A stretch of 44,436 nucleotides of DNA from the IMG/VR virus record IMGVR_UViG_3300005534_000439, positions 1 through 44,436 of that record; one strand, given 5' to 3'. Shown here piece by piece: positions 1 to 44,436 of the stretch. Within the stretch, counting starts at the first letter, position 1; every line of letters begins with the position of its first letter. Source of the DNA: a virus. The notes under the pieces are model-generated. The model had not been told where the DNA came from, searched no databases, and worked only from the letters and a program-made list of their open reading frames with translations. The translations under genes were made by a program, and so were the position numbers.

Positions 1-495
1 CGATCCCGACCAGGTCAGCGAGGCAGCGAGCGCCGGCGCCGCATTGAAGGTGATGCGACCATAACCGTCGATCGTGTAGGCCGAGGTCGGCGTGCCGGCG
101 ATCGCAATGGTTGGTGTGCCGTTGATCAGGAAGATCGGCTCGACGAAGCTGCCGAACGATCGCACCAGCTGGAACGGGCCGGTGGTCGATCCGTCACCGG
201 TACCGAAGACCTGGTTGGAAATCGCATTGTCGTCGGGATCGGTATAGCCGAATAGCCCGACCGAGCCCTGCAGGGCATTGATGAATCCCTGCAGCGTCTG
301 CAATTCCTGGAACGCGGAAGCTACGCGCAGGATCGCCACGTCGATCTGCCAGGTATAGGTCGGATAGGTGAAGTTCGAAAACCGCGCGTTCTTGCCCGAC
401 AGCGACCGCGCCTTCGCCGCATCCCAGTTGATTTTTTTCGGGATCGGATATTTGGCCCCGATCAGCGCCGGAAAGACAGGACCAGTCCAGGCCAT
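1..495 (-). CDS. DUF2460 distal-tail (Dit-like) protein, cut by window edge
   Basis: The first 165 codons are visible and the C-terminus lies outside the window. The text FGTGDGSTTGPFQLV followed by LINGTP and LTWSG is the pattern of the DUF2460/TIGR02217 family. In the Rhodobacter gene transfer agent that family forms the distal tail ring joining tube to tail-tip hub. The ATG at 495 follows the tape-measure gene in the same late operon, as expected for this module. The next genes off the left edge should be the tail-tip hub, a cell-wall peptidase and the receptor-binding protein (inference from conserved gene order). Confidence 0.82.
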   Translation of the reverse strand, partial: MAWTGPVFPALIGAKYPIPKKINWDAAKARSLSGKNARFSNFTYPTYTWQIDVAILRVASAFQELQTLQGFINALQGSVGLFGYTDPDDNAISNQVFGTGDGSTTGPFQLVRSFGSFVEPIFLINGTPTIAIAGTPTSAYTIDGYGRITFNAAPALAASLTWSGS

Positions 496-510
496 TTATG
501 TCTCTCTCGG

Positions 511-2565
511 CTAGGCCGTGCTCGGGTTGAGATTGCGGTGGCTCTGCAGGACTCGCGCGAGCTGTGTCGCGTTCTCCTTGAAGAACCGCTGCACGCTAGC
601 TGCGTCCACGGCGTTTACGTTAAAGTGAATGTGAGTGTCTCCGCCTCCGCCTTGGTAAGGCGTCGCCACATTGGCCGGCACGATGGTCTCGCCGGCGTGA
701 ATGATGCCGAGCCCGCTGGAGAGCACCTTACCTCCTACTTCGAAAGCACCGATCCCGGAAATGCCGAGCGCTGTCGCTTGCGTGGTGCCGACCACCGCGG
801 CTGCGGCCGCTGGCGCGCCGGGACCGAGAAATGGCGCAAAATACGCCGCCTCGCCGGCATACATCTGCCCCATGCTGACGGTGATGGCTTTGGAGGCGCT
901 AGCAAACAACGCCGCCGGGTCGCCGAAAATTCCTGCAAGGTTGATGGCGAGCTTGTGAACCGCCAGCTCTTCCAGTTTTTCGATGATGACGATGATGAGA
1001 TCGGCGAACATCTTCTTCATCGCCTGGCTGAAGGTCTCGGTGCCGGCGAGTAATCCGCGCAGCTGCGAATTCCACGCGCTTTCGATCGGCTTCAGTGCGC
1101 TTTCCCACGCGGCAACATCGGCATGCAGCCCGGCGTCCTGGATCTGCTGGCGCTGGTTGACCGCCTTCTGGATGATCTGGGTCTTCTCGTCCTCGAGCCT
1201 CTGCAATTGTGCTGGCGACAGGCCTTGCGCCTTTTCAGCCTCGGCGATCGCGGCGAGCTCGGCCTTTTCGCGGCGATCCAATGCGGCGATCGTCAGCTGG
1301 GTCTTCTCGTCCTCGGTGATCTGATAGAGCGCAAAGGAATTTTTGATCTTCTCGACTTCGTTGGCATAGACGAGATCGGCTGCCTTGATCTGGCCCTGCG
1401 CGGCCTGGACGGCGGCTGCCGCGGCCTGCCCGAGCCCGATATTGATGCCGCCAGCGTTCTGCTTACCCTCAGTCGATCTTTGCTCTTGCGGCGCGCTGAT
1501 CGAAGCGATCGCCTTGTCGGTGATCGAGCGGAAACCTTCGACGATCGCCTCGAGCTGGTCTTTGCGCTGCTGAAGTTTGTCGTTGCCGAGCTCGGCGGTC
1601 TTGTCGATCTGCTTGTATTTCTCGCCAAGTGCTTCGTCGAGAACGTCACTTCCGTAGATATTGCTCTTGGCACTGCCGCTGAAGTCGAAAAAGCTGGAAA
1701 TACTCCTGATCTTGTCGATGAAGGAATCGATGAAGCCACTCACGTTAATGACGAACTCGCCGACGGTCTGGATGATCGAGACCGTGGCGCTCGCAATGGT
1801 TTTGACCGCGTTGATGATTGTCGCGGTATCGATGCTCTGCACCCAGTGCGTAAAACCTTCGATCGCGGCGTCGATCGCCGGCTTCAGCGTGGAAAAAACT
1901 CGCGCGCCCAGCGATGTCAGGCTCTGCTCGAGCAAGAGAAGCTTTTCATGGGTATTGGCCATGCCAGGCGCGCCGGCGGCGATGCCTTCCGAGGCCTTGG
2001 CCCATTCGCCGAGGAATTCCTGCAGCTTCTCCCTGCCCTCGAGCATGATCGGCAAGAGGTTCGATATCTGCCGGCCAAACGCCACCGTGACCGCATTCGT
2101 GAGGTTCAGCGACGGATTGAATTTCGAGACCGCATCCGAGATCCGCAAGAACCATTGATCGGTCGGCTGTCCTATTAGCTGGCCCGCTGACAAGCCCAGC
2201 ACGCGCAACGCTTGCGCGGCCGGGTTGATGGCGTCCCGGGTCGACTTCTGCACATTGGCCGAGGCGCGCTCGATCTCCTGTGTAAAGCCGGTCAGATCGG
2301 TGCCGGCCTTCGCGGCCAATCCTGAGAACGCCACCACCTGGCTGTTCGAAACACCTAACCGCGCGCCGATTTTCTCGGTGGTCTCGCCGAGATTGGCCAT
2401 CGATTCGACGAAGCTTTTCACGCCCTCGAGCGTAAAGGCGACACCAAAAACTTCCGCAAGCTTCGTGGCAGACTCGTGCAGTGAATCGATCGAGTCCCTG
2501 ACGCCGTCGACGCCTTTTTTCAGCGCATCGATGTTGGCGCCGAATGTGACCTGGACGTCGGCCAT
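511..2565 (-). CDS. Phage tail tape measure protein
   Basis: This 684-residue protein sets tail length and is packed inside the tail tube. The N-terminal 200 residues are helical with repeated KLAEVFG/VKSFVESMANLG-like heptads. A central region holds hydrophobic and coiled-coil stretches rich in Ala, Gln and Glu. The C-terminus ends in GGDTHIHFNVNAVDA, a His/Asn-rich beta segment common at the end of tape measures. It sits directly after the chaperone frameshift pair (12 bases to the stop at 2577), the standard siphovirus position. By the usual rule of about 0.15 nm per residue, a tail near 100 nm is expected (inference). Confidence 0.9.
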   Translation of the reverse strand: MADVQVTFGANIDALKKGVDGVRDSIDSLHESATKLAEVFGVAFTLEGVKSFVESMANLGETTEKIGARLGVSNSQVVAFSGLAAKAGTDLTGFTQEIERASANVQKSTRDAINPAAQALRVLGLSAGQLIGQPTDQWFLRISDAVSKFNPSLNLTNAVTVAFGRQISNLLPIMLEGREKLQEFLGEWAKASEGIAAGAPGMANTHEKLLLLEQSLTSLGARVFSTLKPAIDAAIEGFTHWVQSIDTATIINAVKTIASATVSIIQTVGEFVINVSGFIDSFIDKIRSISSFFDFSGSAKSNIYGSDVLDEALGEKYKQIDKTAELGNDKLQQRKDQLEAIVEGFRSITDKAIASISAPQEQRSTEGKQNAGGINIGLGQAAAAAVQAAQGQIKAADLVYANEVEKIKNSFALYQITEDEKTQLTIAALDRREKAELAAIAEAEKAQGLSPAQLQRLEDEKTQIIQKAVNQRQQIQDAGLHADVAAWESALKPIESAWNSQLRGLLAGTETFSQAMKKMFADLIIVIIEKLEELAVHKLAINLAGIFGDPAALFASASKAITVSMGQMYAGEAAYFAPFLGPGAPAAAAAVVGTTQATALGISGIGAFEVGGKVLSSGLGIIHAGETIVPANVATPYQGGGGDTHIHFNVNAVDAASVQRFFKENATQLARVLQSHRNLNPSTA

Positions 2566-2576
2566 CGTTCAAAAGC

Positions 2577-3214
2577 CTATCTGATGGTGCCGCCCGGGAA
2601 CATCGCCAACAGCTCGGCGAAATTCTTCGACGGCTTTTCCTTGGGCTTGATGCCCATGAAGGCGGCGATCATGCGCCGGAGCGGCGGACAGTCTTCCCAG
2701 GCCTCGAACAGGTCGTCGAGAAAATCGACGTCGAAATCGAGCACCTGGTCGCGGGTGAACGCACCGTCCAGATCGAGGATCAGGTTGGCGACGAGCCTTC
2801 GCCAGAAGAATTCGTCTGGCTCGTCGCTTTGGCTTCCCCCGCAGGATCCGCCGCGCTGGCCCTCCGGCTCATGCCCTGCTGAACGATGACAGGATAGGCT
2901 GCGAACAGCTCGTCGAACTCGATCGTCTCGTTCAAGAGATCCTCGCGGGTGACTGAGGGATAGAGCGCAGCCAGCGCGTACTTCGCCACATCGACCATCA
3001 CCAGATAATCGTCTTCCGACAGATCGACCATGGCGCCGGCGGCGAGCGCTTCCTTGGAGGGAAACTTCTCCGAGATCGCCTTGACCTTCGGCGCGAGCCG
3101 CGCGATCGCGATCCGCTCGCGCAGCCGCAATCGAGGAACAAGATAAGGATGGCCTGCCAGGGTGATGGTCGGCAGGCCTTCCGTCACGGCACCCTGTTTC
3201 AGTTCGAACGGCAT
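2577..3214 (-). CDS. Tail assembly chaperone long form (gpGT-like), probable -1 frameshift product
   Basis: Below the chaperone gene, a second minus-strand frame (codons one base back) stays open through 2850-2580 and encodes a protein-like C-terminal part: DEFFWRRLVANLILDLDG, then DCPPLRRMIAAFMGIKP, ending FPGGTIR at the stop 2577-2579. I find no ATG or GTG with a Shine-Dalgarno sequence to start it separately. The shift needed from the upstream frame is exactly -1, as in lambda G/GT. The long form is thought to recruit tape measure and tube subunits and is absent from virions. The shift site is inferred; the two open frames are seen directly. Confidence 0.68.
2780..3214 (-). CDS. Tail assembly chaperone short form (gpG-like)
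   Basis: This 144-residue protein lies between tail tube and tape measure, where siphoviruses encode the tape-measure chaperone. It starts MPFELKQGAV at the ATG 3214, preceded by AAGGGG at good spacing; an upstream TTG at 3232 is less likely. The centre is helical, with the motif VMVDVAKYALAALYPSVT. The C-terminus from about residue 125 is low-complexity (Ala, Ser, Gly), as expected where it overlaps the second frame. Family membership is inferred from position, size and the frameshift arrangement. Confidence 0.8.
   Translation of the reverse strand: MPFELKQGAVTEGLPTITLAGHPYLVPRLRLRERIAIARLAPKVKAISEKFPSKEALAAGAMVDLSEDDYLVMVDVAKYALAALYPSVTREDLLNETIEFDELFAAYPVIVQQGMSRRASAADPAGEAKATSQTNSSGEGSSPT
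2834..2842 (-). promoter_or_regulatory. Candidate -1 slippery site in tail chaperone gene
   Basis: On the coding strand the codons read GCG GGG GAA, giving the heptamer G GGG GAA. It lies inside the overlap of the two chaperone frames, 55-60 bases before the short-form stop. The P-site codon GGG can re-pair perfectly after a one-base backward slip. A-site GAA to GGA is imperfect, so this is the best candidate I found rather than a textbook site. Confidence 0.4.
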
Positions 3215-3244
3215 TGAGTCCCCTTGTACCAAATCGCCTCGCGA

Positions 3245-3994
3245 CTATTCCGTCATCCCGATGGTGCCGATGTTGTTGGAGGCGTCCGCGAACGCCTCCC
3301 AGTCGAACTCGGCGATCGAGAATTTTGCGTTGTTGAACGGCAGCGACAGTTTCGAGGATGCGCAGGCGTTGAGCTTCAGCACCAGGTCCTTGGTGACGCC
3401 GAAATAGGTGAAGCTCTCCTTCAGCGCCAGCTCGAACACCGGCACCGGGCCCATCAGCTGGTTGGCCAGCGCGATCTTGTTGCCGCTGGCGAGCGTATAT
3501 TGATAGTAGACCAGCAGCGGCGTGTTCTCATCGCCAGCCGCAATGGTGTAGGTGCCTACGCCGACTGCGCCTGGAATATATTGCCCAGTCGCAGGGCCCG
3601 AAGCGACCGGCGTCAGCTGCACGCCGGTATTGGCGTAGAAGACGCCGAAATCCTCGGTGAAGGTCGCGCCGTTGGCCACGGTGAACGTGGTGGTCGCCGT
3701 GTTTGCCGCCTCGCCAGTCGTCATCTCGAGCGTGGAGCTCGCGGTCAGCGTCTGGCCCAGGAAAAGGTTGTTGAGCTGGGTCGACTGCAGGCGGGCGAAC
3801 TTGGCCTTGCCGGAGATCTTGAACTCGCCGCCGCCGATCGCGACCGCCATGTTGTACTGCCCGAGCAGCCGCTCCAGCTTACGATCGAAATCGACCGTGA
3901 TGTCCTGCAGCGTGCCGAGCAGCGCCGGCGGCGTGTTGGTGACGTCGGTGCGCTTGCCGATCAGTGTGCCGCTGCCGAAAACAAATTGCGTCAT
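3245..3994 (-). CDS. Major tail tube protein
   Basis: This 249-residue, beta-rich protein begins MTQFVFGSGTLIGKRTD and carries the tube-protein pattern of an early ALLGTLQDITVDF strand followed by KLERLLGQYNMAVAIGGGEFKISGKAKFA. It should polymerise as stacked rings forming the tail tube. It lies between the tail-terminator genes and the chaperone pair, the standard order. The middle (about residues 95-170) is Thr/Ala/Gly-rich and could be a surface-exposed loop domain. Recognition rests on position plus sequence style; no single diagnostic motif is visible. Confidence 0.8.
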   Translation of the reverse strand: MTQFVFGSGTLIGKRTDVTNTPPALLGTLQDITVDFDRKLERLLGQYNMAVAIGGGEFKISGKAKFARLQSTQLNNLFLGQTLTASSTLEMTTGEAANTATTTFTVANGATFTEDFGVFYANTGVQLTPVASGPATGQYIPGAVGVGTYTIAAGDENTPLLVYYQYTLASGNKIALANQLMGPVPVFELALKESFTYFGVTKDLVLKLNACASSKLSLPFNNAKFSIAEFDWEAFADASNNIGTIGMTE

Positions 3995-3996
3995 CT

Positions 3997-4209
3997 CTAA
4001 GGCTCCCGTTCAAGCCGCTCTTTAAGCTCGTCAACCGCGCGGCGCACATGGTTGAAAGCCTCGGTATGGCGCATCGCTGGATGGCCGTGGAAATGTTCGG
4101 TGAACCACGCCTCGATCAGCATCGAGCGGCGAGACGGCGCCGATCGGCGAGATGGCGCTGGCCGCGCTTCGGCGAAATCTTCTTTGTCGATCATGGGCGC
4201 CTCGTTCAC
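3997..4209 (-). CDS. Small conserved phage protein, tail region
   Basis: This 70-residue reading frame is joined to its neighbours: its ATG at 4209 overlaps the stop of the tail-terminator gene by ATGA, and its stop is two bases from the tail-tube start. The N-terminal 30 residues are Arg/Ser/Ala-rich and low-complexity. The rest (EAWFTEHFHGHPAMRHTEAF, then VRRAVDELKERLE) looks like a helical mini-domain. An internal ATG at 4194 is an alternative start. I do not recognise a family. Tight coupling suggests a real gene serving tail assembly. Confidence 0.6.
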   Translation of the reverse strand: MNEAPMIDKEDFAEARPAPSRRSAPSRRSMLIEAWFTEHFHGHPAMRHTEAFNHVRRAVDELKERLEREP

Positions 4210-4670
4210 GGATATTGATTCAGCACGACGCGGATCGGCACCAGCACCATGCCCTTGCCCTGGACGTCACCGGGCGCAATATCGACATCGCCCTCGATCC
4301 GGCAGTCATAGACGATGCCGCCGAGCGTCTGGCGCGCGCCATTCATGACCTGGTCGGATGGCGATGGCGCAAGCGCCGTATCGATCGCATCGAGCAGATC
4401 GTCGATCACATCCGCCGGCACCTGGGTGGGATCGGTGGTGCCGACATCGGTGTAGATCAGCGCCAAAAAGTGCAGGTCCCTGACCGGCGGCACACCATTG
4501 GCGCCGCTCTCGTAAGTGTAGACCTCGCGCGGCTTGAGCAGGAACAGGCCTGGCGCGCCAATGCTTGCTGCCTGCTCCGGCTTGCTGTCGCGGCGACCAC
4601 TGGCGGTGAACGCGCCGCCGGCGGTCAATTTCGTCAATAGCGCGGCCGCAATCGTCTTGCGCGCGGTCAT
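4206..4670 (-). CDS. Tail terminator / minor tail protein U-like
   Basis: This 154-residue protein sits between the gp10-type protein and the tail tube, the place of the tail terminator (lambda gpU, DUF3168-like) that caps the tube and joins it to the head. Visible features are an N-terminal helix (KTIAAALLTKL), a VYTYESG strand, LHFLALIYTDVG, a helix VPADVIDDLLDAIDTALAP, and a C-terminal beta pair ending MVLVPIRVVLNQYP. This alpha-beta pattern suits the family. It overlaps the upstream gene by ATGA (4667-4670). Confidence 0.68.
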   Translation of the reverse strand: MTARKTIAAALLTKLTAGGAFTASGRRDSKPEQAASIGAPGLFLLKPREVYTYESGANGVPPVRDLHFLALIYTDVGTTDPTQVPADVIDDLLDAIDTALAPSPSDQVMNGARQTLGGIVYDCRIEGDVDIAPGDVQGKGMVLVPIRVVLNQYP

Positions 4671-5146
4671 GCGGAGGCAGCCCCAGCGTGACCAGCCTCG
4701 ATCAGGTCAGCCTCGATCGAACCGCGCATCTGATCAAACGCGGTGTGCACGACCATTTTGGGATCGATCTTGCCGCCGGGACTATGTACGCGGGCGGCAA
4801 ACATCTTGCCGGATGCCATCTGCATCAAAAGCGCCTGCTTGTTCTTTGGCAGAATGTCGTGAGCCGGGATATTGGCGCCACCCTCGAGGATATGGGCGAG
4901 CGGGCTTTTCGAGCCGACGGTGGCCTGGACCTTGTTGGGCCGCTGCCGCACGCTCGCCTTGAAACTCTTTCGGAACTTGCCGGTCCTGACCTGCACTAGG
5001 TCGCCACCGGCGAGCGATTGCATCCGCCCCAATAGATCGCCGGCGTCGATCGTGACTGCCAGCACAAGCGCGTCGTGGACCGCGGGCTCGAGCCGGCCGA
5101 GCCGATAGTCGAGCCTGGTGCGATCGATGACGACTTCGCCGGCCAT
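4667..5146 (-). CDS. HK97 gp10-family tail completion protein
   Basis: This 159-residue protein shows the HK97-gp10 signature: VRTGKFRKSFKASVRQR, then GSKSPLAHILEGGANIPAHD and ILPKNKQALLMQMASG, ending in a helical tail. The family joins the completed tail to the head-tail connector. The gene overlaps the terminator-like gene by 4 bases. Upstream of its start, instead of a normal gene junction, lies a 46-base palindromic repeat (5155-5200). Confidence 0.85.
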   Translation of the reverse strand: MAGEVVIDRTRLDYRLGRLEPAVHDALVLAVTIDAGDLLGRMQSLAGGDLVQVRTGKFRKSFKASVRQRPNKVQATVGSKSPLAHILEGGANIPAHDILPKNKQALLMQMASGKMFAARVHSPGGKIDPKMVVHTAFDQMRGSIEADLIEAGHAGAASA

Positions 5147-5154
5147 TGTTTTCC

Positions 5155-5200
5155 TTTGCGCCGTTCGCTAACGGCTCGCTAGGCGCTCGCCTGCTCGGGC
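5155..5200. repeat. Interspersed palindromic repeat, copy A (intergenic)
   Basis: The 5' part is a hairpin, GCCGTT-CGCT-AACGGC, within a 25-base stretch identical to 22801-22825. The 3' part CCTGCTCGGGC is also identical to the end of copy B (22841-22851). A degenerate third copy lies at 23371. Copy A fills the gap between the gp10-like gene and the downstream-numbered connector gene. It looks like a short dispersed REP-type element. Confidence 0.75.
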
Positions 5201-5201
5201 A

Positions 5202-5609
5202 CTACGCGATCCCCGCCGCCTTCAGCTCGATCGCACCTGCAGCGGCGCGCTTATAGGCATCGACGTCGACGACGTTGAGCTCGTCGCCGGTTGCGTTGAT
5301 CACCACGCGATCGTTCTTGCGAACCGGCAGCGGAAACGACGCCGCTTGCAGATCGCTGGTCATCACGATCACCAGGCGATCGCCTTGTGTCAGCCCGCCG
5401 ACCTCGCTCGACGAATAGCCTTCGCGGCTCGCCGACGGACGGTCCGGCTGATAGTCCCGCACGATCGCCATCACGCTTGCGGTCACCGTGGTCACCGGAC
5501 CAGGCGCAAAGCCGGTCTCGCGCTTGATCGTGACCGAGACCGCAACGCCCATCCGCGCAAAGGCGCGGGTATAGGCCGCGACGATCGCGGGATCGGTCGG
5601 ATCGGCCAT
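5202..5609 (-). CDS. Putative head-tail adaptor / head closure protein
   Basis: This 135-residue protein follows the fibre-adaptor gene (stop 5610 adjacent to the ATG at 5609). The N-terminus PAIVAAYTRAFARMGVAVSV is followed by a beta-barrel-like run: TVTASVMAIVRDYQ, GDRLVIVMTSDL, VRKNDRVVIN. It ends with GDELNVVDVDAYKRAAAGAI. The size and the late GDELNVVDVD strand fit head-completion/stopper proteins that seal the portal channel. Assignment rests mainly on position before the gp10-like gene. Confidence 0.58.
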   Translation of the reverse strand: MADPTDPAIVAAYTRAFARMGVAVSVTIKRETGFAPGPVTTVTASVMAIVRDYQPDRPSASREGYSSSEVGGLTQGDRLVIVMTSDLQAASFPLPVRKNDRVVINATGDELNVVDVDAYKRAAAGAIELKAAGIA

Positions 5610-5891
5610 CTACTTCGTCACCATCGCCAGATTGACGCTCTGCTCCATGACGCGGCCGCCGGCGGTGGTGATCTTGTTGTTGAGCGTGTTGAGCACGCCC
5701 AAGGTGCCGCCATTGAGCCAGACTTTGGTTTCGGTCGACGAAAAGCTCGTGCTCTCGATGGTCACGCTGCCGGCGACGATGGTCCAGGTCGAGGTCGCAA
5801 TGGTGTCGCCGGCGAGCCGCAAGCTCCAGTCGATGTCATAATCGAGCGGACTCTCGTTCGGATCGCGCGACGGCCATTGCAGGAAAGCCAT
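5610..5891 (-). CDS. Phage fibre-tail adaptor-like small protein
   Basis: This 93-residue protein opens with FLQWPSRDPNESPLDYDID, followed by WSLRLAGDTIATSTWTIV. The pattern of a DPxE..LDYxIDW opening, DTI and STW matches small phage proteins annotated as fibre-tail adaptors. The rest predicts a single beta-sandwich (VTIESTSFSSTETKVWLNG) with a helical end. Its direct neighbour is the repetitive fibre-like protein, which supports a linking role. The role is from family naming and is not shown here. Confidence 0.55.
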   Translation of the reverse strand: MAFLQWPSRDPNESPLDYDIDWSLRLAGDTIATSTWTIVAGSVTIESTSFSSTETKVWLNGGTLGVLNTLNNKITTAGGRVMEQSVNLAMVTK

Positions 5892-5893
5892 TG

Positions 5894-6781
5894 TCAGCCA
5901 CCATCGACGGAAGGGGTCACCTTGCGGTTTTCCGCCGCGACCTGGACCGAACGGTTTTCGGGCAGCACATCGGCCACGCGCGGCGACTTCAAAAAGACGT
6001 TCTGGATGATCTCGATCAGGCTGCCGACGAACGACCAGAATTTGCTCGTCACCTCGATCGGGATTGGTGCATTGCCGCTGACCGCGATGCCGCCCTGCAC
6101 TTCCAGATTCGTCACCGTGTCGCTTTGTGCCTTGGCGAGGCTGTCGATCGGCACTGACGAATTCGCCGATGCCGAGGCGGTGTCTTCGATCTGCGCCGCG
6201 CGATCGGCACGCACGGAAGTGCCGGTTTCGAGGTTGGCGATCGCATCCGCTCGCGCGGCCGCAGTGATCTCGAGCTGCGAAGCCGCGTTGCCGGTGACGC
6301 CGATCGCGCCGGCGAATTCGACCGGCGCGGCGGTATCGGCCTGGTTGCGGGCGAGGAATTCGGTTTGAGAAGCACTTTGCGCGGCGGCTCCGGCGAGAAT
6401 CTCGTCGGCGGACACCGTGTCGGCCCGCGCGGCAGAAATATCCTCCAGCGTCGCGGCCTGGTCGAAACTGAGCTTGGCGATGTCTTCGATTGCGACGCCT
6501 GCCTGCGGCGCGACGCCGGAGAGGATCTCGGCTTGGGAGACAGCATCCGACCTTGCCGCCGACAAAGTATCGATCGATATGGCGCTCTCAGTGCGAACGC
6601 CAGCGAGCGATTCGATGGGTGCGGTACGATCCGCGGTCAGGCCGGACAGATAATCGACAAGCGCAACCGCTTCGCTGCGAATGCTCGCGACGAATTCCAC
6701 CGCGCCGCCAAAATCGGCGGTGACCGATGTTCCGCTGCCGCCCGACGGCAGTTCCTCGATCAGGCCATAGTAATAATACAC
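5894..6781 (-). CDS. Repetitive fibre-like virion protein
   Basis: This 295-residue protein starts MYYYYGLIEELPSGG. Residues from about 28 to 225 are built from degenerate repeats of roughly 15-20 residues of the form (P/I)IExLAGxRxDxAx, for example APIESLAGVRTES, SIDTLSAARSDAVS and TLEDISAARADTVS. The last 60 residues differ: a hydrophobic segment FWSFVGSLIEIIQNVFL, then a tandem PENRSVQV/AENRKVTP strand motif seen in several phage virion proteins. The fold is unknown; a fibrous beta-solenoid or long helical rod are both possible. It lies in the connector block, so a decoration or side-fibre role is likely (inference). Confidence 0.6.
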   Translation of the reverse strand: MYYYYGLIEELPSGGSGTSVTADFGGAVEFVASIRSEAVALVDYLSGLTADRTAPIESLAGVRTESAISIDTLSAARSDAVSQAEILSGVAPQAGVAIEDIAKLSFDQAATLEDISAARADTVSADEILAGAAAQSASQTEFLARNQADTAAPVEFAGAIGVTGNAASQLEITAAARADAIANLETGTSVRADRAAQIEDTASASANSSVPIDSLAKAQSDTVTNLEVQGGIAVSGNAPIPIEVTSKFWSFVGSLIEIIQNVFLKSPRVADVLPENRSVQVAAENRKVTPSVDGG

Positions 6782-6784
6782 GGC

Positions 6785-7345
6785 CTATATCCTTCGCACG
6801 CTCCAGGGGAAAACACGGCCGGTACCGGCGAGCTGCTTCAGCGTGAACTTGGCCTGCGTCGTCACGGCGATCGGCGGCGACACCTTGGCATTGTTGATCT
6901 GGGCGTGCTGATAGGTGCCCTTCCACATCTGCGCATAATTCGTGCCATCGACCATGTCATAGCACCGCAGTTCGACAAGGTCGCCAAGCGCCATGTTCTT
7001 GGCATCGGCGCTGAACGCGTATGTCGCCGACGTCGTCGGCTCATCCAGCACATGCTCGATGGTCGCAGTATGCGTGCCGCTGCCGGCGCTCGAGGTGTTG
7101 ATCGCGGAACCGCCCTTGGTCGCCGAGACCTCGAATTGCGAGCCGGAAAGACCGGCCGAGATGATGAAATAGGTCACGCCTAGCGACAGCCCGGTCGGTA
7201 ATGTTCCCGTGGTGGAAAACGTCACCATGTCGTTGGCGGACGCCGTATTGGTCATCGAGATGACCGCCGGCGACGCATTCGAAATCGTGCAGGTGCCCGC
7301 AACCGTCGCGGTCTTCGACCCGGAAGAATCGACGGTCCAGGTCAT
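6785..7345 (-). CDS. Virion protein with FCCH-like beta domain
   Basis: This 186-residue protein begins MTWTVDSSG. About residues 25-100 read NDMVTFSTTGTLPTGLSLG, then TYFIISAG, FEVSATKGGSAINTSSAGSG and THTATIEH. This repeated strand pattern is common in phage virion proteins flagged as E1-FCCH-like domains. The C-terminal half (ALGDLVELRCYDMVDG, then QMWKGTYQHAQ) is a separate beta domain. It overlaps the next gene's stop by 4 bases. It is probably a capsid- or tail-surface protein; its exact position in the particle is unknown. Confidence 0.6.
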   Translation of the reverse strand: MTWTVDSSGSKTATVAGTCTISNASPAVISMTNTASANDMVTFSTTGTLPTGLSLGVTYFIISAGLSGSQFEVSATKGGSAINTSSAGSGTHTATIEHVLDEPTTSATYAFSADAKNMALGDLVELRCYDMVDGTNYAQMWKGTYQHAQINNAKVSPPIAVTTQAKFTLKQLAGTGRVFPWSVRRI

Positions 7346-8142
7346 TTGTAAACCCCGTAAACAGTGACCCCAAAACTCTGCGCGCCGGTGATGTCCTGGG
7401 CTCGTGCCGCGACCCTGGCGCCGGCCGGAATCGGAATCGCATAGAATTTTGAAACAGGAGAACCCTGCGTGGTGAGCGTGAAAATCCAGTCGGGCACGAT
7501 GATCTGTTCGCTGCCGGCAGCGCCGATCGCAATATCAAGAATGCCGTGAACCCCTAGCGCGGCATCGAGCCCGTCGATCGCAACACAGAAGCCGAGATAA
7601 TCCCGCGCCGCACTGGCAACGAGCTGGGAATATGACCCCTTTGTATTGGCCGCGCCTGTGGTGACCGACGTGCCGTGGCATGTTCCGGCGACGAAGCCGA
7701 CCGCATCAACGCCGGCGCCGCCTTCCATGTTGGTGAAGCCGGCATCGAAAAGCTCAAGTCCGATATGCCCGGAATTTCCACTTCCGCCACCAAGCTCGCG
7801 CACCGATATCCGGGTCCCGGCCGGGATGCTGACGGGCAATTCATAGGCATTGTAATTGTTGCCGTTGCCGCCATACCCCATCAGTTTATTGACGATCGGG
7901 GTCTCGTTTCCAGCCGCGCCGATGCCGATGTCGTAGACCGAATTGAAATTCGATACGACCTGGTCGGAGACCATCGCCACGATATAGGCAACGTCAAAAG
8001 ACGTCGCAGCAATCATCTGCGTCCAGGCGCCAAAGTTGTTCGCCGTGCCTCCCGTCACCGCCAAGGCGGAGCTTGAGGAAGACACAATCCCGGCAGACGA
8101 GCCGTTACAAATCTCCGGCCCTATCGGAAATCCGCCCGGCAT
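7342..8142 (-). CDS. Virion structural protein with internal duplication
   Basis: This 266-residue, Gly/Ala-rich beta protein contains two matching halves. The first has VYDIGIGAAGNETPIV, then LPVSIPAGTRISVRE and GLELFDAGF. The second has ILDIAIGAAGSEQIIV, then AIPIPAGARVAARAQ and GVTVYGVYK. Each half therefore repeats a strand-IGAAG-strand-IPAG-R-strand unit, suggesting two copies of a jelly-roll-like domain. No enzyme motif is seen. The gene is coupled to its neighbour by a 4-base overlap. A role as a decoration or collar protein is inferred from context. Confidence 0.6.
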   Translation of the reverse strand: MPGGFPIGPEICNGSSAGIVSSSSSALAVTGGTANNFGAWTQMIAATSFDVAYIVAMVSDQVVSNFNSVYDIGIGAAGNETPIVNKLMGYGGNGNNYNAYELPVSIPAGTRISVRELGGGSGNSGHIGLELFDAGFTNMEGGAGVDAVGFVAGTCHGTSVTTGAANTKGSYSQLVASAARDYLGFCVAIDGLDAALGVHGILDIAIGAAGSEQIIVPDWIFTLTTQGSPVSKFYAIPIPAGARVAARAQDITGAQSFGVTVYGVYK

Positions 8143-8145
8143 CGC

Positions 8146-8583
8146 CTATGGTCCGTTGATGCTGGCCGGTGCAGCCATGATCGCCGCGACCCGTGACGAC
8201 GCCAGCAGATTGACCGAGACGAGGAAATTCACGCCGTTGATCATTTGCTGCGTCGATAGATCGATTTGCGTCGTATGATTGAGCGCGTACATGAACTGCT
8301 GCACGGTAGGATCGGTCGAAGCCGCAATCGCCTGAAACTCTTGCGGCGTAAATCGCAGGATCCAGATGCCCGTCAGAAGCGGCTGCGGCACCGGCGGCGG
8401 CGTCACCGTCTTGGTGGTCTTGTTGACCGGATCCCAGGCGACCGTCGGCCCAAGCTGGGGTAGCCCAGAAACCGCGGTCAGGCCATTGGCGGCCAGCACC
8501 GATGGCAGTGCGACCGGATCGGTGTCGTTGGGGCAATACGACTGCAAAACGCCGGTTGCCGTGACATAGACATAGATCGCCAT
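8146..8583 (-). CDS. Small virion-associated protein with C-terminal helical domain
   Basis: This 145-residue protein starts MAIYVYVTATGVLQSYCPND, a short beta N-terminus. A Pro-rich linker (TVTPPPVPQPLL) leads to a helical domain: ILRFTPQEFQAIAASTDP, VQQFMYALNHTTQIDLS, then MINGVNFLVSVNLLASSRVA. The C-terminal pattern (FT..E..AI..STDP....F...L.....IDL) recurs in small phage proteins encoded next to fibre genes. I assign no precise function. Confidence 0.52.
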   Translation of the reverse strand: MAIYVYVTATGVLQSYCPNDTDPVALPSVLAANGLTAVSGLPQLGPTVAWDPVNKTTKTVTPPPVPQPLLTGIWILRFTPQEFQAIAASTDPTVQQFMYALNHTTQIDLSTQQMINGVNFLVSVNLLASSRVAAIMAAPASINGP

Positions 8584-9705
8584 TTACGTCGTCGATCCCG
8601 TGGTGCGGATATCGGCGGTGCCCTTGTAGGCTGTGGTGCCGGCCGGAAGGGTGAGCCGCAGCCACATTCCCTGCGCATCCGCCGCAACACCACCAGCTGG
8701 CAGCGAGCCGGGCGAGGCGATCACATTGATCGGCGACGGCTGGGTGACGAAGGTGAGCGCGCTCGAGTCGCCGTTGGCCGGCAAGGTCTGCCGGTTGGCC
8801 ACCGTAGCGGTATCGTTGAGGACTTTCGTCAGCGCCAGATCGAGCGCTGCGGTGCCAGGCAGGGCCGCCGTCTCACTCAGCACCTCGATCGCAGCAGCGG
8901 TGAGCGCGGTGGTGGCGTTGGTGTTGACCGCAAAGACCTTTTCGTAAAAGGTGCGCGACGCTCCACCCGGCACGTCGGCCTGCGCGGTGGCAAACAGCCG
9001 TGTGATCGCGGTGACGGCGTTCGGCGAGATGTCGAACAGCATGCCAAACGCGATATCGTAGGTCGAGGTGGCGTCCGGAATCGTGCCCCAGTCGCGGTTG
9101 ATGGCGACAACGTCTGTGCCATAGGCGCCGGCTGAATATGGCGCGGAAATATAGCGAAGCTGGTTGACGCCGGTGCCGCCGGTGATGCGGATGATCAGGC
9201 CGAGGCCCGCATAAGTCAGCGCGGCCAAGGTGGCGCCATCGCCGGCCTGCAGCTTGAACAAAGGCGGCGTGGTGCCGGTGGTATTGGCGGAGCCGGCCTG
9301 CGCGGTGTGGCCGGCGATCTCGCGGGTGTGGGCCATCACGGCGACGTCGCCCACCGCAGCAGTGCCGCCGGGATTGGAAAGCGATCCGATCGCGCCGCCG
9401 GTGATGACGCCGGACAGCAGCCGCTCGAAGGACTGGCCGCCGAAGGTGTTGGCAATCAGCGTGGTGCCGGTCAGGGTCACCGCCGCCGGCGTCTGGATGG
9501 TGCCGGTGGAATCGCGCCCCGTGACCTGGACCTTGACCGCCGTGTCGGAGGACGAGCTCGACACCACGTCGAAGGCCCCGGCCGCGGAAATATCGTAGAA
9601 GCTGACGCGCTTGGTAAAATCCACCGCGCCGCCGACCGTCGCGCTGTCGGCCTCCGGCATGTTGGCCGATCCGTAAATCACGATCTGATTCGGAGTGACG
9701 CTCAT
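8584..9705 (-). CDS. Virion structural protein (beta-rich)
   Basis: This 373-residue protein begins MSVTPNQIVIYGSANMPEAD, followed by VGGAVDFTKRVSFYDIS, a start typical of a family of phage head/virion proteins. Long Thr/Ala/Gly beta segments follow (VKVQVTGRDSTGTIQT, LGLIIRITGGTGVNQLRY). A central SPNAVTAITRLFATAQADVP may be helical. No catalytic motif is visible. It lies between two connector-region genes and is separated by about 50 bases from the connector at 9757. A cement or collar role is inferred. Confidence 0.6.
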   Translation of the reverse strand: MSVTPNQIVIYGSANMPEADSATVGGAVDFTKRVSFYDISAAGAFDVVSSSSSDTAVKVQVTGRDSTGTIQTPAAVTLTGTTLIANTFGGQSFERLLSGVITGGAIGSLSNPGGTAAVGDVAVMAHTREIAGHTAQAGSANTTGTTPPLFKLQAGDGATLAALTYAGLGLIIRITGGTGVNQLRYISAPYSAGAYGTDVVAINRDWGTIPDATSTYDIAFGMLFDISPNAVTAITRLFATAQADVPGGASRTFYEKVFAVNTNATTALTAAAIEVLSETAALPGTAALDLALTKVLNDTATVANRQTLPANGDSSALTFVTQPSPINVIASPGSLPAGGVAADAQGMWLRLTLPAGTTAYKGTADIRTTGSTT

Positions 9706-9756
9706 CGGGGGATGTCCTTGCGATTGCGAGCTAGGAGAGGAAAGGCCGTGGGAAGA

Positions 9757-10779
9757 TCAGCCGACCACGGGGGTGCGGTACTTCTCGAGCAGCGCCTGCA
9801 CGTCGGGCGGCAGATTGCCGGAAGCGGCGCCTGGTCCGGAGGCGAACCAGTAGGCGGCCGACCACACGCCTTCGATATTTTCCTGACGCAGCGCCGGATC
9901 GCGGTTCAGCGCGTAATAGCGGCCCTTGACCAGGCGAGAGACCGCATCCTGCGCGTCGGCGAGCTCCGGATCGGTCATCGCATAGCCGGCGGGATAGAGC
10001 ACGACGATCGGCAGTGGTGGCCAGCGTTTCGGCCACCCATTGACGTCGAGTCTGGTCATCTCTCCGCTATAATAATCGACCAGGAAATCGATGCCTTCGG
10101 CGAGCGGGATCTGGTTTTCGATCACCGAGACGAACTGGTTCTGGGCGCCGGCGACGAGCCCGCCGGTCGGCAGCGTAAAGGCCGAGCCGATCGGCAGCGG
10201 CGAAGCGTTCTGCAAGGTCTCCTGGCCGGACTTGGTGCCGATATAGACGTTCCATCCGCTCGCGAGCCCAAAACTGTCAGGCTTGGGCGAGGCCACGACC
10301 AAGAGATTGTTTGATGCGATCGCGAGATTCGCTTCGACCGAGACCGCGGTCTCGCCCGCGGCGGTCACATAGCTGACAACGACGAAATAGCGCGTCGCGG
10401 TCAGCGCGCCGCCGGCAACGGTCGAAAGCAGAGGGATGGTCGGAGCCGCAAGACCAGCGACGCAGGCCTGGCCTGCAATCGGCCAGCGCTTGAGCTGCAG
10501 CGGCCCGACGCCGCCGATCGCGATCGGCGGGAAATAATCGCGCGGCGGATAGATCTGCTCCTGCAGGGTTTCGATCGGAAACACACGGTTGCAAAAGCGA
10601 GAGGCCTCGCCGGAGCTCTGGGTGATCGCCTTCAGCAGGAAGTCGTCATAGGTGGTGGTGGTGACGGGGATGTTGAGCAGCAGCTTGAGCGTTGCGAGAT
10701 CGATCAGGTCATAGGCGCCCTGGCCGCTGAAAGCGGCCGAGGCAGGCTGAAGCACCCTGTAAATCCGCGTCAGGCTCAC
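9757..10779 (-). CDS. Head-tail connector protein with inserted beta domain
   Basis: This 340-residue protein opens with a helical connector domain: IDLATLKLLLNIPVTTTTYD, then DFLLKAITQSSGEASRFCNR. That is the DNA-packaging/gp6-like connector pattern, which normally occupies about 100 residues. From about residue 105 to 225 there is an extra beta domain (TATRYFVVVSYVTAAGETAVS, WNVYIGTKSG, TLPTGG) resembling a fibronectin-III/Ig-like module. The end, DAQDAVSRLVKGRYYALNRD, is helical again. It should form the ring under the portal. The unusual length is explained by the insertion. Confidence 0.66.
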   Translation of the reverse strand: MSLTRIYRVLQPASAAFSGQGAYDLIDLATLKLLLNIPVTTTTYDDFLLKAITQSSGEASRFCNRVFPIETLQEQIYPPRDYFPPIAIGGVGPLQLKRWPIAGQACVAGLAAPTIPLLSTVAGGALTATRYFVVVSYVTAAGETAVSVEANLAIASNNLLVVASPKPDSFGLASGWNVYIGTKSGQETLQNASPLPIGSAFTLPTGGLVAGAQNQFVSVIENQIPLAEGIDFLVDYYSGEMTRLDVNGWPKRWPPLPIVVLYPAGYAMTDPELADAQDAVSRLVKGRYYALNRDPALRQENIEGVWSAAYWFASGPGAASGNLPPDVQALLEKYRTPVVG

Positions 10780-10785
10780 GGGAGA

Positions 10786-11169
10786 CTACGGGCCGATGAA
10801 GAGGTCGACGCGGCCCTGCGTGGTCGCGCCGGCGGCGGTGACGGTGAGGTTGATCGCGGCCTGCGGCTCGATGAACATCGGCGAGTTGCCGCCGGTCGGT
10901 GTTGGCTGCGCGAAAGTCGAGGTCGTGTTCGACAGCGTCGCGCCCTTGCCGGCCAACAGATCGACGCCGTCGGCATCGGGCAGCGTCACGTTATAGCTGG
11001 CGGACGGTGTCGGCGAGCCAGGCGCGAACTTGACCTGCAGCAGATGTCCGCGCTTCAGCGCGAGCGGGTTGCCGTTGACGTTTCCGGACGCGTCCGAGGT
11101 CCAGGCGATCGAATATTTGGTGACGCCTCCGCCGAGGTCGGATGTTGTGACGACGATGCTGCCGGCCAT
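10786..11169 (-). CDS. Small beta-rich virion protein
   Basis: This 127-residue protein begins MAGSIVVTTSDLGGGVTKYS, followed by AWTSDASGNVNGNPLALKRG. It has strand-rich text throughout and ends INLTVTAAGATTQGRVDLFI. The TSDASGNV..........G.L..V.FAPGS pattern is common in small phage proteins beside connectors. There is no enzyme motif. It is probably a decoration or stopper protein. The ATG at 11169 is followed closely by the connector gene (6-base gap), indicating co-translation. Confidence 0.6.
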   Translation of the reverse strand: MAGSIVVTTSDLGGGVTKYSIAWTSDASGNVNGNPLALKRGHLLQVKFAPGSPTPSASYNVTLPDADGVDLLAGKGATLSNTTSTFAQPTPTGGNSPMFIEPQAAINLTVTAAGATTQGRVDLFIGP

Positions 11170-11245
11170 GTGCTGCCCTCGTGTGTGTGCTGGTCGCGGA
11201 TGATGCGAGCTTCACGCCGCATCATCCGATCATGTCGGGCGGTGA

Positions 11246-11443
11246 TCATTCTTCGATCGAGAGATCTGGCTCGAGCGATGCCGGCAGATCCGGCGCCGGT
11301 GCATCTGCAGGTACAAGCGAACTCGCGTTCACCCAGGCGCCGTCGCTAGAAAACTGCACGAATGTGCCTTCCGGCGAGCGGGTGATTGCGCAGATCGTCC
11401 GATTGTTGACGACATCGCCGACGTTCAGCGTTGCGGGATCCAT
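11246..11443 (-). CDS. Small hypothetical phage protein
   Basis: This 65-residue protein starts MDPATLNVGDVVNNRTICAI, with GGAGG six bases before its ATG. The N-terminal half reads as a small beta domain (TICAITRSPEGTFVQFSSDG). The C-terminus is acidic and Pro/Ala-rich (VPADAPAPDLPASLEPDLS). It is flanked by virion genes in the same operon. I do not recognise it. The strong ribosome-binding site is the main argument that it is real. Confidence 0.58.
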   Translation of the reverse strand: MDPATLNVGDVVNNRTICAITRSPEGTFVQFSSDGAWVNASSLVPADAPAPDLPASLEPDLSIEE

Positions 11444-11472
11444 CGCGGCCTCCGAAAAGCTGAAGCGTTGAC

Positions 11473-12231
11473 TTAGCGGAAGTTAAAGGCGCTGACCGCG
11501 TCAAGCGTCAGGGTGGCGACGCCCGCGCCGCTCGGCTTGTACACCGAATTGTAGGGCTGCATGATCGCAGCCGCGCCGGTCGCGGCGAACTTGAACTGCC
11601 CCGTCGTCGAGACCTGCGCCCCGTCGATGAAGAACTTGACGTCGGTGACATCGGTGCAGTCGATCTTGTAAAGATGCCAGTCGGTGGTGCCGACGGTGAC
11701 GCCAGCCGCGGCCGAGGTCGAGGTGGTGCCGTCGAAGCAAGCCATCTGCACCTGGCCGTTGCCGTTGACCTTGAAGCGGATGAACTCCGCCGCATTGTCC
11801 GGACCGTCGATCCATACCGATTGCAGTCCCCAGAAGCCTTCGACGCCGGCAAGACTTGGCAGCACGGTCAACTGCGCCCTCGCCTGCCAGATCAGACCCT
11901 TGGTGACGTCGAGCGAGAGATTGTCGTTCCAGTAGAGCGCGGCATCTTCCTTTTCGGAAGTCGAGGTCAGCGCGCAGGCGATCTGTCCGGCGCCGGCGTT
12001 GGAGACCAGGGCCACGGTCGGCGGTCCCGCGCCGACGATCTTCTTGACCCAGGGATAGCCCGCCACCGGCGAGCCGGCGGCCGGAATGCCTGCGGTGTGG
12101 CCGCCGCCGATGAAATCGTCATAGAAATAGACCGGCGAGTCGATCATGACGGTCTCGAACGTCGTCTTGTCGAAATACTCGTACTGGTTGCCGGTGTTGA
12201 GCTTGGCTGCAACGCGCGCTTTGTCCGACAT
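11473..12231 (-). CDS. Virion protein with concanavalin/LamG-like domain
   Basis: This 252-residue protein begins MSDKARVAAKLNTGNQYEYF, continuing with SPVYFYDDFIGGG. The middle and end (LIWQARAQLTVLPSLAGVEGF, IRFKVNGNGQVQMACFDG, HLYKIDCTDVTDVKFFIDGA) have the strand spacing of a jelly-roll concanavalin A-like domain. Phages often use such domains as capsid decorations or glycan binders. No active site is visible. A GC-rich hairpin precedes it in the operon. Confidence 0.58.
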   Translation of the reverse strand: MSDKARVAAKLNTGNQYEYFDKTTFETVMIDSPVYFYDDFIGGGHTAGIPAAGSPVAGYPWVKKIVGAGPPTVALVSNAGAGQIACALTSTSEKEDAALYWNDNLSLDVTKGLIWQARAQLTVLPSLAGVEGFWGLQSVWIDGPDNAAEFIRFKVNGNGQVQMACFDGTTSTSAAAGVTVGTTDWHLYKIDCTDVTDVKFFIDGAQVSTTGQFKFAATGAAAIMQPYNSVYKPSGAGVATLTLDAVSAFNFR

Positions 12232-12279
12232 GAGAGGCTCCTCTAGGCCATAGAGGCCAAGGCTAACGAAATGAAAGGA

Positions 12280-12298
12280 GCGCGGGCGATGCCCGCGC
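12280..12298 (-). terminator. GC-rich hairpin between virion genes (weak terminator or attenuator)
   Basis: GCGCGGGC-GAT-GCCCGCGC is a perfect 8-bp stem with a three-base loop. On the minus strand it is followed by TCCTTTCATTTC, pyrimidine-rich but without a clean U-run. It may lower expression of the genes below the abundant capsid/decoration products, or stabilise the upstream 3' end. Confidence 0.45.
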
Positions 12299-12318
12299 GG
12301 CAGCGATGAAAGATACGA

Positions 12319-12801
12319 TCAGGTCAGGATCGAGGGCGGCTGCGCCTGCTGGTAGCGGTGCAGGCCGTAGATCATCGCCTCGGTGATGTTGGCGGCGTTC
12401 GAGGCGCCGGTTTGAATCGCGATAGTGTGGAAGCCGTTGACCAGATCCATGCAATCCTGTGGGCTAATCTCGAACACCACGACCTTGCTGTGCAGGCCGG
12501 CATCGGTGGTGTAGTTCGCCGCGTTGGTCTGCTTGGTGAGCTGATCGCTCGAGGCCTCGTTGAGATCGGACCAGATCTGGGTGGCGGTGATCGCCTTGGA
12601 GCCGGTGCCGGAGGTGTCCTGCGCCTGCAAGGGCGTGAGCTGGACGGTCGCCGCGTTGCCCTGGTTGACGTGGCAGACGATATAGGCCTTGTCGAGCTTT
12701 GCGACGTTGAGATAGCTCGAGGTGCGGCCCGCGGCATCGGCAGCGGGAGCAAGCAACTCGACGGGCGGAAGGATTTCAGGCAGCGAGAATTGACGAGCCA
12801 T
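12319..12801 (-). CDS. Putative capsid decoration / head protein
   Basis: This 160-residue protein begins MARQFSLPEILPPVELLAP. A strand region, YLNVAKLDKAYIVCHVNQG then AATVQLTPLQAQD, leads into a helical and strand end (SKVVVFEISPQDCMDLVNG, TIAIQTGASNAANITEAMI). This layout recurs in head proteins encoded beside capsid genes. It lies two genes from the major capsid gene. The ATG at 12801 follows an AGGAGA-like sequence (CAGGAGACC on the coding strand). The role is inferred from position. Confidence 0.58.
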   Translation of the reverse strand: MARQFSLPEILPPVELLAPAADAAGRTSSYLNVAKLDKAYIVCHVNQGNAATVQLTPLQAQDTSGTGSKAITATQIWSDLNEASSDQLTKQTNAANYTTDAGLHSKVVVFEISPQDCMDLVNGFHTIAIQTGASNAANITEAMIYGLHRYQQAQPPSILT

Positions 12802-12870
12802 GACGGCGGTCTCCTGTTCAAAGGGAAATGCGCCTGGTCGCCGGCGCGGCGCGAATTCGAAACGCGCGGA

Positions 12871-13113
12871 CTAAGCCGCCTTGTCCTTGGCGCTCTCTTC
12901 GGCCTCGATCAGCCGACGGCGCGCCGTGTCGTAATCGTAATCAGCTTTGAGCTGAGCCTGCTGAAGGCTTTGAACCTTCTGCTTGGCATCGCTCAGAAGC
13001 ATCTCGGCCTCGCGGACTTCCTTCATGGCCGCGTCGATCGCCTTGCGACGGGCTTGATTGGCTTCGAGCTCCTTTTGCTCGAGAGCGTCGAGCGGCGATA
13101 ATCTGTCGGCCAT
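12871..13113 (-). CDS. Small coiled-coil protein next to the capsid gene
   Basis: This 80-residue, almost wholly helical protein (ALEQKELEANQARRKAIDAA, EVREAEMLLSDAKQKVQSLQ) has strong heptad character and ends in a charged EAEESAKDKAA tail. It is encoded between the major capsid protein and the decoration protein. Separate scaffold or capsid-assembly helpers often sit there, but the capsid protein already has its own N-terminal delta domain, so its job is unclear. Confidence 0.6.
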   Translation of the reverse strand: MADRLSPLDALEQKELEANQARRKAIDAAMKEVREAEMLLSDAKQKVQSLQQAQLKADYDYDTARRRLIEAEESAKDKAA

Positions 13114-13180
13114 GAAGATTGTCCTTTTGGATTGAGGTGGCGGCGCGCGGGGATCTTATCCGCCGCGCGGGCGCGAACTA

Positions 13181-14587
13181 TCAGCGGCTCTGCAGTGCCA
13201 CGAAGGGCGACAGCGTGGCCGAGCCCTTAGCCGGGGTCAGCGGCGCGTTCCAGATCGGCTCGCCGTCGACGCGGTAGGTGATGCGAAACACCATTTCGTC
13301 GGTAAGGAACGCCACATGCATCGACGAGGCCGCCTGGATGCCTCCCTTGTCGGCGAGCACATATTGCGAGTAATCGCCGAGCACGATGTCACCGGCGGTG
13401 CCGAGCGTATTGTTGTACTCCAGCGGGATCACCTCGCGGCCGTACAGCGAGCCATAGGGACGGCCCGACAGACCGTTCGCGGGCAGGTAGACCGGGACAC
13501 CCGCGGTGCCGATCACCTGGCTCATGGTGTAGAGCTGCGGCTCGTTGTCCTGGTTGATGGTCCAGATCGCGTTCTGGCGCGAGCGTCCCCAACAACGCGC
13601 CCACATTCCGACCACGTTTTCATAAAGGATGGTCTTGGAGGCCTGGCCGGTCTGCTTGTTGATGGTGACGAGGCAGGGCGAGTTCATGATGCCGAGCGGC
13701 ATGCCGTTGCCGGTGCCTTCGAAGATGCCGTCCTCGGTCATCCACATGATTTCCTCGGAGAACGCCTTGCCGGCGAGCGAGGTCAGCACGGATGCATCCG
13801 CGATCAGCTCGTCGGTGATGTACATCAGCGACATTAGCTTCTTGAGGTCCAACTCGACCAGGCGGAATTTTGGCTTGGTCGCGCCGGGATTGTTGCCTTC
13901 ACCGACCCAGTACGACTGCACACCGCCCCAACGGCTTCCGGTCACGCGGCTCGTTTCATCGACGGCCGGGATCTTGATCGAGTTGGCCGCAGTCGACAGC
14001 GACATCTTTTCGACGCGGCCGAGCAGCTCGCCCATCTCATAGGCGCGCATGAACACCGCGGTCGAGAAATCGGTCTGCACCAGAAAACCACCGGCGGAGG
14101 GATCGATTTCGCCGGCGCCGGTCGGCGCGCGCACCAGGCGCGGGTCGAGGCTACCATTGTCCTTGCCACCCAAAAAGTAGCGGGCGACGGCCGCGAGCTG
14201 CTCGCCGAGGCTGTTGAAGCCTGGCTTGCCTTCGGGCGTATAGGGCTGGCCCGAACTGCGCAGCTTTGCGCGGGCGCGCGCGAGATAGTGGTCGAAACCC
14301 GGCACTTTTCGGACATTGCGGCCGTCAACGCCGCGTTCGAAATAGATCTCCTGGGCGGCTACCATGCCTTCGGCGATAAAGCCGGGATCGAGCTGGTCGT
14401 GCTGGCCGCTCGGCCTGGCGCGGGACGCGGACAGCTTTTGCGCGCGTTCGGCCTGGGCGATCTTCTCGTCGATCGCGGCGATCTCCCGCTCCTTGGTCTC
14501 GAAAGCTTCCTTGTTGCCCAGCAGGCCTTCAAGGTCGTCGATCGCCTTGGCGCGAGCCTGGCGAAGCTCATGCAACTTCTTGTCCAT
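13181..14587 (-). CDS. Major capsid protein, HK97 fold
   Basis: This 468-residue protein has a coiled-coil delta (scaffold) domain at about residues 1-60 (LHELRQARAKAIDDLEGLLG, EREIAAIDEKIAQAERAQKL). The HK97-fold body starts near GGFLVQTDFSTAVF and includes TKPKFRLVELDLKKLMSLMY, EDGIFEGTGNGMPLGIMN and a C-terminal VAFLTDEMVFRITYRVDGEP. The last two and the GTG..PLGI segment are hallmark capsid motifs. The delta domain is expected to be cut off by the adjacent protease during maturation. A GGAG site lies just before the ATG at 14587. Confidence 0.95.
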   Translation of the reverse strand: MDKKLHELRQARAKAIDDLEGLLGNKEAFETKEREIAAIDEKIAQAERAQKLSASRARPSGQHDQLDPGFIAEGMVAAQEIYFERGVDGRNVRKVPGFDHYLARARAKLRSSGQPYTPEGKPGFNSLGEQLAAVARYFLGGKDNGSLDPRLVRAPTGAGEIDPSAGGFLVQTDFSTAVFMRAYEMGELLGRVEKMSLSTAANSIKIPAVDETSRVTGSRWGGVQSYWVGEGNNPGATKPKFRLVELDLKKLMSLMYITDELIADASVLTSLAGKAFSEEIMWMTEDGIFEGTGNGMPLGIMNSPCLVTINKQTGQASKTILYENVVGMWARCWGRSRQNAIWTINQDNEPQLYTMSQVIGTAGVPVYLPANGLSGRPYGSLYGREVIPLEYNNTLGTAGDIVLGDYSQYVLADKGGIQAASSMHVAFLTDEMVFRITYRVDGEPIWNAPLTPAKGSATLSPFVALQSR

Positions 14588-14674
14588 CTAAAATCTCCAT
14601 TGGACAGTAGACGGCGCGACAACCCGCGCCAGGTGACCCTCGCCAGGAAAAGGGAGGGAAATCGGTGAAAAATT

Positions 14675-16153
14675 TCAGTGAGGCAGGCCGGCGCGCAGCG
14701 CGAGCGAAGAGGCCGACAGCTTCAACAGCCGGATCCGCCGCTGGCGCATCTCCTGCGCGCTGCGGTCCGCATTGCCATCGTCGGGATCGTTGTCGTCGTC
14801 GCCGGACGGATGCTCCGGATCCTCATCGCCATCGTCATCCGGATTGTCGTCACCGGAATCGCTGTTCTGCGAGACGACGCCCATCACATGTTCGCAGGCG
14901 CGCTGGCAGTGGTCGACCGCGGCGAGACAATGCTCGTGCGCCTTGCGGAGCTTGTCCTCGTTGTCCTGCGACAGCACGCGACCGGCACGCACGACAAGCG
15001 CGCGGGCGGAGCGCATGATCAAATCGGCGAATTCGTTATGGGTGATGGCGCCGGCATCGAGCAGCGTCCGCGCAGCGCGCGCGGCAACATCAAAGGCCTT
15101 GTCCTCGTCGCCGCCCATCTTGGCTTCGTAAGCGTCCAGCACCTTGCGCGCCTCGTCCTTGACGCCGTCCGGAATGTCGGTCTGCGGCAGGCGCGACGCT
15201 GCGGCACGAATGCCGGATGCGGAGGCCTTCAGCTTGCCGTCGACAATCTTCGCAAACGGAAGCTTGTAGGATCCGCGCTGATCCGGCGCGGAGGCGTCAT
15301 AGCAGAGGAAGGCCTTGCGGGCCTTGGCGGTGTCGGGACTGTCGCCATCGAAGCCGCAGTCGGAGAAGATGGCCTTTTCGGCGGCCGGGCCGTCCCAGCT
15401 GTCATCGTCCTCGATCGGCAGATCGCGGGCAGCGCCACATTTCCAGTCTTCACCATCGGCGCGGATTTGGCTCGGCCGCGACATGGTCGCGCTGCCGGCG
15501 CCTTTACGCAACAGCTCGAGCTCCTTGCGCGGAATCAACAGATGGTCGGCCTGGTCGAGCGTGCGCTCGGCCCAGAGCAACAGCGGCTTGGTGTCGATAC
15601 CGATCGACCGCGCCTCTTTCAGACATTCCGGATTTGCCGGAATGTTCACGACTGACCATTCCAATAGCTCCTGCTGGGTATAGTCGACGCCGAAGCCGCG
15701 ATCCTCGACGAACTTCCATTCCAAGGGAATCCAGCCGACCGAGGCGCCATTGATGAAACCGGCCTTAATCAGGCGAAACACGGTGTCGGCGAGCGGATGA
15801 GTGTCGCGATCGGCGAAGATCGCTCGCGAGCGCAGGCTGGTGCCGTCGATCTTGGTCTCCTCGGCGCGGCCGATCGCCGGGATCGAATCGTCGTGGGCCC
15901 AGAGCACCACGGAATTGCGCGCGTAATTGTCGAGCTGCCAGCCTTCCGGAGCGATGGTGGAATTGTAGCGGTCGATCGACCCGGTCGAGATGGTGAAATT
16001 CACCGAGCGGTCCTCGGCCGCGGCGAGCTCGAGGGACGCTGAAAGCCCGACGAGCTTGGCCTTCACCGCGCCGGCGTCGTCGATCAGGATATCCTTGCTC
16101 GCCTCGCCCTTCTTCAGGCGCGCCGCAAAATCCGCCGGCGTGAGAATCTTCAT
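14675..16153 (-). CDS. Prohead protease (HK97 family) with long C-terminal extension
   Basis: The first about 185 residues form the serine protease: VVLWAHDDS carries the His (87), FRLIKAGFINGASVGW the catalytic Ser (138), and LLEWSVVNIPANPE the conserved end. Family members usually stop near 200 residues; this one has 492. The extension contains a Cys-bearing region (WKCGAARDLPIEDDDSWDG, AFLCYDAS), a helical part (GIRAAASRLPQTDIPDGVKD), and a very acidic Asp/Gly run near residues 435-465. It ends in a basic helical tail (QRRIRLLKLSASSLALR). An extra scaffolding function is plausible. Confidence 0.88.
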   Translation of the reverse strand: MKILTPADFAARLKKGEASKDILIDDAGAVKAKLVGLSASLELAAAEDRSVNFTISTGSIDRYNSTIAPEGWQLDNYARNSVVLWAHDDSIPAIGRAEETKIDGTSLRSRAIFADRDTHPLADTVFRLIKAGFINGASVGWIPLEWKFVEDRGFGVDYTQQELLEWSVVNIPANPECLKEARSIGIDTKPLLLWAERTLDQADHLLIPRKELELLRKGAGSATMSRPSQIRADGEDWKCGAARDLPIEDDDSWDGPAAEKAIFSDCGFDGDSPDTAKARKAFLCYDASAPDQRGSYKLPFAKIVDGKLKASASGIRAAASRLPQTDIPDGVKDEARKVLDAYEAKMGGDEDKAFDVAARAARTLLDAGAITHNEFADLIMRSARALVVRAGRVLSQDNEDKLRKAHEHCLAAVDHCQRACEHVMGVVSQNSDSGDDNPDDDGDEDPEHPSGDDDNDPDDGNADRSAQEMRQRRIRLLKLSASSLALRAGLPH

Positions 16154-16164
16154 CGGTCTCTCCC

Positions 16165-17463
16165 TTACTTCAAGGTGCCGTCTTCCGGGCGCCCAGCATC
16201 ATCCGGCGCCGTGCCGGTCGACTGGCTGCCGGCGTCCGCCATGTTGGTCGGCTTCCACAGCTTGTCGCCGTCCGGATCCGGATCGCGGCCGTCATCGACG
16301 CGCGCCTCGTTGGGCTTGAGGAAGCCGGACATGATGCCCATGCGGTAGGCGTTGTAGCGGGCGGTGATGTCAGCGCGCACGAGCTCGGACAGATCGAAGT
16401 CGACGTGGATGTCGCCGGCCTTGCGCAGCTCGAACGTGGTTCGAAGCTTGGCCTTCCAGCGCCGCGTATAGCCGGAGACCGTGTAGTTGACGTATTCCTG
16501 CGCCTGCTGGACGATGTTGTTGTTGGTCGATCGCGACAGCTCGCCGATCATGTGCGGCGGGATGCGGAACATCCGCGCGATTTCCTGCACCTGAAACTGG
16601 CGGCCGGCGATGAATTCAAGCTCCTTCGCCGAGATTGACAGCGGCGTCCATTTCAGACCGGCCTCGAGGATCGCGGACTTGCCGGAATTCTGCAGGCCGG
16701 CGTTGATCTCCTTCCAGCGCGACTGCAGCCGCTTGACGTCGGTCTCAGTGAGCTTCTGATCGGTCGACAGCACGCCCGAGGGCCGCGATCCGGCGCCGAT
16801 CCAGTTGGCCGATTGCCGTTCCTGCGCGATCGTGAGCCCGATCGCGTCGCGGGCAAGAGCAATGCGCGAGGCGCCGAGCAGACCGTTGACCGACAGCCCG
16901 CGCAGGTGAAACATGTCCTCGAACGGGATCAGATAGGGCTGATCGATCAGCTCGGCCATTTCGTGCAGGCCGAACGGCGTCACCCGGTAGAACAGTCGTC
17001 CGTCAGGCGCTTCCCACAGCGCGCACCGATCGGGATTGATCGGGACCAGTTTGACCGGATCGCCGCGATGGTCGCGAATGATGACCGCGTAGCCATTGCC
17101 GCGCAGCACCAGGCCGACCTGAATCATCTCGGCGAATTCGAGCCAGTCCTGCCAGTCGTTCGGCTCCTCGAGCAGCTCGGCGAGCGGATGGTCGGTGACC
17201 GCCTCGCGGCCGCCATTGGCGCGCTTGCGATAGAGCGAGGCCGGAAGTTTCGCGACGTCCTCGGTCAGCATCATCACGCAAGCCATCACGCTTGCGGAGG
17301 CCAGCGCCGTCTGCTGGTTGATCTCGATCCCGGCCGAGGATGGCACGCTCCAGAGCTGATCGCCCCACAGCAATGCATCGGCGGTGGTGTCGGTGGCACG
17401 AGTGGCGCGCCAGATATCGGGAAGCGCGCTGGTGAATGCGCCGAGCCGCGAAATGATCCCCAT
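16165..17463 (-). CDS. Phage portal protein, HK97 family
   Basis: This 432-residue portal has the standard start MGIISRLGAF, then ASVMACVMMLTEDVAKLPAS LYRK-type text, a WQDWLEFAEMIQVGLVLRGN domain, and IPFEDMFHLRGLSVNGLLGA. The C-terminal half has QVQEIARMFRIPPHMIGEL, a strong portal signature, and NNNIVQQAQEYVNYT. It forms the dodecameric DNA entry ring. It lies directly between large terminase and protease, as is usual. The C-terminus is a charged tail with DDGRDPDPDGDK. Confidence 0.95.
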   Translation of the reverse strand: MGIISRLGAFTSALPDIWRATRATDTTADALLWGDQLWSVPSSAGIEINQQTALASASVMACVMMLTEDVAKLPASLYRKRANGGREAVTDHPLAELLEEPNDWQDWLEFAEMIQVGLVLRGNGYAVIIRDHRGDPVKLVPINPDRCALWEAPDGRLFYRVTPFGLHEMAELIDQPYLIPFEDMFHLRGLSVNGLLGASRIALARDAIGLTIAQERQSANWIGAGSRPSGVLSTDQKLTETDVKRLQSRWKEINAGLQNSGKSAILEAGLKWTPLSISAKELEFIAGRQFQVQEIARMFRIPPHMIGELSRSTNNNIVQQAQEYVNYTVSGYTRRWKAKLRTTFELRKAGDIHVDFDLSELVRADITARYNAYRMGIMSGFLKPNEARVDDGRDPDPDGDKLWKPTNMADAGSQSTGTAPDDAGRPEDGTLK

Positions 17464-17475
17464 CGTCGGCGACCC

Positions 17476-19161
17476 TCATGCGCTTTCGAGGATGATGATC
17501 CCCTCGCCGATTCCGGCGCGATCAGGATTGCGCACCATCGCCGCAACTGCATTCATCAGCGCCGCCCATGGATCGATCTTGGCGTCGCCGGCGTTCTGCT
17601 TGGTGGCGCGGATCGCGGTCGCAGTTGGCTCGATTTTCACATTGCCGACGCACCAGTCCATCAGCGCCGAGGGCGCGTGGCGGAGCGTGCCGTTCTGTGC
17701 CTTGCGTTCCGCGGTCTTGATGGCGTTCATCATGCCAAAGCCTTGCGGCGCGCCGACCAGAAGCTTGTTCTCCGCGTTGATACCGATCGCGCCGAGCGCG
17801 TCGACCATCTCGCCTAGCCCGACCGGGTCGACCGAGACGCAGGCGAGCAGGCCAAGGCCCTGGATGGTTTCGATCAGCTCGACGATCGCGACGATGTCTT
17901 CGTCGGCCTGCTGATAGATCGTCAGCTCGCCGGCGGACTGAAAATCGAGCAGGCGCGAGGCGATCGATTGCCGGCGATCCAGCACGCCGACATGGCACCA
18001 GGCATGCGACCAGGACAACCACTGCTTGGTCTCGCGCTCGCGGCCGAGCACGGCGACGCCGTAGAGGTCATCCATGCCGCCGCCATCGAGCCCCACCACG
18101 ATCACTTCGCAGCGCTTAAGAATCTCCTCGAGAGTCAGCTCATCATCCTCGGCCTGGGCCCAGAATTCGGCGCCCGGCCAGGCATCGGTTTTCAACCCAA
18201 TGCCGATTTCGATGTTCAGATGCTGGCTTGCCCAGATGCGGACCGCGTCGTCGCCCTTCGATCTTTCGGTTTCCCAGTCCGGAATCAGAGTCGACAGATG
18301 GACCGAGCGGCCGAGGTTCGGCATCACCATCGGCCAGTTATCCGGATCCTGCCATTTCGCAGGATCCTTGGCGATGTCGTCGGGAAACTCGTACAGCACC
18401 GGCAAGGTCGAGCGGATGATCTTGCCGCGATAGGCACCGTCGCGGATTTTCCGCGCCATGTGCAGCTCGCTTTTGAATGCTCCGGCCGGCGCATCGTCGC
18501 TCTGCGTCGTCGTGATGAGGAACAGGCCTTCTGGCGTCTTGTCGAGGCCGCCGCGGATCTGGCGGATCACCTTGCTAGTGTGGACGTTGCGGCCGAGAAC
18601 GTGGATCTCGTCGAGATGCGCGAAGATCAGGATGCCGCCGGTCTGCACCTCGAGGCCGAAGGTCGACACTTTCAGCTCGGTGCCGTTGAGACGGTCCACC
18701 ACGGTCTTGATGTGGTCCTTGGTCTGAAAGCGCGTCTTGAGCACCGGCGACAGTTCGATCATGCCGACGGCCTGGTCGTAGGCGCGTTCCGAGATCGATT
18801 GCGTCGGACCGACAAACTGCGCGGTCGCATTCGGCCGCTTGTTCATCAGCATCACGGTGAGAGCGAGGCCAGCGCCGTAAGAGGTTTTCGATTGGCCTTT
18901 CGGTGCCTCGACGAAGATGTCGCGGATGAATCGGATTTTTTCGACCGGGTCCCAAGAGCCGAACGCAACGCGAACGATGTCGCGGAACCACTGGCCGGCT
19001 GCATCGCGCAGCTTCGGCGCGCCGGGCACGTCGGGCAGCTGCAGCTCGTCAAACATCGCAAGGCCCATCTCGGCCTCGCGTTCGATCAGCGGCAGCTCGG
19101 GGATCAGCGATTTGCCGGCCCTGAGCCGATCGGCCCAGTCGACGCAACTTAGATCCCACAT
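17476..19161 (-). CDS. Terminase large subunit (Terminase_1/HK97-like)
   Basis: This 561-residue DNA-packaging ATPase and nuclease has Walker A-like APKGQSKTS at residues 86-94 and Walker B ILIFAHLDEIH with D184/E185. The C-terminal nuclease part starts near VIVVGLDGGGMDDLYGVAVL, supplying the first metal-binding Asp. A later VSVDPVGLGEMVDALGAIGI segment carries another acidic site. It pairs with the small subunit just upstream and feeds DNA through the portal just downstream. Confidence 0.94.
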   Translation of the reverse strand: MWDLSCVDWADRLRAGKSLIPELPLIEREAEMGLAMFDELQLPDVPGAPKLRDAAGQWFRDIVRVAFGSWDPVEKIRFIRDIFVEAPKGQSKTSYGAGLALTVMLMNKRPNATAQFVGPTQSISERAYDQAVGMIELSPVLKTRFQTKDHIKTVVDRLNGTELKVSTFGLEVQTGGILIFAHLDEIHVLGRNVHTSKVIRQIRGGLDKTPEGLFLITTTQSDDAPAGAFKSELHMARKIRDGAYRGKIIRSTLPVLYEFPDDIAKDPAKWQDPDNWPMVMPNLGRSVHLSTLIPDWETERSKGDDAVRIWASQHLNIEIGIGLKTDAWPGAEFWAQAEDDELTLEEILKRCEVIVVGLDGGGMDDLYGVAVLGRERETKQWLSWSHAWCHVGVLDRRQSIASRLLDFQSAGELTIYQQADEDIVAIVELIETIQGLGLLACVSVDPVGLGEMVDALGAIGINAENKLLVGAPQGFGMMNAIKTAERKAQNGTLRHAPSALMDWCVGNVKIEPTATAIRATKQNAGDAKIDPWAALMNAVAAMVRNPDRAGIGEGIIILESA

Positions 19162-19165
19162 CGGT

Positions 19166-19645
19166 CTAGTTCGGCAGGCCTTCGCCCTGGCGGTGCGCGA
19201 TCAATTCGCCGAGCGTCGAGGCGCGATCCGGATTCTGCGCTGCGAGCTGAGCCTGCTGTTTTTTGCCGAGCTTCTGATCGCTGTCCTTGGACGCGGGTGG
19301 CATCGCCTGGCCGTACAGCATCAGATCGTTCTTCTCGACCAGTTTCCGGAATTCCTTCATCGCAGCGACATTGCCGCCTTCGACCTGCTTCCAGAGATGC
19401 ATCGATAGCGACGCATCCATACGATCGCGCTGCTCTGCCCGGAAAGCGAGCTCCTGAAAATAATGCTTCGTCAGCGTCGGCTCGCTGATGCGAAGAGCGT
19501 TGGCGATGCGCGCATTGCTCCAGCCAAGCGCCAGCAACATGCTGACCTTGTTGCGATTTTCCTGAGTGCGCAGATGCGCTGGCCGGCCGCGGCCACCAAA
19601 GTTGGCCCGGACAGGGTCACCGAACAGGTCAAAAATCTCATCCAT
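19166..19645 (-). CDS. Terminase small subunit-like HTH protein
   Basis: From the ATG at 19645 this gives 159 residues. GGRGRPAHLRTQENRNKV precedes an HTH-like segment (LGWSNARIANALRISEPTL TKHY-type), followed by a helical body (MDASLSMHLWKQVEGGNVAA). This fits small terminase subunits that recognise the packaging site. I prefer this start because GGAGGA lies 11 bases upstream. The frame is open further, with an ATG at 19741 and up to 19804, but those carry poor ribosome-binding sites and Ser/Arg-rich text. It adjoins the large subunit (4-base gap). Confidence 0.75.
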   Translation of the reverse strand: MDEIFDLFGDPVRANFGGRGRPAHLRTQENRNKVSMLLALGWSNARIANALRISEPTLTKHYFQELAFRAEQRDRMDASLSMHLWKQVEGGNVAAMKEFRKLVEKNDLMLYGQAMPPASKDSDQKLGKKQQAQLAAQNPDRASTLGELIAHRQGEGLPN

Positions 19646-19748
19646 CGAAAAAAAATCCTCCGCTGAGGTCTGGTGCGGTTGCTGGGCGGAAGGCTCTGAG
19701 GAATTAAACCCCCTACCCCTGCTCGCCAACTGATACGCCATCCGACTG

Positions 19749-20078
19749 TCAGGCGCGCCGCGCGGCCCTGGCCAACGCAGTCTTGCGCGTGTGGTGCGAG
19801 CCACACAGGCACTCGCCGTTCAATGGATCGAACGGATCGCCGTGGTCCTTGAGTTCGCGCTTGTGATCGGCGAACAGCCGGTGCGCGGGAGCAGACCTCG
19901 TGCACCGTTGGCCGTTCTCGATCCACTCGCAGCGATAGCCGGCATTGCGCAGCACCGTCTCGCGCCATTGCCGATGTTCTGGCGTGAGGTAATGCGGGTC
20001 AACGCGCTTGGACTCGACCGCGACCGTTCGTCCGTCCGACTTCGGGACCAACGGTCCCAGCATCCTTATCCGGCCCAT
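19749..20078 (-). CDS. HNH endonuclease, first gene of late operon
   Basis: This 109-residue protein has the HNH core: CEWIENGQRC zinc-ligand pair, LFADHKRELKDHGDPFDPLN with the catalytic His region, and ECLCGSHHTRKTALAR with the second Cys pair and final His. HNH proteins encoded beside terminase are needed for DNA cutting during packaging in HK97-like phages. The start could be ATG 20078, ATG 20063 or TTG 20093; 20078 is chosen because it lies just past the terminator hairpin. It is the first gene after that terminator. Confidence 0.82.
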   Translation of the reverse strand: MGRIRMLGPLVPKSDGRTVAVESKRVDPHYLTPEHRQWRETVLRNAGYRCEWIENGQRCTRSAPAHRLFADHKRELKDHGDPFDPLNGECLCGSHHTRKTALARAARRA

Positions 20079-20087
20079 ACCTATGCA

Positions 20088-20125
20088 AAGCAAAAGCCCG
20101 GCGCGTCAGGGTAGCGGCCGGGCTT
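20088..20125 (-). terminator. Rho-independent terminator between NusG-like gene and late operon
   Basis: On the minus strand a 9-bp perfect stem, AAGCCCGGC/GCCGGGCTT, with a 14-base loop is followed by TTTGCTTT. It lies just after the NusG-like gene and only about 10-15 bases before the HNH/terminase operon, so reading past it should decide late expression. Confidence 0.75.
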
Positions 20126-20149
20126 ATTTCCAATGCAGCAGCAGCCAAG

Positions 20150-20181
20150 GGTGGCTGCAGGGGTGGCTGATCAGGTGGCTG
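20150..20181 (-). repeat. Three CAGCCACC repeats at 12-base period
   Basis: On the minus strand CAGCCACC occurs at 20174-20181, 20162-20169 and 20150-20157, exactly 12 bases apart. The run spans the NusG-like stop codon and the start of the spacer. The last copy can pair with GGCTGC at 20141-20146 to form GCAGCC-6 nt-GGCTGC. It lies immediately before the terminator and could be an RNA loading site. Confidence 0.65.
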
Positions 20182-20866
20182 TCAGCTTTTCGATCTGCGA
20201 CAGCCCGAGTTCGATGGGGGTCTGCCGACCGAAGATGTCGACAAGAAGCTTCACGCGGAATGATTCGTCAAGCTGGTCGAGCGTGAGATCACAGAAATCG
20301 ATCTCATCGGCGTCCTTTGGCACTGCGGTAATGTGACCGGTGAAGGCGGCGAACGGGCCGTCGGCGATCCGCACCCGCTCGCCGATCATGAACGGAAACG
20401 CCGAAAGCTTGGTCGTCGATGGGATCGCGCCATCGATCTCCTTGGCGCGGATTTCCTCGATCATACTCCAGGGTACATCGACTGGATGACCGCCTGCACA
20501 CACCAAGCCCTTGATGCCGACCATCTTGAATAGTTCGCGCCACCGCTCGTCGGTCTCGACGAAGGTCAAAAACGCATAACCCGGAAACAGCTGCTCGACC
20601 TTCTCGCGCACCGGTCGCACCGGATTGCGCCGCTGCGCCTGCGATAGGGCTTTCCGCGCCACCAGACGCAAGCTGCGCTGCATCGGCCGATAGAGCTCGA
20701 TCTGCATGCGATCGAGCAGCTCGACGTCGCGCTTGCCCAAGCCATCGCTGACCTGCATCAGCCGCCAGCGTTTTTTCGAATTCTCCTGTTCCTTGCGTTT
20801 CCCAACATATTCCACATAGCCGGCAAAATCGCCGATCGAGTACAGCGGCGCCACGGTCGATTGCAT
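20171..20866 (-). CDS. Phage NusG-family transcription elongation factor (putative late antiterminator)
   Basis: This 231-residue protein, from ATG 20866, has GGGGAA nine bases upstream; a GTG at 20914 is possible but lacks such a site. The NGN-like domain runs from KKRWRLMQVSDGLGKRDVEL to LFPGYAFLTFVETDERWREL and MVGIKGLVCAGGHPVDVP, including the NusG hallmark PGYAF. The C-terminal KOW domain reads GERVRIADGPFAAFTGHI, then RVKLLVDIFGRQTPIELGLS. It differs from housekeeping NusG in its long basic N-terminus. NusG paralogs such as RfaH and LoaP bind RNA polymerase to suppress termination. Its place one terminator before the late operon argues for that role here (inference). Confidence 0.85.
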   Translation of the reverse strand: MQSTVAPLYSIGDFAGYVEYVGKRKEQENSKKRWRLMQVSDGLGKRDVELLDRMQIELYRPMQRSLRLVARKALSQAQRRNPVRPVREKVEQLFPGYAFLTFVETDERWRELFKMVGIKGLVCAGGHPVDVPWSMIEEIRAKEIDGAIPSTTKLSAFPFMIGERVRIADGPFAAFTGHITAVPKDADEIDFCDLTLDQLDESFRVKLLVDIFGRQTPIELGLSQIEKLTAT

Positions 20867-20943
20867 CTCAGTTTCCCCAACATATCGAATGCCCTCCGAT
20901 TTGCTGGTCGTCACGGCTTCGCCAAGCCGGTCTTCCCCTCACA

Positions 20944-20970
20944 AAAACTGTTCCTAGCTGGAACAGTTTT
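20944..20970. terminator. Perfect 11-bp inverted repeat in the NusG-gene leader
   Basis: AAAACTGTTCC-TAGCT-GGAACAGTTTT folds into a hairpin ending in T-runs on both strands. On the minus strand it lies 78 bases before the NusG-like start, so it may be a terminator or attenuator at the end of the replication transcript. An operator is the alternative. Confidence 0.6.
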
Positions 20971-20973
20971 CCT

Positions 20974-21233
20974 TGGGAGCATCTCTGGGAGCTTATTCAA
21001 CACCATCAAACAAACTCCCACGCACACAAAGCTAAACCAGAACAAAGATTTAAGTGCTCACTTTGGGAGGATGGGAGGAATGGGAGCTTATTTCCGTGAT
21101 GTATATGTGCACGCCCGCGCGCGCACATGTGACGTATGAAACAAGCTCCCGAAACTCCCACAAGCTCCCAAACGCAAACGCCACAACGACTTAAATGCGA
21201 ATCACAACCTCCCGTTTTGGGAGGATGGGAGGA
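20974..21233. repeat. GGGAG-element array (candidate phage origin or control region)
   Basis: About a dozen TGGGAG/CTCCCA hexamers lie in 260 bases, in both directions. They include an exact 18-base direct repeat, TTTGGGAGGATGGGAGGA, at 21062 and 21216, TGGGAGCTTATT at 20986 and 21081, and three 10-base-phased units at 21145-21170. The base composition is more AT-rich than the genes. An alternating purine-pyrimidine inverted repeat (ATGTGC/GCACAT) lies near 21100-21128. No gene is supported in 20867-21233. Confidence 0.65.
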
Positions 21234-23480
21234 TCAGAATTCGATTCCACCGGCGTCCTCCTTCTTCTGTTCGTCGCCGACATGGATCGGACGACCCTGG
21301 CTGTCGACGAAATCGTTGACGCTCTTCGTCAGCTTGATGCCGAGCCAGAACATCACATTGCTCTGCTTGCTCTTGTAGCCGCGCTCGCTCATGGCGAGCG
21401 ACAGCCCGCGGTTCGACCACACCTTTTCGCCCGAGGCCTTGCACCAGGCCTCGAACACCTCGTGCAGCACGCTCGACTGCACGCGATCGCCCTCGCTCTC
21501 AACCACGCAGGTGGTGAGAAATCGCCCGAGCGGATCGGACGCGGAGCGATATTCCGCCGTCGCGGTCGTCACCGCTTCCGGTTCTGACAATCCATTGTCG
21601 CACCAGGCGCGCAAGCCATCCAGCAGGCGATTGAGAATGCCACTTGCCTCGGCGCGCAGCTTTTCGCCGAGGTGAATGTCGCGCTCTTCCTTCGGAATGA
21701 ACACGGAAAACGGCACCAGACGAAGCCGGCGCCAGATCCCTTCGTCGGAGCCGGAGATCGAGGGACGGTAATTGCCCGATATCGTCAGCTTGAACTGCGG
21801 ATAGAATTTGAAGAAGTCGCGGTTGAGATGCCTTGCCTGGATCGGTTCGCCGCCGGTGACGAGCTTGACCATCGCTTCGGCCAGCCGCGAATTCTTTTCA
21901 GGCTCCGAGGTGCGGAGCATCCGCACGCCTGGCAAAATCGCTAAGTCGGGCGTCGCCTGGCCGGCGCTACGCGCCTTGCCCTGGTCGAGGAACGTCTCGA
22001 TCGGCACCGTCTCGCCATAGTCGCCGGCGACATAGGAGACCGCATCGATCAGCACGCTCTTGCCGTTCGATCCCTTGCCGTAGAGGAAGGCGAGTTTCTG
22101 TTCGGAGACGTCGCCGGTGAGCGACAGCCCGAGCCACTGCAATACGAAATGCCGCATCTCGGCGACCGGCTGCACCCGCGCCAGAAATCGATCGAACACC
22201 TCGCAGGTCGCACTCGGATCGAAATCGACCGGCGCAAGCTTGGTGATCAGATCGGCCGGATCATGCGGGCGAAATTCGACGTAATCCCCCTCGCTCCGCC
22301 TTCGCACCACCAGCGTGCCGTTGTTGACGTTGATCTTCATCTTGTCGGCGTCGAGCTTGTCGATCCCGACCGCGAAATACGGCGCACCGCGTTTCGACAG
22401 AGCGCCCAGCTTGTTGACCGCTTCCGACGATCGGCCCCAGCTCGCGATCTTGTCGGAATAGAGCAGGCCTTTTTTGGCGTCGAAGATATAGTCGCGCGCG
22501 CCTGGTTTAGGATCGGCGACATCCTTGCAGCCGGATTCGCGCACGGCCTTGGCTTCCTTCTGGATCATCCGAACGGTGTCATGCTCGGCGATCTTGACCA
22601 GGTCATCGGCGCCATCGCGGCTCCAGCGCTTGCCGTCCCACACCAGCCAGCCGAGCGCGGCATTCCACAACAGCCGATGCCTGTAGCGCTCGCGAAACCG
22701 CTCGGCGTTGCCGAGATCGGTCAGGGGATAGAACGCCAGGCGCATGTTGCGCGCGTCATCGTCCTCATCGGGCGGTGCCGGGGGTGTTGGAGGTTTTTTG
22801 TTTGCGCCGTTCGCTAACGGCTCGCGTGCTTCGCCGCTCACCTGCTCGGGCGCCCCCGCCCCCCCCGCAGCAGATTGAGCCCGCGGCCAATCTCCCATTT
22901 GGGAGCTTGCGTTTTCGTCGCCCTCTGCGGCGGGCGCGCCGGCGGCAAACGACGACGGCGCCGATCGGGAAGTGGCATGGGAAGTTGAATTGTCGGCGCT
23001 GGAAGAGGAAGAATCATTGACGGCCGCTGGTCGCGGCCGACTTAGCGCGGGCGCTTCGCGCCGCGCATGGGAAGACAGATCGGCCGGCACCTTCTTGCCG
23101 ACCTTGATCGCGGCCGCGATCGCGCGCCTTGTCTCGCGCACGCCGAGATCCCGGATAAGTCCTGCGCCGGCGGCCGCGTCCTCGAGCGCGGCTTTCGCGA
23201 AGGCCTCGACGATCGCGTCCGCCGCAATGATGCCGCCGATCGCGGCGCCAGCCTCCTGGAGCGCCTTCTGGCGCTCCTCGAGCGAGAGTGGCGCTGCCGC
23301 GCGCAACGCATCCAGCTGCTCGTTAAGCGCCGCCAGGCCTGCGCGGCGCAGATCCTCGGCATTTAATCTGGCGCCGTTCGCGACGCCCGCGCTTCGCGCG
23401 AGCTGCTCGGGCGCGAGCGGCTGCACGTCGACGAACGGCTCGGCGGAATCGACGATGGATAGAACGGCACCGGCGCCCAT
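21234..23480 (-). CDS. P4/D5-type primase-helicase (SF3 helicase)
   Basis: This 748-residue protein has a helical Ala-rich N-terminal domain (residues 20-130), a low-complexity Ser/Ala/Pro linker (about 135-245), a D5-type domain from about 255, and an SF3 helicase with Walker A GKGSNGKS at 468-475. ILPGVRMLRTSEPEK supplies the next motif, and KLTISGNYRPSISGSDEGIW RR-type text is the conserved sensor/arginine-finger region. It unwinds DNA for phage replication. The separate zinc-ribbon primase upstream would prime. Two palindromic repeats and a CTCCCATTTGGGAG palindrome are embedded in the N-terminal and linker code. The GGGAG array lies at its 3' end. Confidence 0.9.
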   Translation of the reverse strand: MGAGAVLSIVDSAEPFVDVQPLAPEQLARSAGVANGARLNAEDLRRAGLAALNEQLDALRAAAPLSLEERQKALQEAGAAIGGIIAADAIVEAFAKAALEDAAAGAGLIRDLGVRETRRAIAAAIKVGKKVPADLSSHARREAPALSRPRPAAVNDSSSSSADNSTSHATSRSAPSSFAAGAPAAEGDENASSQMGDWPRAQSAAGGAGAPEQVSGEAREPLANGANKKPPTPPAPPDEDDDARNMRLAFYPLTDLGNAERFRERYRHRLLWNAALGWLVWDGKRWSRDGADDLVKIAEHDTVRMIQKEAKAVRESGCKDVADPKPGARDYIFDAKKGLLYSDKIASWGRSSEAVNKLGALSKRGAPYFAVGIDKLDADKMKINVNNGTLVVRRRSEGDYVEFRPHDPADLITKLAPVDFDPSATCEVFDRFLARVQPVAEMRHFVLQWLGLSLTGDVSEQKLAFLYGKGSNGKSVLIDAVSYVAGDYGETVPIETFLDQGKARSAGQATPDLAILPGVRMLRTSEPEKNSRLAEAMVKLVTGGEPIQARHLNRDFFKFYPQFKLTISGNYRPSISGSDEGIWRRLRLVPFSVFIPKEERDIHLGEKLRAEASGILNRLLDGLRAWCDNGLSEPEAVTTATAEYRSASDPLGRFLTTCVVESEGDRVQSSVLHEVFEAWCKASGEKVWSNRGLSLAMSERGYKSKQSNVMFWLGIKLTKSVNDFVDSQGRPIHVGDEQKKEDAGGIEF
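22801..22851. repeat. Interspersed palindromic repeat, copy B (inside helicase gene)
   Basis: It shares 25 bases exactly with 5155-5179, including GCCGTT-CGCT-AACGGC, and the end CCTGCTCGGGC. Read in the gene's frame it encodes PEQVSGEAREPLANGA, at residues 211-226 in the disordered linker, so translation passes through it without a stop. Confidence 0.75.
22892..22905. repeat. CTCCCATTTGGGAG palindrome inside helicase gene
   Basis: This 14-base perfect palindrome is followed by CTTGCG. CAAGCTCCCAAA on its minus strand equals plus-strand text at 21162-21173 in the GGGAG array, about 1.7 kb away. It lies in the codons for the linker near residue 194. Confidence 0.6.
23371..23412. repeat. Diverged palindromic repeat, copy C (inside helicase gene)
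   Basis: It shares GCGCCGTTCGC at one end and GCTGCTCGGGC at the other with copies A and B, with a changed middle. It encodes PEQLARSAGVANGA at residues 24-37, clearly parallel to the peptide from copy B (PEQVSGEAREPLANGA). Confidence 0.6.
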
Positions 23481-24355
23481 CAGTCAGTACCCGCCATCAG
23501 CGAATGTAGCGACCGCCGCTCTCGATCGAGAGCTGCTGCGCAAGCCGGATTGATCCACAGCACCTCGGTGCGCGGACGCGCGCCGTCGGCGTAAGTCTTG
23601 AATTCGATCCGTCGCCAGTCGTTCAGCACTTCGTCGTAAAGCGGATTTGCGTAGCCTGACAAAACGACCATGCCGACCAGGCCGCGAAGGACCTCCAGCA
23701 GCCTGGCGTGCCCATCCCCGTCAAGTTCATGCCGATAGGCGGACTTGCCGCCTTTGAACATCGATCGCGTCGCGTGAACATAGGGCGGGTCGACATAGTG
23801 AAGCGAGCTTGGCGCATCATGGCGCGTCAGAACAATCAGCGCGTCACGGTGCTCGATGACGACGCCGCGCATCCGCTCGATAATGGCGGGATAGGCGTCT
23901 GGCAGGTTTTGCCAGTCCTGCGCCGGCGTTGTGCCGCTACGGTTAGAATTAGAGCGAAACCCGGTCGACTGATGTCCGCGCTGGGTGCAGGAATGTGCAT
24001 TCGATCCAAAGCCCATGAACGACCGGATCACGAGCCTGCGCGCGCGCTCGACCGGATCGTCGGAACGATCAAAGGTGATTTCAAATTCGCGCCTGGCAAA
24101 GGGTGTGACCCGCAGCAGCTCGACCAACCGGGAGGCTTGCGCTGCATCCTGCAAAACACGGAATAGGCCGACAATGTCGTCATCGAGATCGTTATAGATT
24201 TCGGCATGGCTGCGCGGCTTGCGCAGAAGCACGCCGGCGCCGCCGCCGAAAGCTTCCGTGTAGAGCCGATGTTCTGGAAGATAAGGAATGATCGCGCGCG
24301 AGATCAGGAACTTGCCACCATGCCAACGAACGGGCGGCCGGGTGATTTCCGTCAT
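23480..24355 (-). CDS. DNA adenine methyltransferase, D12/Dam class
   Basis: This 291-residue enzyme transfers methyl from S-adenosylmethionine to adenine N6. It shows PPVRWHGGKFLISR at the start, the SAM-binding LYTEAFGGGAGVLLRKP, AEIYNDLDDDIVGLFRVL, and catalytic LHYVDPPYVHATR, the order of the D12 class. It likely protects phage DNA or alters GATC-type signals; specificity cannot be read. The ATG at 24355 overlaps the primase stop by ATGA, and its own stop abuts the helicase ATG (23480). Confidence 0.9.
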   Translation of the reverse strand: MTEITRPPVRWHGGKFLISRAIIPYLPEHRLYTEAFGGGAGVLLRKPRSHAEIYNDLDDDIVGLFRVLQDAAQASRLVELLRVTPFARREFEITFDRSDDPVERARRLVIRSFMGFGSNAHSCTQRGHQSTGFRSNSNRSGTTPAQDWQNLPDAYPAIIERMRGVVIEHRDALIVLTRHDAPSSLHYVDPPYVHATRSMFKGGKSAYRHELDGDGHARLLEVLRGLVGMVVLSGYANPLYDEVLNDWRRIEFKTYADGARPRTEVLWINPACAAALDRERRSLHSLMAGTD

Positions 24356-25530
24356 GCCGCCTCACCCTGCAGCACGTCGTTGAAATCTTGTCCCTCAGGC
24401 GCGAACGCAATCCGGATGGTGCGGCCAGGCCGGGCGTAGCGCCGAGCTGCTCGCGTCATGGCAAACCGTGTCAGCACGGCATCGCTGTCACCGTCGCCGA
24501 GCAGCACGAGCTCGCAGACGGAGTCAGGAATGGCCAGTCCTGGATCGTCGGGATCGGGATCGGGCCCTGGCACGCTTAAGGGCCGGCCGTTCGGACGCTT
24601 CGCGGTCGGGTGCGTCACTGCGGCGATCGCGCGGCCGGCCATGTTGCCGAGATCGCCGGCGGCCCAGAACGCCATGCCATCCAGGTTGCGGCCGGCCTGA
24701 TTCATCGCGGTCCAGACCGACAGCACGGTCTCGATCCCCTCACCGATCACCAGCCGCTTCGGATGATCGACCATCGCGATCGCGATATGCGCGCCGCTCT
24801 TTGAGCCGCGCATTTTCTTGGCTGGGAGGATCTCGCCGCTGTCGGGATCGATGATTTCCGCCTTGCGCGGCGGCGAGGCCATATCCGCCTCGAGCCAGGT
24901 GAAATGCAGCCCGCCGAAATGGCCGTCCGAGCGGATGAAGGCGGCGACCATCGCCGGACCCGAATGAACCACCTTCGGCCGCTTGTAGCCGCGCTCATCG
25001 ATCTCCTGGCCGTTAAAGTACGGCGCCGAGGGTAAGTAGCGCAGCCCTATGCATGACTGCGGCAGTTGAAGCCCGCGGCCTACAAGATAACGCTCCGCAT
25101 GTGAGCAGGAGATCGGCAGCGCAGCTTTCCAGGTCTCATAAAGCCGCTTGCGTTCCTTCTCGCGGTATTTTTCCGAGGTCGCCTCGCGCGCCAGGCGCTT
25201 CTTTTCCCGCTCCTGGAATAGCCGCTCGGCCTGCGCGGGATCGATCGCGCGCCTTCCGCCGAGCCGCTCGATCGCGGCGAGAAAATCCACTCCCTCCGCC
25301 TTTTCGACCAGGCGGATCACGTCGCCGCCGTCGGCACAAACCGCACAGGCCCAACTCTCGCTGTCCGTAAACACTTCGAAGCGCTGCGAGGATTTTTTCC
25401 CGCCGCACATCGGGCACGGTCCGACCAGGCGGGCGCCGGCGCGGCGCAATTGCACATATTGCCCGGCGACGTCCGCGATCGGGTTGCGCGCGCGGATCTC
25501 GTCGAGGTCGGATTTCGAGAAGCGGGTCAT
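24352..25530 (-). CDS. Zinc-ribbon/Toprim DNA primase
   Basis: This 392-residue protein has an N-terminal CHC2-like zinc finger with C39/C42 (CPMC) and C62/C65 (CAVC). It continues through a DnaG-like region (DVIRLVEKAEGVDFLAAIER), then a Toprim domain with LVIGEGIETVLSVWTAMN and an acidic VLLGDGDSDAVLTRFAMTRA. These are the metal-binding motifs for primer synthesis. No helicase is fused; the SF3 helicase is two genes downstream. The stop overlaps the Dam start, and its start overlaps the previous gene's stop by ATGA (25527-25530). Confidence 0.88.
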   Translation of the reverse strand: MTRFSKSDLDEIRARNPIADVAGQYVQLRRAGARLVGPCPMCGGKKSSQRFEVFTDSESWACAVCADGGDVIRLVEKAEGVDFLAAIERLGGRRAIDPAQAERLFQEREKKRLAREATSEKYREKERKRLYETWKAALPISCSHAERYLVGRGLQLPQSCIGLRYLPSAPYFNGQEIDERGYKRPKVVHSGPAMVAAFIRSDGHFGGLHFTWLEADMASPPRKAEIIDPDSGEILPAKKMRGSKSGAHIAIAMVDHPKRLVIGEGIETVLSVWTAMNQAGRNLDGMAFWAAGDLGNMAGRAIAAVTHPTAKRPNGRPLSVPGPDPDPDDPGLAIPDSVCELVLLGDGDSDAVLTRFAMTRAARRYARPGRTIRIAFAPEGQDFNDVLQGEAA

Positions 25531-25859
25531 GGCGCCGAAAACTCCTCTTCGCCGCCGGCAACCGGCGCCGGCGCTTGGGCTTTCGCCCGCGCGCGACGCT
25601 CCTTGATGCGGTCCAGCAGCACCTGGTCGCCAAGGATCAGGTCGATGAGCTGCGCCAGCCCAAAGAAATCATCGCGCAGCGCGATCTGCGCCTCGATCGG
25701 CTTCTCGATGAGGCCCGCGACGATGCGTGACAGCTGCGACGATTCGATGCGCGCGGCCTCGTTGGCGGCCGCGTCCCGCATGCGGTCCAGCGTTGTCGGT
25801 TTTGCAGCCGGCAAAAGCCGCATCGCCTCATCGATCGAGATTTCGTCTGGCGGCTTCAT
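25527..25859 (-). CDS. Small hypothetical early protein, helical
   Basis: This 110-residue protein starts MKPPDEISIDEAMRLLPAAK; the frame is open upstream but in shadow of another gene. The body is helical and charged (LDRMRDAAANEAARIESSQL, EAQIALRDDFFGLAQLIDLI). It ends in an Ala/Pro/Glu tail. The SIDEAMRLLP..KP start resembles small phage proteins near primase, but I do not recognise a named family. It overlaps the primase start by 4 bases. Confidence 0.65.
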   Translation of the reverse strand: MKPPDEISIDEAMRLLPAAKPTTLDRMRDAAANEAARIESSQLSRIVAGLIEKPIEAQIALRDDFFGLAQLIDLILGDQVLLDRIKERRARAKAQAPAPVAGGEEEFSAP

Positions 25860-25860
25860 T

Positions 25861-26040
25861 TCAGTTTGCGTCTCCGTCGACCGGGACGCACAAGACATAG
25901 CCCTTGTGCAGCGGCGTCTTTTCGTCGAGCAGCATCTGCCGCGCGATCTCGCATGAGGACTCCGATCGGTAAGAGCCGACCTTGAACACCGCGCCTGACG
26001 CAAGGCCGCCGCCCATCAATATGATCAGAACGTAAGCCAT
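25861..26040 (-). CDS. Small membrane-anchored protein
   Basis: This 59-residue protein starts MAYVLIILMGGGLASGAVFK, a single N-terminal hydrophobic segment that could be a signal anchor. A soluble end (SYRSESSCEIARQMLLDEKT, GYVLCVPVD) has two Cys that could pair. The start is decided by GGAGG six bases before ATG 26040, and it overlaps the upstream stop (TGATG). The family is unknown. Confidence 0.7.
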   Translation of the reverse strand: MAYVLIILMGGGLASGAVFKVGSYRSESSCEIARQMLLDEKTPLHKGYVLCVPVDGDAN

Positions 26041-26318
26041 CACGATCCTCCAATCGGCCGCAGTCCTGCAGCGTTCAGCCAGTCGTTGATCCGCTGCGAC
26101 GCCTGGCGCTCGGCATCGACAAAGCCGCGCGCGGGATGCCAGGCTTTGGAGGACAACCCTGGCAGATCGATGCGAAAGCAGGCGGTGAAGTGCGAGCGCG
26201 GATCGAGCATCACGGTGCGCGATATCTCGCCGATCTCGACGCGGCCGAGCATGATGGTCTTGCACACTGCGGATACGGTGCGGAACTCGACCACGCCCTC
26301 GTGCAATTGCCGCCCCAC
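26040..26318 (-). CDS. Small hypothetical early protein
   Basis: This 92-residue protein has mixed text (VEIGEISRTVMLDPRSHFTA, IDLPGLSSKAWHPARGFVDA) and a C-terminal helix (ERQASQRINDWLNAAGLRPI). It is coupled by TGATG to the membrane protein and starts nine bases after the ParB-like stop. No motif is recognised. Protein-like composition and the overlaps support it. Confidence 0.62.
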   Translation of the reverse strand: MGRQLHEGVVEFRTVSAVCKTIMLGRVEIGEISRTVMLDPRSHFTACFRIDLPGLSSKAWHPARGFVDAERQASQRINDWLNAAGLRPIGGS

Positions 26319-26327
26319 TTGATGCCC

Positions 26328-28238
26328 TCAGCGCTTCTTCTTAGAGGTCTTTTTGGCAACCTTCTTTGCAGAGGCCGCGCGCTTGACGGGTTTGACCGCC
26401 TTCGCGGCCTTCTTCGCCTTGGCGTCGGAGATCGAGGTCAGCTTGCCGGCCTTGCTGACCGGCGGACCGTCATAGCCTTTGGCGCGCAGCTGCACGGGCA
26501 ACCATCCGGTCGGCGGGACATTCTCGATCGCGAACGACACGATCTCCGCCTTGGTGTTCTTGGCTTGCTGACGCGCGAGATCGGCGCCGAGCGCTTCCTC
26601 GATGGCCTTCAGGTTGAGGAGCTTGCTGACACCGCCGAAATAGTCCTTGGCATCGAACGCGCCGCGGGCGGCCGCATTGAAGGCCCTGGCGTCGATCGCG
26701 TTACAGATTGCCATCGCGCCGTCACTCGGATCGTTATGATCGACAGAGGTGTGCTGGAAATCGAGCGCGCTTGCCGCAACCTGCGTCAGCAGCGATATGC
26801 GCTCGGCCGGCTTGAGCTTCTGCGCCAACGGCAACGCGCTCTTCATCTCGTCGGCACCGAGCAGGTCTCGCCCCTCGCGACTGCCAAGCCCGCTGACCGA
26901 TATCTTGACTCCGCAATTGCTGTAGCAGCCTACGCCAGCGATCAGCACCGATAACGCGAGCTGCTCGTCCTGGATCAGCGCGGTCGCAGCCGCCTTGGTC
27001 AACTGGATCGAGAGCCGGTGCAGCAGCGCCTGCGAGATATCTTCCTCGTCGGCTTCCGCCGGCGTTTGCGGCTTTGCCGGTTTGACAGGATCAGCTTTCG
27101 CGGTTCCCGCCGGAGCGGCTATCGCCTCGGCCGGCCGCTTCACCCCATGGATGACGACGAGACGGCCGTCCTCGATATCGACGATGCAGCCCAACTGTTT
27201 CTTTTTCTTGATGTCGAAACTGCGCGCCCTGACGGCCGCTTCGATCGCCTCGAGCTGCTTTTCGAGCTGCTCGCGCCTTTCGTCGGCTTCGGCGCTATAA
27301 TCCTCGCCGATCTGTTCGATCTCGGTGCGGAGCTTGGTGGCGCGCGCCTCCTCGTCGCCCTCATAGAGCAATTCCTTCGGCTTCGATTGCGGCCAGAACT
27401 TTGCTCCATGCGGCAGGTCGGATTCAATATCTGCCCAGCCCCAGCCGGCGGCCTTGAGCTGCTCGCATTTGGCATCGAGCGCACGCCGCGCCATTTGCTT
27501 GAGGAGCGTCTCGTCGCTGATGATATGCGAATTGCCGAATAGATCCTCGGTGACGATCCCGCCGGCCGCCCGATAGGCCTCGGCGCCGACATATCCCAAC
27601 AGCTGCGACACATCATCGTCGATCGCATCCGCGCCGAGCTCGCGCTTGACGTAGCTCTCGAAGATCGGTCCGCCCTTCGACAGCTTGTCGAACACTTTGT
27701 CCTGCGTCTTGTGGTCGAGGCCAAGTGTGAAGGCCTTGGCGATATCGGCCTTGATTGTGCCGTTGCGCCAGGATGCGCGGATCTTAGGCGACAGTCGCCC
27801 GAGCGCCAACGCCTGGCGGACTTCCCTCTCCGACATGCCATATTGAAGCGCGATCTCCTCGTTGGTCTTGCCGTGCGATTCCAGCCTCGCAAATGCCTCG
27901 TACTGATCGACGGGATGGAGCTGCTGCGCGGTGATCGCGGTCGTCAGCGAAAACTCGAACGCCTTGGCCTCGTCGATCTCGTGCAATGTGCAGCCGATCG
28001 GCTGATCGGAGCCTTCGCCATAGATCATGTGGAACGCGGCGAGCCGCCGGTTGCCGTTGGCAACGGAATAGAAGCCGTCGCCAGCGTCTTTCACGATCAG
28101 ATTTTCGATCTGGCCGTTGGCGTTGATGTTGGCCGCAAGCGCGGCAATGCCGTCGTCGCGTCCGGTCACCCGCGCATTGATGCCGGCGCCGTCATCCTGG
28201 CCGAATTTCAGCCTGTTGAGCGGTATCTGCAGATCCAT
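26328..28238 (-). CDS. Large ParB-like protein
   Basis: This 636-residue protein from ATG 28238 has GGAG eight bases before it. The N-terminal ParB/Srx domain includes GIAALAANINANGQIENLIV and box SVANGNRRLAAFHMIYGEG. An HTH follows (KTNEEIALQYGMSEREVRQA, then LALGRLSPKIRASW). Beyond residue 250 there is a long charged region, with a coiled coil near EADERREQLEKQLEAIEAAV, then a mostly helical domain and a Lys/Ala-rich basic tail. ParB proteins bind DNA and hydrolyse CTP. No ParA partner is visible here, so a regulatory or replication role is more likely than partition. Confidence 0.85.
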   Translation of the reverse strand: MDLQIPLNRLKFGQDDGAGINARVTGRDDGIAALAANINANGQIENLIVKDAGDGFYSVANGNRRLAAFHMIYGEGSDQPIGCTLHEIDEAKAFEFSLTTAITAQQLHPVDQYEAFARLESHGKTNEEIALQYGMSEREVRQALALGRLSPKIRASWRNGTIKADIAKAFTLGLDHKTQDKVFDKLSKGGPIFESYVKRELGADAIDDDVSQLLGYVGAEAYRAAGGIVTEDLFGNSHIISDETLLKQMARRALDAKCEQLKAAGWGWADIESDLPHGAKFWPQSKPKELLYEGDEEARATKLRTEIEQIGEDYSAEADERREQLEKQLEAIEAAVRARSFDIKKKKQLGCIVDIEDGRLVVIHGVKRPAEAIAAPAGTAKADPVKPAKPQTPAEADEEDISQALLHRLSIQLTKAAATALIQDEQLALSVLIAGVGCYSNCGVKISVSGLGSREGRDLLGADEMKSALPLAQKLKPAERISLLTQVAASALDFQHTSVDHNDPSDGAMAICNAIDARAFNAAARGAFDAKDYFGGVSKLLNLKAIEEALGADLARQQAKNTKAEIVSFAIENVPPTGWLPVQLRAKGYDGPPVSKAGKLTSISDAKAKKAAKAVKPVKRAASAKKVAKKTSKKKR

Positions 28239-28248
28239 GTTTAGTCTC

Positions 28249-28755
28249 CTAGTTCTTTTGCGCCGGCACCGGGCTGAACGCCGCGACGCCGTTATTGACT
28301 TCAAACAAGAATGGCTTTGGGTCGGACCAGTCGGCGAACTGAAGCGTGACCCGCTTCTCGGTCTCGCCCTGGTGGAAGATCATCTCGCGCACCGAGAAGT
28401 CGGGATCGTCCGGCGATTTGATCGCGGCGATAAGCTCATCAAAACTGCCCTGCAGCGTGTCGATATCGCCGTCGACGAGCACGACATTATGCGAGGGCGG
28501 AATCACGCCGCCATGCAGCTGATAGCTGCCGTCGGCGCGAAGCGTCGCCTCGACATCGCCAAGGCGATCGCAGGAGACGAATTCGATGACATCGCCTGGC
28601 TTGAGCGGCTGATTGTGCAGCTCGCACATTTGCGGATCGGCATAGCCGAGCTCGAATCCGCCTGTGACCGGCACGATGAAACCGTCAGGCGATGGCCGCG
28701 CCGGCGGACAGCTCTCGTCGACCCAATCGGCCGGATACCAGTCAAGCTCGGACAT
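28249..28755 (-). CDS. Hypothetical early protein with beta-rich domain
   Basis: This 168-residue protein from MSELDWYPADWVDESCPPAR has AGGGAGG placed to favour ATG 28755 over the adjacent ATG 28758. It shows FIVPVTGGFELGYADPQMCE, LKPGDVIEFVSCDRLGDVEA and a C-terminal KRVTLQFADWSDPKPFLFEV. It is mostly strand; the PGDVIEFVS segment resembles a small barrel. No family is recognised. A TGATG overlap couples it to the gene above. Confidence 0.62.
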   Translation of the reverse strand: MSELDWYPADWVDESCPPARPSPDGFIVPVTGGFELGYADPQMCELHNQPLKPGDVIEFVSCDRLGDVEATLRADGSYQLHGGVIPPSHNVVLVDGDIDTLQGSFDELIAAIKSPDDPDFSVREMIFHQGETEKRVTLQFADWSDPKPFLFEVNNGVAAFSPVPAQKN

Positions 28756-28757
28756 CA

Positions 28758-28913
28758 TCAGCCTCCCTGTTTTTCGCGAACGAGTTGCGCCGTCTCGCGA
28801 TAGCGCTGGCGTAGCACCTCGCGGGTGCCTTGCGGCCCGGATGATCCGATCGGGATCAGCGCCTCGAGGATCGCGATCTGGTTGAGCAGGATCTGGCGTT
28901 CGATGTCGGTCAT
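28758..28913 (-). CDS. Microprotein, helical
   Basis: This 51-residue protein starts MTDIERQILLNQIAILEALI, with AGGTGG seven bases upstream. Two helices (QILLNQIAILEALIPIG, REVLRQRYRETAQLVREKQ) resemble a small dimerising coiled coil. It overlaps the upstream gene stop by ATGA (28910-28913) and the downstream start by TGATG. Function unknown. Confidence 0.62.
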   Translation of the reverse strand: MTDIERQILLNQIAILEALIPIGSSGPQGTREVLRQRYRETAQLVREKQGG

Positions 28914-29281
28914 ATGCGCCACCTGGCCCAGATGTGGCCGGCGAGCAGGCAAGCAGCCAGCTGCGCAAAGTCGCCGCTGCGCACGAAACCGAGCGCGGCG
29001 GCGGCAGCAAAAATCGCAAGCATAAAGCGAAACGAGCGCTTGCCCTCAGACTGCACTTTCAGAGCGTGATATTTCGCTTCGATCACCTGCACCTGCGCCG
29101 CGACGGCGATCGCGCTCTCCGGTGACCGGAAGCCGGCATCAGCCTGAAGCTGAGCCAGCTCTTTCCCCAGGCGAGACAGCTTCATTCTTAAATCTCGCCC
29201 CTGGACGGTCCGCACGACCGGGTCCTCCAGCAGCGCAACGATGCGCTGCATCAGGAGCACCATGTCGTGTTCCATGCTCAT
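28910..29281 (-). CDS. Small protein with C-terminal membrane segments
   Basis: This 123-residue protein has an N-terminal 80 residues that are helical and charged (MVLLMQRIVALLEDPVVRTV, LRMKLSRLGKELAQLQADAG). The last 40 contain one or two hydrophobic segments (RFMLAIFAAAAALGFVRSG and FAQLAACLLAGHIWARW). This suggests a membrane-anchored coiled-coil protein. No holin signature beyond this is visible, and its place in the early operon argues against a lysis role. ATGA overlaps on both sides support it. Confidence 0.62.
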   Translation of the reverse strand: MSMEHDMVLLMQRIVALLEDPVVRTVQGRDLRMKLSRLGKELAQLQADAGFRSPESAIAVAAQVQVIEAKYHALKVQSEGKRSFRFMLAIFAAAAALGFVRSGDFAQLAACLLAGHIWARWRI

Positions 29282-29505
29282 TCGCCCTGCTCCGCGAAAA
29301 GCTCGAGCGACGCCGCTTTCGCCCGTTTGAGATCGATGACGAACTGGTCGATGTCGTCTGGCCCCATCATGATGAAGCCGTTGCCATGTTTCATGCGGAT
29401 GGTCACGTGGCCGGCCTCGCTCTCGATCGTCCAGTTTCGCACCGACTGACCGCTGTCGTCGTCAGCGTCTCTGAGGATACGCTCGATGGTGATCCGTGCG
29501 GGCAT
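29278..29505 (-). CDS. Small hypothetical beta-rich protein
   Basis: This 75-residue protein from MPARITIERILRDADDDSGQ has GGAGGGAGAAGG just upstream, deciding the start. The text WTIESEAGHVTIRMKHGNGF then IMMGPDDIDQFVIDLKRAKA suggests a small sheet plus a C-terminal helix. Its start overlaps the upstream stop by TGATG and its end overlaps the next start by ATGA. Function unknown. Confidence 0.66.
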   Translation of the reverse strand: MPARITIERILRDADDDSGQSVRNWTIESEAGHVTIRMKHGNGFIMMGPDDIDQFVIDLKRAKAASLELFAEQGE

Positions 29506-29837
29506 CAGCCTTCTCCCTCCACCAGATACGCCGCCGCGCGCCCGAGCGGCGAGGCCGGCGAGCCGTCCGGATTGCGCTTCATCGCGTGATGGATGTCTGC
29601 TGCCGGGCAGCCATATTGCAAAAGCATCGACATCAGGATCGCGCCGTCGCTTGCGAGCACGTCGACCTGCGAATTGACCTGTTGGGCGGACAGGAACACT
29701 TCCTTGATCGGCCCGAGCTCGCCCTTGGCGATACAGGCCACCTCGCGGCCGAGCCCGATCTTGTAGCGCTGGCGATCGTGCTCGATCGCGATCGTCTCGT
29801 GGGCGCGGCGATTGGCGAGGCGATGGCGGTGGGTCAT
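29505..29837 (-). CDS. TSCPD-like domain protein
   Basis: This 110-residue protein contains GPIKEVFLSAQQVNSQVDVL, ASDGAILMSMLLQYGCPAAD and MKRNPDGSPASPLGRAAAYL. The order of EVFL, a DxAIL.S..LQ.G helix, then R.PDG.PASPLG resembles the TSCPD domain that ends vitamin-B12-dependent ribonucleotide reductases. Here it stands alone, as in several phage proteins. The catalytic reductase domain is absent, so a direct reductase role is not supported. Confidence 0.6.
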   Translation of the reverse strand: MTHRHRLANRRAHETIAIEHDRQRYKIGLGREVACIAKGELGPIKEVFLSAQQVNSQVDVLASDGAILMSMLLQYGCPAADIHHAMKRNPDGSPASPLGRAAAYLVEGEG

Positions 29838-30064
29838 GGTGACGCTCCATCATCCAAAACCGCATCGACGAGCCCTTCTTCGACGACGGTATCAACGATG
29901 CGCCTGGCCAATTCGTTGACCCGGCAACCGCGCCGTTGAGCATGAGGGATAAGCAAATCCAGCAGATCCGTTGGAAACAGAACGGTCCTACAGCCACGCG
30001 CCGGCGACGACGAAGCCGTCGCGCCGAGCGCGGTGTCGACGATGCTGCGCATCGCGACGGTCAT
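29834..30064 (-). CDS. Small ribbon-helix-helix-like protein
   Basis: This 76-residue protein starts at MTVAMRSIVDTALGA, where ATG overlaps the upstream stop as ATGA. The second half, CRTVLFPTDLLDLLIPHAQR then RGCRVNELARRIVDTVVEEG, has a strand followed by two helices, the ribbon-helix-helix DNA-binding layout. It may be a regulator of the early operon. The fold call is by eye only. Confidence 0.55.
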   Translation of the reverse strand: MTVAMRSIVDTALGATASSSPARGCRTVLFPTDLLDLLIPHAQRRGCRVNELARRIVDTVVEEGLVDAVLDDGASP

Positions 30065-30297
30065 GGCGACACCCTCGCTTCCGGCCAGTACCACGTTCCG
30101 TTCGCCGCCCGACGCCGGCGCGGGCGCTGGATCGCTTTGACGATCACAAAGCCGTCGCCGATCGAACGTGTCGTCACCAGGCCGTCGCGGACCAGCTCCT
30201 CGATCGCCGCACTCTCGGCCGCGAGCAGACCATCGCGCTCGCCGGCGAGATCAAGCGCAAAGGCAGCGGCGCGAGACAGGATTGGTGGCCGGCTCAT
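30061..30297 (-). CDS. Small hypothetical winged-helix-like protein
   Basis: This 78-residue protein has helical ILSRAAAFALDLAGERDGLL, then AAIEELVRDGLVTTRSIGDG and FVIVKAIQRPRRRRAANGTW. Two helices followed by a beta hairpin resemble a compact winged helix, and the C-terminus is basic. It overlaps both neighbours by ATGA. Function unknown. Confidence 0.6.
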   Translation of the reverse strand: MSRPPILSRAAAFALDLAGERDGLLAAESAAIEELVRDGLVTTRSIGDGFVIVKAIQRPRRRRAANGTWYWPEARVSP

Positions 30298-30398
30298 GGC
30301 TTACTCGCTTCGATTCTGCCGGCCGGGGCTATCCTCGATAATCTCCAAGGCGCGCCGCCCATGTGGCCCGTGAAAGTGGACCATGAATCACTCACCAC
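30294..30398 (-). CDS. Possible 34-residue microgene
   Basis: A GTG at 30398 is preceded by GGAGG five bases away, and the stop overlaps the next start by ATGA. Both junctions are what a translated, coupled gene would show. The peptide (SDSWSTFTGHMGGAPWRLSR, then IAPAGRIEASKP) is short and its composition is not decisive. Confidence 0.4.
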   Translation of the reverse strand: MVSDSWSTFTGHMGGAPWRLSRIAPAGRIEASKP

Positions 30399-30837
30399 GT
30401 TGACCTCCGCCGGTGCACCAGCTCGGACGTGACACGAGAGTGTTAACTGTGAATTGGTCATTTGTCGGCTGCTTGCCGGTGGGGGCGGGCTGGGAGAGAA
30501 GGGCGCGGATGATCCCGGCTGGCCCACTCCCGCCATACTCATGGGCTTCCAGTGCCTTCGCACACGTCTCCACCGTCACCGGGTCCAGCGCGGCGGGGGA
30601 TGGAGCGCGGAGGCTGGCGACGATCAGCTTTATTTCATCGCGCGACAGAAGCGTCTCGACGCCGAATTTTTGCAGGCGATCCGCCAGCGCCTCTTTCACC
30701 TGCATTGCGTCAGTCATGGCTAGGCTCCGTACACAAGGCCATCGCGGATATGTCGTGAAGGGCTGATACTCGCTCATTCCCCGTCTCTCTAAGTAGTCGT
30801 CGAGGAATTCGTATGGGTCGATTCCAGCGCGGATCAC
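30388..30837 (-). CDS. Hypothetical early protein
   Basis: From GTG 30837 (GTGA overlap with the broken gene above) this gives 149 residues: IRAGIDPYEFLDDYLERRGM, then MTDAMQVKEALADRLQKFGV, then ETLLSRDEIKLIVASLRAPS, ending in a Pro/Ser-rich tail. An internal ATG at 30717 has GGAG seven bases upstream and could start a 109-residue form or a separate gene. Third codon positions before 30717 are about 60 percent G/C, so that segment looks translated too. Function unknown. Confidence 0.55.
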   Translation of the reverse strand: MIRAGIDPYEFLDDYLERRGMSEYQPFTTYPRWPCVRSLAMTDAMQVKEALADRLQKFGVETLLSRDEIKLIVASLRAPSPAALDPVTVETCAKALEAHEYGGSGPAGIIRALLSQPAPTGKQPTNDQFTVNTLVSRPSWCTGGGQRGE

Positions 30838-30967
30838 GCAAAAATATCGGTGATGGCGTCGATCGCGTAATCCTGCGCGCTTGTGAAATGGATATCTCGG
30901 TCCTTAAAGGTTTCGATCCAGTGCTCGCAAACTTTAGCGCAGCGTTGCGTTCCGCCTCCTCGCTCAT
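30834..30967 (-). pseudogene. Frameshifted microgene (44 residues when repaired)
   Basis: ATG 30967 overlaps the methyltransferase stop (ATGA). The first codons read MSEEAERNAALKF. At 30929-30931 the coding strand has TTT; adding one T joins to a frame reading CEHWIETFKDRDIHF, then TSAQDYAIDAITDIFA and a stop that overlaps the next GTG. That frame has clearly higher G/C in third positions than the unshifted one. It is a one-base deletion, a sequence error, or a programmed shift. Confidence 0.5.
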
Positions 30968-32037
30968 GCCGCCACCAGAATTCGTTTCACGACGGGATGC
31001 GCTGTGAACCGCGCGACGTCATCGGGGTGGGCGAGCTGCTCGCGGCAGCCTGGCGGAATCCAGAACGGCGCTCGCGGCGCAATGCCATGCTTCCAGACCA
31101 GCCACATATAGGCGGTTGCCGTGCCGCCTTCGGGATCCCAGCGGCCCTTACACAGATTGACCCGCTCAGCGAAGAAGGCGATCAGGGTCGGCGGCTTGTC
31201 GCGGAAGACGCGCTCATAGCGGCCGATCGAGTCCAGCCACTGCACCCGCATGAACATCGCAATGCCGACGTGGGATAGTTCGAGCGCGGCATGAACGAAG
31301 GCCTCGCCGGCATCGCCGAACGGCGGATTGGTGATGATCCAGTCGACGGCTTCGTGCTCAGCATCGCCCAGGAAGTCCAGCACCTCGCCATAGCCGTAGT
31401 CGAAGATATCAGTGCTGCGGACTTCGCCGAAATACTCCTTCAGCACTTCGGCGATATGCCCTTCTCCGCAGGCCGGCTCCCAGGCGTGATAAACTTGAAG
31501 ATCCGAATCACCGAGCTGAGGCAGTGCGTGCTCGATCAGCGCCCGCGTCGCCCAGGGCGGCGTCGGGAAATAATCGAGACTGTCCGAGCTCGTGCGCGCT
31601 GACATCACCGCCCGCGCGCCGTTGATTGCGCCGTCTTCGGTCGGATCGATGACGATCGCGCGGCCGCCCTGGATCTTGTCGCGAACGGCCGAGAGCAGCT
31701 GCTCGAATTCATCGTCGTCGAGCGCTGCGATCTTCTGCGATTTGGAAGACAGCTTCCGGTTGACGCCGATGTCCTCGAGCGTGATCCGCGAGCCATTCTC
31801 CTTCGGACGCCCATCGCCGATCTGGCCGGCGTTCTTGGCGGCGAGCAGCACCTGGCCGAGCCGCCTCTCGGTCTTCAGCTGCCAGCGCGTCGCCTCGATC
31901 AGGAGCTCGCGGTCCTGGATCTGCTTGGCATAGAGCTTGACGTGCTCGAGCTCGTCGCGGATGGCGATGACCTGGCCGACGTCTTTGGCCTCGGCCAATG
32001 CCGCCCGCAACCGGTCATAGGCAGCGAGGAGCGTCAT
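30964..32037 (-). CDS. DNA N6-adenine methyltransferase with N-terminal helical domain
   Basis: The first about 150 residues of this 357-residue protein are helical (DRLRAALAEAKDVGQVIAIR, LKTERRLGQVLLAAKNAGQI, RKLSSKSQKIAALDDDEFEQ), like domains found with ParB-type phage proteins. The C-terminal part is a methyltransferase: AWEPACGEGHIAEVL binds SAM and VDWIITNPPFGDAG is the catalytic NPPF motif, followed by the LIAFFAERVNLCKG core. It overlaps the ParB-like gene (32034) by ATGA. Modification of phage DNA is the expected role; the target is unknown. Confidence 0.82.
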   Translation of the reverse strand: MTLLAAYDRLRAALAEAKDVGQVIAIRDELEHVKLYAKQIQDRELLIEATRWQLKTERRLGQVLLAAKNAGQIGDGRPKENGSRITLEDIGVNRKLSSKSQKIAALDDDEFEQLLSAVRDKIQGGRAIVIDPTEDGAINGARAVMSARTSSDSLDYFPTPPWATRALIEHALPQLGDSDLQVYHAWEPACGEGHIAEVLKEYFGEVRSTDIFDYGYGEVLDFLGDAEHEAVDWIITNPPFGDAGEAFVHAALELSHVGIAMFMRVQWLDSIGRYERVFRDKPPTLIAFFAERVNLCKGRWDPEGGTATAYMWLVWKHGIAPRAPFWIPPGCREQLAHPDDVARFTAHPVVKRILVAA

Positions 32038-33230
32038 GCCTCCAGCTCCACCAGCTTTCGGCCGGCGCCGCGAATGCTGCGGATCTCGAGGCCAATGGTT
32101 TTCAGCGAGCCAAGATCGCGCACCAGCTGATCGAGCAGCTCATTCGCATGGGCCGGTTTGACCGCCCAGATCTTGGCGATCAAATACTCATCGCCGACCG
32201 GATTCGGCTTGGCCTTGGCCAGCGCCTGCAGCAGCAGCGAGGCGCGCGGCACGATCTTGAGGCGTTTGCCGCCCCGGCCGATCTCATCGCGGCTGATCGA
32301 GAACGATCCCTTGAACAGCGGTTTCGGTGCTGGCGACGGATCAGGCGCCGGCACGGTCTGCGCCGGCGTGGGCGTCTCAGTATCCTGCTTAGGCCTTAGG
32401 GGTATTTCAGTCCTCTCCTCGAGATGCCGCGCAATCGCTCCCGCCAGGATCGAGGCAACCTTTGCGCCGGTCTCGATCGCCTTGGTGCGCGCCAGATTGA
32501 ACTGCGCGGCGAAGTCGAAGGTCTGCATGGCAAACACCAGACGGGCGCGATCGGCAAGCCAGAGATCGGAAATTCCGGCGCACAGCGCATCGATGATCTG
32601 GGCGCGGATCATACCCACATTGCCGCGGCGCGTTTGGGTGATGCAGCATAGCGCCGAGACCAGCGCCGCGTGGCCATATCTTTTCAGGGCCGACTGCAAC
32701 ATCGCAACCGCCAGCGTCTCGCCGGCCTTCATGTTGTTGGCTGGGACCGGATAGCGGCAGATCGTGACGTCGGCCTCGCGACAGACCTCGGCGAGTTTTG
32801 CAGCCGTTGCATCGCCGGCGGCGAGCCGCGCCGCATGCAATTGCAGCGGTGACATCGCCGTCACCTTGGCGTTGATGTCGACAAAGGCGTCGGCCTGTTC
32901 GGCCTCGCTGGCAGTGATGACAATACAGGGAACCGACTTGAATCCCCGCAATGCTGCTGCCGTCGTGCGGTGCTGGCCGTCCACAATGGCGTAGAGCCCG
33001 CGCGCAACCGGCGCCACCACGACGGGAGTGAACTTCGCCCATTTGAAATGGATGGCGATATAAAGGATGTTCTCGATGCCGGCGCGACGGATCTCGCGCT
33101 GGTATCGCGGATCGATGCGCAGATCGGCGACATCGAGCCATTTCATCTCCGGCTTCTTGCCGGCCTCTGACATAGGGCCCGAATATCTCGGGATCAACGG
33201 CGCCAAGTCGATCGCGCGAAGTTCGCTCAT
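32034..33230 (-). CDS. ParB-like nuclease-domain protein fused to a winged helix
   Basis: Of 398 residues, about 25-120 form a ParB/sulfiredoxin-like domain: WLDVADLRIDPRYQREIRRA, FTPVVVAPVARGLYAIVDG, and the nucleotide-binding DGQHRTTAAALRG. A helical middle and a Pro-rich linker (PTPAQTVPAPDPSPAPKP) follow. The last about 85 residues, KRLKIVPRASLLLQALAKAK, then GDEYLIAKIWAVKPAHANEL and RDLGSLKTIGLEIRSIRGAG RK, match an OmpR/PhoB-type winged helix. This is a plausible DNA-binding regulator or replication helper. It is the second ParB-like protein in the operon. Confidence 0.78.
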   Translation of the reverse strand: MSELRAIDLAPLIPRYSGPMSEAGKKPEMKWLDVADLRIDPRYQREIRRAGIENILYIAIHFKWAKFTPVVVAPVARGLYAIVDGQHRTTAAALRGFKSVPCIVITASEAEQADAFVDINAKVTAMSPLQLHAARLAAGDATAAKLAEVCREADVTICRYPVPANNMKAGETLAVAMLQSALKRYGHAALVSALCCITQTRRGNVGMIRAQIIDALCAGISDLWLADRARLVFAMQTFDFAAQFNLARTKAIETGAKVASILAGAIARHLEERTEIPLRPKQDTETPTPAQTVPAPDPSPAPKPLFKGSFSISRDEIGRGGKRLKIVPRASLLLQALAKAKPNPVGDEYLIAKIWAVKPAHANELLDQLVRDLGSLKTIGLEIRSIRGAGRKLVELEA

Positions 33231-33355
33231 GCGCGCCTCGCCAGCTTTTTCAGCTCGGCCTCTGCCACCGCGATCCTTAAAGCTAGCAGCTCGCGCATTC
33301 TGGCGGCGAGCGAGGATCGCGCTTGACGAGCTCGGACGCGCCGGCGAGGCCTCAT
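33227..33355 (-). CDS. 42-residue basic microprotein
   Basis: ATG 33355 overlaps the DUF5131 stop (ATGA) and its own stop overlaps the ParB-like ATG (ATGA), filling the gap exactly. The peptide starts MRPRRRVRARQARSSLAARM and ends with a helix (LLALRIAVAEAELKKLARRA). Double overlap strongly suggests translation. It could be a small nucleic-acid-binding helix; function unknown. Confidence 0.6.
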   Translation of the reverse strand: MRPRRRVRARQARSSLAARMRELLALRIAVAEAELKKLARRA

Positions 33356-34386
33356 GCGCGGATCTCCCGCCTTCGAGGCTCCGGCGGGCAAGCCGGCATG
33401 GCGTTGTGCTCGCGGCCGTCGAGCTTGCGGCCGGCGGCTTTCTTGCCGAATTTCTGTAAGGGCTCGTCCGACGAACCTGGCGCCGTTAGTGCCGCATCAT
33501 CGATCCGGCCGCGAGCGTAAGGCGCCCAATTTCCCCATTGCTTGAAGAAGAACGCCACATCGGGCGACGCCACGCATTGATCGCGCAAGGCTCGAACCCA
33601 CAATGGATGCGTCAATCGCGCCTTGGGTCCACTTTCGCCGCCGGCAATCACCCAGTTGAGATAGGAATCCCAATTGCTGCGCGCGGTCTCGACCAGATAG
33701 TCGCTGATGTCGATCGGCCCCAGGAGCGGCTCGGCCGAGATGAAGCGCACCGCGGCCTGCGTCTGCAACAATAACGGAATCCGCGCGTCCGCCTCCTCCT
33801 GGCGCTCGGCCGAGACGCCGAGCCAGACGTTGGGAAGAGGCCACAAACAATCGATATCGACGTCCTTGCAGTCTTCTTCATCGCGTCGATAGGTGAAGCT
33901 AATGTGCCCGCTGCCCTCGGGCGCGCGATGCTCAGCCCACATTTGATGAGCGATATCTGCGACTGCGGCAGAGCGATCGTCGTCACCTATGCAGTCCTTC
34001 ATCCGCTCTGCGCGTTTCGTCAGCACCTGGAAATTATGCTGCGGGCATAGCGCCATCACCGCAAACAGCTTGTCGATCCAATCGTCCGGCACAAACTCCG
34101 CAAACAAATCGTTCATCGAGCCGACGAAAATCATCCGCGGCTTTTTCCAGCGCAGCGGCTGGGTCAGCATCTCTTCGTCGAGGAAAATCTCGATGTCGCC
34201 ATTGGCGAGATGGCCCGGCTTGAAATCGAATCCAGTTCCGAGCCGCTTGTTGAATCCCTCGGCGTAGCAATTGATGCATCCCGTCGTCGCGTGCTCGCAA
34301 TGCCAGCCGACCTTGCCGGTCTTCCTGTTGCGCGCGCGGATCGGATTCCAGGAATCTGTCGCCCATTCGATTTTTGTCTTAGCCAT
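33352..34386 (-). CDS. DUF5131 family (phage Gp37/Gp68-like) protein
   Basis: This 344-residue protein from MAKTKIEWATDSWNPIRARN has GGAG nine bases upstream. The family signature is present: a WATDSWNPI start, HCEHATTGCINCYAEGFNKR, MIFVGSMNDLFAEFVPDDWI, FQVLTKRAERM, VWLGVSAERQEEADARIPLL, FISAEPLLGPID and VIAGGESGPKARLTHPLWVR. The Cys cluster suggests a metal or iron-sulfur site, as in radical-SAM-like folds. The biological job of this common phage family is not established. Confidence 0.9.
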   Translation of the reverse strand: MAKTKIEWATDSWNPIRARNRKTGKVGWHCEHATTGCINCYAEGFNKRLGTGFDFKPGHLANGDIEIFLDEEMLTQPLRWKKPRMIFVGSMNDLFAEFVPDDWIDKLFAVMALCPQHNFQVLTKRAERMKDCIGDDDRSAAVADIAHQMWAEHRAPEGSGHISFTYRRDEEDCKDVDIDCLWPLPNVWLGVSAERQEEADARIPLLLQTQAAVRFISAEPLLGPIDISDYLVETARSNWDSYLNWVIAGGESGPKARLTHPLWVRALRDQCVASPDVAFFFKQWGNWAPYARGRIDDAALTAPGSSDEPLQKFGKKAAGRKLDGREHNAMPACPPEPRRREIRA

Positions 34387-34936
34387 CGCGAGCATCTCCA
34401 AGCACGTGTGCGAGATACTCGATCGTAAAGGGCTTGATCTCAGGAGCTTCCACGAGCCAGGCGAAAATGTCCTTCGCCCGCTTTCGGCTGTTGCAGCTTA
34501 CGCATGCCGGAACAATATTACCCGGAACGGTTTGGCCACCTTTGCTAACGGCAAATATGTGATCCCACGTTTTGGCCGGCTCGCTGCAGTAAGCACATTC
34601 GCCATCGAACATCTCGAGAAGCAATTCTCGCGCTAGCGGTGGCACCCGTTCGGCCATGCGGCGACGACGATCGCGCCGATTTTTGATCTTCTCTCGAACA
34701 CCTGGATCAGCCGCATAGCGACGCCTCTCTTCAAGATTGGTGCATGGCCTACACCTGCCCTGGCGCAAAACATCCCCAGATGGTAGCCATTCGCGGCAGC
34801 CAGTACACCATCTGAGACCACGCGCGGCCATGATGCGACGCTCTTGCTGGCCTGGTCGGGTATGATCCAATCGTCGATATATCCGGACGCGGGAGCCACC
34901 TCGATCAACCATGCGCGTAATTGAGCGATCGGCCAT
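34379..34936 (-). CDS. HNH endonuclease with N-terminal zinc ribbon
   Basis: The protein has a zinc-ribbon-like CTGCREWLPSGDV...GRCRPC, a basic linker, and an HNH core: CAYCSEPAKTWDHIFAVSKG, then NIVPACVSCNSRKRAKDIFA. ATG 34936 has a strong GGGAGGG and a TGATG overlap with the gene above; ATG 34831 (MAARGLRWCTGC) is the alternative start with weak signals. Third codon positions are much less G/C-rich than in neighbouring genes, suggesting recent acquisition. The first about 35 codons fit another frame better. Confidence 0.75.
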   Translation of the reverse strand: MADRSITRMVDRGGSRVRIYRRLDHTRPGQQERRIMAARGLRWCTGCREWLPSGDVLRQGRCRPCTNLEERRRYAADPGVREKIKNRRDRRRRMAERVPPLARELLLEMFDGECAYCSEPAKTWDHIFAVSKGGQTVPGNIVPACVSCNSRKRAKDIFAWLVEAPEIKPFTIEYLAHVLGDARDG

Positions 34937-35109
34937 CAGCTCGCCCTCCCCGCCCGCAACACGCGCTCTCGATCGTCAATGCGGCGGCGGGCCTCGGCCT
35001 GCGTTTCGAGCTCGCAGTCGCGAAGCTCGCAGACGATAAATTCGCCAAAGCCCATTCCGCATTGGATGCAGTAATAGGGTTCGCCATCATGAGGATTGCG
35101 GCCGCTCAT
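34936..35109 (-). CDS. Small zinc-ribbon-like protein
   Basis: This 57-residue protein from MSGRNPHDGEPYYCIQCGMG has ATG 35109 overlapping the upstream stop (ATGA). It has four Cys in C-x2-C...C-x4-C order (YCIQCGMGFGEFIVCELRDC), a likely metal knot, then a helical Arg/Glu end. It may be a small regulator or host-takeover protein; not recognised by name. Confidence 0.65.
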   Translation of the reverse strand: MSGRNPHDGEPYYCIQCGMGFGEFIVCELRDCELETQAEARRRIDDRERVLRAGRAS

Positions 35110-35438
35110 CGCCGCACCCCATCCGCAAGCAGGCTCTCCCGCTCGTTCTGCAGCGCCTGGTAAGCATCCTTGCGCAAAGGCGGCAGCAGTGAACCCACCA
35201 CCATCTGCCAGTGATGATCGGCTTTTGTATCCGCAAAGAACGCCTCGATCGCCGGCATCATCACCATCGCGGCGCGGGTGGCGCGCTCCCCTTCCGCCGG
35301 CAGCGCTTCGTATCGCCGGATCTCCTCGCACAGCGCGTAGAACGTCTCCGGCGGCTTGGCGGCCAAGAGCGCAGGCCGCAGCACGATGTCCTCGGCGCAT
35401 TTGATCAGCGCGGTCAGCGCCTGGGAGAGCGGCCTCAT
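35106..35438 (-). CDS. Hypothetical helical early protein
   Basis: This 110-residue protein is helical throughout: LSQALTALIKCAEDIVLRPA, FYALCEEIRRYEALPAEGER, AAMVMMPAIEAFFADTKADH. It overlaps both neighbours by ATGA. No motif is recognised. Confidence 0.62.
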   Translation of the reverse strand: MRPLSQALTALIKCAEDIVLRPALLAAKPPETFYALCEEIRRYEALPAEGERATRAAMVMMPAIEAFFADTKADHHWQMVVGSLLPPLRKDAYQALQNERESLLADGVRR

Positions 35439-35782
35439 GCGAAATGCCCCTCTTCGTTGAGCGCGAGCGATTCTCGGCGCACATGCTCGATCATCGGCTC
35501 GAGCAGTTCGCGCCAGCGCGCGGCGCGGGCCGGCGCAAACGGATCACTCGGCGAGACGCTCGAGGCGTTGCGCAGCGCAATCGTCAAGAGATTGGCGGCG
35601 TCGATGATCGAGGAGGTCGGAAAGTCGAGCTGCGACTGCTTCAGCCGCTTCAGGTCTGCAAACAGGAACACGGTTTTTTCAACGACGGCGGATGCATTAT
35701 TGCGCCCGTCGAGGAAGCCTTCCGCCAGCGCCACGGCCTGGCCGGCGAGAAGATTGGCGGTGCCGATAAAAGGCTTTGTCAT
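35435..35782 (-). CDS. Hypothetical helical early protein
   Basis: This 115-residue protein begins MTKPFIGTANLLAGQAVALA, continues TVFLFADLKRLKQSQLDFPT and ends ARWRELLEPMIEHVRRESLA. It is mostly helical and acidic near the end. It is joined by ATGA overlaps to 35106 and 35779. No family is recognised. It might act with the similarly sized helical product next to it. Confidence 0.6.
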   Translation of the reverse strand: MTKPFIGTANLLAGQAVALAEGFLDGRNNASAVVEKTVFLFADLKRLKQSQLDFPTSSIIDAANLLTIALRNASSVSPSDPFAPARAARWRELLEPMIEHVRRESLALNEEGHFA

Positions 35783-36051
35783 CGCGGCACGGCTCGCAAG
35801 GCTTTGCGGATGGCATCGGTTCGCCAGCTTTTTCCCTGGCTGATTTCCGCAGTGATCAACTGCGCCACCGAGCGGCGCGCGTTGAGATGCCGCCAGCCCT
35901 TGGTCGGATGCAGCACGCGATCTTCGGCCTTGTCGTTGAAGGCCTCGAGCGCGGTGCGCTTCGCTGGCGCGCCGCCTTCGAGGATCGGGCGCTGGCTAGC
36001 GTTCTTGGCGATGTGGCGCAGACCTGTCTGCGAGAGTGGTCGCAATGCCAT
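35779..36051 (-). CDS. Small basic early protein
   Basis: This 90-residue protein from MALRPLSQTGLRHIAKNASQ has GAGG eight bases upstream; the frame is open further but unlikely to start there. Arg/Lys/Ala-rich text (KGWRHLNARRSVAQLITAEI, WRTDAIRKALRAVPR) suggests nucleic-acid binding. Function unknown. Confidence 0.58.
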   Translation of the reverse strand: MALRPLSQTGLRHIAKNASQRPILEGGAPAKRTALEAFNDKAEDRVLHPTKGWRHLNARRSVAQLITAEISQGKSWRTDAIRKALRAVPR

Positions 36052-36061
36052 TTTCAAATCC

Positions 36062-36379
36062 TCAAAGGGTTTCGGGAAAGATGCGACGGGCGAACGCCAC
36101 GGAGGGCGTGGGACGAACGCCCGTCGCTTTCCGCTGGGTGGCGCCGGCGGAGGTCGGAAAATCAAGATGCCGGTTCAGCGTGTCGCCGGTCGGTCTTGAC
36201 GGCGCGATCGCGGCGAGCTGGTCGAAGGTGAAGCCGGTCGACGGCACGTCACCGAAGGCTGACGAGAAGGGATCGGGCGTGCGGGTGTCGCGCCGCAGCC
36301 CGATCCACGCCGCGCACCCCAAGCCAAGCGCGACGAAAACAGCGAGAATGCCGATCACGATCTGAAACAATTGCAACAT
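36062..36379 (-). CDS. Small protein with N-terminal membrane segment
   Basis: This 105-residue protein starts MLQLFQIVIGILAVFVALGL, one clear transmembrane helix, followed by a soluble Arg/Thr/Pro-rich tail (TPDPFSSAFGDVPSTGFTFD). ATG 36379 has GGGGA upstream. It probably exposes its tail in the cytoplasm or periplasm; orientation is not decided. The 124 bases between this gene and the next (36380-36503) hold nothing I can support. Confidence 0.6.
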   Translation of the reverse strand: MLQLFQIVIGILAVFVALGLGCAAWIGLRRDTRTPDPFSSAFGDVPSTGFTFDQLAAIAPSRPTGDTLNRHLDFPTSAGATQRKATGVRPTPSVAFARRIFPETL

Positions 36380-36503
36380 GGCTTGTCCCCCAAAAGGCCA
36401 AAGCAATGCCGTTCGCCGAAAAGGCCTTCGGCGGCGGGTCGTCTTTCGAAACGCTGGAAAAGCAACTGGAACTGTTAGGGAGGATCAGCGCGCGAGACGC
36501 GCG

Positions 36504-36659
36504 TCACGGCCCTCCGGGAAGCGGCAAGGTGAATATGCAGAGCGCGAGCAGGCCGAACAGCCAGAACAGCGCGCAGGCGTCGATCACCCTGGGAAAGTCG
36601 ATGCGCGAGGGCCGGAAGCGGCGGCGCGCCCGCGCCAGGTCGATGATCTCAGCGCTCAT
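36504..36659 (-). CDS. 51-residue membrane microprotein, first gene of early operon
   Basis: MSAEIIDLARARRRFRPSRI is a basic cytoplasmic start, then a hydrophobic helix (ACALFWLFGLLALCIFTLPL). GGAG sits six bases before ATG 36659. About nine in ten third codon positions are G or C, strong evidence of coding against the overlapping plus-strand frame. It opens the leftward operon, facing the plus-strand gene at 36734. Confidence 0.68.
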   Translation of the reverse strand: MSAEIIDLARARRRFRPSRIDFPRVIDACALFWLFGLLALCIFTLPLPGGP

Positions 36660-36733
36660 GATCGGCTCCCAAGGGCTTGCGATGCGTCGAGGGCTCGTCT
36701 TTGATCGAGGAATTTCTTGAAGGAGGAACAGAT

Positions 36734-37021
36734 ATGGTCCTCGATGGACGAAGCATCGGCGAACGGATGGCCATCAACCTGATGGGCGACGTCTTCAGCG
36801 CGCTTGCCGTCGACTTCGCGGCCGTCGACCGCGATGCCACCTTGAGGGCTCTTGGCCGGATCGAGCTCGCGATCGAGGATGCTCTGGCGGATCTCCGCCT
36901 GCAGGCGCCGGAGCGGACTGGGCCCTATAGCGATGCCTTCGAGGCCATGCTCGATACGGTAAGCACGCTGGTTGAGAACGCTCGCGATGCTGTGCAGGCG
37001 TCCGGCAAGCCATCGGCATGA
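36734..37021 (+). CDS. Hypothetical helical protein, divergent from early operon
   Basis: This 95-residue protein starts MVLDGRSIGERMAINLMGDV, with AAGGAGG at ideal distance before ATG 36734. It is helical (AVDFAAVDRDATLRALGRIE, FEAMLDTVSTLVENARDAVQ), with high third-position G/C. It is the only plus-strand gene between the cro region and the early operon, and the 74 bases before it should hold promoters in both directions. Function unknown. Confidence 0.68.
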   Translation: MVLDGRSIGERMAINLMGDVFSALAVDFAAVDRDATLRALGRIELAIEDALADLRLQAPERTGPYSDAFEAMLDTVSTLVENARDAVQASGKPSA

Positions 37022-37038
37022 GCGGGCGATGCGGAGCG

Positions 37039-37557
37039 TCATGCCACACTCCGCGCAATGAGGGATCGGGCGACGGCGGGGCATATAGCGCGGTCACGCG
37101 CCCTTCCCGACGCAGGTTGACGCTGCAAGGCGAACCCACGTGTCATTGACCCGGGCTGATGGATGCCAAGGCCGCCGCCCGAACTGAAACTGGGGTGAGC
37201 GTCTCTCCGCCCTGTCACGACCTCGGGCGCTTCGCCGCCCTTTGATGATGCCGTTCCACGCTGCCGAATAGCTGGCTCTGCACTCGGAGACCGCGGCCTC
37301 ACTCCGACGTGAGGCGATCCTACTTGCGCTTCATCCCTCTCCAACCGGGTTTGAGCCTCCATGTGGTCAGAAGAGGTCCACGCTTTCGCCAGGGATTGAA
37401 TTGCTGTAAACCCCTTGTTGGATGCTGTGGCGAGACGTTTTCCACACGCGTCAACAGCCCCGTAAAACAGGTTTTCCACAGCCGAAAATTTCGCGAGTTT
37501 TTCGCTTGACTCGGGTTTGCCTGTTCCGGCGGCGGAACCTAGCTTGCGGTTGCTCAT
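37039..37557 (-). CDS. Hypothetical protein downstream of cro-like gene
   Basis: This 172-residue protein has GGGAG six bases before ATG 37557 and starts right after the cro stop (37559), so the two are co-transcribed. The first about 75 residues look protein-like (LFYGAVDACGKRLATASNKG, AIQSLAKAWTSSDHMEAQTR). The second half is Gly/Ser/Arg-rich low-complexity text and may be disordered. It faces the plus-strand gene end-to-end (18-base gap). Function unknown. Confidence 0.52.
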   Translation of the reverse strand: MSNRKLGSAAGTGKPESSEKLAKFSAVENLFYGAVDACGKRLATASNKGFTAIQSLAKAWTSSDHMEAQTRLERDEAQVGSPHVGVRPRSPSAEPAIRQRGTASSKGGEAPEVVTGRRDAHPSFSSGGGLGIHQPGSMTRGFALQRQPASGRARDRAICPAVARSLIARSVA

Positions 37558-37558
37558 T

Positions 37559-37819
37559 TTAGGCTCCCACCGCTTGTAAGGGTTTTGCGTGCATCAAGGT
37601 CAGGCATTCGTAGGTGAGCCAATCGACGCCCTGCTGTTGGGCCCAGGCCACGATGCCCGGCCACAGGTCGATAGAGATACTGGCGCGCCGCTTCATCTCG
37701 GAGGCGGTCGAGGGCCCCTTCAATCCGAAGGTGCGGGCAAACTTCGCCGGTCCACCGCATGCGGCAAACACGTCATCGACGGTTCTTTCAGCGGTCGTTG
37801 CCCGAATCAGCTGTGCCAT
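37559..37819 (-). CDS. Cro-like HTH regulator
   Basis: This 86-residue protein from MAQLIRATTAERTVDDVFAA contains CGGPAKFARTFGLKGPSTAS EMKRR-type text, an HTH with a Cro/YdaS-like G-x-x-KFAR-x-FGL helix turn. It ends with a helical segment (LWPGIVAWAQQQGVDWLTYE). It is divergent from the S24 repressor and separated by a 75-base operator spacer, the classic switch layout. It should repress the repressor promoter or early genes. Confidence 0.75.
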   Translation of the reverse strand: MAQLIRATTAERTVDDVFAACGGPAKFARTFGLKGPSTASEMKRRASISIDLWPGIVAWAQQQGVDWLTYECLTLMHAKPLQAVGA

Positions 37820-37842
37820 AAGCAAGATGCCTACATGATTCG

Positions 37843-37875
37843 TGTTGATGCCGTCAACATGACTTGTGTCAACAC
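37843..37875. promoter_or_regulatory. Operator sites in repressor/cro spacer
   Basis: TGTTGATGCCGTCAACA (37843-37859) is a perfect 6-bp inverted repeat with a 5-base spacer. GTGTCAACAC (37866-37875) repeats the half-site. TGTCAACA-type octamers recur at 39003-39046. The array overlaps the region where both divergent promoters must lie. Confidence 0.75.
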
Positions 37876-37894
37876 GCCTTGTGATGATCCGTCC

Positions 37895-38560
37895 ATGGAT
37901 ACGATGGGCGAAAGATTGCGCGAGGCCCGCAAAAAGGCCCAGTTTTCGTCGGCAATGGCCGCGGCCAAACGCTTCGGATGGGCTTCTTCGACCTATTCCG
38001 CCCACGAAAACGGCCAAAACGAATTTTCTGTGGATGTCGCCGAAAAGTACGCCAAGGCCTTTAAGGTATCGGCCGCGTGGCTGCTCACCGAAGAAGGCCC
38101 TATGGAGCGAAAGAACGTCGTCACCGTCGAGGGCGCCGTCGGCGCTGGCGGCGCGATCGAGACCAGCGCCGAGACAATTGGCCACGACGGTCTCTATGAA
38201 ATCGAACTGCCGTTCCAGCTCACCGAGGAGGCCGCAGCTTTCGAGGTAAAAGGCACCTCGATGTTTCCCCGCTATGACGATGGCGACGTGATTATCGTAT
38301 TGAGGCGCCCGCGACCGCCGGAAGAATTGCTTAATTTTGAGTCGCTGGTAACGACGGCCGACGGCAACCGCTATTTGAAGCGGATCGTCGAGGGCTCGCG
38401 CAAGGGCAAATATGATTTACAAAGCTTTAACGCACCGACAATCCGAAACGTCCGGGTCAGGAACGTCGCCGAGATTCATTCCGTCGTGCGGCGCGGACAA
38501 TGGCAGGCGCTGGACAGTGCCGCCAGGCGCAGGATGATTCAGCGTAAGCTCAAACGCTAG
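37895..38560 (+). CDS. Phage repressor, LexA/S24 peptidase type
   Basis: This 221-residue protein from ATG 37895 (ATG 37904 also possible; ribosome site weak) has an N-terminal HTH: MGERLREARKKAQFSSAMAA, then AKRFGWASSTYSAHENGQNE. A linker around AVGAGGAIET may hold the self-cleavage site. The C-terminal S24 domain has Ser122 in VKGTSMFPRYDDGDVIIV and Lys162 in RYLKRIV. It should keep the prophage silent and be inactivated by RecA-driven autocleavage. Its stop shares the bases CTAG with the stop of the convergent lipoprotein gene. Confidence 0.9.
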   Translation: MDTMGERLREARKKAQFSSAMAAAKRFGWASSTYSAHENGQNEFSVDVAEKYAKAFKVSAAWLLTEEGPMERKNVVTVEGAVGAGGAIETSAETIGHDGLYEIELPFQLTEEAAAFEVKGTSMFPRYDDGDVIIVLRRPRPPEELLNFESLVTTADGNRYLKRIVEGSRKGKYDLQSFNAPTIRNVRVRNVAEIHSVVRRGQWQALDSAARRRMIQRKLKR

Positions 38561-38940
38561 TTTCTGGGCGGTGTTGCTGCGAGATTGGCGCCGGCCCCGA
38601 GCCCAGTCTGGGCAGAATTGAAGCTGACCAGCACATCCCTCGCGTCAAAGGTGAAGGTGACCGCGCTCGATCGCGTGTCGTAACCGCCGACCAGCGGGCC
38701 GATATAGGGGATGAAATTCTGCGGCCGCGCCGACGTGCTGGAGTAGGAATAGATCGCAATCTTCTGACCGGTTGCCGACGATAGCGAGACGGTCGTGGGC
38801 TGGCCGAGTGATGCGACGACCTCCGCATAGGTCGATCGGCCGGGCTGGAACGTCTTCGCCTGGTCTTCGGTGACCTGCGTTCCGGCTGACGCACAGCCGG
38901 CCAGCGAGACGGTCAAAAGCAGCCATACAGCGGGCTTCAT
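38557..38940 (-). CDS. Small lipoprotein, SmpA/BamE-like domain (possible lysogenic-conversion gene)
   Basis: This 127-residue protein has a signal peptide MKPAVWLLLTVSLAGCASAG with lipobox LAGC, so Cys16 is probably lipidated. The mature part, TFQPGRSTYAEVVASLGQPT then YSYSSTSARPQNFIPYIGPL and AVTFTFDARDVLVSF, fits the BamE/OmlA-type fold. It is a lone cargo-like gene between repressor and right operon, transcribed toward the repressor. It may alter the lysogen's envelope, for example blocking superinfection (inference). Confidence 0.78.
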   Translation of the reverse strand: MKPAVWLLLTVSLAGCASAGTQVTEDQAKTFQPGRSTYAEVVASLGQPTTVSLSSATGQKIAIYSYSSTSARPQNFIPYIGPLVGGYDTRSSAVTFTFDARDVLVSFNSAQTGLGAGANLAATPPRN

Positions 38941-39002
38941 ATCCTACCTCGAATCAATCCCCGGCGAGCTTCGTCACCCTCGCACCACATCATGCAGGCA
39001 AG

Positions 39003-39046
39003 TGTCAACATAAATCATGTTGACATCTTACGTGTTGATCGTCACA
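39003..39046. promoter_or_regulatory. Operator sites before right operon
   Basis: TGTCAACAT and ATGTTGACA form a perfect 9-bp inverted repeat with a 5-base spacer (39003-39025), followed by TGTTGATCGTCACA at 39033-39046. These match the half-site seen in the repressor/cro spacer. They lie between the lipoprotein start (38940) and the right operon start (39071), so both may be repressor-controlled. Confidence 0.75.
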
Positions 39047-39070
39047 ATGGCCGCGTTTTATTTTCGCTGA

Positions 39071-39322
39071 ATGGGGGACAATTTGGCCAAATCATTTCTG
39101 ATCGACGGTCCGCTGATGACAACCATCGAGCGGCGCAAGGCTCTCACTGAGCGGATGGCCAAAGACCTCATCCGCTTATCCGCACCACTGGAATCCGATC
39201 GGGAGGCCGTCCGCGCATTGCTCGCTCATGGATATTCGACGATCGACGTCGCGATCCTCGCCGGCGAAGCGCGGATGGTGGCCTTTCAGGATGTTGTTGC
39301 GCGGGAAATGAGCGAGCCATGA
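39071..39322 (+). CDS. First gene of right operon, small helical protein
   Basis: This is 83 residues from ATG 39071, or 68 from ATG 39116 (MTTIERRKALTERMAKDLIR); neither has a clear ribosome site. The body REAVRALLAHGYSTIDVAIL then AGEARMVAFQDVVAREMSEP is helical, with an HTH-like AHGYSTIDVAILAGEAR. It may be a small regulator. Its stop overlaps the next ATG by ATGA. Confidence 0.62.
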   Translation: MGDNLAKSFLIDGPLMTTIERRKALTERMAKDLIRLSAPLESDREAVRALLAHGYSTIDVAILAGEARMVAFQDVVAREMSEP

Positions 39323-39555
39323 CGCACTCCGGCGGCAAGCCTCACAACGTTGGCGATCGCGGCCAGCGCTATGAAGTGCGCGCGACCGGCTATCCGAAAG
39401 CCGAACAGAGCGTGATCTGCTGGTGCAGCAACCTTGCAGCCGCCGAGAGCATGGCAGACGCCATCCGTCAGGCGCCCGGATGCACAAGCACCGAAATTTA
39501 CGATCGGCAAGACGATAAGCCGGTCATCACGCGATTTGCGGGCATCCTGCGATGA
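39319..39555 (+). CDS. Small hypothetical protein
   Basis: This 78-residue protein has a strand-helix-strand pattern (RYEVRATGYPKAEQSVICWC, then AAAESMADAIRQAPGCTSTE, IYDRQDDKPVITRFAGIL). Two nearby Cys (CWC) are notable. It is coupled on both sides by ATGA overlaps. Not recognised. Confidence 0.62.
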   Translation: MTHSGGKPHNVGDRGQRYEVRATGYPKAEQSVICWCSNLAAAESMADAIRQAPGCTSTEIYDRQDDKPVITRFAGILR

Positions 39556-39998
39556 CCCTTCCTCGCCCGCAGCGCATTTCCCACGTCGAGCCTCCGGGCT
39601 CGCTGCTCAAGCGCATCACCGTGGCCGCCCCGCGGCGCGGCTTGGCAGAGCCGGAAGGAGGTGATCGAGAGTACCTGGCAAAGGTGCGAGACTGCCCGTG
39701 CCTGAAGTGCGGGATGGAGCCGTGCGAGCCGGCACACGTGCGATTCGCCAGCGCGGCCTACGGCAAGGCCTCAGGCCTCGGCAAAAAGCCGGAATCGAAG
39801 TGGTGCCTCCCCTTGTGCGCCGGCGACCACCGCCTGGCGCGTGATGCCCAGCACAATCGCAACGAACAGGCGTTTTGGGCCGAGCTCGGCCTCAACCCGC
39901 TGGCGATCTGCGTTTCGCTCTACGCGCAGCGCGACGACCTGGTGGCGATGCGTCATGTCGTGATGGTGGCGATAGCCTCCCGAGGGCTCTCCTCATGA
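39552..39998 (+). CDS. DUF968/YbcO-type HNH nuclease-like protein
   Basis: In this 148-residue protein the core reads REYLAKVRDCPCLKCGMEPC, EPAHVRFASAAYGKASGLG, KWCLPLCAGDHRLARDAQHN then RNEQAFWAELGLNPLAICVS. The Cys pairs, AHVR and DH....D.QH order match the DUF968 recombination-nuclease family of lambdoid phages. It probably cuts branched or single-stranded DNA during phage recombination. It is placed in the rightward early operon with the integrase. Confidence 0.82.
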   Translation: MTLPRPQRISHVEPPGSLLKRITVAAPRRGLAEPEGGDREYLAKVRDCPCLKCGMEPCEPAHVRFASAAYGKASGLGKKPESKWCLPLCAGDHRLARDAQHNRNEQAFWAELGLNPLAICVSLYAQRDDLVAMRHVVMVAIASRGLSS

Positions 39999-40192
39999 GC
40001 GGACTCAATATCCACGATCGCCGCACCCTGCGCCTGCTTCAGATGGGCTCTTTCGAGCGCCGCCGCGGCGGCTGGCGCTTCGGCACCTACAAGATCGATA
40101 ACGGCGTCGTCGACCGCCTCCTCGCCGCCGGGCTCATCATCAGGATCGAGGATCGCATCACGCTGCCGCCACGACGGGAGCGGCGGTCATGA
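39995..40192 (+). CDS. Small winged-helix-like protein
   Basis: This 65-residue protein from MSGLNIHDRRTLRLLQMGSF is coupled by ATGA. The order of helix, then RRRGGWRFGTYKIDNGVVDR LLAAGLI-type text and a short hairpin, resembles a compact winged helix found in alphaproteobacterial phages. Function not known. Confidence 0.6.
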   Translation: MSGLNIHDRRTLRLLQMGSFERRRGGWRFGTYKIDNGVVDRLLAAGLIIRIEDRITLPPRRERRS

Positions 40193-40329
40193 GGCTCGCC
40201 ATCATAGTCGCGTGCCTAATCATCATTCTGGCCGCCCTGACATTCGAGGTGCTTTACCCGCGCTGCACGCCCGGCTCGCCTCGAGGCACCGCGATCGGTG
40301 GCGTGCTGCGGATCGAGGGCTGCCCATGA
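40189..40329 (+). CDS. 46-residue membrane microprotein
   Basis: MRLAIIVACLIIILAALTFE is a single membrane helix; the tail (CTPGSPRGTAIGGVLRIEGC) has two Cys. The start overlaps the upstream stop by ATGA and its stop overlaps the next ATG by ATGA, so translation is likely. Possibly an Rz- or superinfection-type membrane peptide, but nothing identifies it. Confidence 0.62.
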   Translation: MRLAIIVACLIIILAALTFEVLYPRCTPGSPRGTAIGGVLRIEGCP

Positions 40330-40559
40330 ACATTTCGCCCACGATGAGCGAAGCTCAGATCCGCGCAGCAATCGCCTCGGCGGACGAGGCGGCCCGGCAG
40401 GAGCTCGCCCTGGCGCGGCTTTGCCGGGACCCGGTAAACATCGAATGGCGCCGCAAGACCGCTGATATCTACCGCGAGCTGGCCTGCGATTATCGCCACG
40501 TATTGGCGGAACACGTTCTGCTCGAGGGCACCCATCAGATGACGGAGACGGTGCAATGA
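40326..40559 (+). CDS. Small helical protein
   Basis: This 77-residue protein from MNISPTMSEAQIRAAIASAD is charged and helical (EAARQELALARLCRDPVNIE, YRELACDYRHVLAEHVLLEG). It has ATGA overlaps on both sides. Function unknown. Confidence 0.62.
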   Translation: MNISPTMSEAQIRAAIASADEAARQELALARLCRDPVNIEWRRKTADIYRELACDYRHVLAEHVLLEGTHQMTETVQ

Positions 40560-40741
40560 AAGTCGCTCCGAGCTCGCTGACCCTCATCGCGGCCGCATTG
40601 CAGCGCGAGCTGTTCAACCGCGGCGTGGCGTTTTTATCGGTCGACGAGTGCCAGGCGATGCTGCGCGCCTCGATCGATAGCGCGCTGCGCGCCGGCGATC
40701 GAGCGATCCCCGCGAGCAGACACGAGGAACGCGCGCAATGA
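40556..40741 (+). CDS. Small hypothetical protein
   Basis: This 61-residue protein reads MKVAPSSLTLIAAALQRELF, then RGVAFLSVDECQAMLRASID. It is helical with one Cys and ends in a charged tail. ATGA overlaps couple it to its neighbours. Not recognised. Confidence 0.6.
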   Translation: MKVAPSSLTLIAAALQRELFNRGVAFLSVDECQAMLRASIDSALRAGDRAIPASRHEERAQ

Positions 40742-41103
40742 GGCAACGCGCCAAGGCGAGGGGCGAACGGACCCGTGTACAAATCGCCGAGGCGGTCTCG
40801 CTCCTTGGCCTTGAACCCCGTACAGTGCGTGACATGGCGGCCCGTGGCGAGATCCCGGGCGCCGCCAAGCCGCGCGGGGTCTGGACCTTCGATCTGGCGC
40901 TGCTGCACGAGTTCAATCGCGAGTGTGAGCGTGCTGCATGTCAAAAGGCAATCGACGCAAGGCCCCAAAGGGTTGTTTCTGGCGCGGTGACGTTCTCTAC
41001 GGCCGGATTCAGGTCGCCGGCGGCGACGTCAAATGGTCGCTACGCACAGACGATCCAAAGGTTGCGGCAACTCGCCGCCGAGCGGAGCGCGAGCGCCAGG
41101 TAG
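40738..41103 (+). CDS. Excisionase-like HTH protein
   Basis: In this 121-residue protein the first 65 contain RVQIAEAVSLLGLEPRTVRD, then MAARGEIPGAAKPRGVWTFD and LALLHEFNRE, a MerR/excisionase-type winged HTH with the typical W-T/F-D wing. Such proteins direct the integrase toward excision. Its last 55 codons overlap the integrase start (40938) in another frame by 166 bases, and that part is Ser/Ala/Arg-rich. The functional domain lies before the overlap. Confidence 0.7.
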   Translation: MRQRAKARGERTRVQIAEAVSLLGLEPRTVRDMAARGEIPGAAKPRGVWTFDLALLHEFNRECERAACQKAIDARPQRVVSGAVTFSTAGFRSPAATSNGRYAQTIQRLRQLAAERSASAR

Positions 41104-42122
41104 CCATCCATCGTTACGGCGATGCGAGACGCTCCTTTACGGAGGTGCTAGAGGCCTGGGGCAGCTTCATCATCGATCAGGTCAGCCCGAAGACGTTCAC
41201 GCGCTACACGAGCTCGCTGACAGTCCTGCAGCCCCATCTGGAGGGTTTGTACCTCGACGAGATCGACACCAATCTGATCGGCGCGATCGTCAAGAGCCGC
41301 AGCCAGACCCCGACCATCCCGAAGGGCAAGAAGCATCCGATCATCGTCACGATCGCGACAATCAAGCGCGATCTGACAGCGCTCTCCTCGGTGATGGATT
41401 ATTGCGTCGACGAGGGCTGGAGAGGCGACAATCCGGTCATCGCATGGCTGAAACCGGGCGGACGGCGCAAATCGCGGCTGAAGGAACGCCGCGACCCGAT
41501 CGTGCTGCCGGATCCCGATCATATCCGCCTGGTGATCGACCGCGCGCCTGGCATGCTTGGCGCCTTGATCATGTCGGCCGTCAAGACCGGCGCGCGGCTG
41601 GACGAGCTCGTCCAGGCCGATCGCCATCACCTCGACCGCGACCGCAAGCAGCTCACGGTGATCGGCAAGCGTAATAAGCTGCGGGTTATCGACCTAGTCG
41701 ATGGCGCCGAGGATCTCGGCTTCGAGGCGCTATCGCGGCTGCCCGTGTCACTCGAGACCAGGGCCCTGTTCTGGCACCGGCGCGAGGCCAAACGTCGCTC
41801 CAGGTTCGGCCAGCAGCCGGCAAAACGCTACCGCGAGACGAATTTCGAACGCCTTGTCGACGCGGTCGCACTCCAGGCCCAAAAACAGGATCAGCCGTTA
41901 CGGCGCTTCCGCTTCCACGATTTGCGGCATTTCCACGCGGTTCAATGGCTGAAAAGCGGCCGCTCGATCTATGTCCTGCAGCAGCGCCTGGGCCATACCT
42001 CGATCAAGACCACCGAGATGTATCTCGCCTTCCTCACGCCCGAGGAGAAGCAGAGAGCGATGCTTGGCCGCGGTCAACCAGGACCAGATTCAGGATCAGG
42101 AGCTGCGGTCAGGATCAGCTGA
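40938..42122 (+). CDS. int: Phage tyrosine integrase
   Basis: This 394-residue recombinase has an N-terminal arm-binding segment (MSKGNRRKAPKGCFWRGDVL), a core-binding domain (SFTEVLEAWGSFIIDQVSPK), and a catalytic domain with Arg220 in KTGARLDEL, His327/Arg330/His333 in FHDLRHFHAVQW, His353 in LGHTSIKTTEMYL and the nucleophile Tyr362. All active-site residues are present. It lies 60 bases before the tRNA-Thr fragment that marks the attachment site. Confidence 0.93.
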   Translation: MSKGNRRKAPKGCFWRGDVLYGRIQVAGGDVKWSLRTDDPKVAATRRRAERERQVAIHRYGDARRSFTEVLEAWGSFIIDQVSPKTFTRYTSSLTVLQPHLEGLYLDEIDTNLIGAIVKSRSQTPTIPKGKKHPIIVTIATIKRDLTALSSVMDYCVDEGWRGDNPVIAWLKPGGRRKSRLKERRDPIVLPDPDHIRLVIDRAPGMLGALIMSAVKTGARLDELVQADRHHLDRDRKQLTVIGKRNKLRVIDLVDGAEDLGFEALSRLPVSLETRALFWHRREAKRRSRFGQQPAKRYRETNFERLVDAVALQAQKQDQPLRRFRFHDLRHFHAVQWLKSGRSIYVLQQRLGHTSIKTTEMYLAFLTPEEKQRAMLGRGQPGPDSGSGAAVRIS

Positions 42123-42181
42123 AATCGACGGATGATATTGCGCTGCAGATACTTTTTGAATTTTCGGCGCCGATGATGGCA

Positions 42182-42229
42182 GGTTTTGTAAACCGAAGGT
42201 CGGGAGTTCAATCCTCTCAACCGGCACCA
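42182..42229 (+). other. Attachment site (attR): 3' fragment of tRNA-Thr(TGT)
   Basis: The text starts in the anticodon stem, GGT-TTTGTAA-ACC with anticodon TGT at 42187-42189. It continues through a paired T arm (GGGAG/CTCTC around TTCAATC) and the acceptor strand AACCGGC to ACCA. There is no D arm or 5' acceptor strand before it. It is therefore a displaced tRNA end, as left by integration into the anticodon loop, and marks the right end of the prophage. A full tRNA-Thr should lie at the left end. Confidence 0.85.
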
Positions 42230-42360
42230 TGTCTTCCGAATAGTACTGAACCTCCCGCATCACGCTGAATCATTTTCGCAATAACGTTAGCATTCTCAGC
42301 GCCTTAGTGAACGCCTATACACAGCATTCAGTCAAGGTGCGAAATTTTCAATTTGGCGCA

Positions 42361-42421
42361 TGACGGTAACTGACGGTAAGAATGGCGGTAACAAATCGCC
42401 GATCGCCGGAGAGTTACCGCC
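42361..42421. repeat. TGACGGTAA repeats before second integrase
   Basis: TGACGGTAA occurs at 42361 and 42371, TGGCGGTAA at 42383, and the reverse TTACCGCCA at 42414 running into the start codon. GGCGGTAAC/GTTACCGCC makes a 9-bp inverted repeat over 42384-42421. These are likely operator or integrase arm-binding sites. The rest of 42230-42360 shows nothing supportable. Confidence 0.65.
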
Positions 42422-43783
42422 ATGGCCCGCAACCTTCTCAACGATGCCGACGCGAGGGCAGCCACAGCCCCTGAGGGGAAGCGCGTGGCGAAGCTGTTCG
42501 ACGGCGAAGGGCTGGAGCTGTGGGTGACGCCGGTAAAGCCTAGGCGCGGTCGTCCTCGGAAAGACTCCCCAAAGTTCATTCGGCGGTGGCGGTTCTCTTA
42601 TCGGTTCGCCAGCAAGCGCAACTCCATCTCGCTCGGTGCCTACCCGACCGTCACGCTCGCCGACGCGCGAAAGAAGGCTGAGGAGCTTCGGCGGCAGCTC
42701 ACCGATGGCAAAGACCCCAGTGCGCAGCGGAAGGCGCAAAAACAGGCGCAGGCGGTCGCCCATGCCACGACGTTCGCGGCGGTGGCTGACGAGTGGTTGG
42801 AGAAGCAAAAGGCCCTGAGCGGTGACGCCCGGCGGTCGGAGAGCACTATCGGCAAGCTGGCTTGGTTACTCTCGCTGGTCCGGCCGCACGTTGGTCATCT
42901 GCAGATTGGCGAAATCACGCCCATGCAGTGCCTCGCTACGCTGAAGAAGGTCGAGGCCCGAGGTCGGCGTGGTCGGACCCGTAATGAGACCGCGCGGCGA
43001 TGCCGCGAGACCATGAGCCGCGTGTTCCGGATGGCGGTGGCGACCGGTCGATCTCAATTCGACCCTACCGCCTCGCTGGTCGGCGATGACGTGCTGACGC
43101 CACCGTCAAGGAATAGCTATGCCGCCATCATCGAGCCTACAGCCTTCGGCAGGTTGCTTCGCGATATCGACGCATACCATGGCGCCACCGAAACCCGCTT
43201 GGCGCTCCAGCTCATCGCTCTCACCGCGCTGCGGCCGGGCGAGCTTCGTCAACTGCGCTGGTCTTGGATTGCCATCGATAGCACCGAGCCAGCCGTCACG
43301 CTTCCGGCCGAAATCATGAAGATGAGGCGCGAGCACCGCATCCCGCTATCGAGGCAGGCGGTCGCCATACTGGCCGAGCTTCGCGAGCTGACTGGCTGGG
43401 GTGAATTTGTGTTTCCCTGTGCCCAGCCTCGCCGCACGGTCGGCAGAGACGGTCAACCGTCGAAACGCCCATCCCTTCGGCCGATGTCGGAAGGCGCACT
43501 GAATTCGGCGCTCAGACGGCTCGGATACGAGAGCGACGTTCATGTGCCGCACGGGTTCCGCTCATCCTTCTCGACGATTGCAAACGAGAGCGGCTTGTTT
43601 GATCCCGACACCATTGAAGCCGCGCTCGCCCATCTGGACAAAAATCAAATCCGCGCGGTCTACAATCGCGCGTCGTATTGGGATGCTCGCCGCAAGCTGG
43701 CTCAGTGGTGGGCCGACCGCTGCGATGAGATGCGCCAGGAGCGGTCGCCAAAGGTCGTGGCATTGCGGCCGGTAGCATCGTGA
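42422..43783 (+). CDS. P4-type tyrosine integrase of a second element
   Basis: This 453-residue protein has the P4-integrase layout: an N-terminal DUF4102-like domain (VAKLFDGEGLELWVTPVKP, SISLGAYPTVTLADARKKAE), a core-binding domain, and a catalytic domain with Arg271 in TALRPGELRQLRW, His377/Arg380 in VPHGFRSSFST, His404 in ALAHLDKNQIRAVYNR and Tyr414. It differs in family from the phage integrase. Immediate placement after a tRNA 3' end is typical for genomic islands, so it likely drives an adjacent island that used the same tRNA. GGAG lies ten bases before ATG 42422. Confidence 0.9.
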   Translation: MARNLLNDADARAATAPEGKRVAKLFDGEGLELWVTPVKPRRGRPRKDSPKFIRRWRFSYRFASKRNSISLGAYPTVTLADARKKAEELRRQLTDGKDPSAQRKAQKQAQAVAHATTFAAVADEWLEKQKALSGDARRSESTIGKLAWLLSLVRPHVGHLQIGEITPMQCLATLKKVEARGRRGRTRNETARRCRETMSRVFRMAVATGRSQFDPTASLVGDDVLTPPSRNSYAAIIEPTAFGRLLRDIDAYHGATETRLALQLIALTALRPGELRQLRWSWIAIDSTEPAVTLPAEIMKMRREHRIPLSRQAVAILAELRELTGWGEFVFPCAQPRRTVGRDGQPSKRPSLRPMSEGALNSALRRLGYESDVHVPHGFRSSFSTIANESGLFDPDTIEAALAHLDKNQIRAVYNRASYWDARRKLAQWWADRCDEMRQERSPKVVALRPVAS

Positions 43784-44436
43784 TGGCCGACGACGCTACA
43801 ATTGCAGATATCGCTCGCCATTACAGCGTACCGATTTCGCTGGTCCGTCGCCGTCGTGCAGCCGCCAAGCGCGAAGGTCGCAGGCTAACCGATGCCGATT
43901 TCCTAGACGACCTATCAGAGCCTCCGAAACCGCTTGGTAATGACGAGCACGCGGAGTTCGCCGAGCTGATTGTTGCGGTCGAGAAGTTGCACAATTTGGG
44001 AACGCTATGGGCCTTGTTCGCAGGGACTGCAACGGGCGAAAGATGCTTTACGGCATACCGGAAGGGCCGAGCGCTGAGGCTGGAGCGAGAGAAGCGCAGC
44101 AAGGGAAAGAACAGGCGCGGTAAGCTTCCGAGGGTCGAGCTTGAAATCGGGGCCGATGACTCCGATGCAAGGCTGGTCCGCTGGTTTTTCCGGCTTGGCT
44201 TCGGGTCGAAAGACGTAGTGCCGAAGAAATCAGGACCGAAAGGCGGGCGCCCCCGTACGACCGCGGCAGACGCGGCCAAAACCCTGCGAACCAAAACGGC
44301 CAGGCGCGTCAAAGTCGGCCCCATGACGAAGAATGGCGGATACGTAGCCAGTAAAGACAACAGCGCTCGTGAACGTGCGCGGAAGGCGGTTCGCAAACTC
44401 GGCCGAGAGCCAAAAGCTGGCGCCTTCCGAGCCTGA
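43783..44436 (+). CDS. HTH-like hypothetical protein of the second element
   Basis: This 217-residue protein from ATG 43783 overlaps the integrase stop (TGATG). The N-terminus ATIADIARHYSVPISLVRRR looks like an HTH of the resolvase/Trp-repressor kind. The middle is helical. The C-terminal third is very Lys/Arg-rich (GPKGGRPRTTAADAAKTLRT, RARKAVRKLGREPKAGAF), probably binding DNA. It ends with its stop at the window edge. The coupling suggests a regulator of integration or excision; no family is recognised. Confidence 0.65.
   Translation: MADDATIADIARHYSVPISLVRRRRAAAKREGRRLTDADFLDDLSEPPKPLGNDEHAEFAELIVAVEKLHNLGTLWALFAGTATGERCFTAYRKGRALRLEREKRSKGKNRRGKLPRVELEIGADDSDARLVRWFFRLGFGSKDVVPKKSGPKGGRPRTTAADAAKTLRTKTARRVKVGPMTKNGGYVASKDNSARERARKAVRKLGREPKAGAFRA

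Follow-up and report, generated by a model that had tools for sequence, protein, structure and literature searches.

RfaH is a specialised NusG paralog that activates a long operon, and in phages of the lambda type the late antiterminator, such as Q, is the last early gene and is followed by a terminator and the late operon. The locus described here shares that layout; however, Q belongs to an unrelated protein family and loads at a promoter-proximal DNA site, whereas here we propose a structured RNA element. The closest experimental precedent is LoaP of Bacillus velezensis with its dfn leader, for which the hairpin, the terminator and antitermination are reported from experiment (PMC12691694). 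That system likewise combines a NusG paralog encoded near its target, a small leader RNA hairpin and a terminator between the hairpin and the first gene, but LoaP serves antibiotic operons of Gram-positive bacteria and its hairpin is of the UNCG type. Our system differs in concerning phage late genes and other RNA elements, with the paralog encoded in cis as the last early gene. UpxY of Bacteroides capsule operons is a further NusG paralog, described as keeping transcription from ending early in the leader of an adjacent operon, although the controlled leader lies upstream of the UpxY gene (PMC7819879). Alphaproteobacterial antitermination of a structural-gene cluster is reported for GafZ of the Caulobacter gene transfer agent, but GafZ acts together with host NusA, NusG and NusE as a factor distinct from them and is not a NusG paralog (PMC11150451).

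Reviews of NusG paralogs list LoaP, RfaH, UpxY, TaA and ActX together with rfaH-like genes on prophages and plasmids, and the open-access text of these reviews, as available, describes no phage late regulator (PMC7819879, PMC7593976, PMC6391919). The phiLM21-like Sinorhizobium prophages are reported all to carry an antiterminator, placed in phiLM21 at the end of the early region, with NusG unmentioned in the available text (PMC12429752), and a NusG-like protein of an H. pylori prophage is likened in passing to lambda N (PMC11321410). In the available portions both cases are annotation or brief conjecture, and an RNA element, a terminator or a pairing of the two with the protein is not described. 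Thus the gene annotation and the general idea already existed, whilst the RNA elements, their pairing with paralog clades and the variants lacking a KOW domain appear to be new. Phage late antitermination by an RNA-guided NusG paralog, the probable role of a design that recurs in varied forms in more than 100 related viruses, is undescribed in the open-access literature searched. In that literature late-gene activation in temperate phages of Rhizobiales and related bacteria is itself largely undescribed, and the proposed switch offers a concrete, widespread and testable answer.

A NusG paralog at the early/late border

The window is the whole stretch of DNA analysed, positions 1 to 44,436 (44,436 nt) of IMG/VR virus record IMGVR_UViG_3300005534_000439. 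On its minus strand the gene at 20171-20866 (ATG at 20866, stop at 20171, 231 aa; an in-frame GTG at 20914 is a possible alternative start) is a true NusG paralog, which we propose as a late antiterminator. A sequence-only reading had placed a NusG-type gene and its terminator at 20088-20866, and these coordinates are correct. Pfam (PF02357, 34.4 bits against a cut-off of 22.2), PHROGs (phrog_6386, 'transcription antiterminator', E 1e-20), a PDB profile search (NusG, E 3e-37, with the profile of A4 as query) and AlphaFold2 with Foldseek all agree on the family, and the NGN domain that marks NusG/Spt5 proteins is found by both profile and fold. The structural comparison with NusG and RfaH that the reading had called for returned exactly these proteins as top Foldseek matches. 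The AlphaFold2 model predicts an NGN domain matching RfaH (5ond) and a beta-strand C-terminal domain resembling the KOW domain of NusG (2jvv, TMt 0.78). The KOW-like end noted earlier is therefore upheld by the predicted fold, but the Pfam KOW model has no match on the window protein itself.

The paralog stays below the NCBIfam cut-offs for housekeeping NusG (TIGR00922, 69.8 against 135.7), RfaH (47.8 against 144.5), UpxY (27 against 100) and LoaP (23.4 against 125). No homology to lambda Q was found; the matching models are phrog_6386 and NusG models only. Unlike in RfaH, the window C-terminal domain is modelled as a beta KOW and not an alpha hairpin, and 20088-20181 holds no ops-like site with three or fewer mismatches.

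The gene order on the minus strand is DnaG-like primase, D12 methyltransferase, D5 primase-helicase, approximately 370 nt of non-coding DNA, nusG, an intergenic gap, HNH, TerS, TerL, portal and protease. The description of the paralog as the last early gene fits this order, although the non-coding stretch separates it from the replication genes. Equally, the late operon does begin at once after the terminator: the HNH endonuclease (19749-20078, PHROGs) starts at an ATG at 20078, some 10 nt past the U tract, and is followed by a probable terminase small subunit (19166-19645; phrog_12540 and its position before TerL, with the start inferred from an upstream GGAGG). Then come the terminase large subunit (17476-19161), portal protein (16165-17463) and prohead protease/major head protein (14675-16153), each identified by Pfam and PHROGs, and all of these genes lie on the minus strand. 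Within the non-coding stretch, 20915-21233 carries about ten iterons of the TCCTCCCA/TGGGAG type, a run of alternating purines and pyrimidines and, at 20943-20970, a perfect hairpin, and is probably the phage replication origin. This layout is kept, with differing sequences, in L087, L088 and L098; the hairpin also resembles a terminator or an operator.

The window protein diverges fast and as sole query returned no relatives in viral or genome contigs; therefore relatives were gathered with its TerL and primase neighbours as queries. An NGN gene lies just downstream in 16 of the 17 loci found via the window primase. The same arrangement, with a late operon of the same TerL family, occurs in Mesorhizobium phage vB_MseS-P1, Nostoc phage Nsp-JY10, Agrobacterium phage Rivra and the Bradyrhizobium phages ppBdUSDA122-1 and ppBeUSDA76-1. 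Moreover, the paralog is also the last early gene in relatives whose late modules are non-homologous, preceding different ones in Sinorhizobium phi2LM21 and phi3LM21 and Rhizobium phage PPF1. The first late gene varies among relatives: genes for an HNH nuclease, for a minor tail protein and for a connector protein all occur there. Besides the phage paralog (49-65 bits), lysogens have a NusG of their own (approximately 100 bits), and host NusG forms a separate clade from the phage paralogs (support 100/100).

Clade-specific RNA elements beside the paralog

In eight phages, either named or from IMG/VR, the gap contains a common pattern, CCYTGA..GYCTC..GAGRC..RYCGAYTCARGG followed by CCAGTGCGNAAGCTATG, the group A element of the largest paralog clade. 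Its 3′ part, used as a pattern, matched at least 120 IMG/VR stretches. Of the 120 sites retrieved, 7 were too near a contig end, leaving 113 testable sites (97 distinct elements), and at every one (113/113) a NusG-paralog ORF ends 91-154 nt upstream on the same strand. All 21 whole phage records contain exactly one copy. The group A element is a covarying RNA structure: across 66 diverse sequences tested explicitly, pairing holds in 97.7% of cells for the outer stem and in 83.6% for the inner hairpin, and all five inner-hairpin pairs show compensatory double-sided changes. The covariation score is 0.260, against 0.130 +/- 0.009 in shuffled alignments and 0.06-0.15 when the structure is slid. 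RNAalifold on the raw alignment had given a structure without the inner hairpin, since MAFFT had misaligned the shifted stems, and was replaced by the explicit test. A tiny ORF starting at AGCTATG, a motif conserved in group A, was considered and dropped as neither frame nor length is conserved.

At the gathering threshold Rfam returned no matches, the best permissive match being far below the gathering score and on the opposite strand. The element is thus a new structured RNA family missing from Rfam, with 78 model positions and more than 100 members. Its loops vary and read TNCG in only 1 of 111. In an independent set of genomes the covariance model identified an element in a prophage, and here too a NusG paralog lies just upstream. 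Among species-representative genomes of one order the RNA-model search gave one match in 297 genomes and the exact pattern none in 397, which is weak evidence on prevalence because the model search scores few candidates per genome.

The group A covariance model found no convincing element in the window or its clade, the best scores (at 10704-10756 and elsewhere) being at chance; the window must therefore have a different kind of element. In the gap that separates nusG from the late operon, on the minus strand, three CAGCCACC repeats (20150-20181), the 5′ part of the proposed RNA loading element, lie at 20174-20181, 20162-20169 and 20150-20157, spaced by exactly 12 nt. They are followed by a hairpin, GCAGCCA-CCCT-TGGCTGC (20141-20158, by folding and conservation), whose CCCT loop is not of the UNCG type, and by a conserved tail, TGCTGCATTGG (20130-20140). 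The intrinsic terminator comes next (20088-20124, by terminator search and folding), with a stem AGCCCGGC..GCCGGGCT at 20124-20095 and a U-rich tract at 20094-20088. The gap region folds at -37.9 kcal/mol (z = -3.2). The whole window contains five copies of CAGCCACC where 1.5 are expected, and three copies of any 7-mer were reached in 68 of 5000 gap shuffles. The triple repeat, hairpin and strong terminator of the sequence-only reading are thus all located within 20181-20088; what it missed is the role of repeat and hairpin as a probable recognition element.

The primase relatives L087, L098 and L088 share the window NusG clade and keep repeat and hairpin, in a looser form in L088. Between the window and L087/L098 the element is approximately 90% identical, against 61-62% for nusG DNA and 43-50% for the DNA that follows. 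A scan of all viral contigs for the repeat unit returned six stretches: two already known, L222, L223, L224 and one unrelated low-complexity gene. L222, in which the repeats are also conserved, and L223 have NusG paralogs of the window clade, and the L224 contig ends before the expected nusG position. Judged by sequence conservation in about six genomes, with RNA covariation shown for group A, the repeat and hairpin at 20181-20130 are the element of the window's own clade. The number of repeats varies, from about 2 in L088 through 3 in the window, 5 in L222 and 7 in L223 to 10 in L224, but the 12-nt period holds, as might be expected of a multivalent binding site. The L223 and L224 arrays consist of perfect CAGCCACCCTGG units (seven at 1883-1970 in L223; ten at approximately 859-978 on the reverse strand of L224). 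A promoter-like TTGACT-N18-CTATGA immediately precedes them, and a hairpin and the terminase genes lie downstream. Therefore the element need not touch the nusG transcript, and in these phages it would act from a late promoter of its own, as in Q systems.

A third type accompanies a clade of 11 proteins (L002, L063, L084, L086, L089, L090, L093-L096 and L100) in which NGN is found in 11/11 and KOW in none. These proteins end in a basic stretch, most also with a short conserved C-terminal LDSEGRNQTLRKALG motif. Most of their loci have, ahead of the terminator, a hairpin of the form GAAGCG..CGCTTC or GAAGAG..CTCTTC together with a conserved tail that closes with CCCAAAGC. In the maximum-likelihood NusG tree, where each clade is one side of a branch, the window-type clade has support of 98/97 and the KOW-less clade 100/99. 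Mapped on this tree, element type requires 6 changes against 37.3 when shuffled, with the labels of L223 and of four KOW-less sequences without a recognised element assigned by hand. For each main paralog clade, a distinct conserved element lies past the stop codon and ahead of the terminator. No element was recognised beside the paralogs of L014, L015, L047, L059, L060 and L020.

A terminator to be passed and a proposed late switch

Whether related phages keep gene and terminator together had been posed as a check, and they do: 113 of 135 distinct gaps have an intrinsic terminator within 300 nt of the paralog stop codon, compared with 14.2 expected from shuffles and 18 of 127 coding control stretches. 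In group A the terminator starts a median of 16 nt past the element, and a median of 18 nt lies between the start of the U tract and the first late start codon. The order of leader RNA element, intrinsic terminator and target operon is that of the LoaP system. A strong promoter below the terminator, which the sequence-only reading had named as evidence against its model, is not seen in the sequence. Sigma-70-like sites in the region number 7 where 7.2 are expected, and the window has no notable site by this consensus, although weak or activated alphaproteobacterial promoters would escape the scan and promoters may exist inside HNH or before TerS. With the late ORF so close to the U tract and no promoter consensus, late transcription would have to pass the terminator, and late transcripts most likely arrive by readthrough.

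These findings bear on two other explanations of the element. It could be a DNA-level late promoter or operator, bound by an activator or sigma factor, with late genes switched at initiation and the paralog a general elongation helper. The conserved AGCTATG of group A and the promoter-like sequence before the L223/L224 arrays would suit this, but group A stems vary on both sides and yet stay paired, which an operator does not require, and the element is tied to a NusG paralog. Moreover, in 101 of 110 cases the late genes are separated from the element by a terminator, and promoter-like sites are at chance level, and we consider this explanation unlikely. Alternatively, the early transcript could have its 3′ end in element and terminator, which would then act on the nusG message, by autoregulating or stabilising it, and not on the late genes. 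The group A element does always lie just below nusG, and the first window repeat abuts the stop codon. However, the distance to the first late ORF and the lack of a promoter consensus speak against such a role, as does the L223 array, which lies about 1.1 kb below nusG and upstream of the terminase genes, and we regard it as quite improbable.

Instead, we propose, with a probability of roughly three in four, that paralog, RNA element and terminator together switch on the phage late genes through processive antitermination. Transcription of the early region would cross the replication genes into the nusG paralog and stop at the terminator at 20124-20088. As the paralog accumulates, it would recognise, through the nascent RNA, polymerase that has transcribed the element at 20181-20130, and its NGN domain would take the place of host NusG on the elongation complex. 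The modified complex would then ignore this terminator and later ones, so that the HNH-TerS-TerL-structural operon is expressed, the whole amounting to a feed-forward antitermination switch. The other paralog clades would follow the same scheme with their own RNA elements. That the paralog contacts this RNA, that the polymerase then reads through and that late timing depends on it are inferences from the comparative evidence. The sequence-only reading had proposed a NusG-type antiterminator for the operon directly below it, and synteny, the 113/113 association, the terminators and the chance-level promoters lend that model strong comparative support.

E. coli NusG contacts Rho through its KOW domain, the domain missing from the KOW-less variants. 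Members of the NGN family are described as competing for the same polymerase site (PMC7819879), and the paralog might accordingly outcompete host NusG on every phage transcript, as an anti-Rho or anti-polarity factor that needs no particular site. This seems very unlikely, as the obstacle at the early/late border is an intrinsic terminator and a clade-specific element sits there, exactly one per phage. Returning to antitermination through an RNA element, we think it fairly probable that a large class of alphaproteobacterial phages places its late genes under a NusG paralog of its own and an RNA loading element that co-evolves with the paralog and is specific to its clade, with at least three unrelated kinds of element. 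The class would include KOW-less NGN proteins with a basic tail. This would add a phage branch to the RNA-guided NusG paralogs beside LoaP. Clades A, W and K are natural protein/RNA pairs for learning how NGN proteins choose RNA. The KOW-less clade tests the need for a KOW domain; if the reading is true, an NGN domain and an RNA-binding tail suffice for element-specific antitermination.

Variation among the relatives

Many TerL relatives have no NGN gene, and a known antiterminator, looked for at the same place, was not recognised in these. Three of them (L024, L033 and L071) share, 1-4.6 kb ahead of TerL, a phrog_6836/phrog_37864 protein of no assigned function that is a candidate for another type of late regulator. 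Just past the first terminator, L059, L060, L020, L063, L087, L091, L093, L094 and L096 carry a second conserved block, GCTGCCCTCCTTGGGCGTTTCCTCCCTAGACTTGGGCC, and after it another hairpin. This block is common to phages of different NusG clades and is absent from the same place in the window.

Lastly, some records bear on annotation. Two Bradyrhizobium phages have their NusG paralogs entered under other names, 'ABC transporter substrate-binding protein' in L060 (7625-8302, WAX24340.1) and 'hypothetical protein' in L059 (7898-8557, WAX24288.1). The group A paralog and RNA element of Nostoc phage Nsp-JY10 (L061, PP395642.1) nest among those of rhizobial-type phages, and therefore its stated cyanobacterial host may deserve a check.
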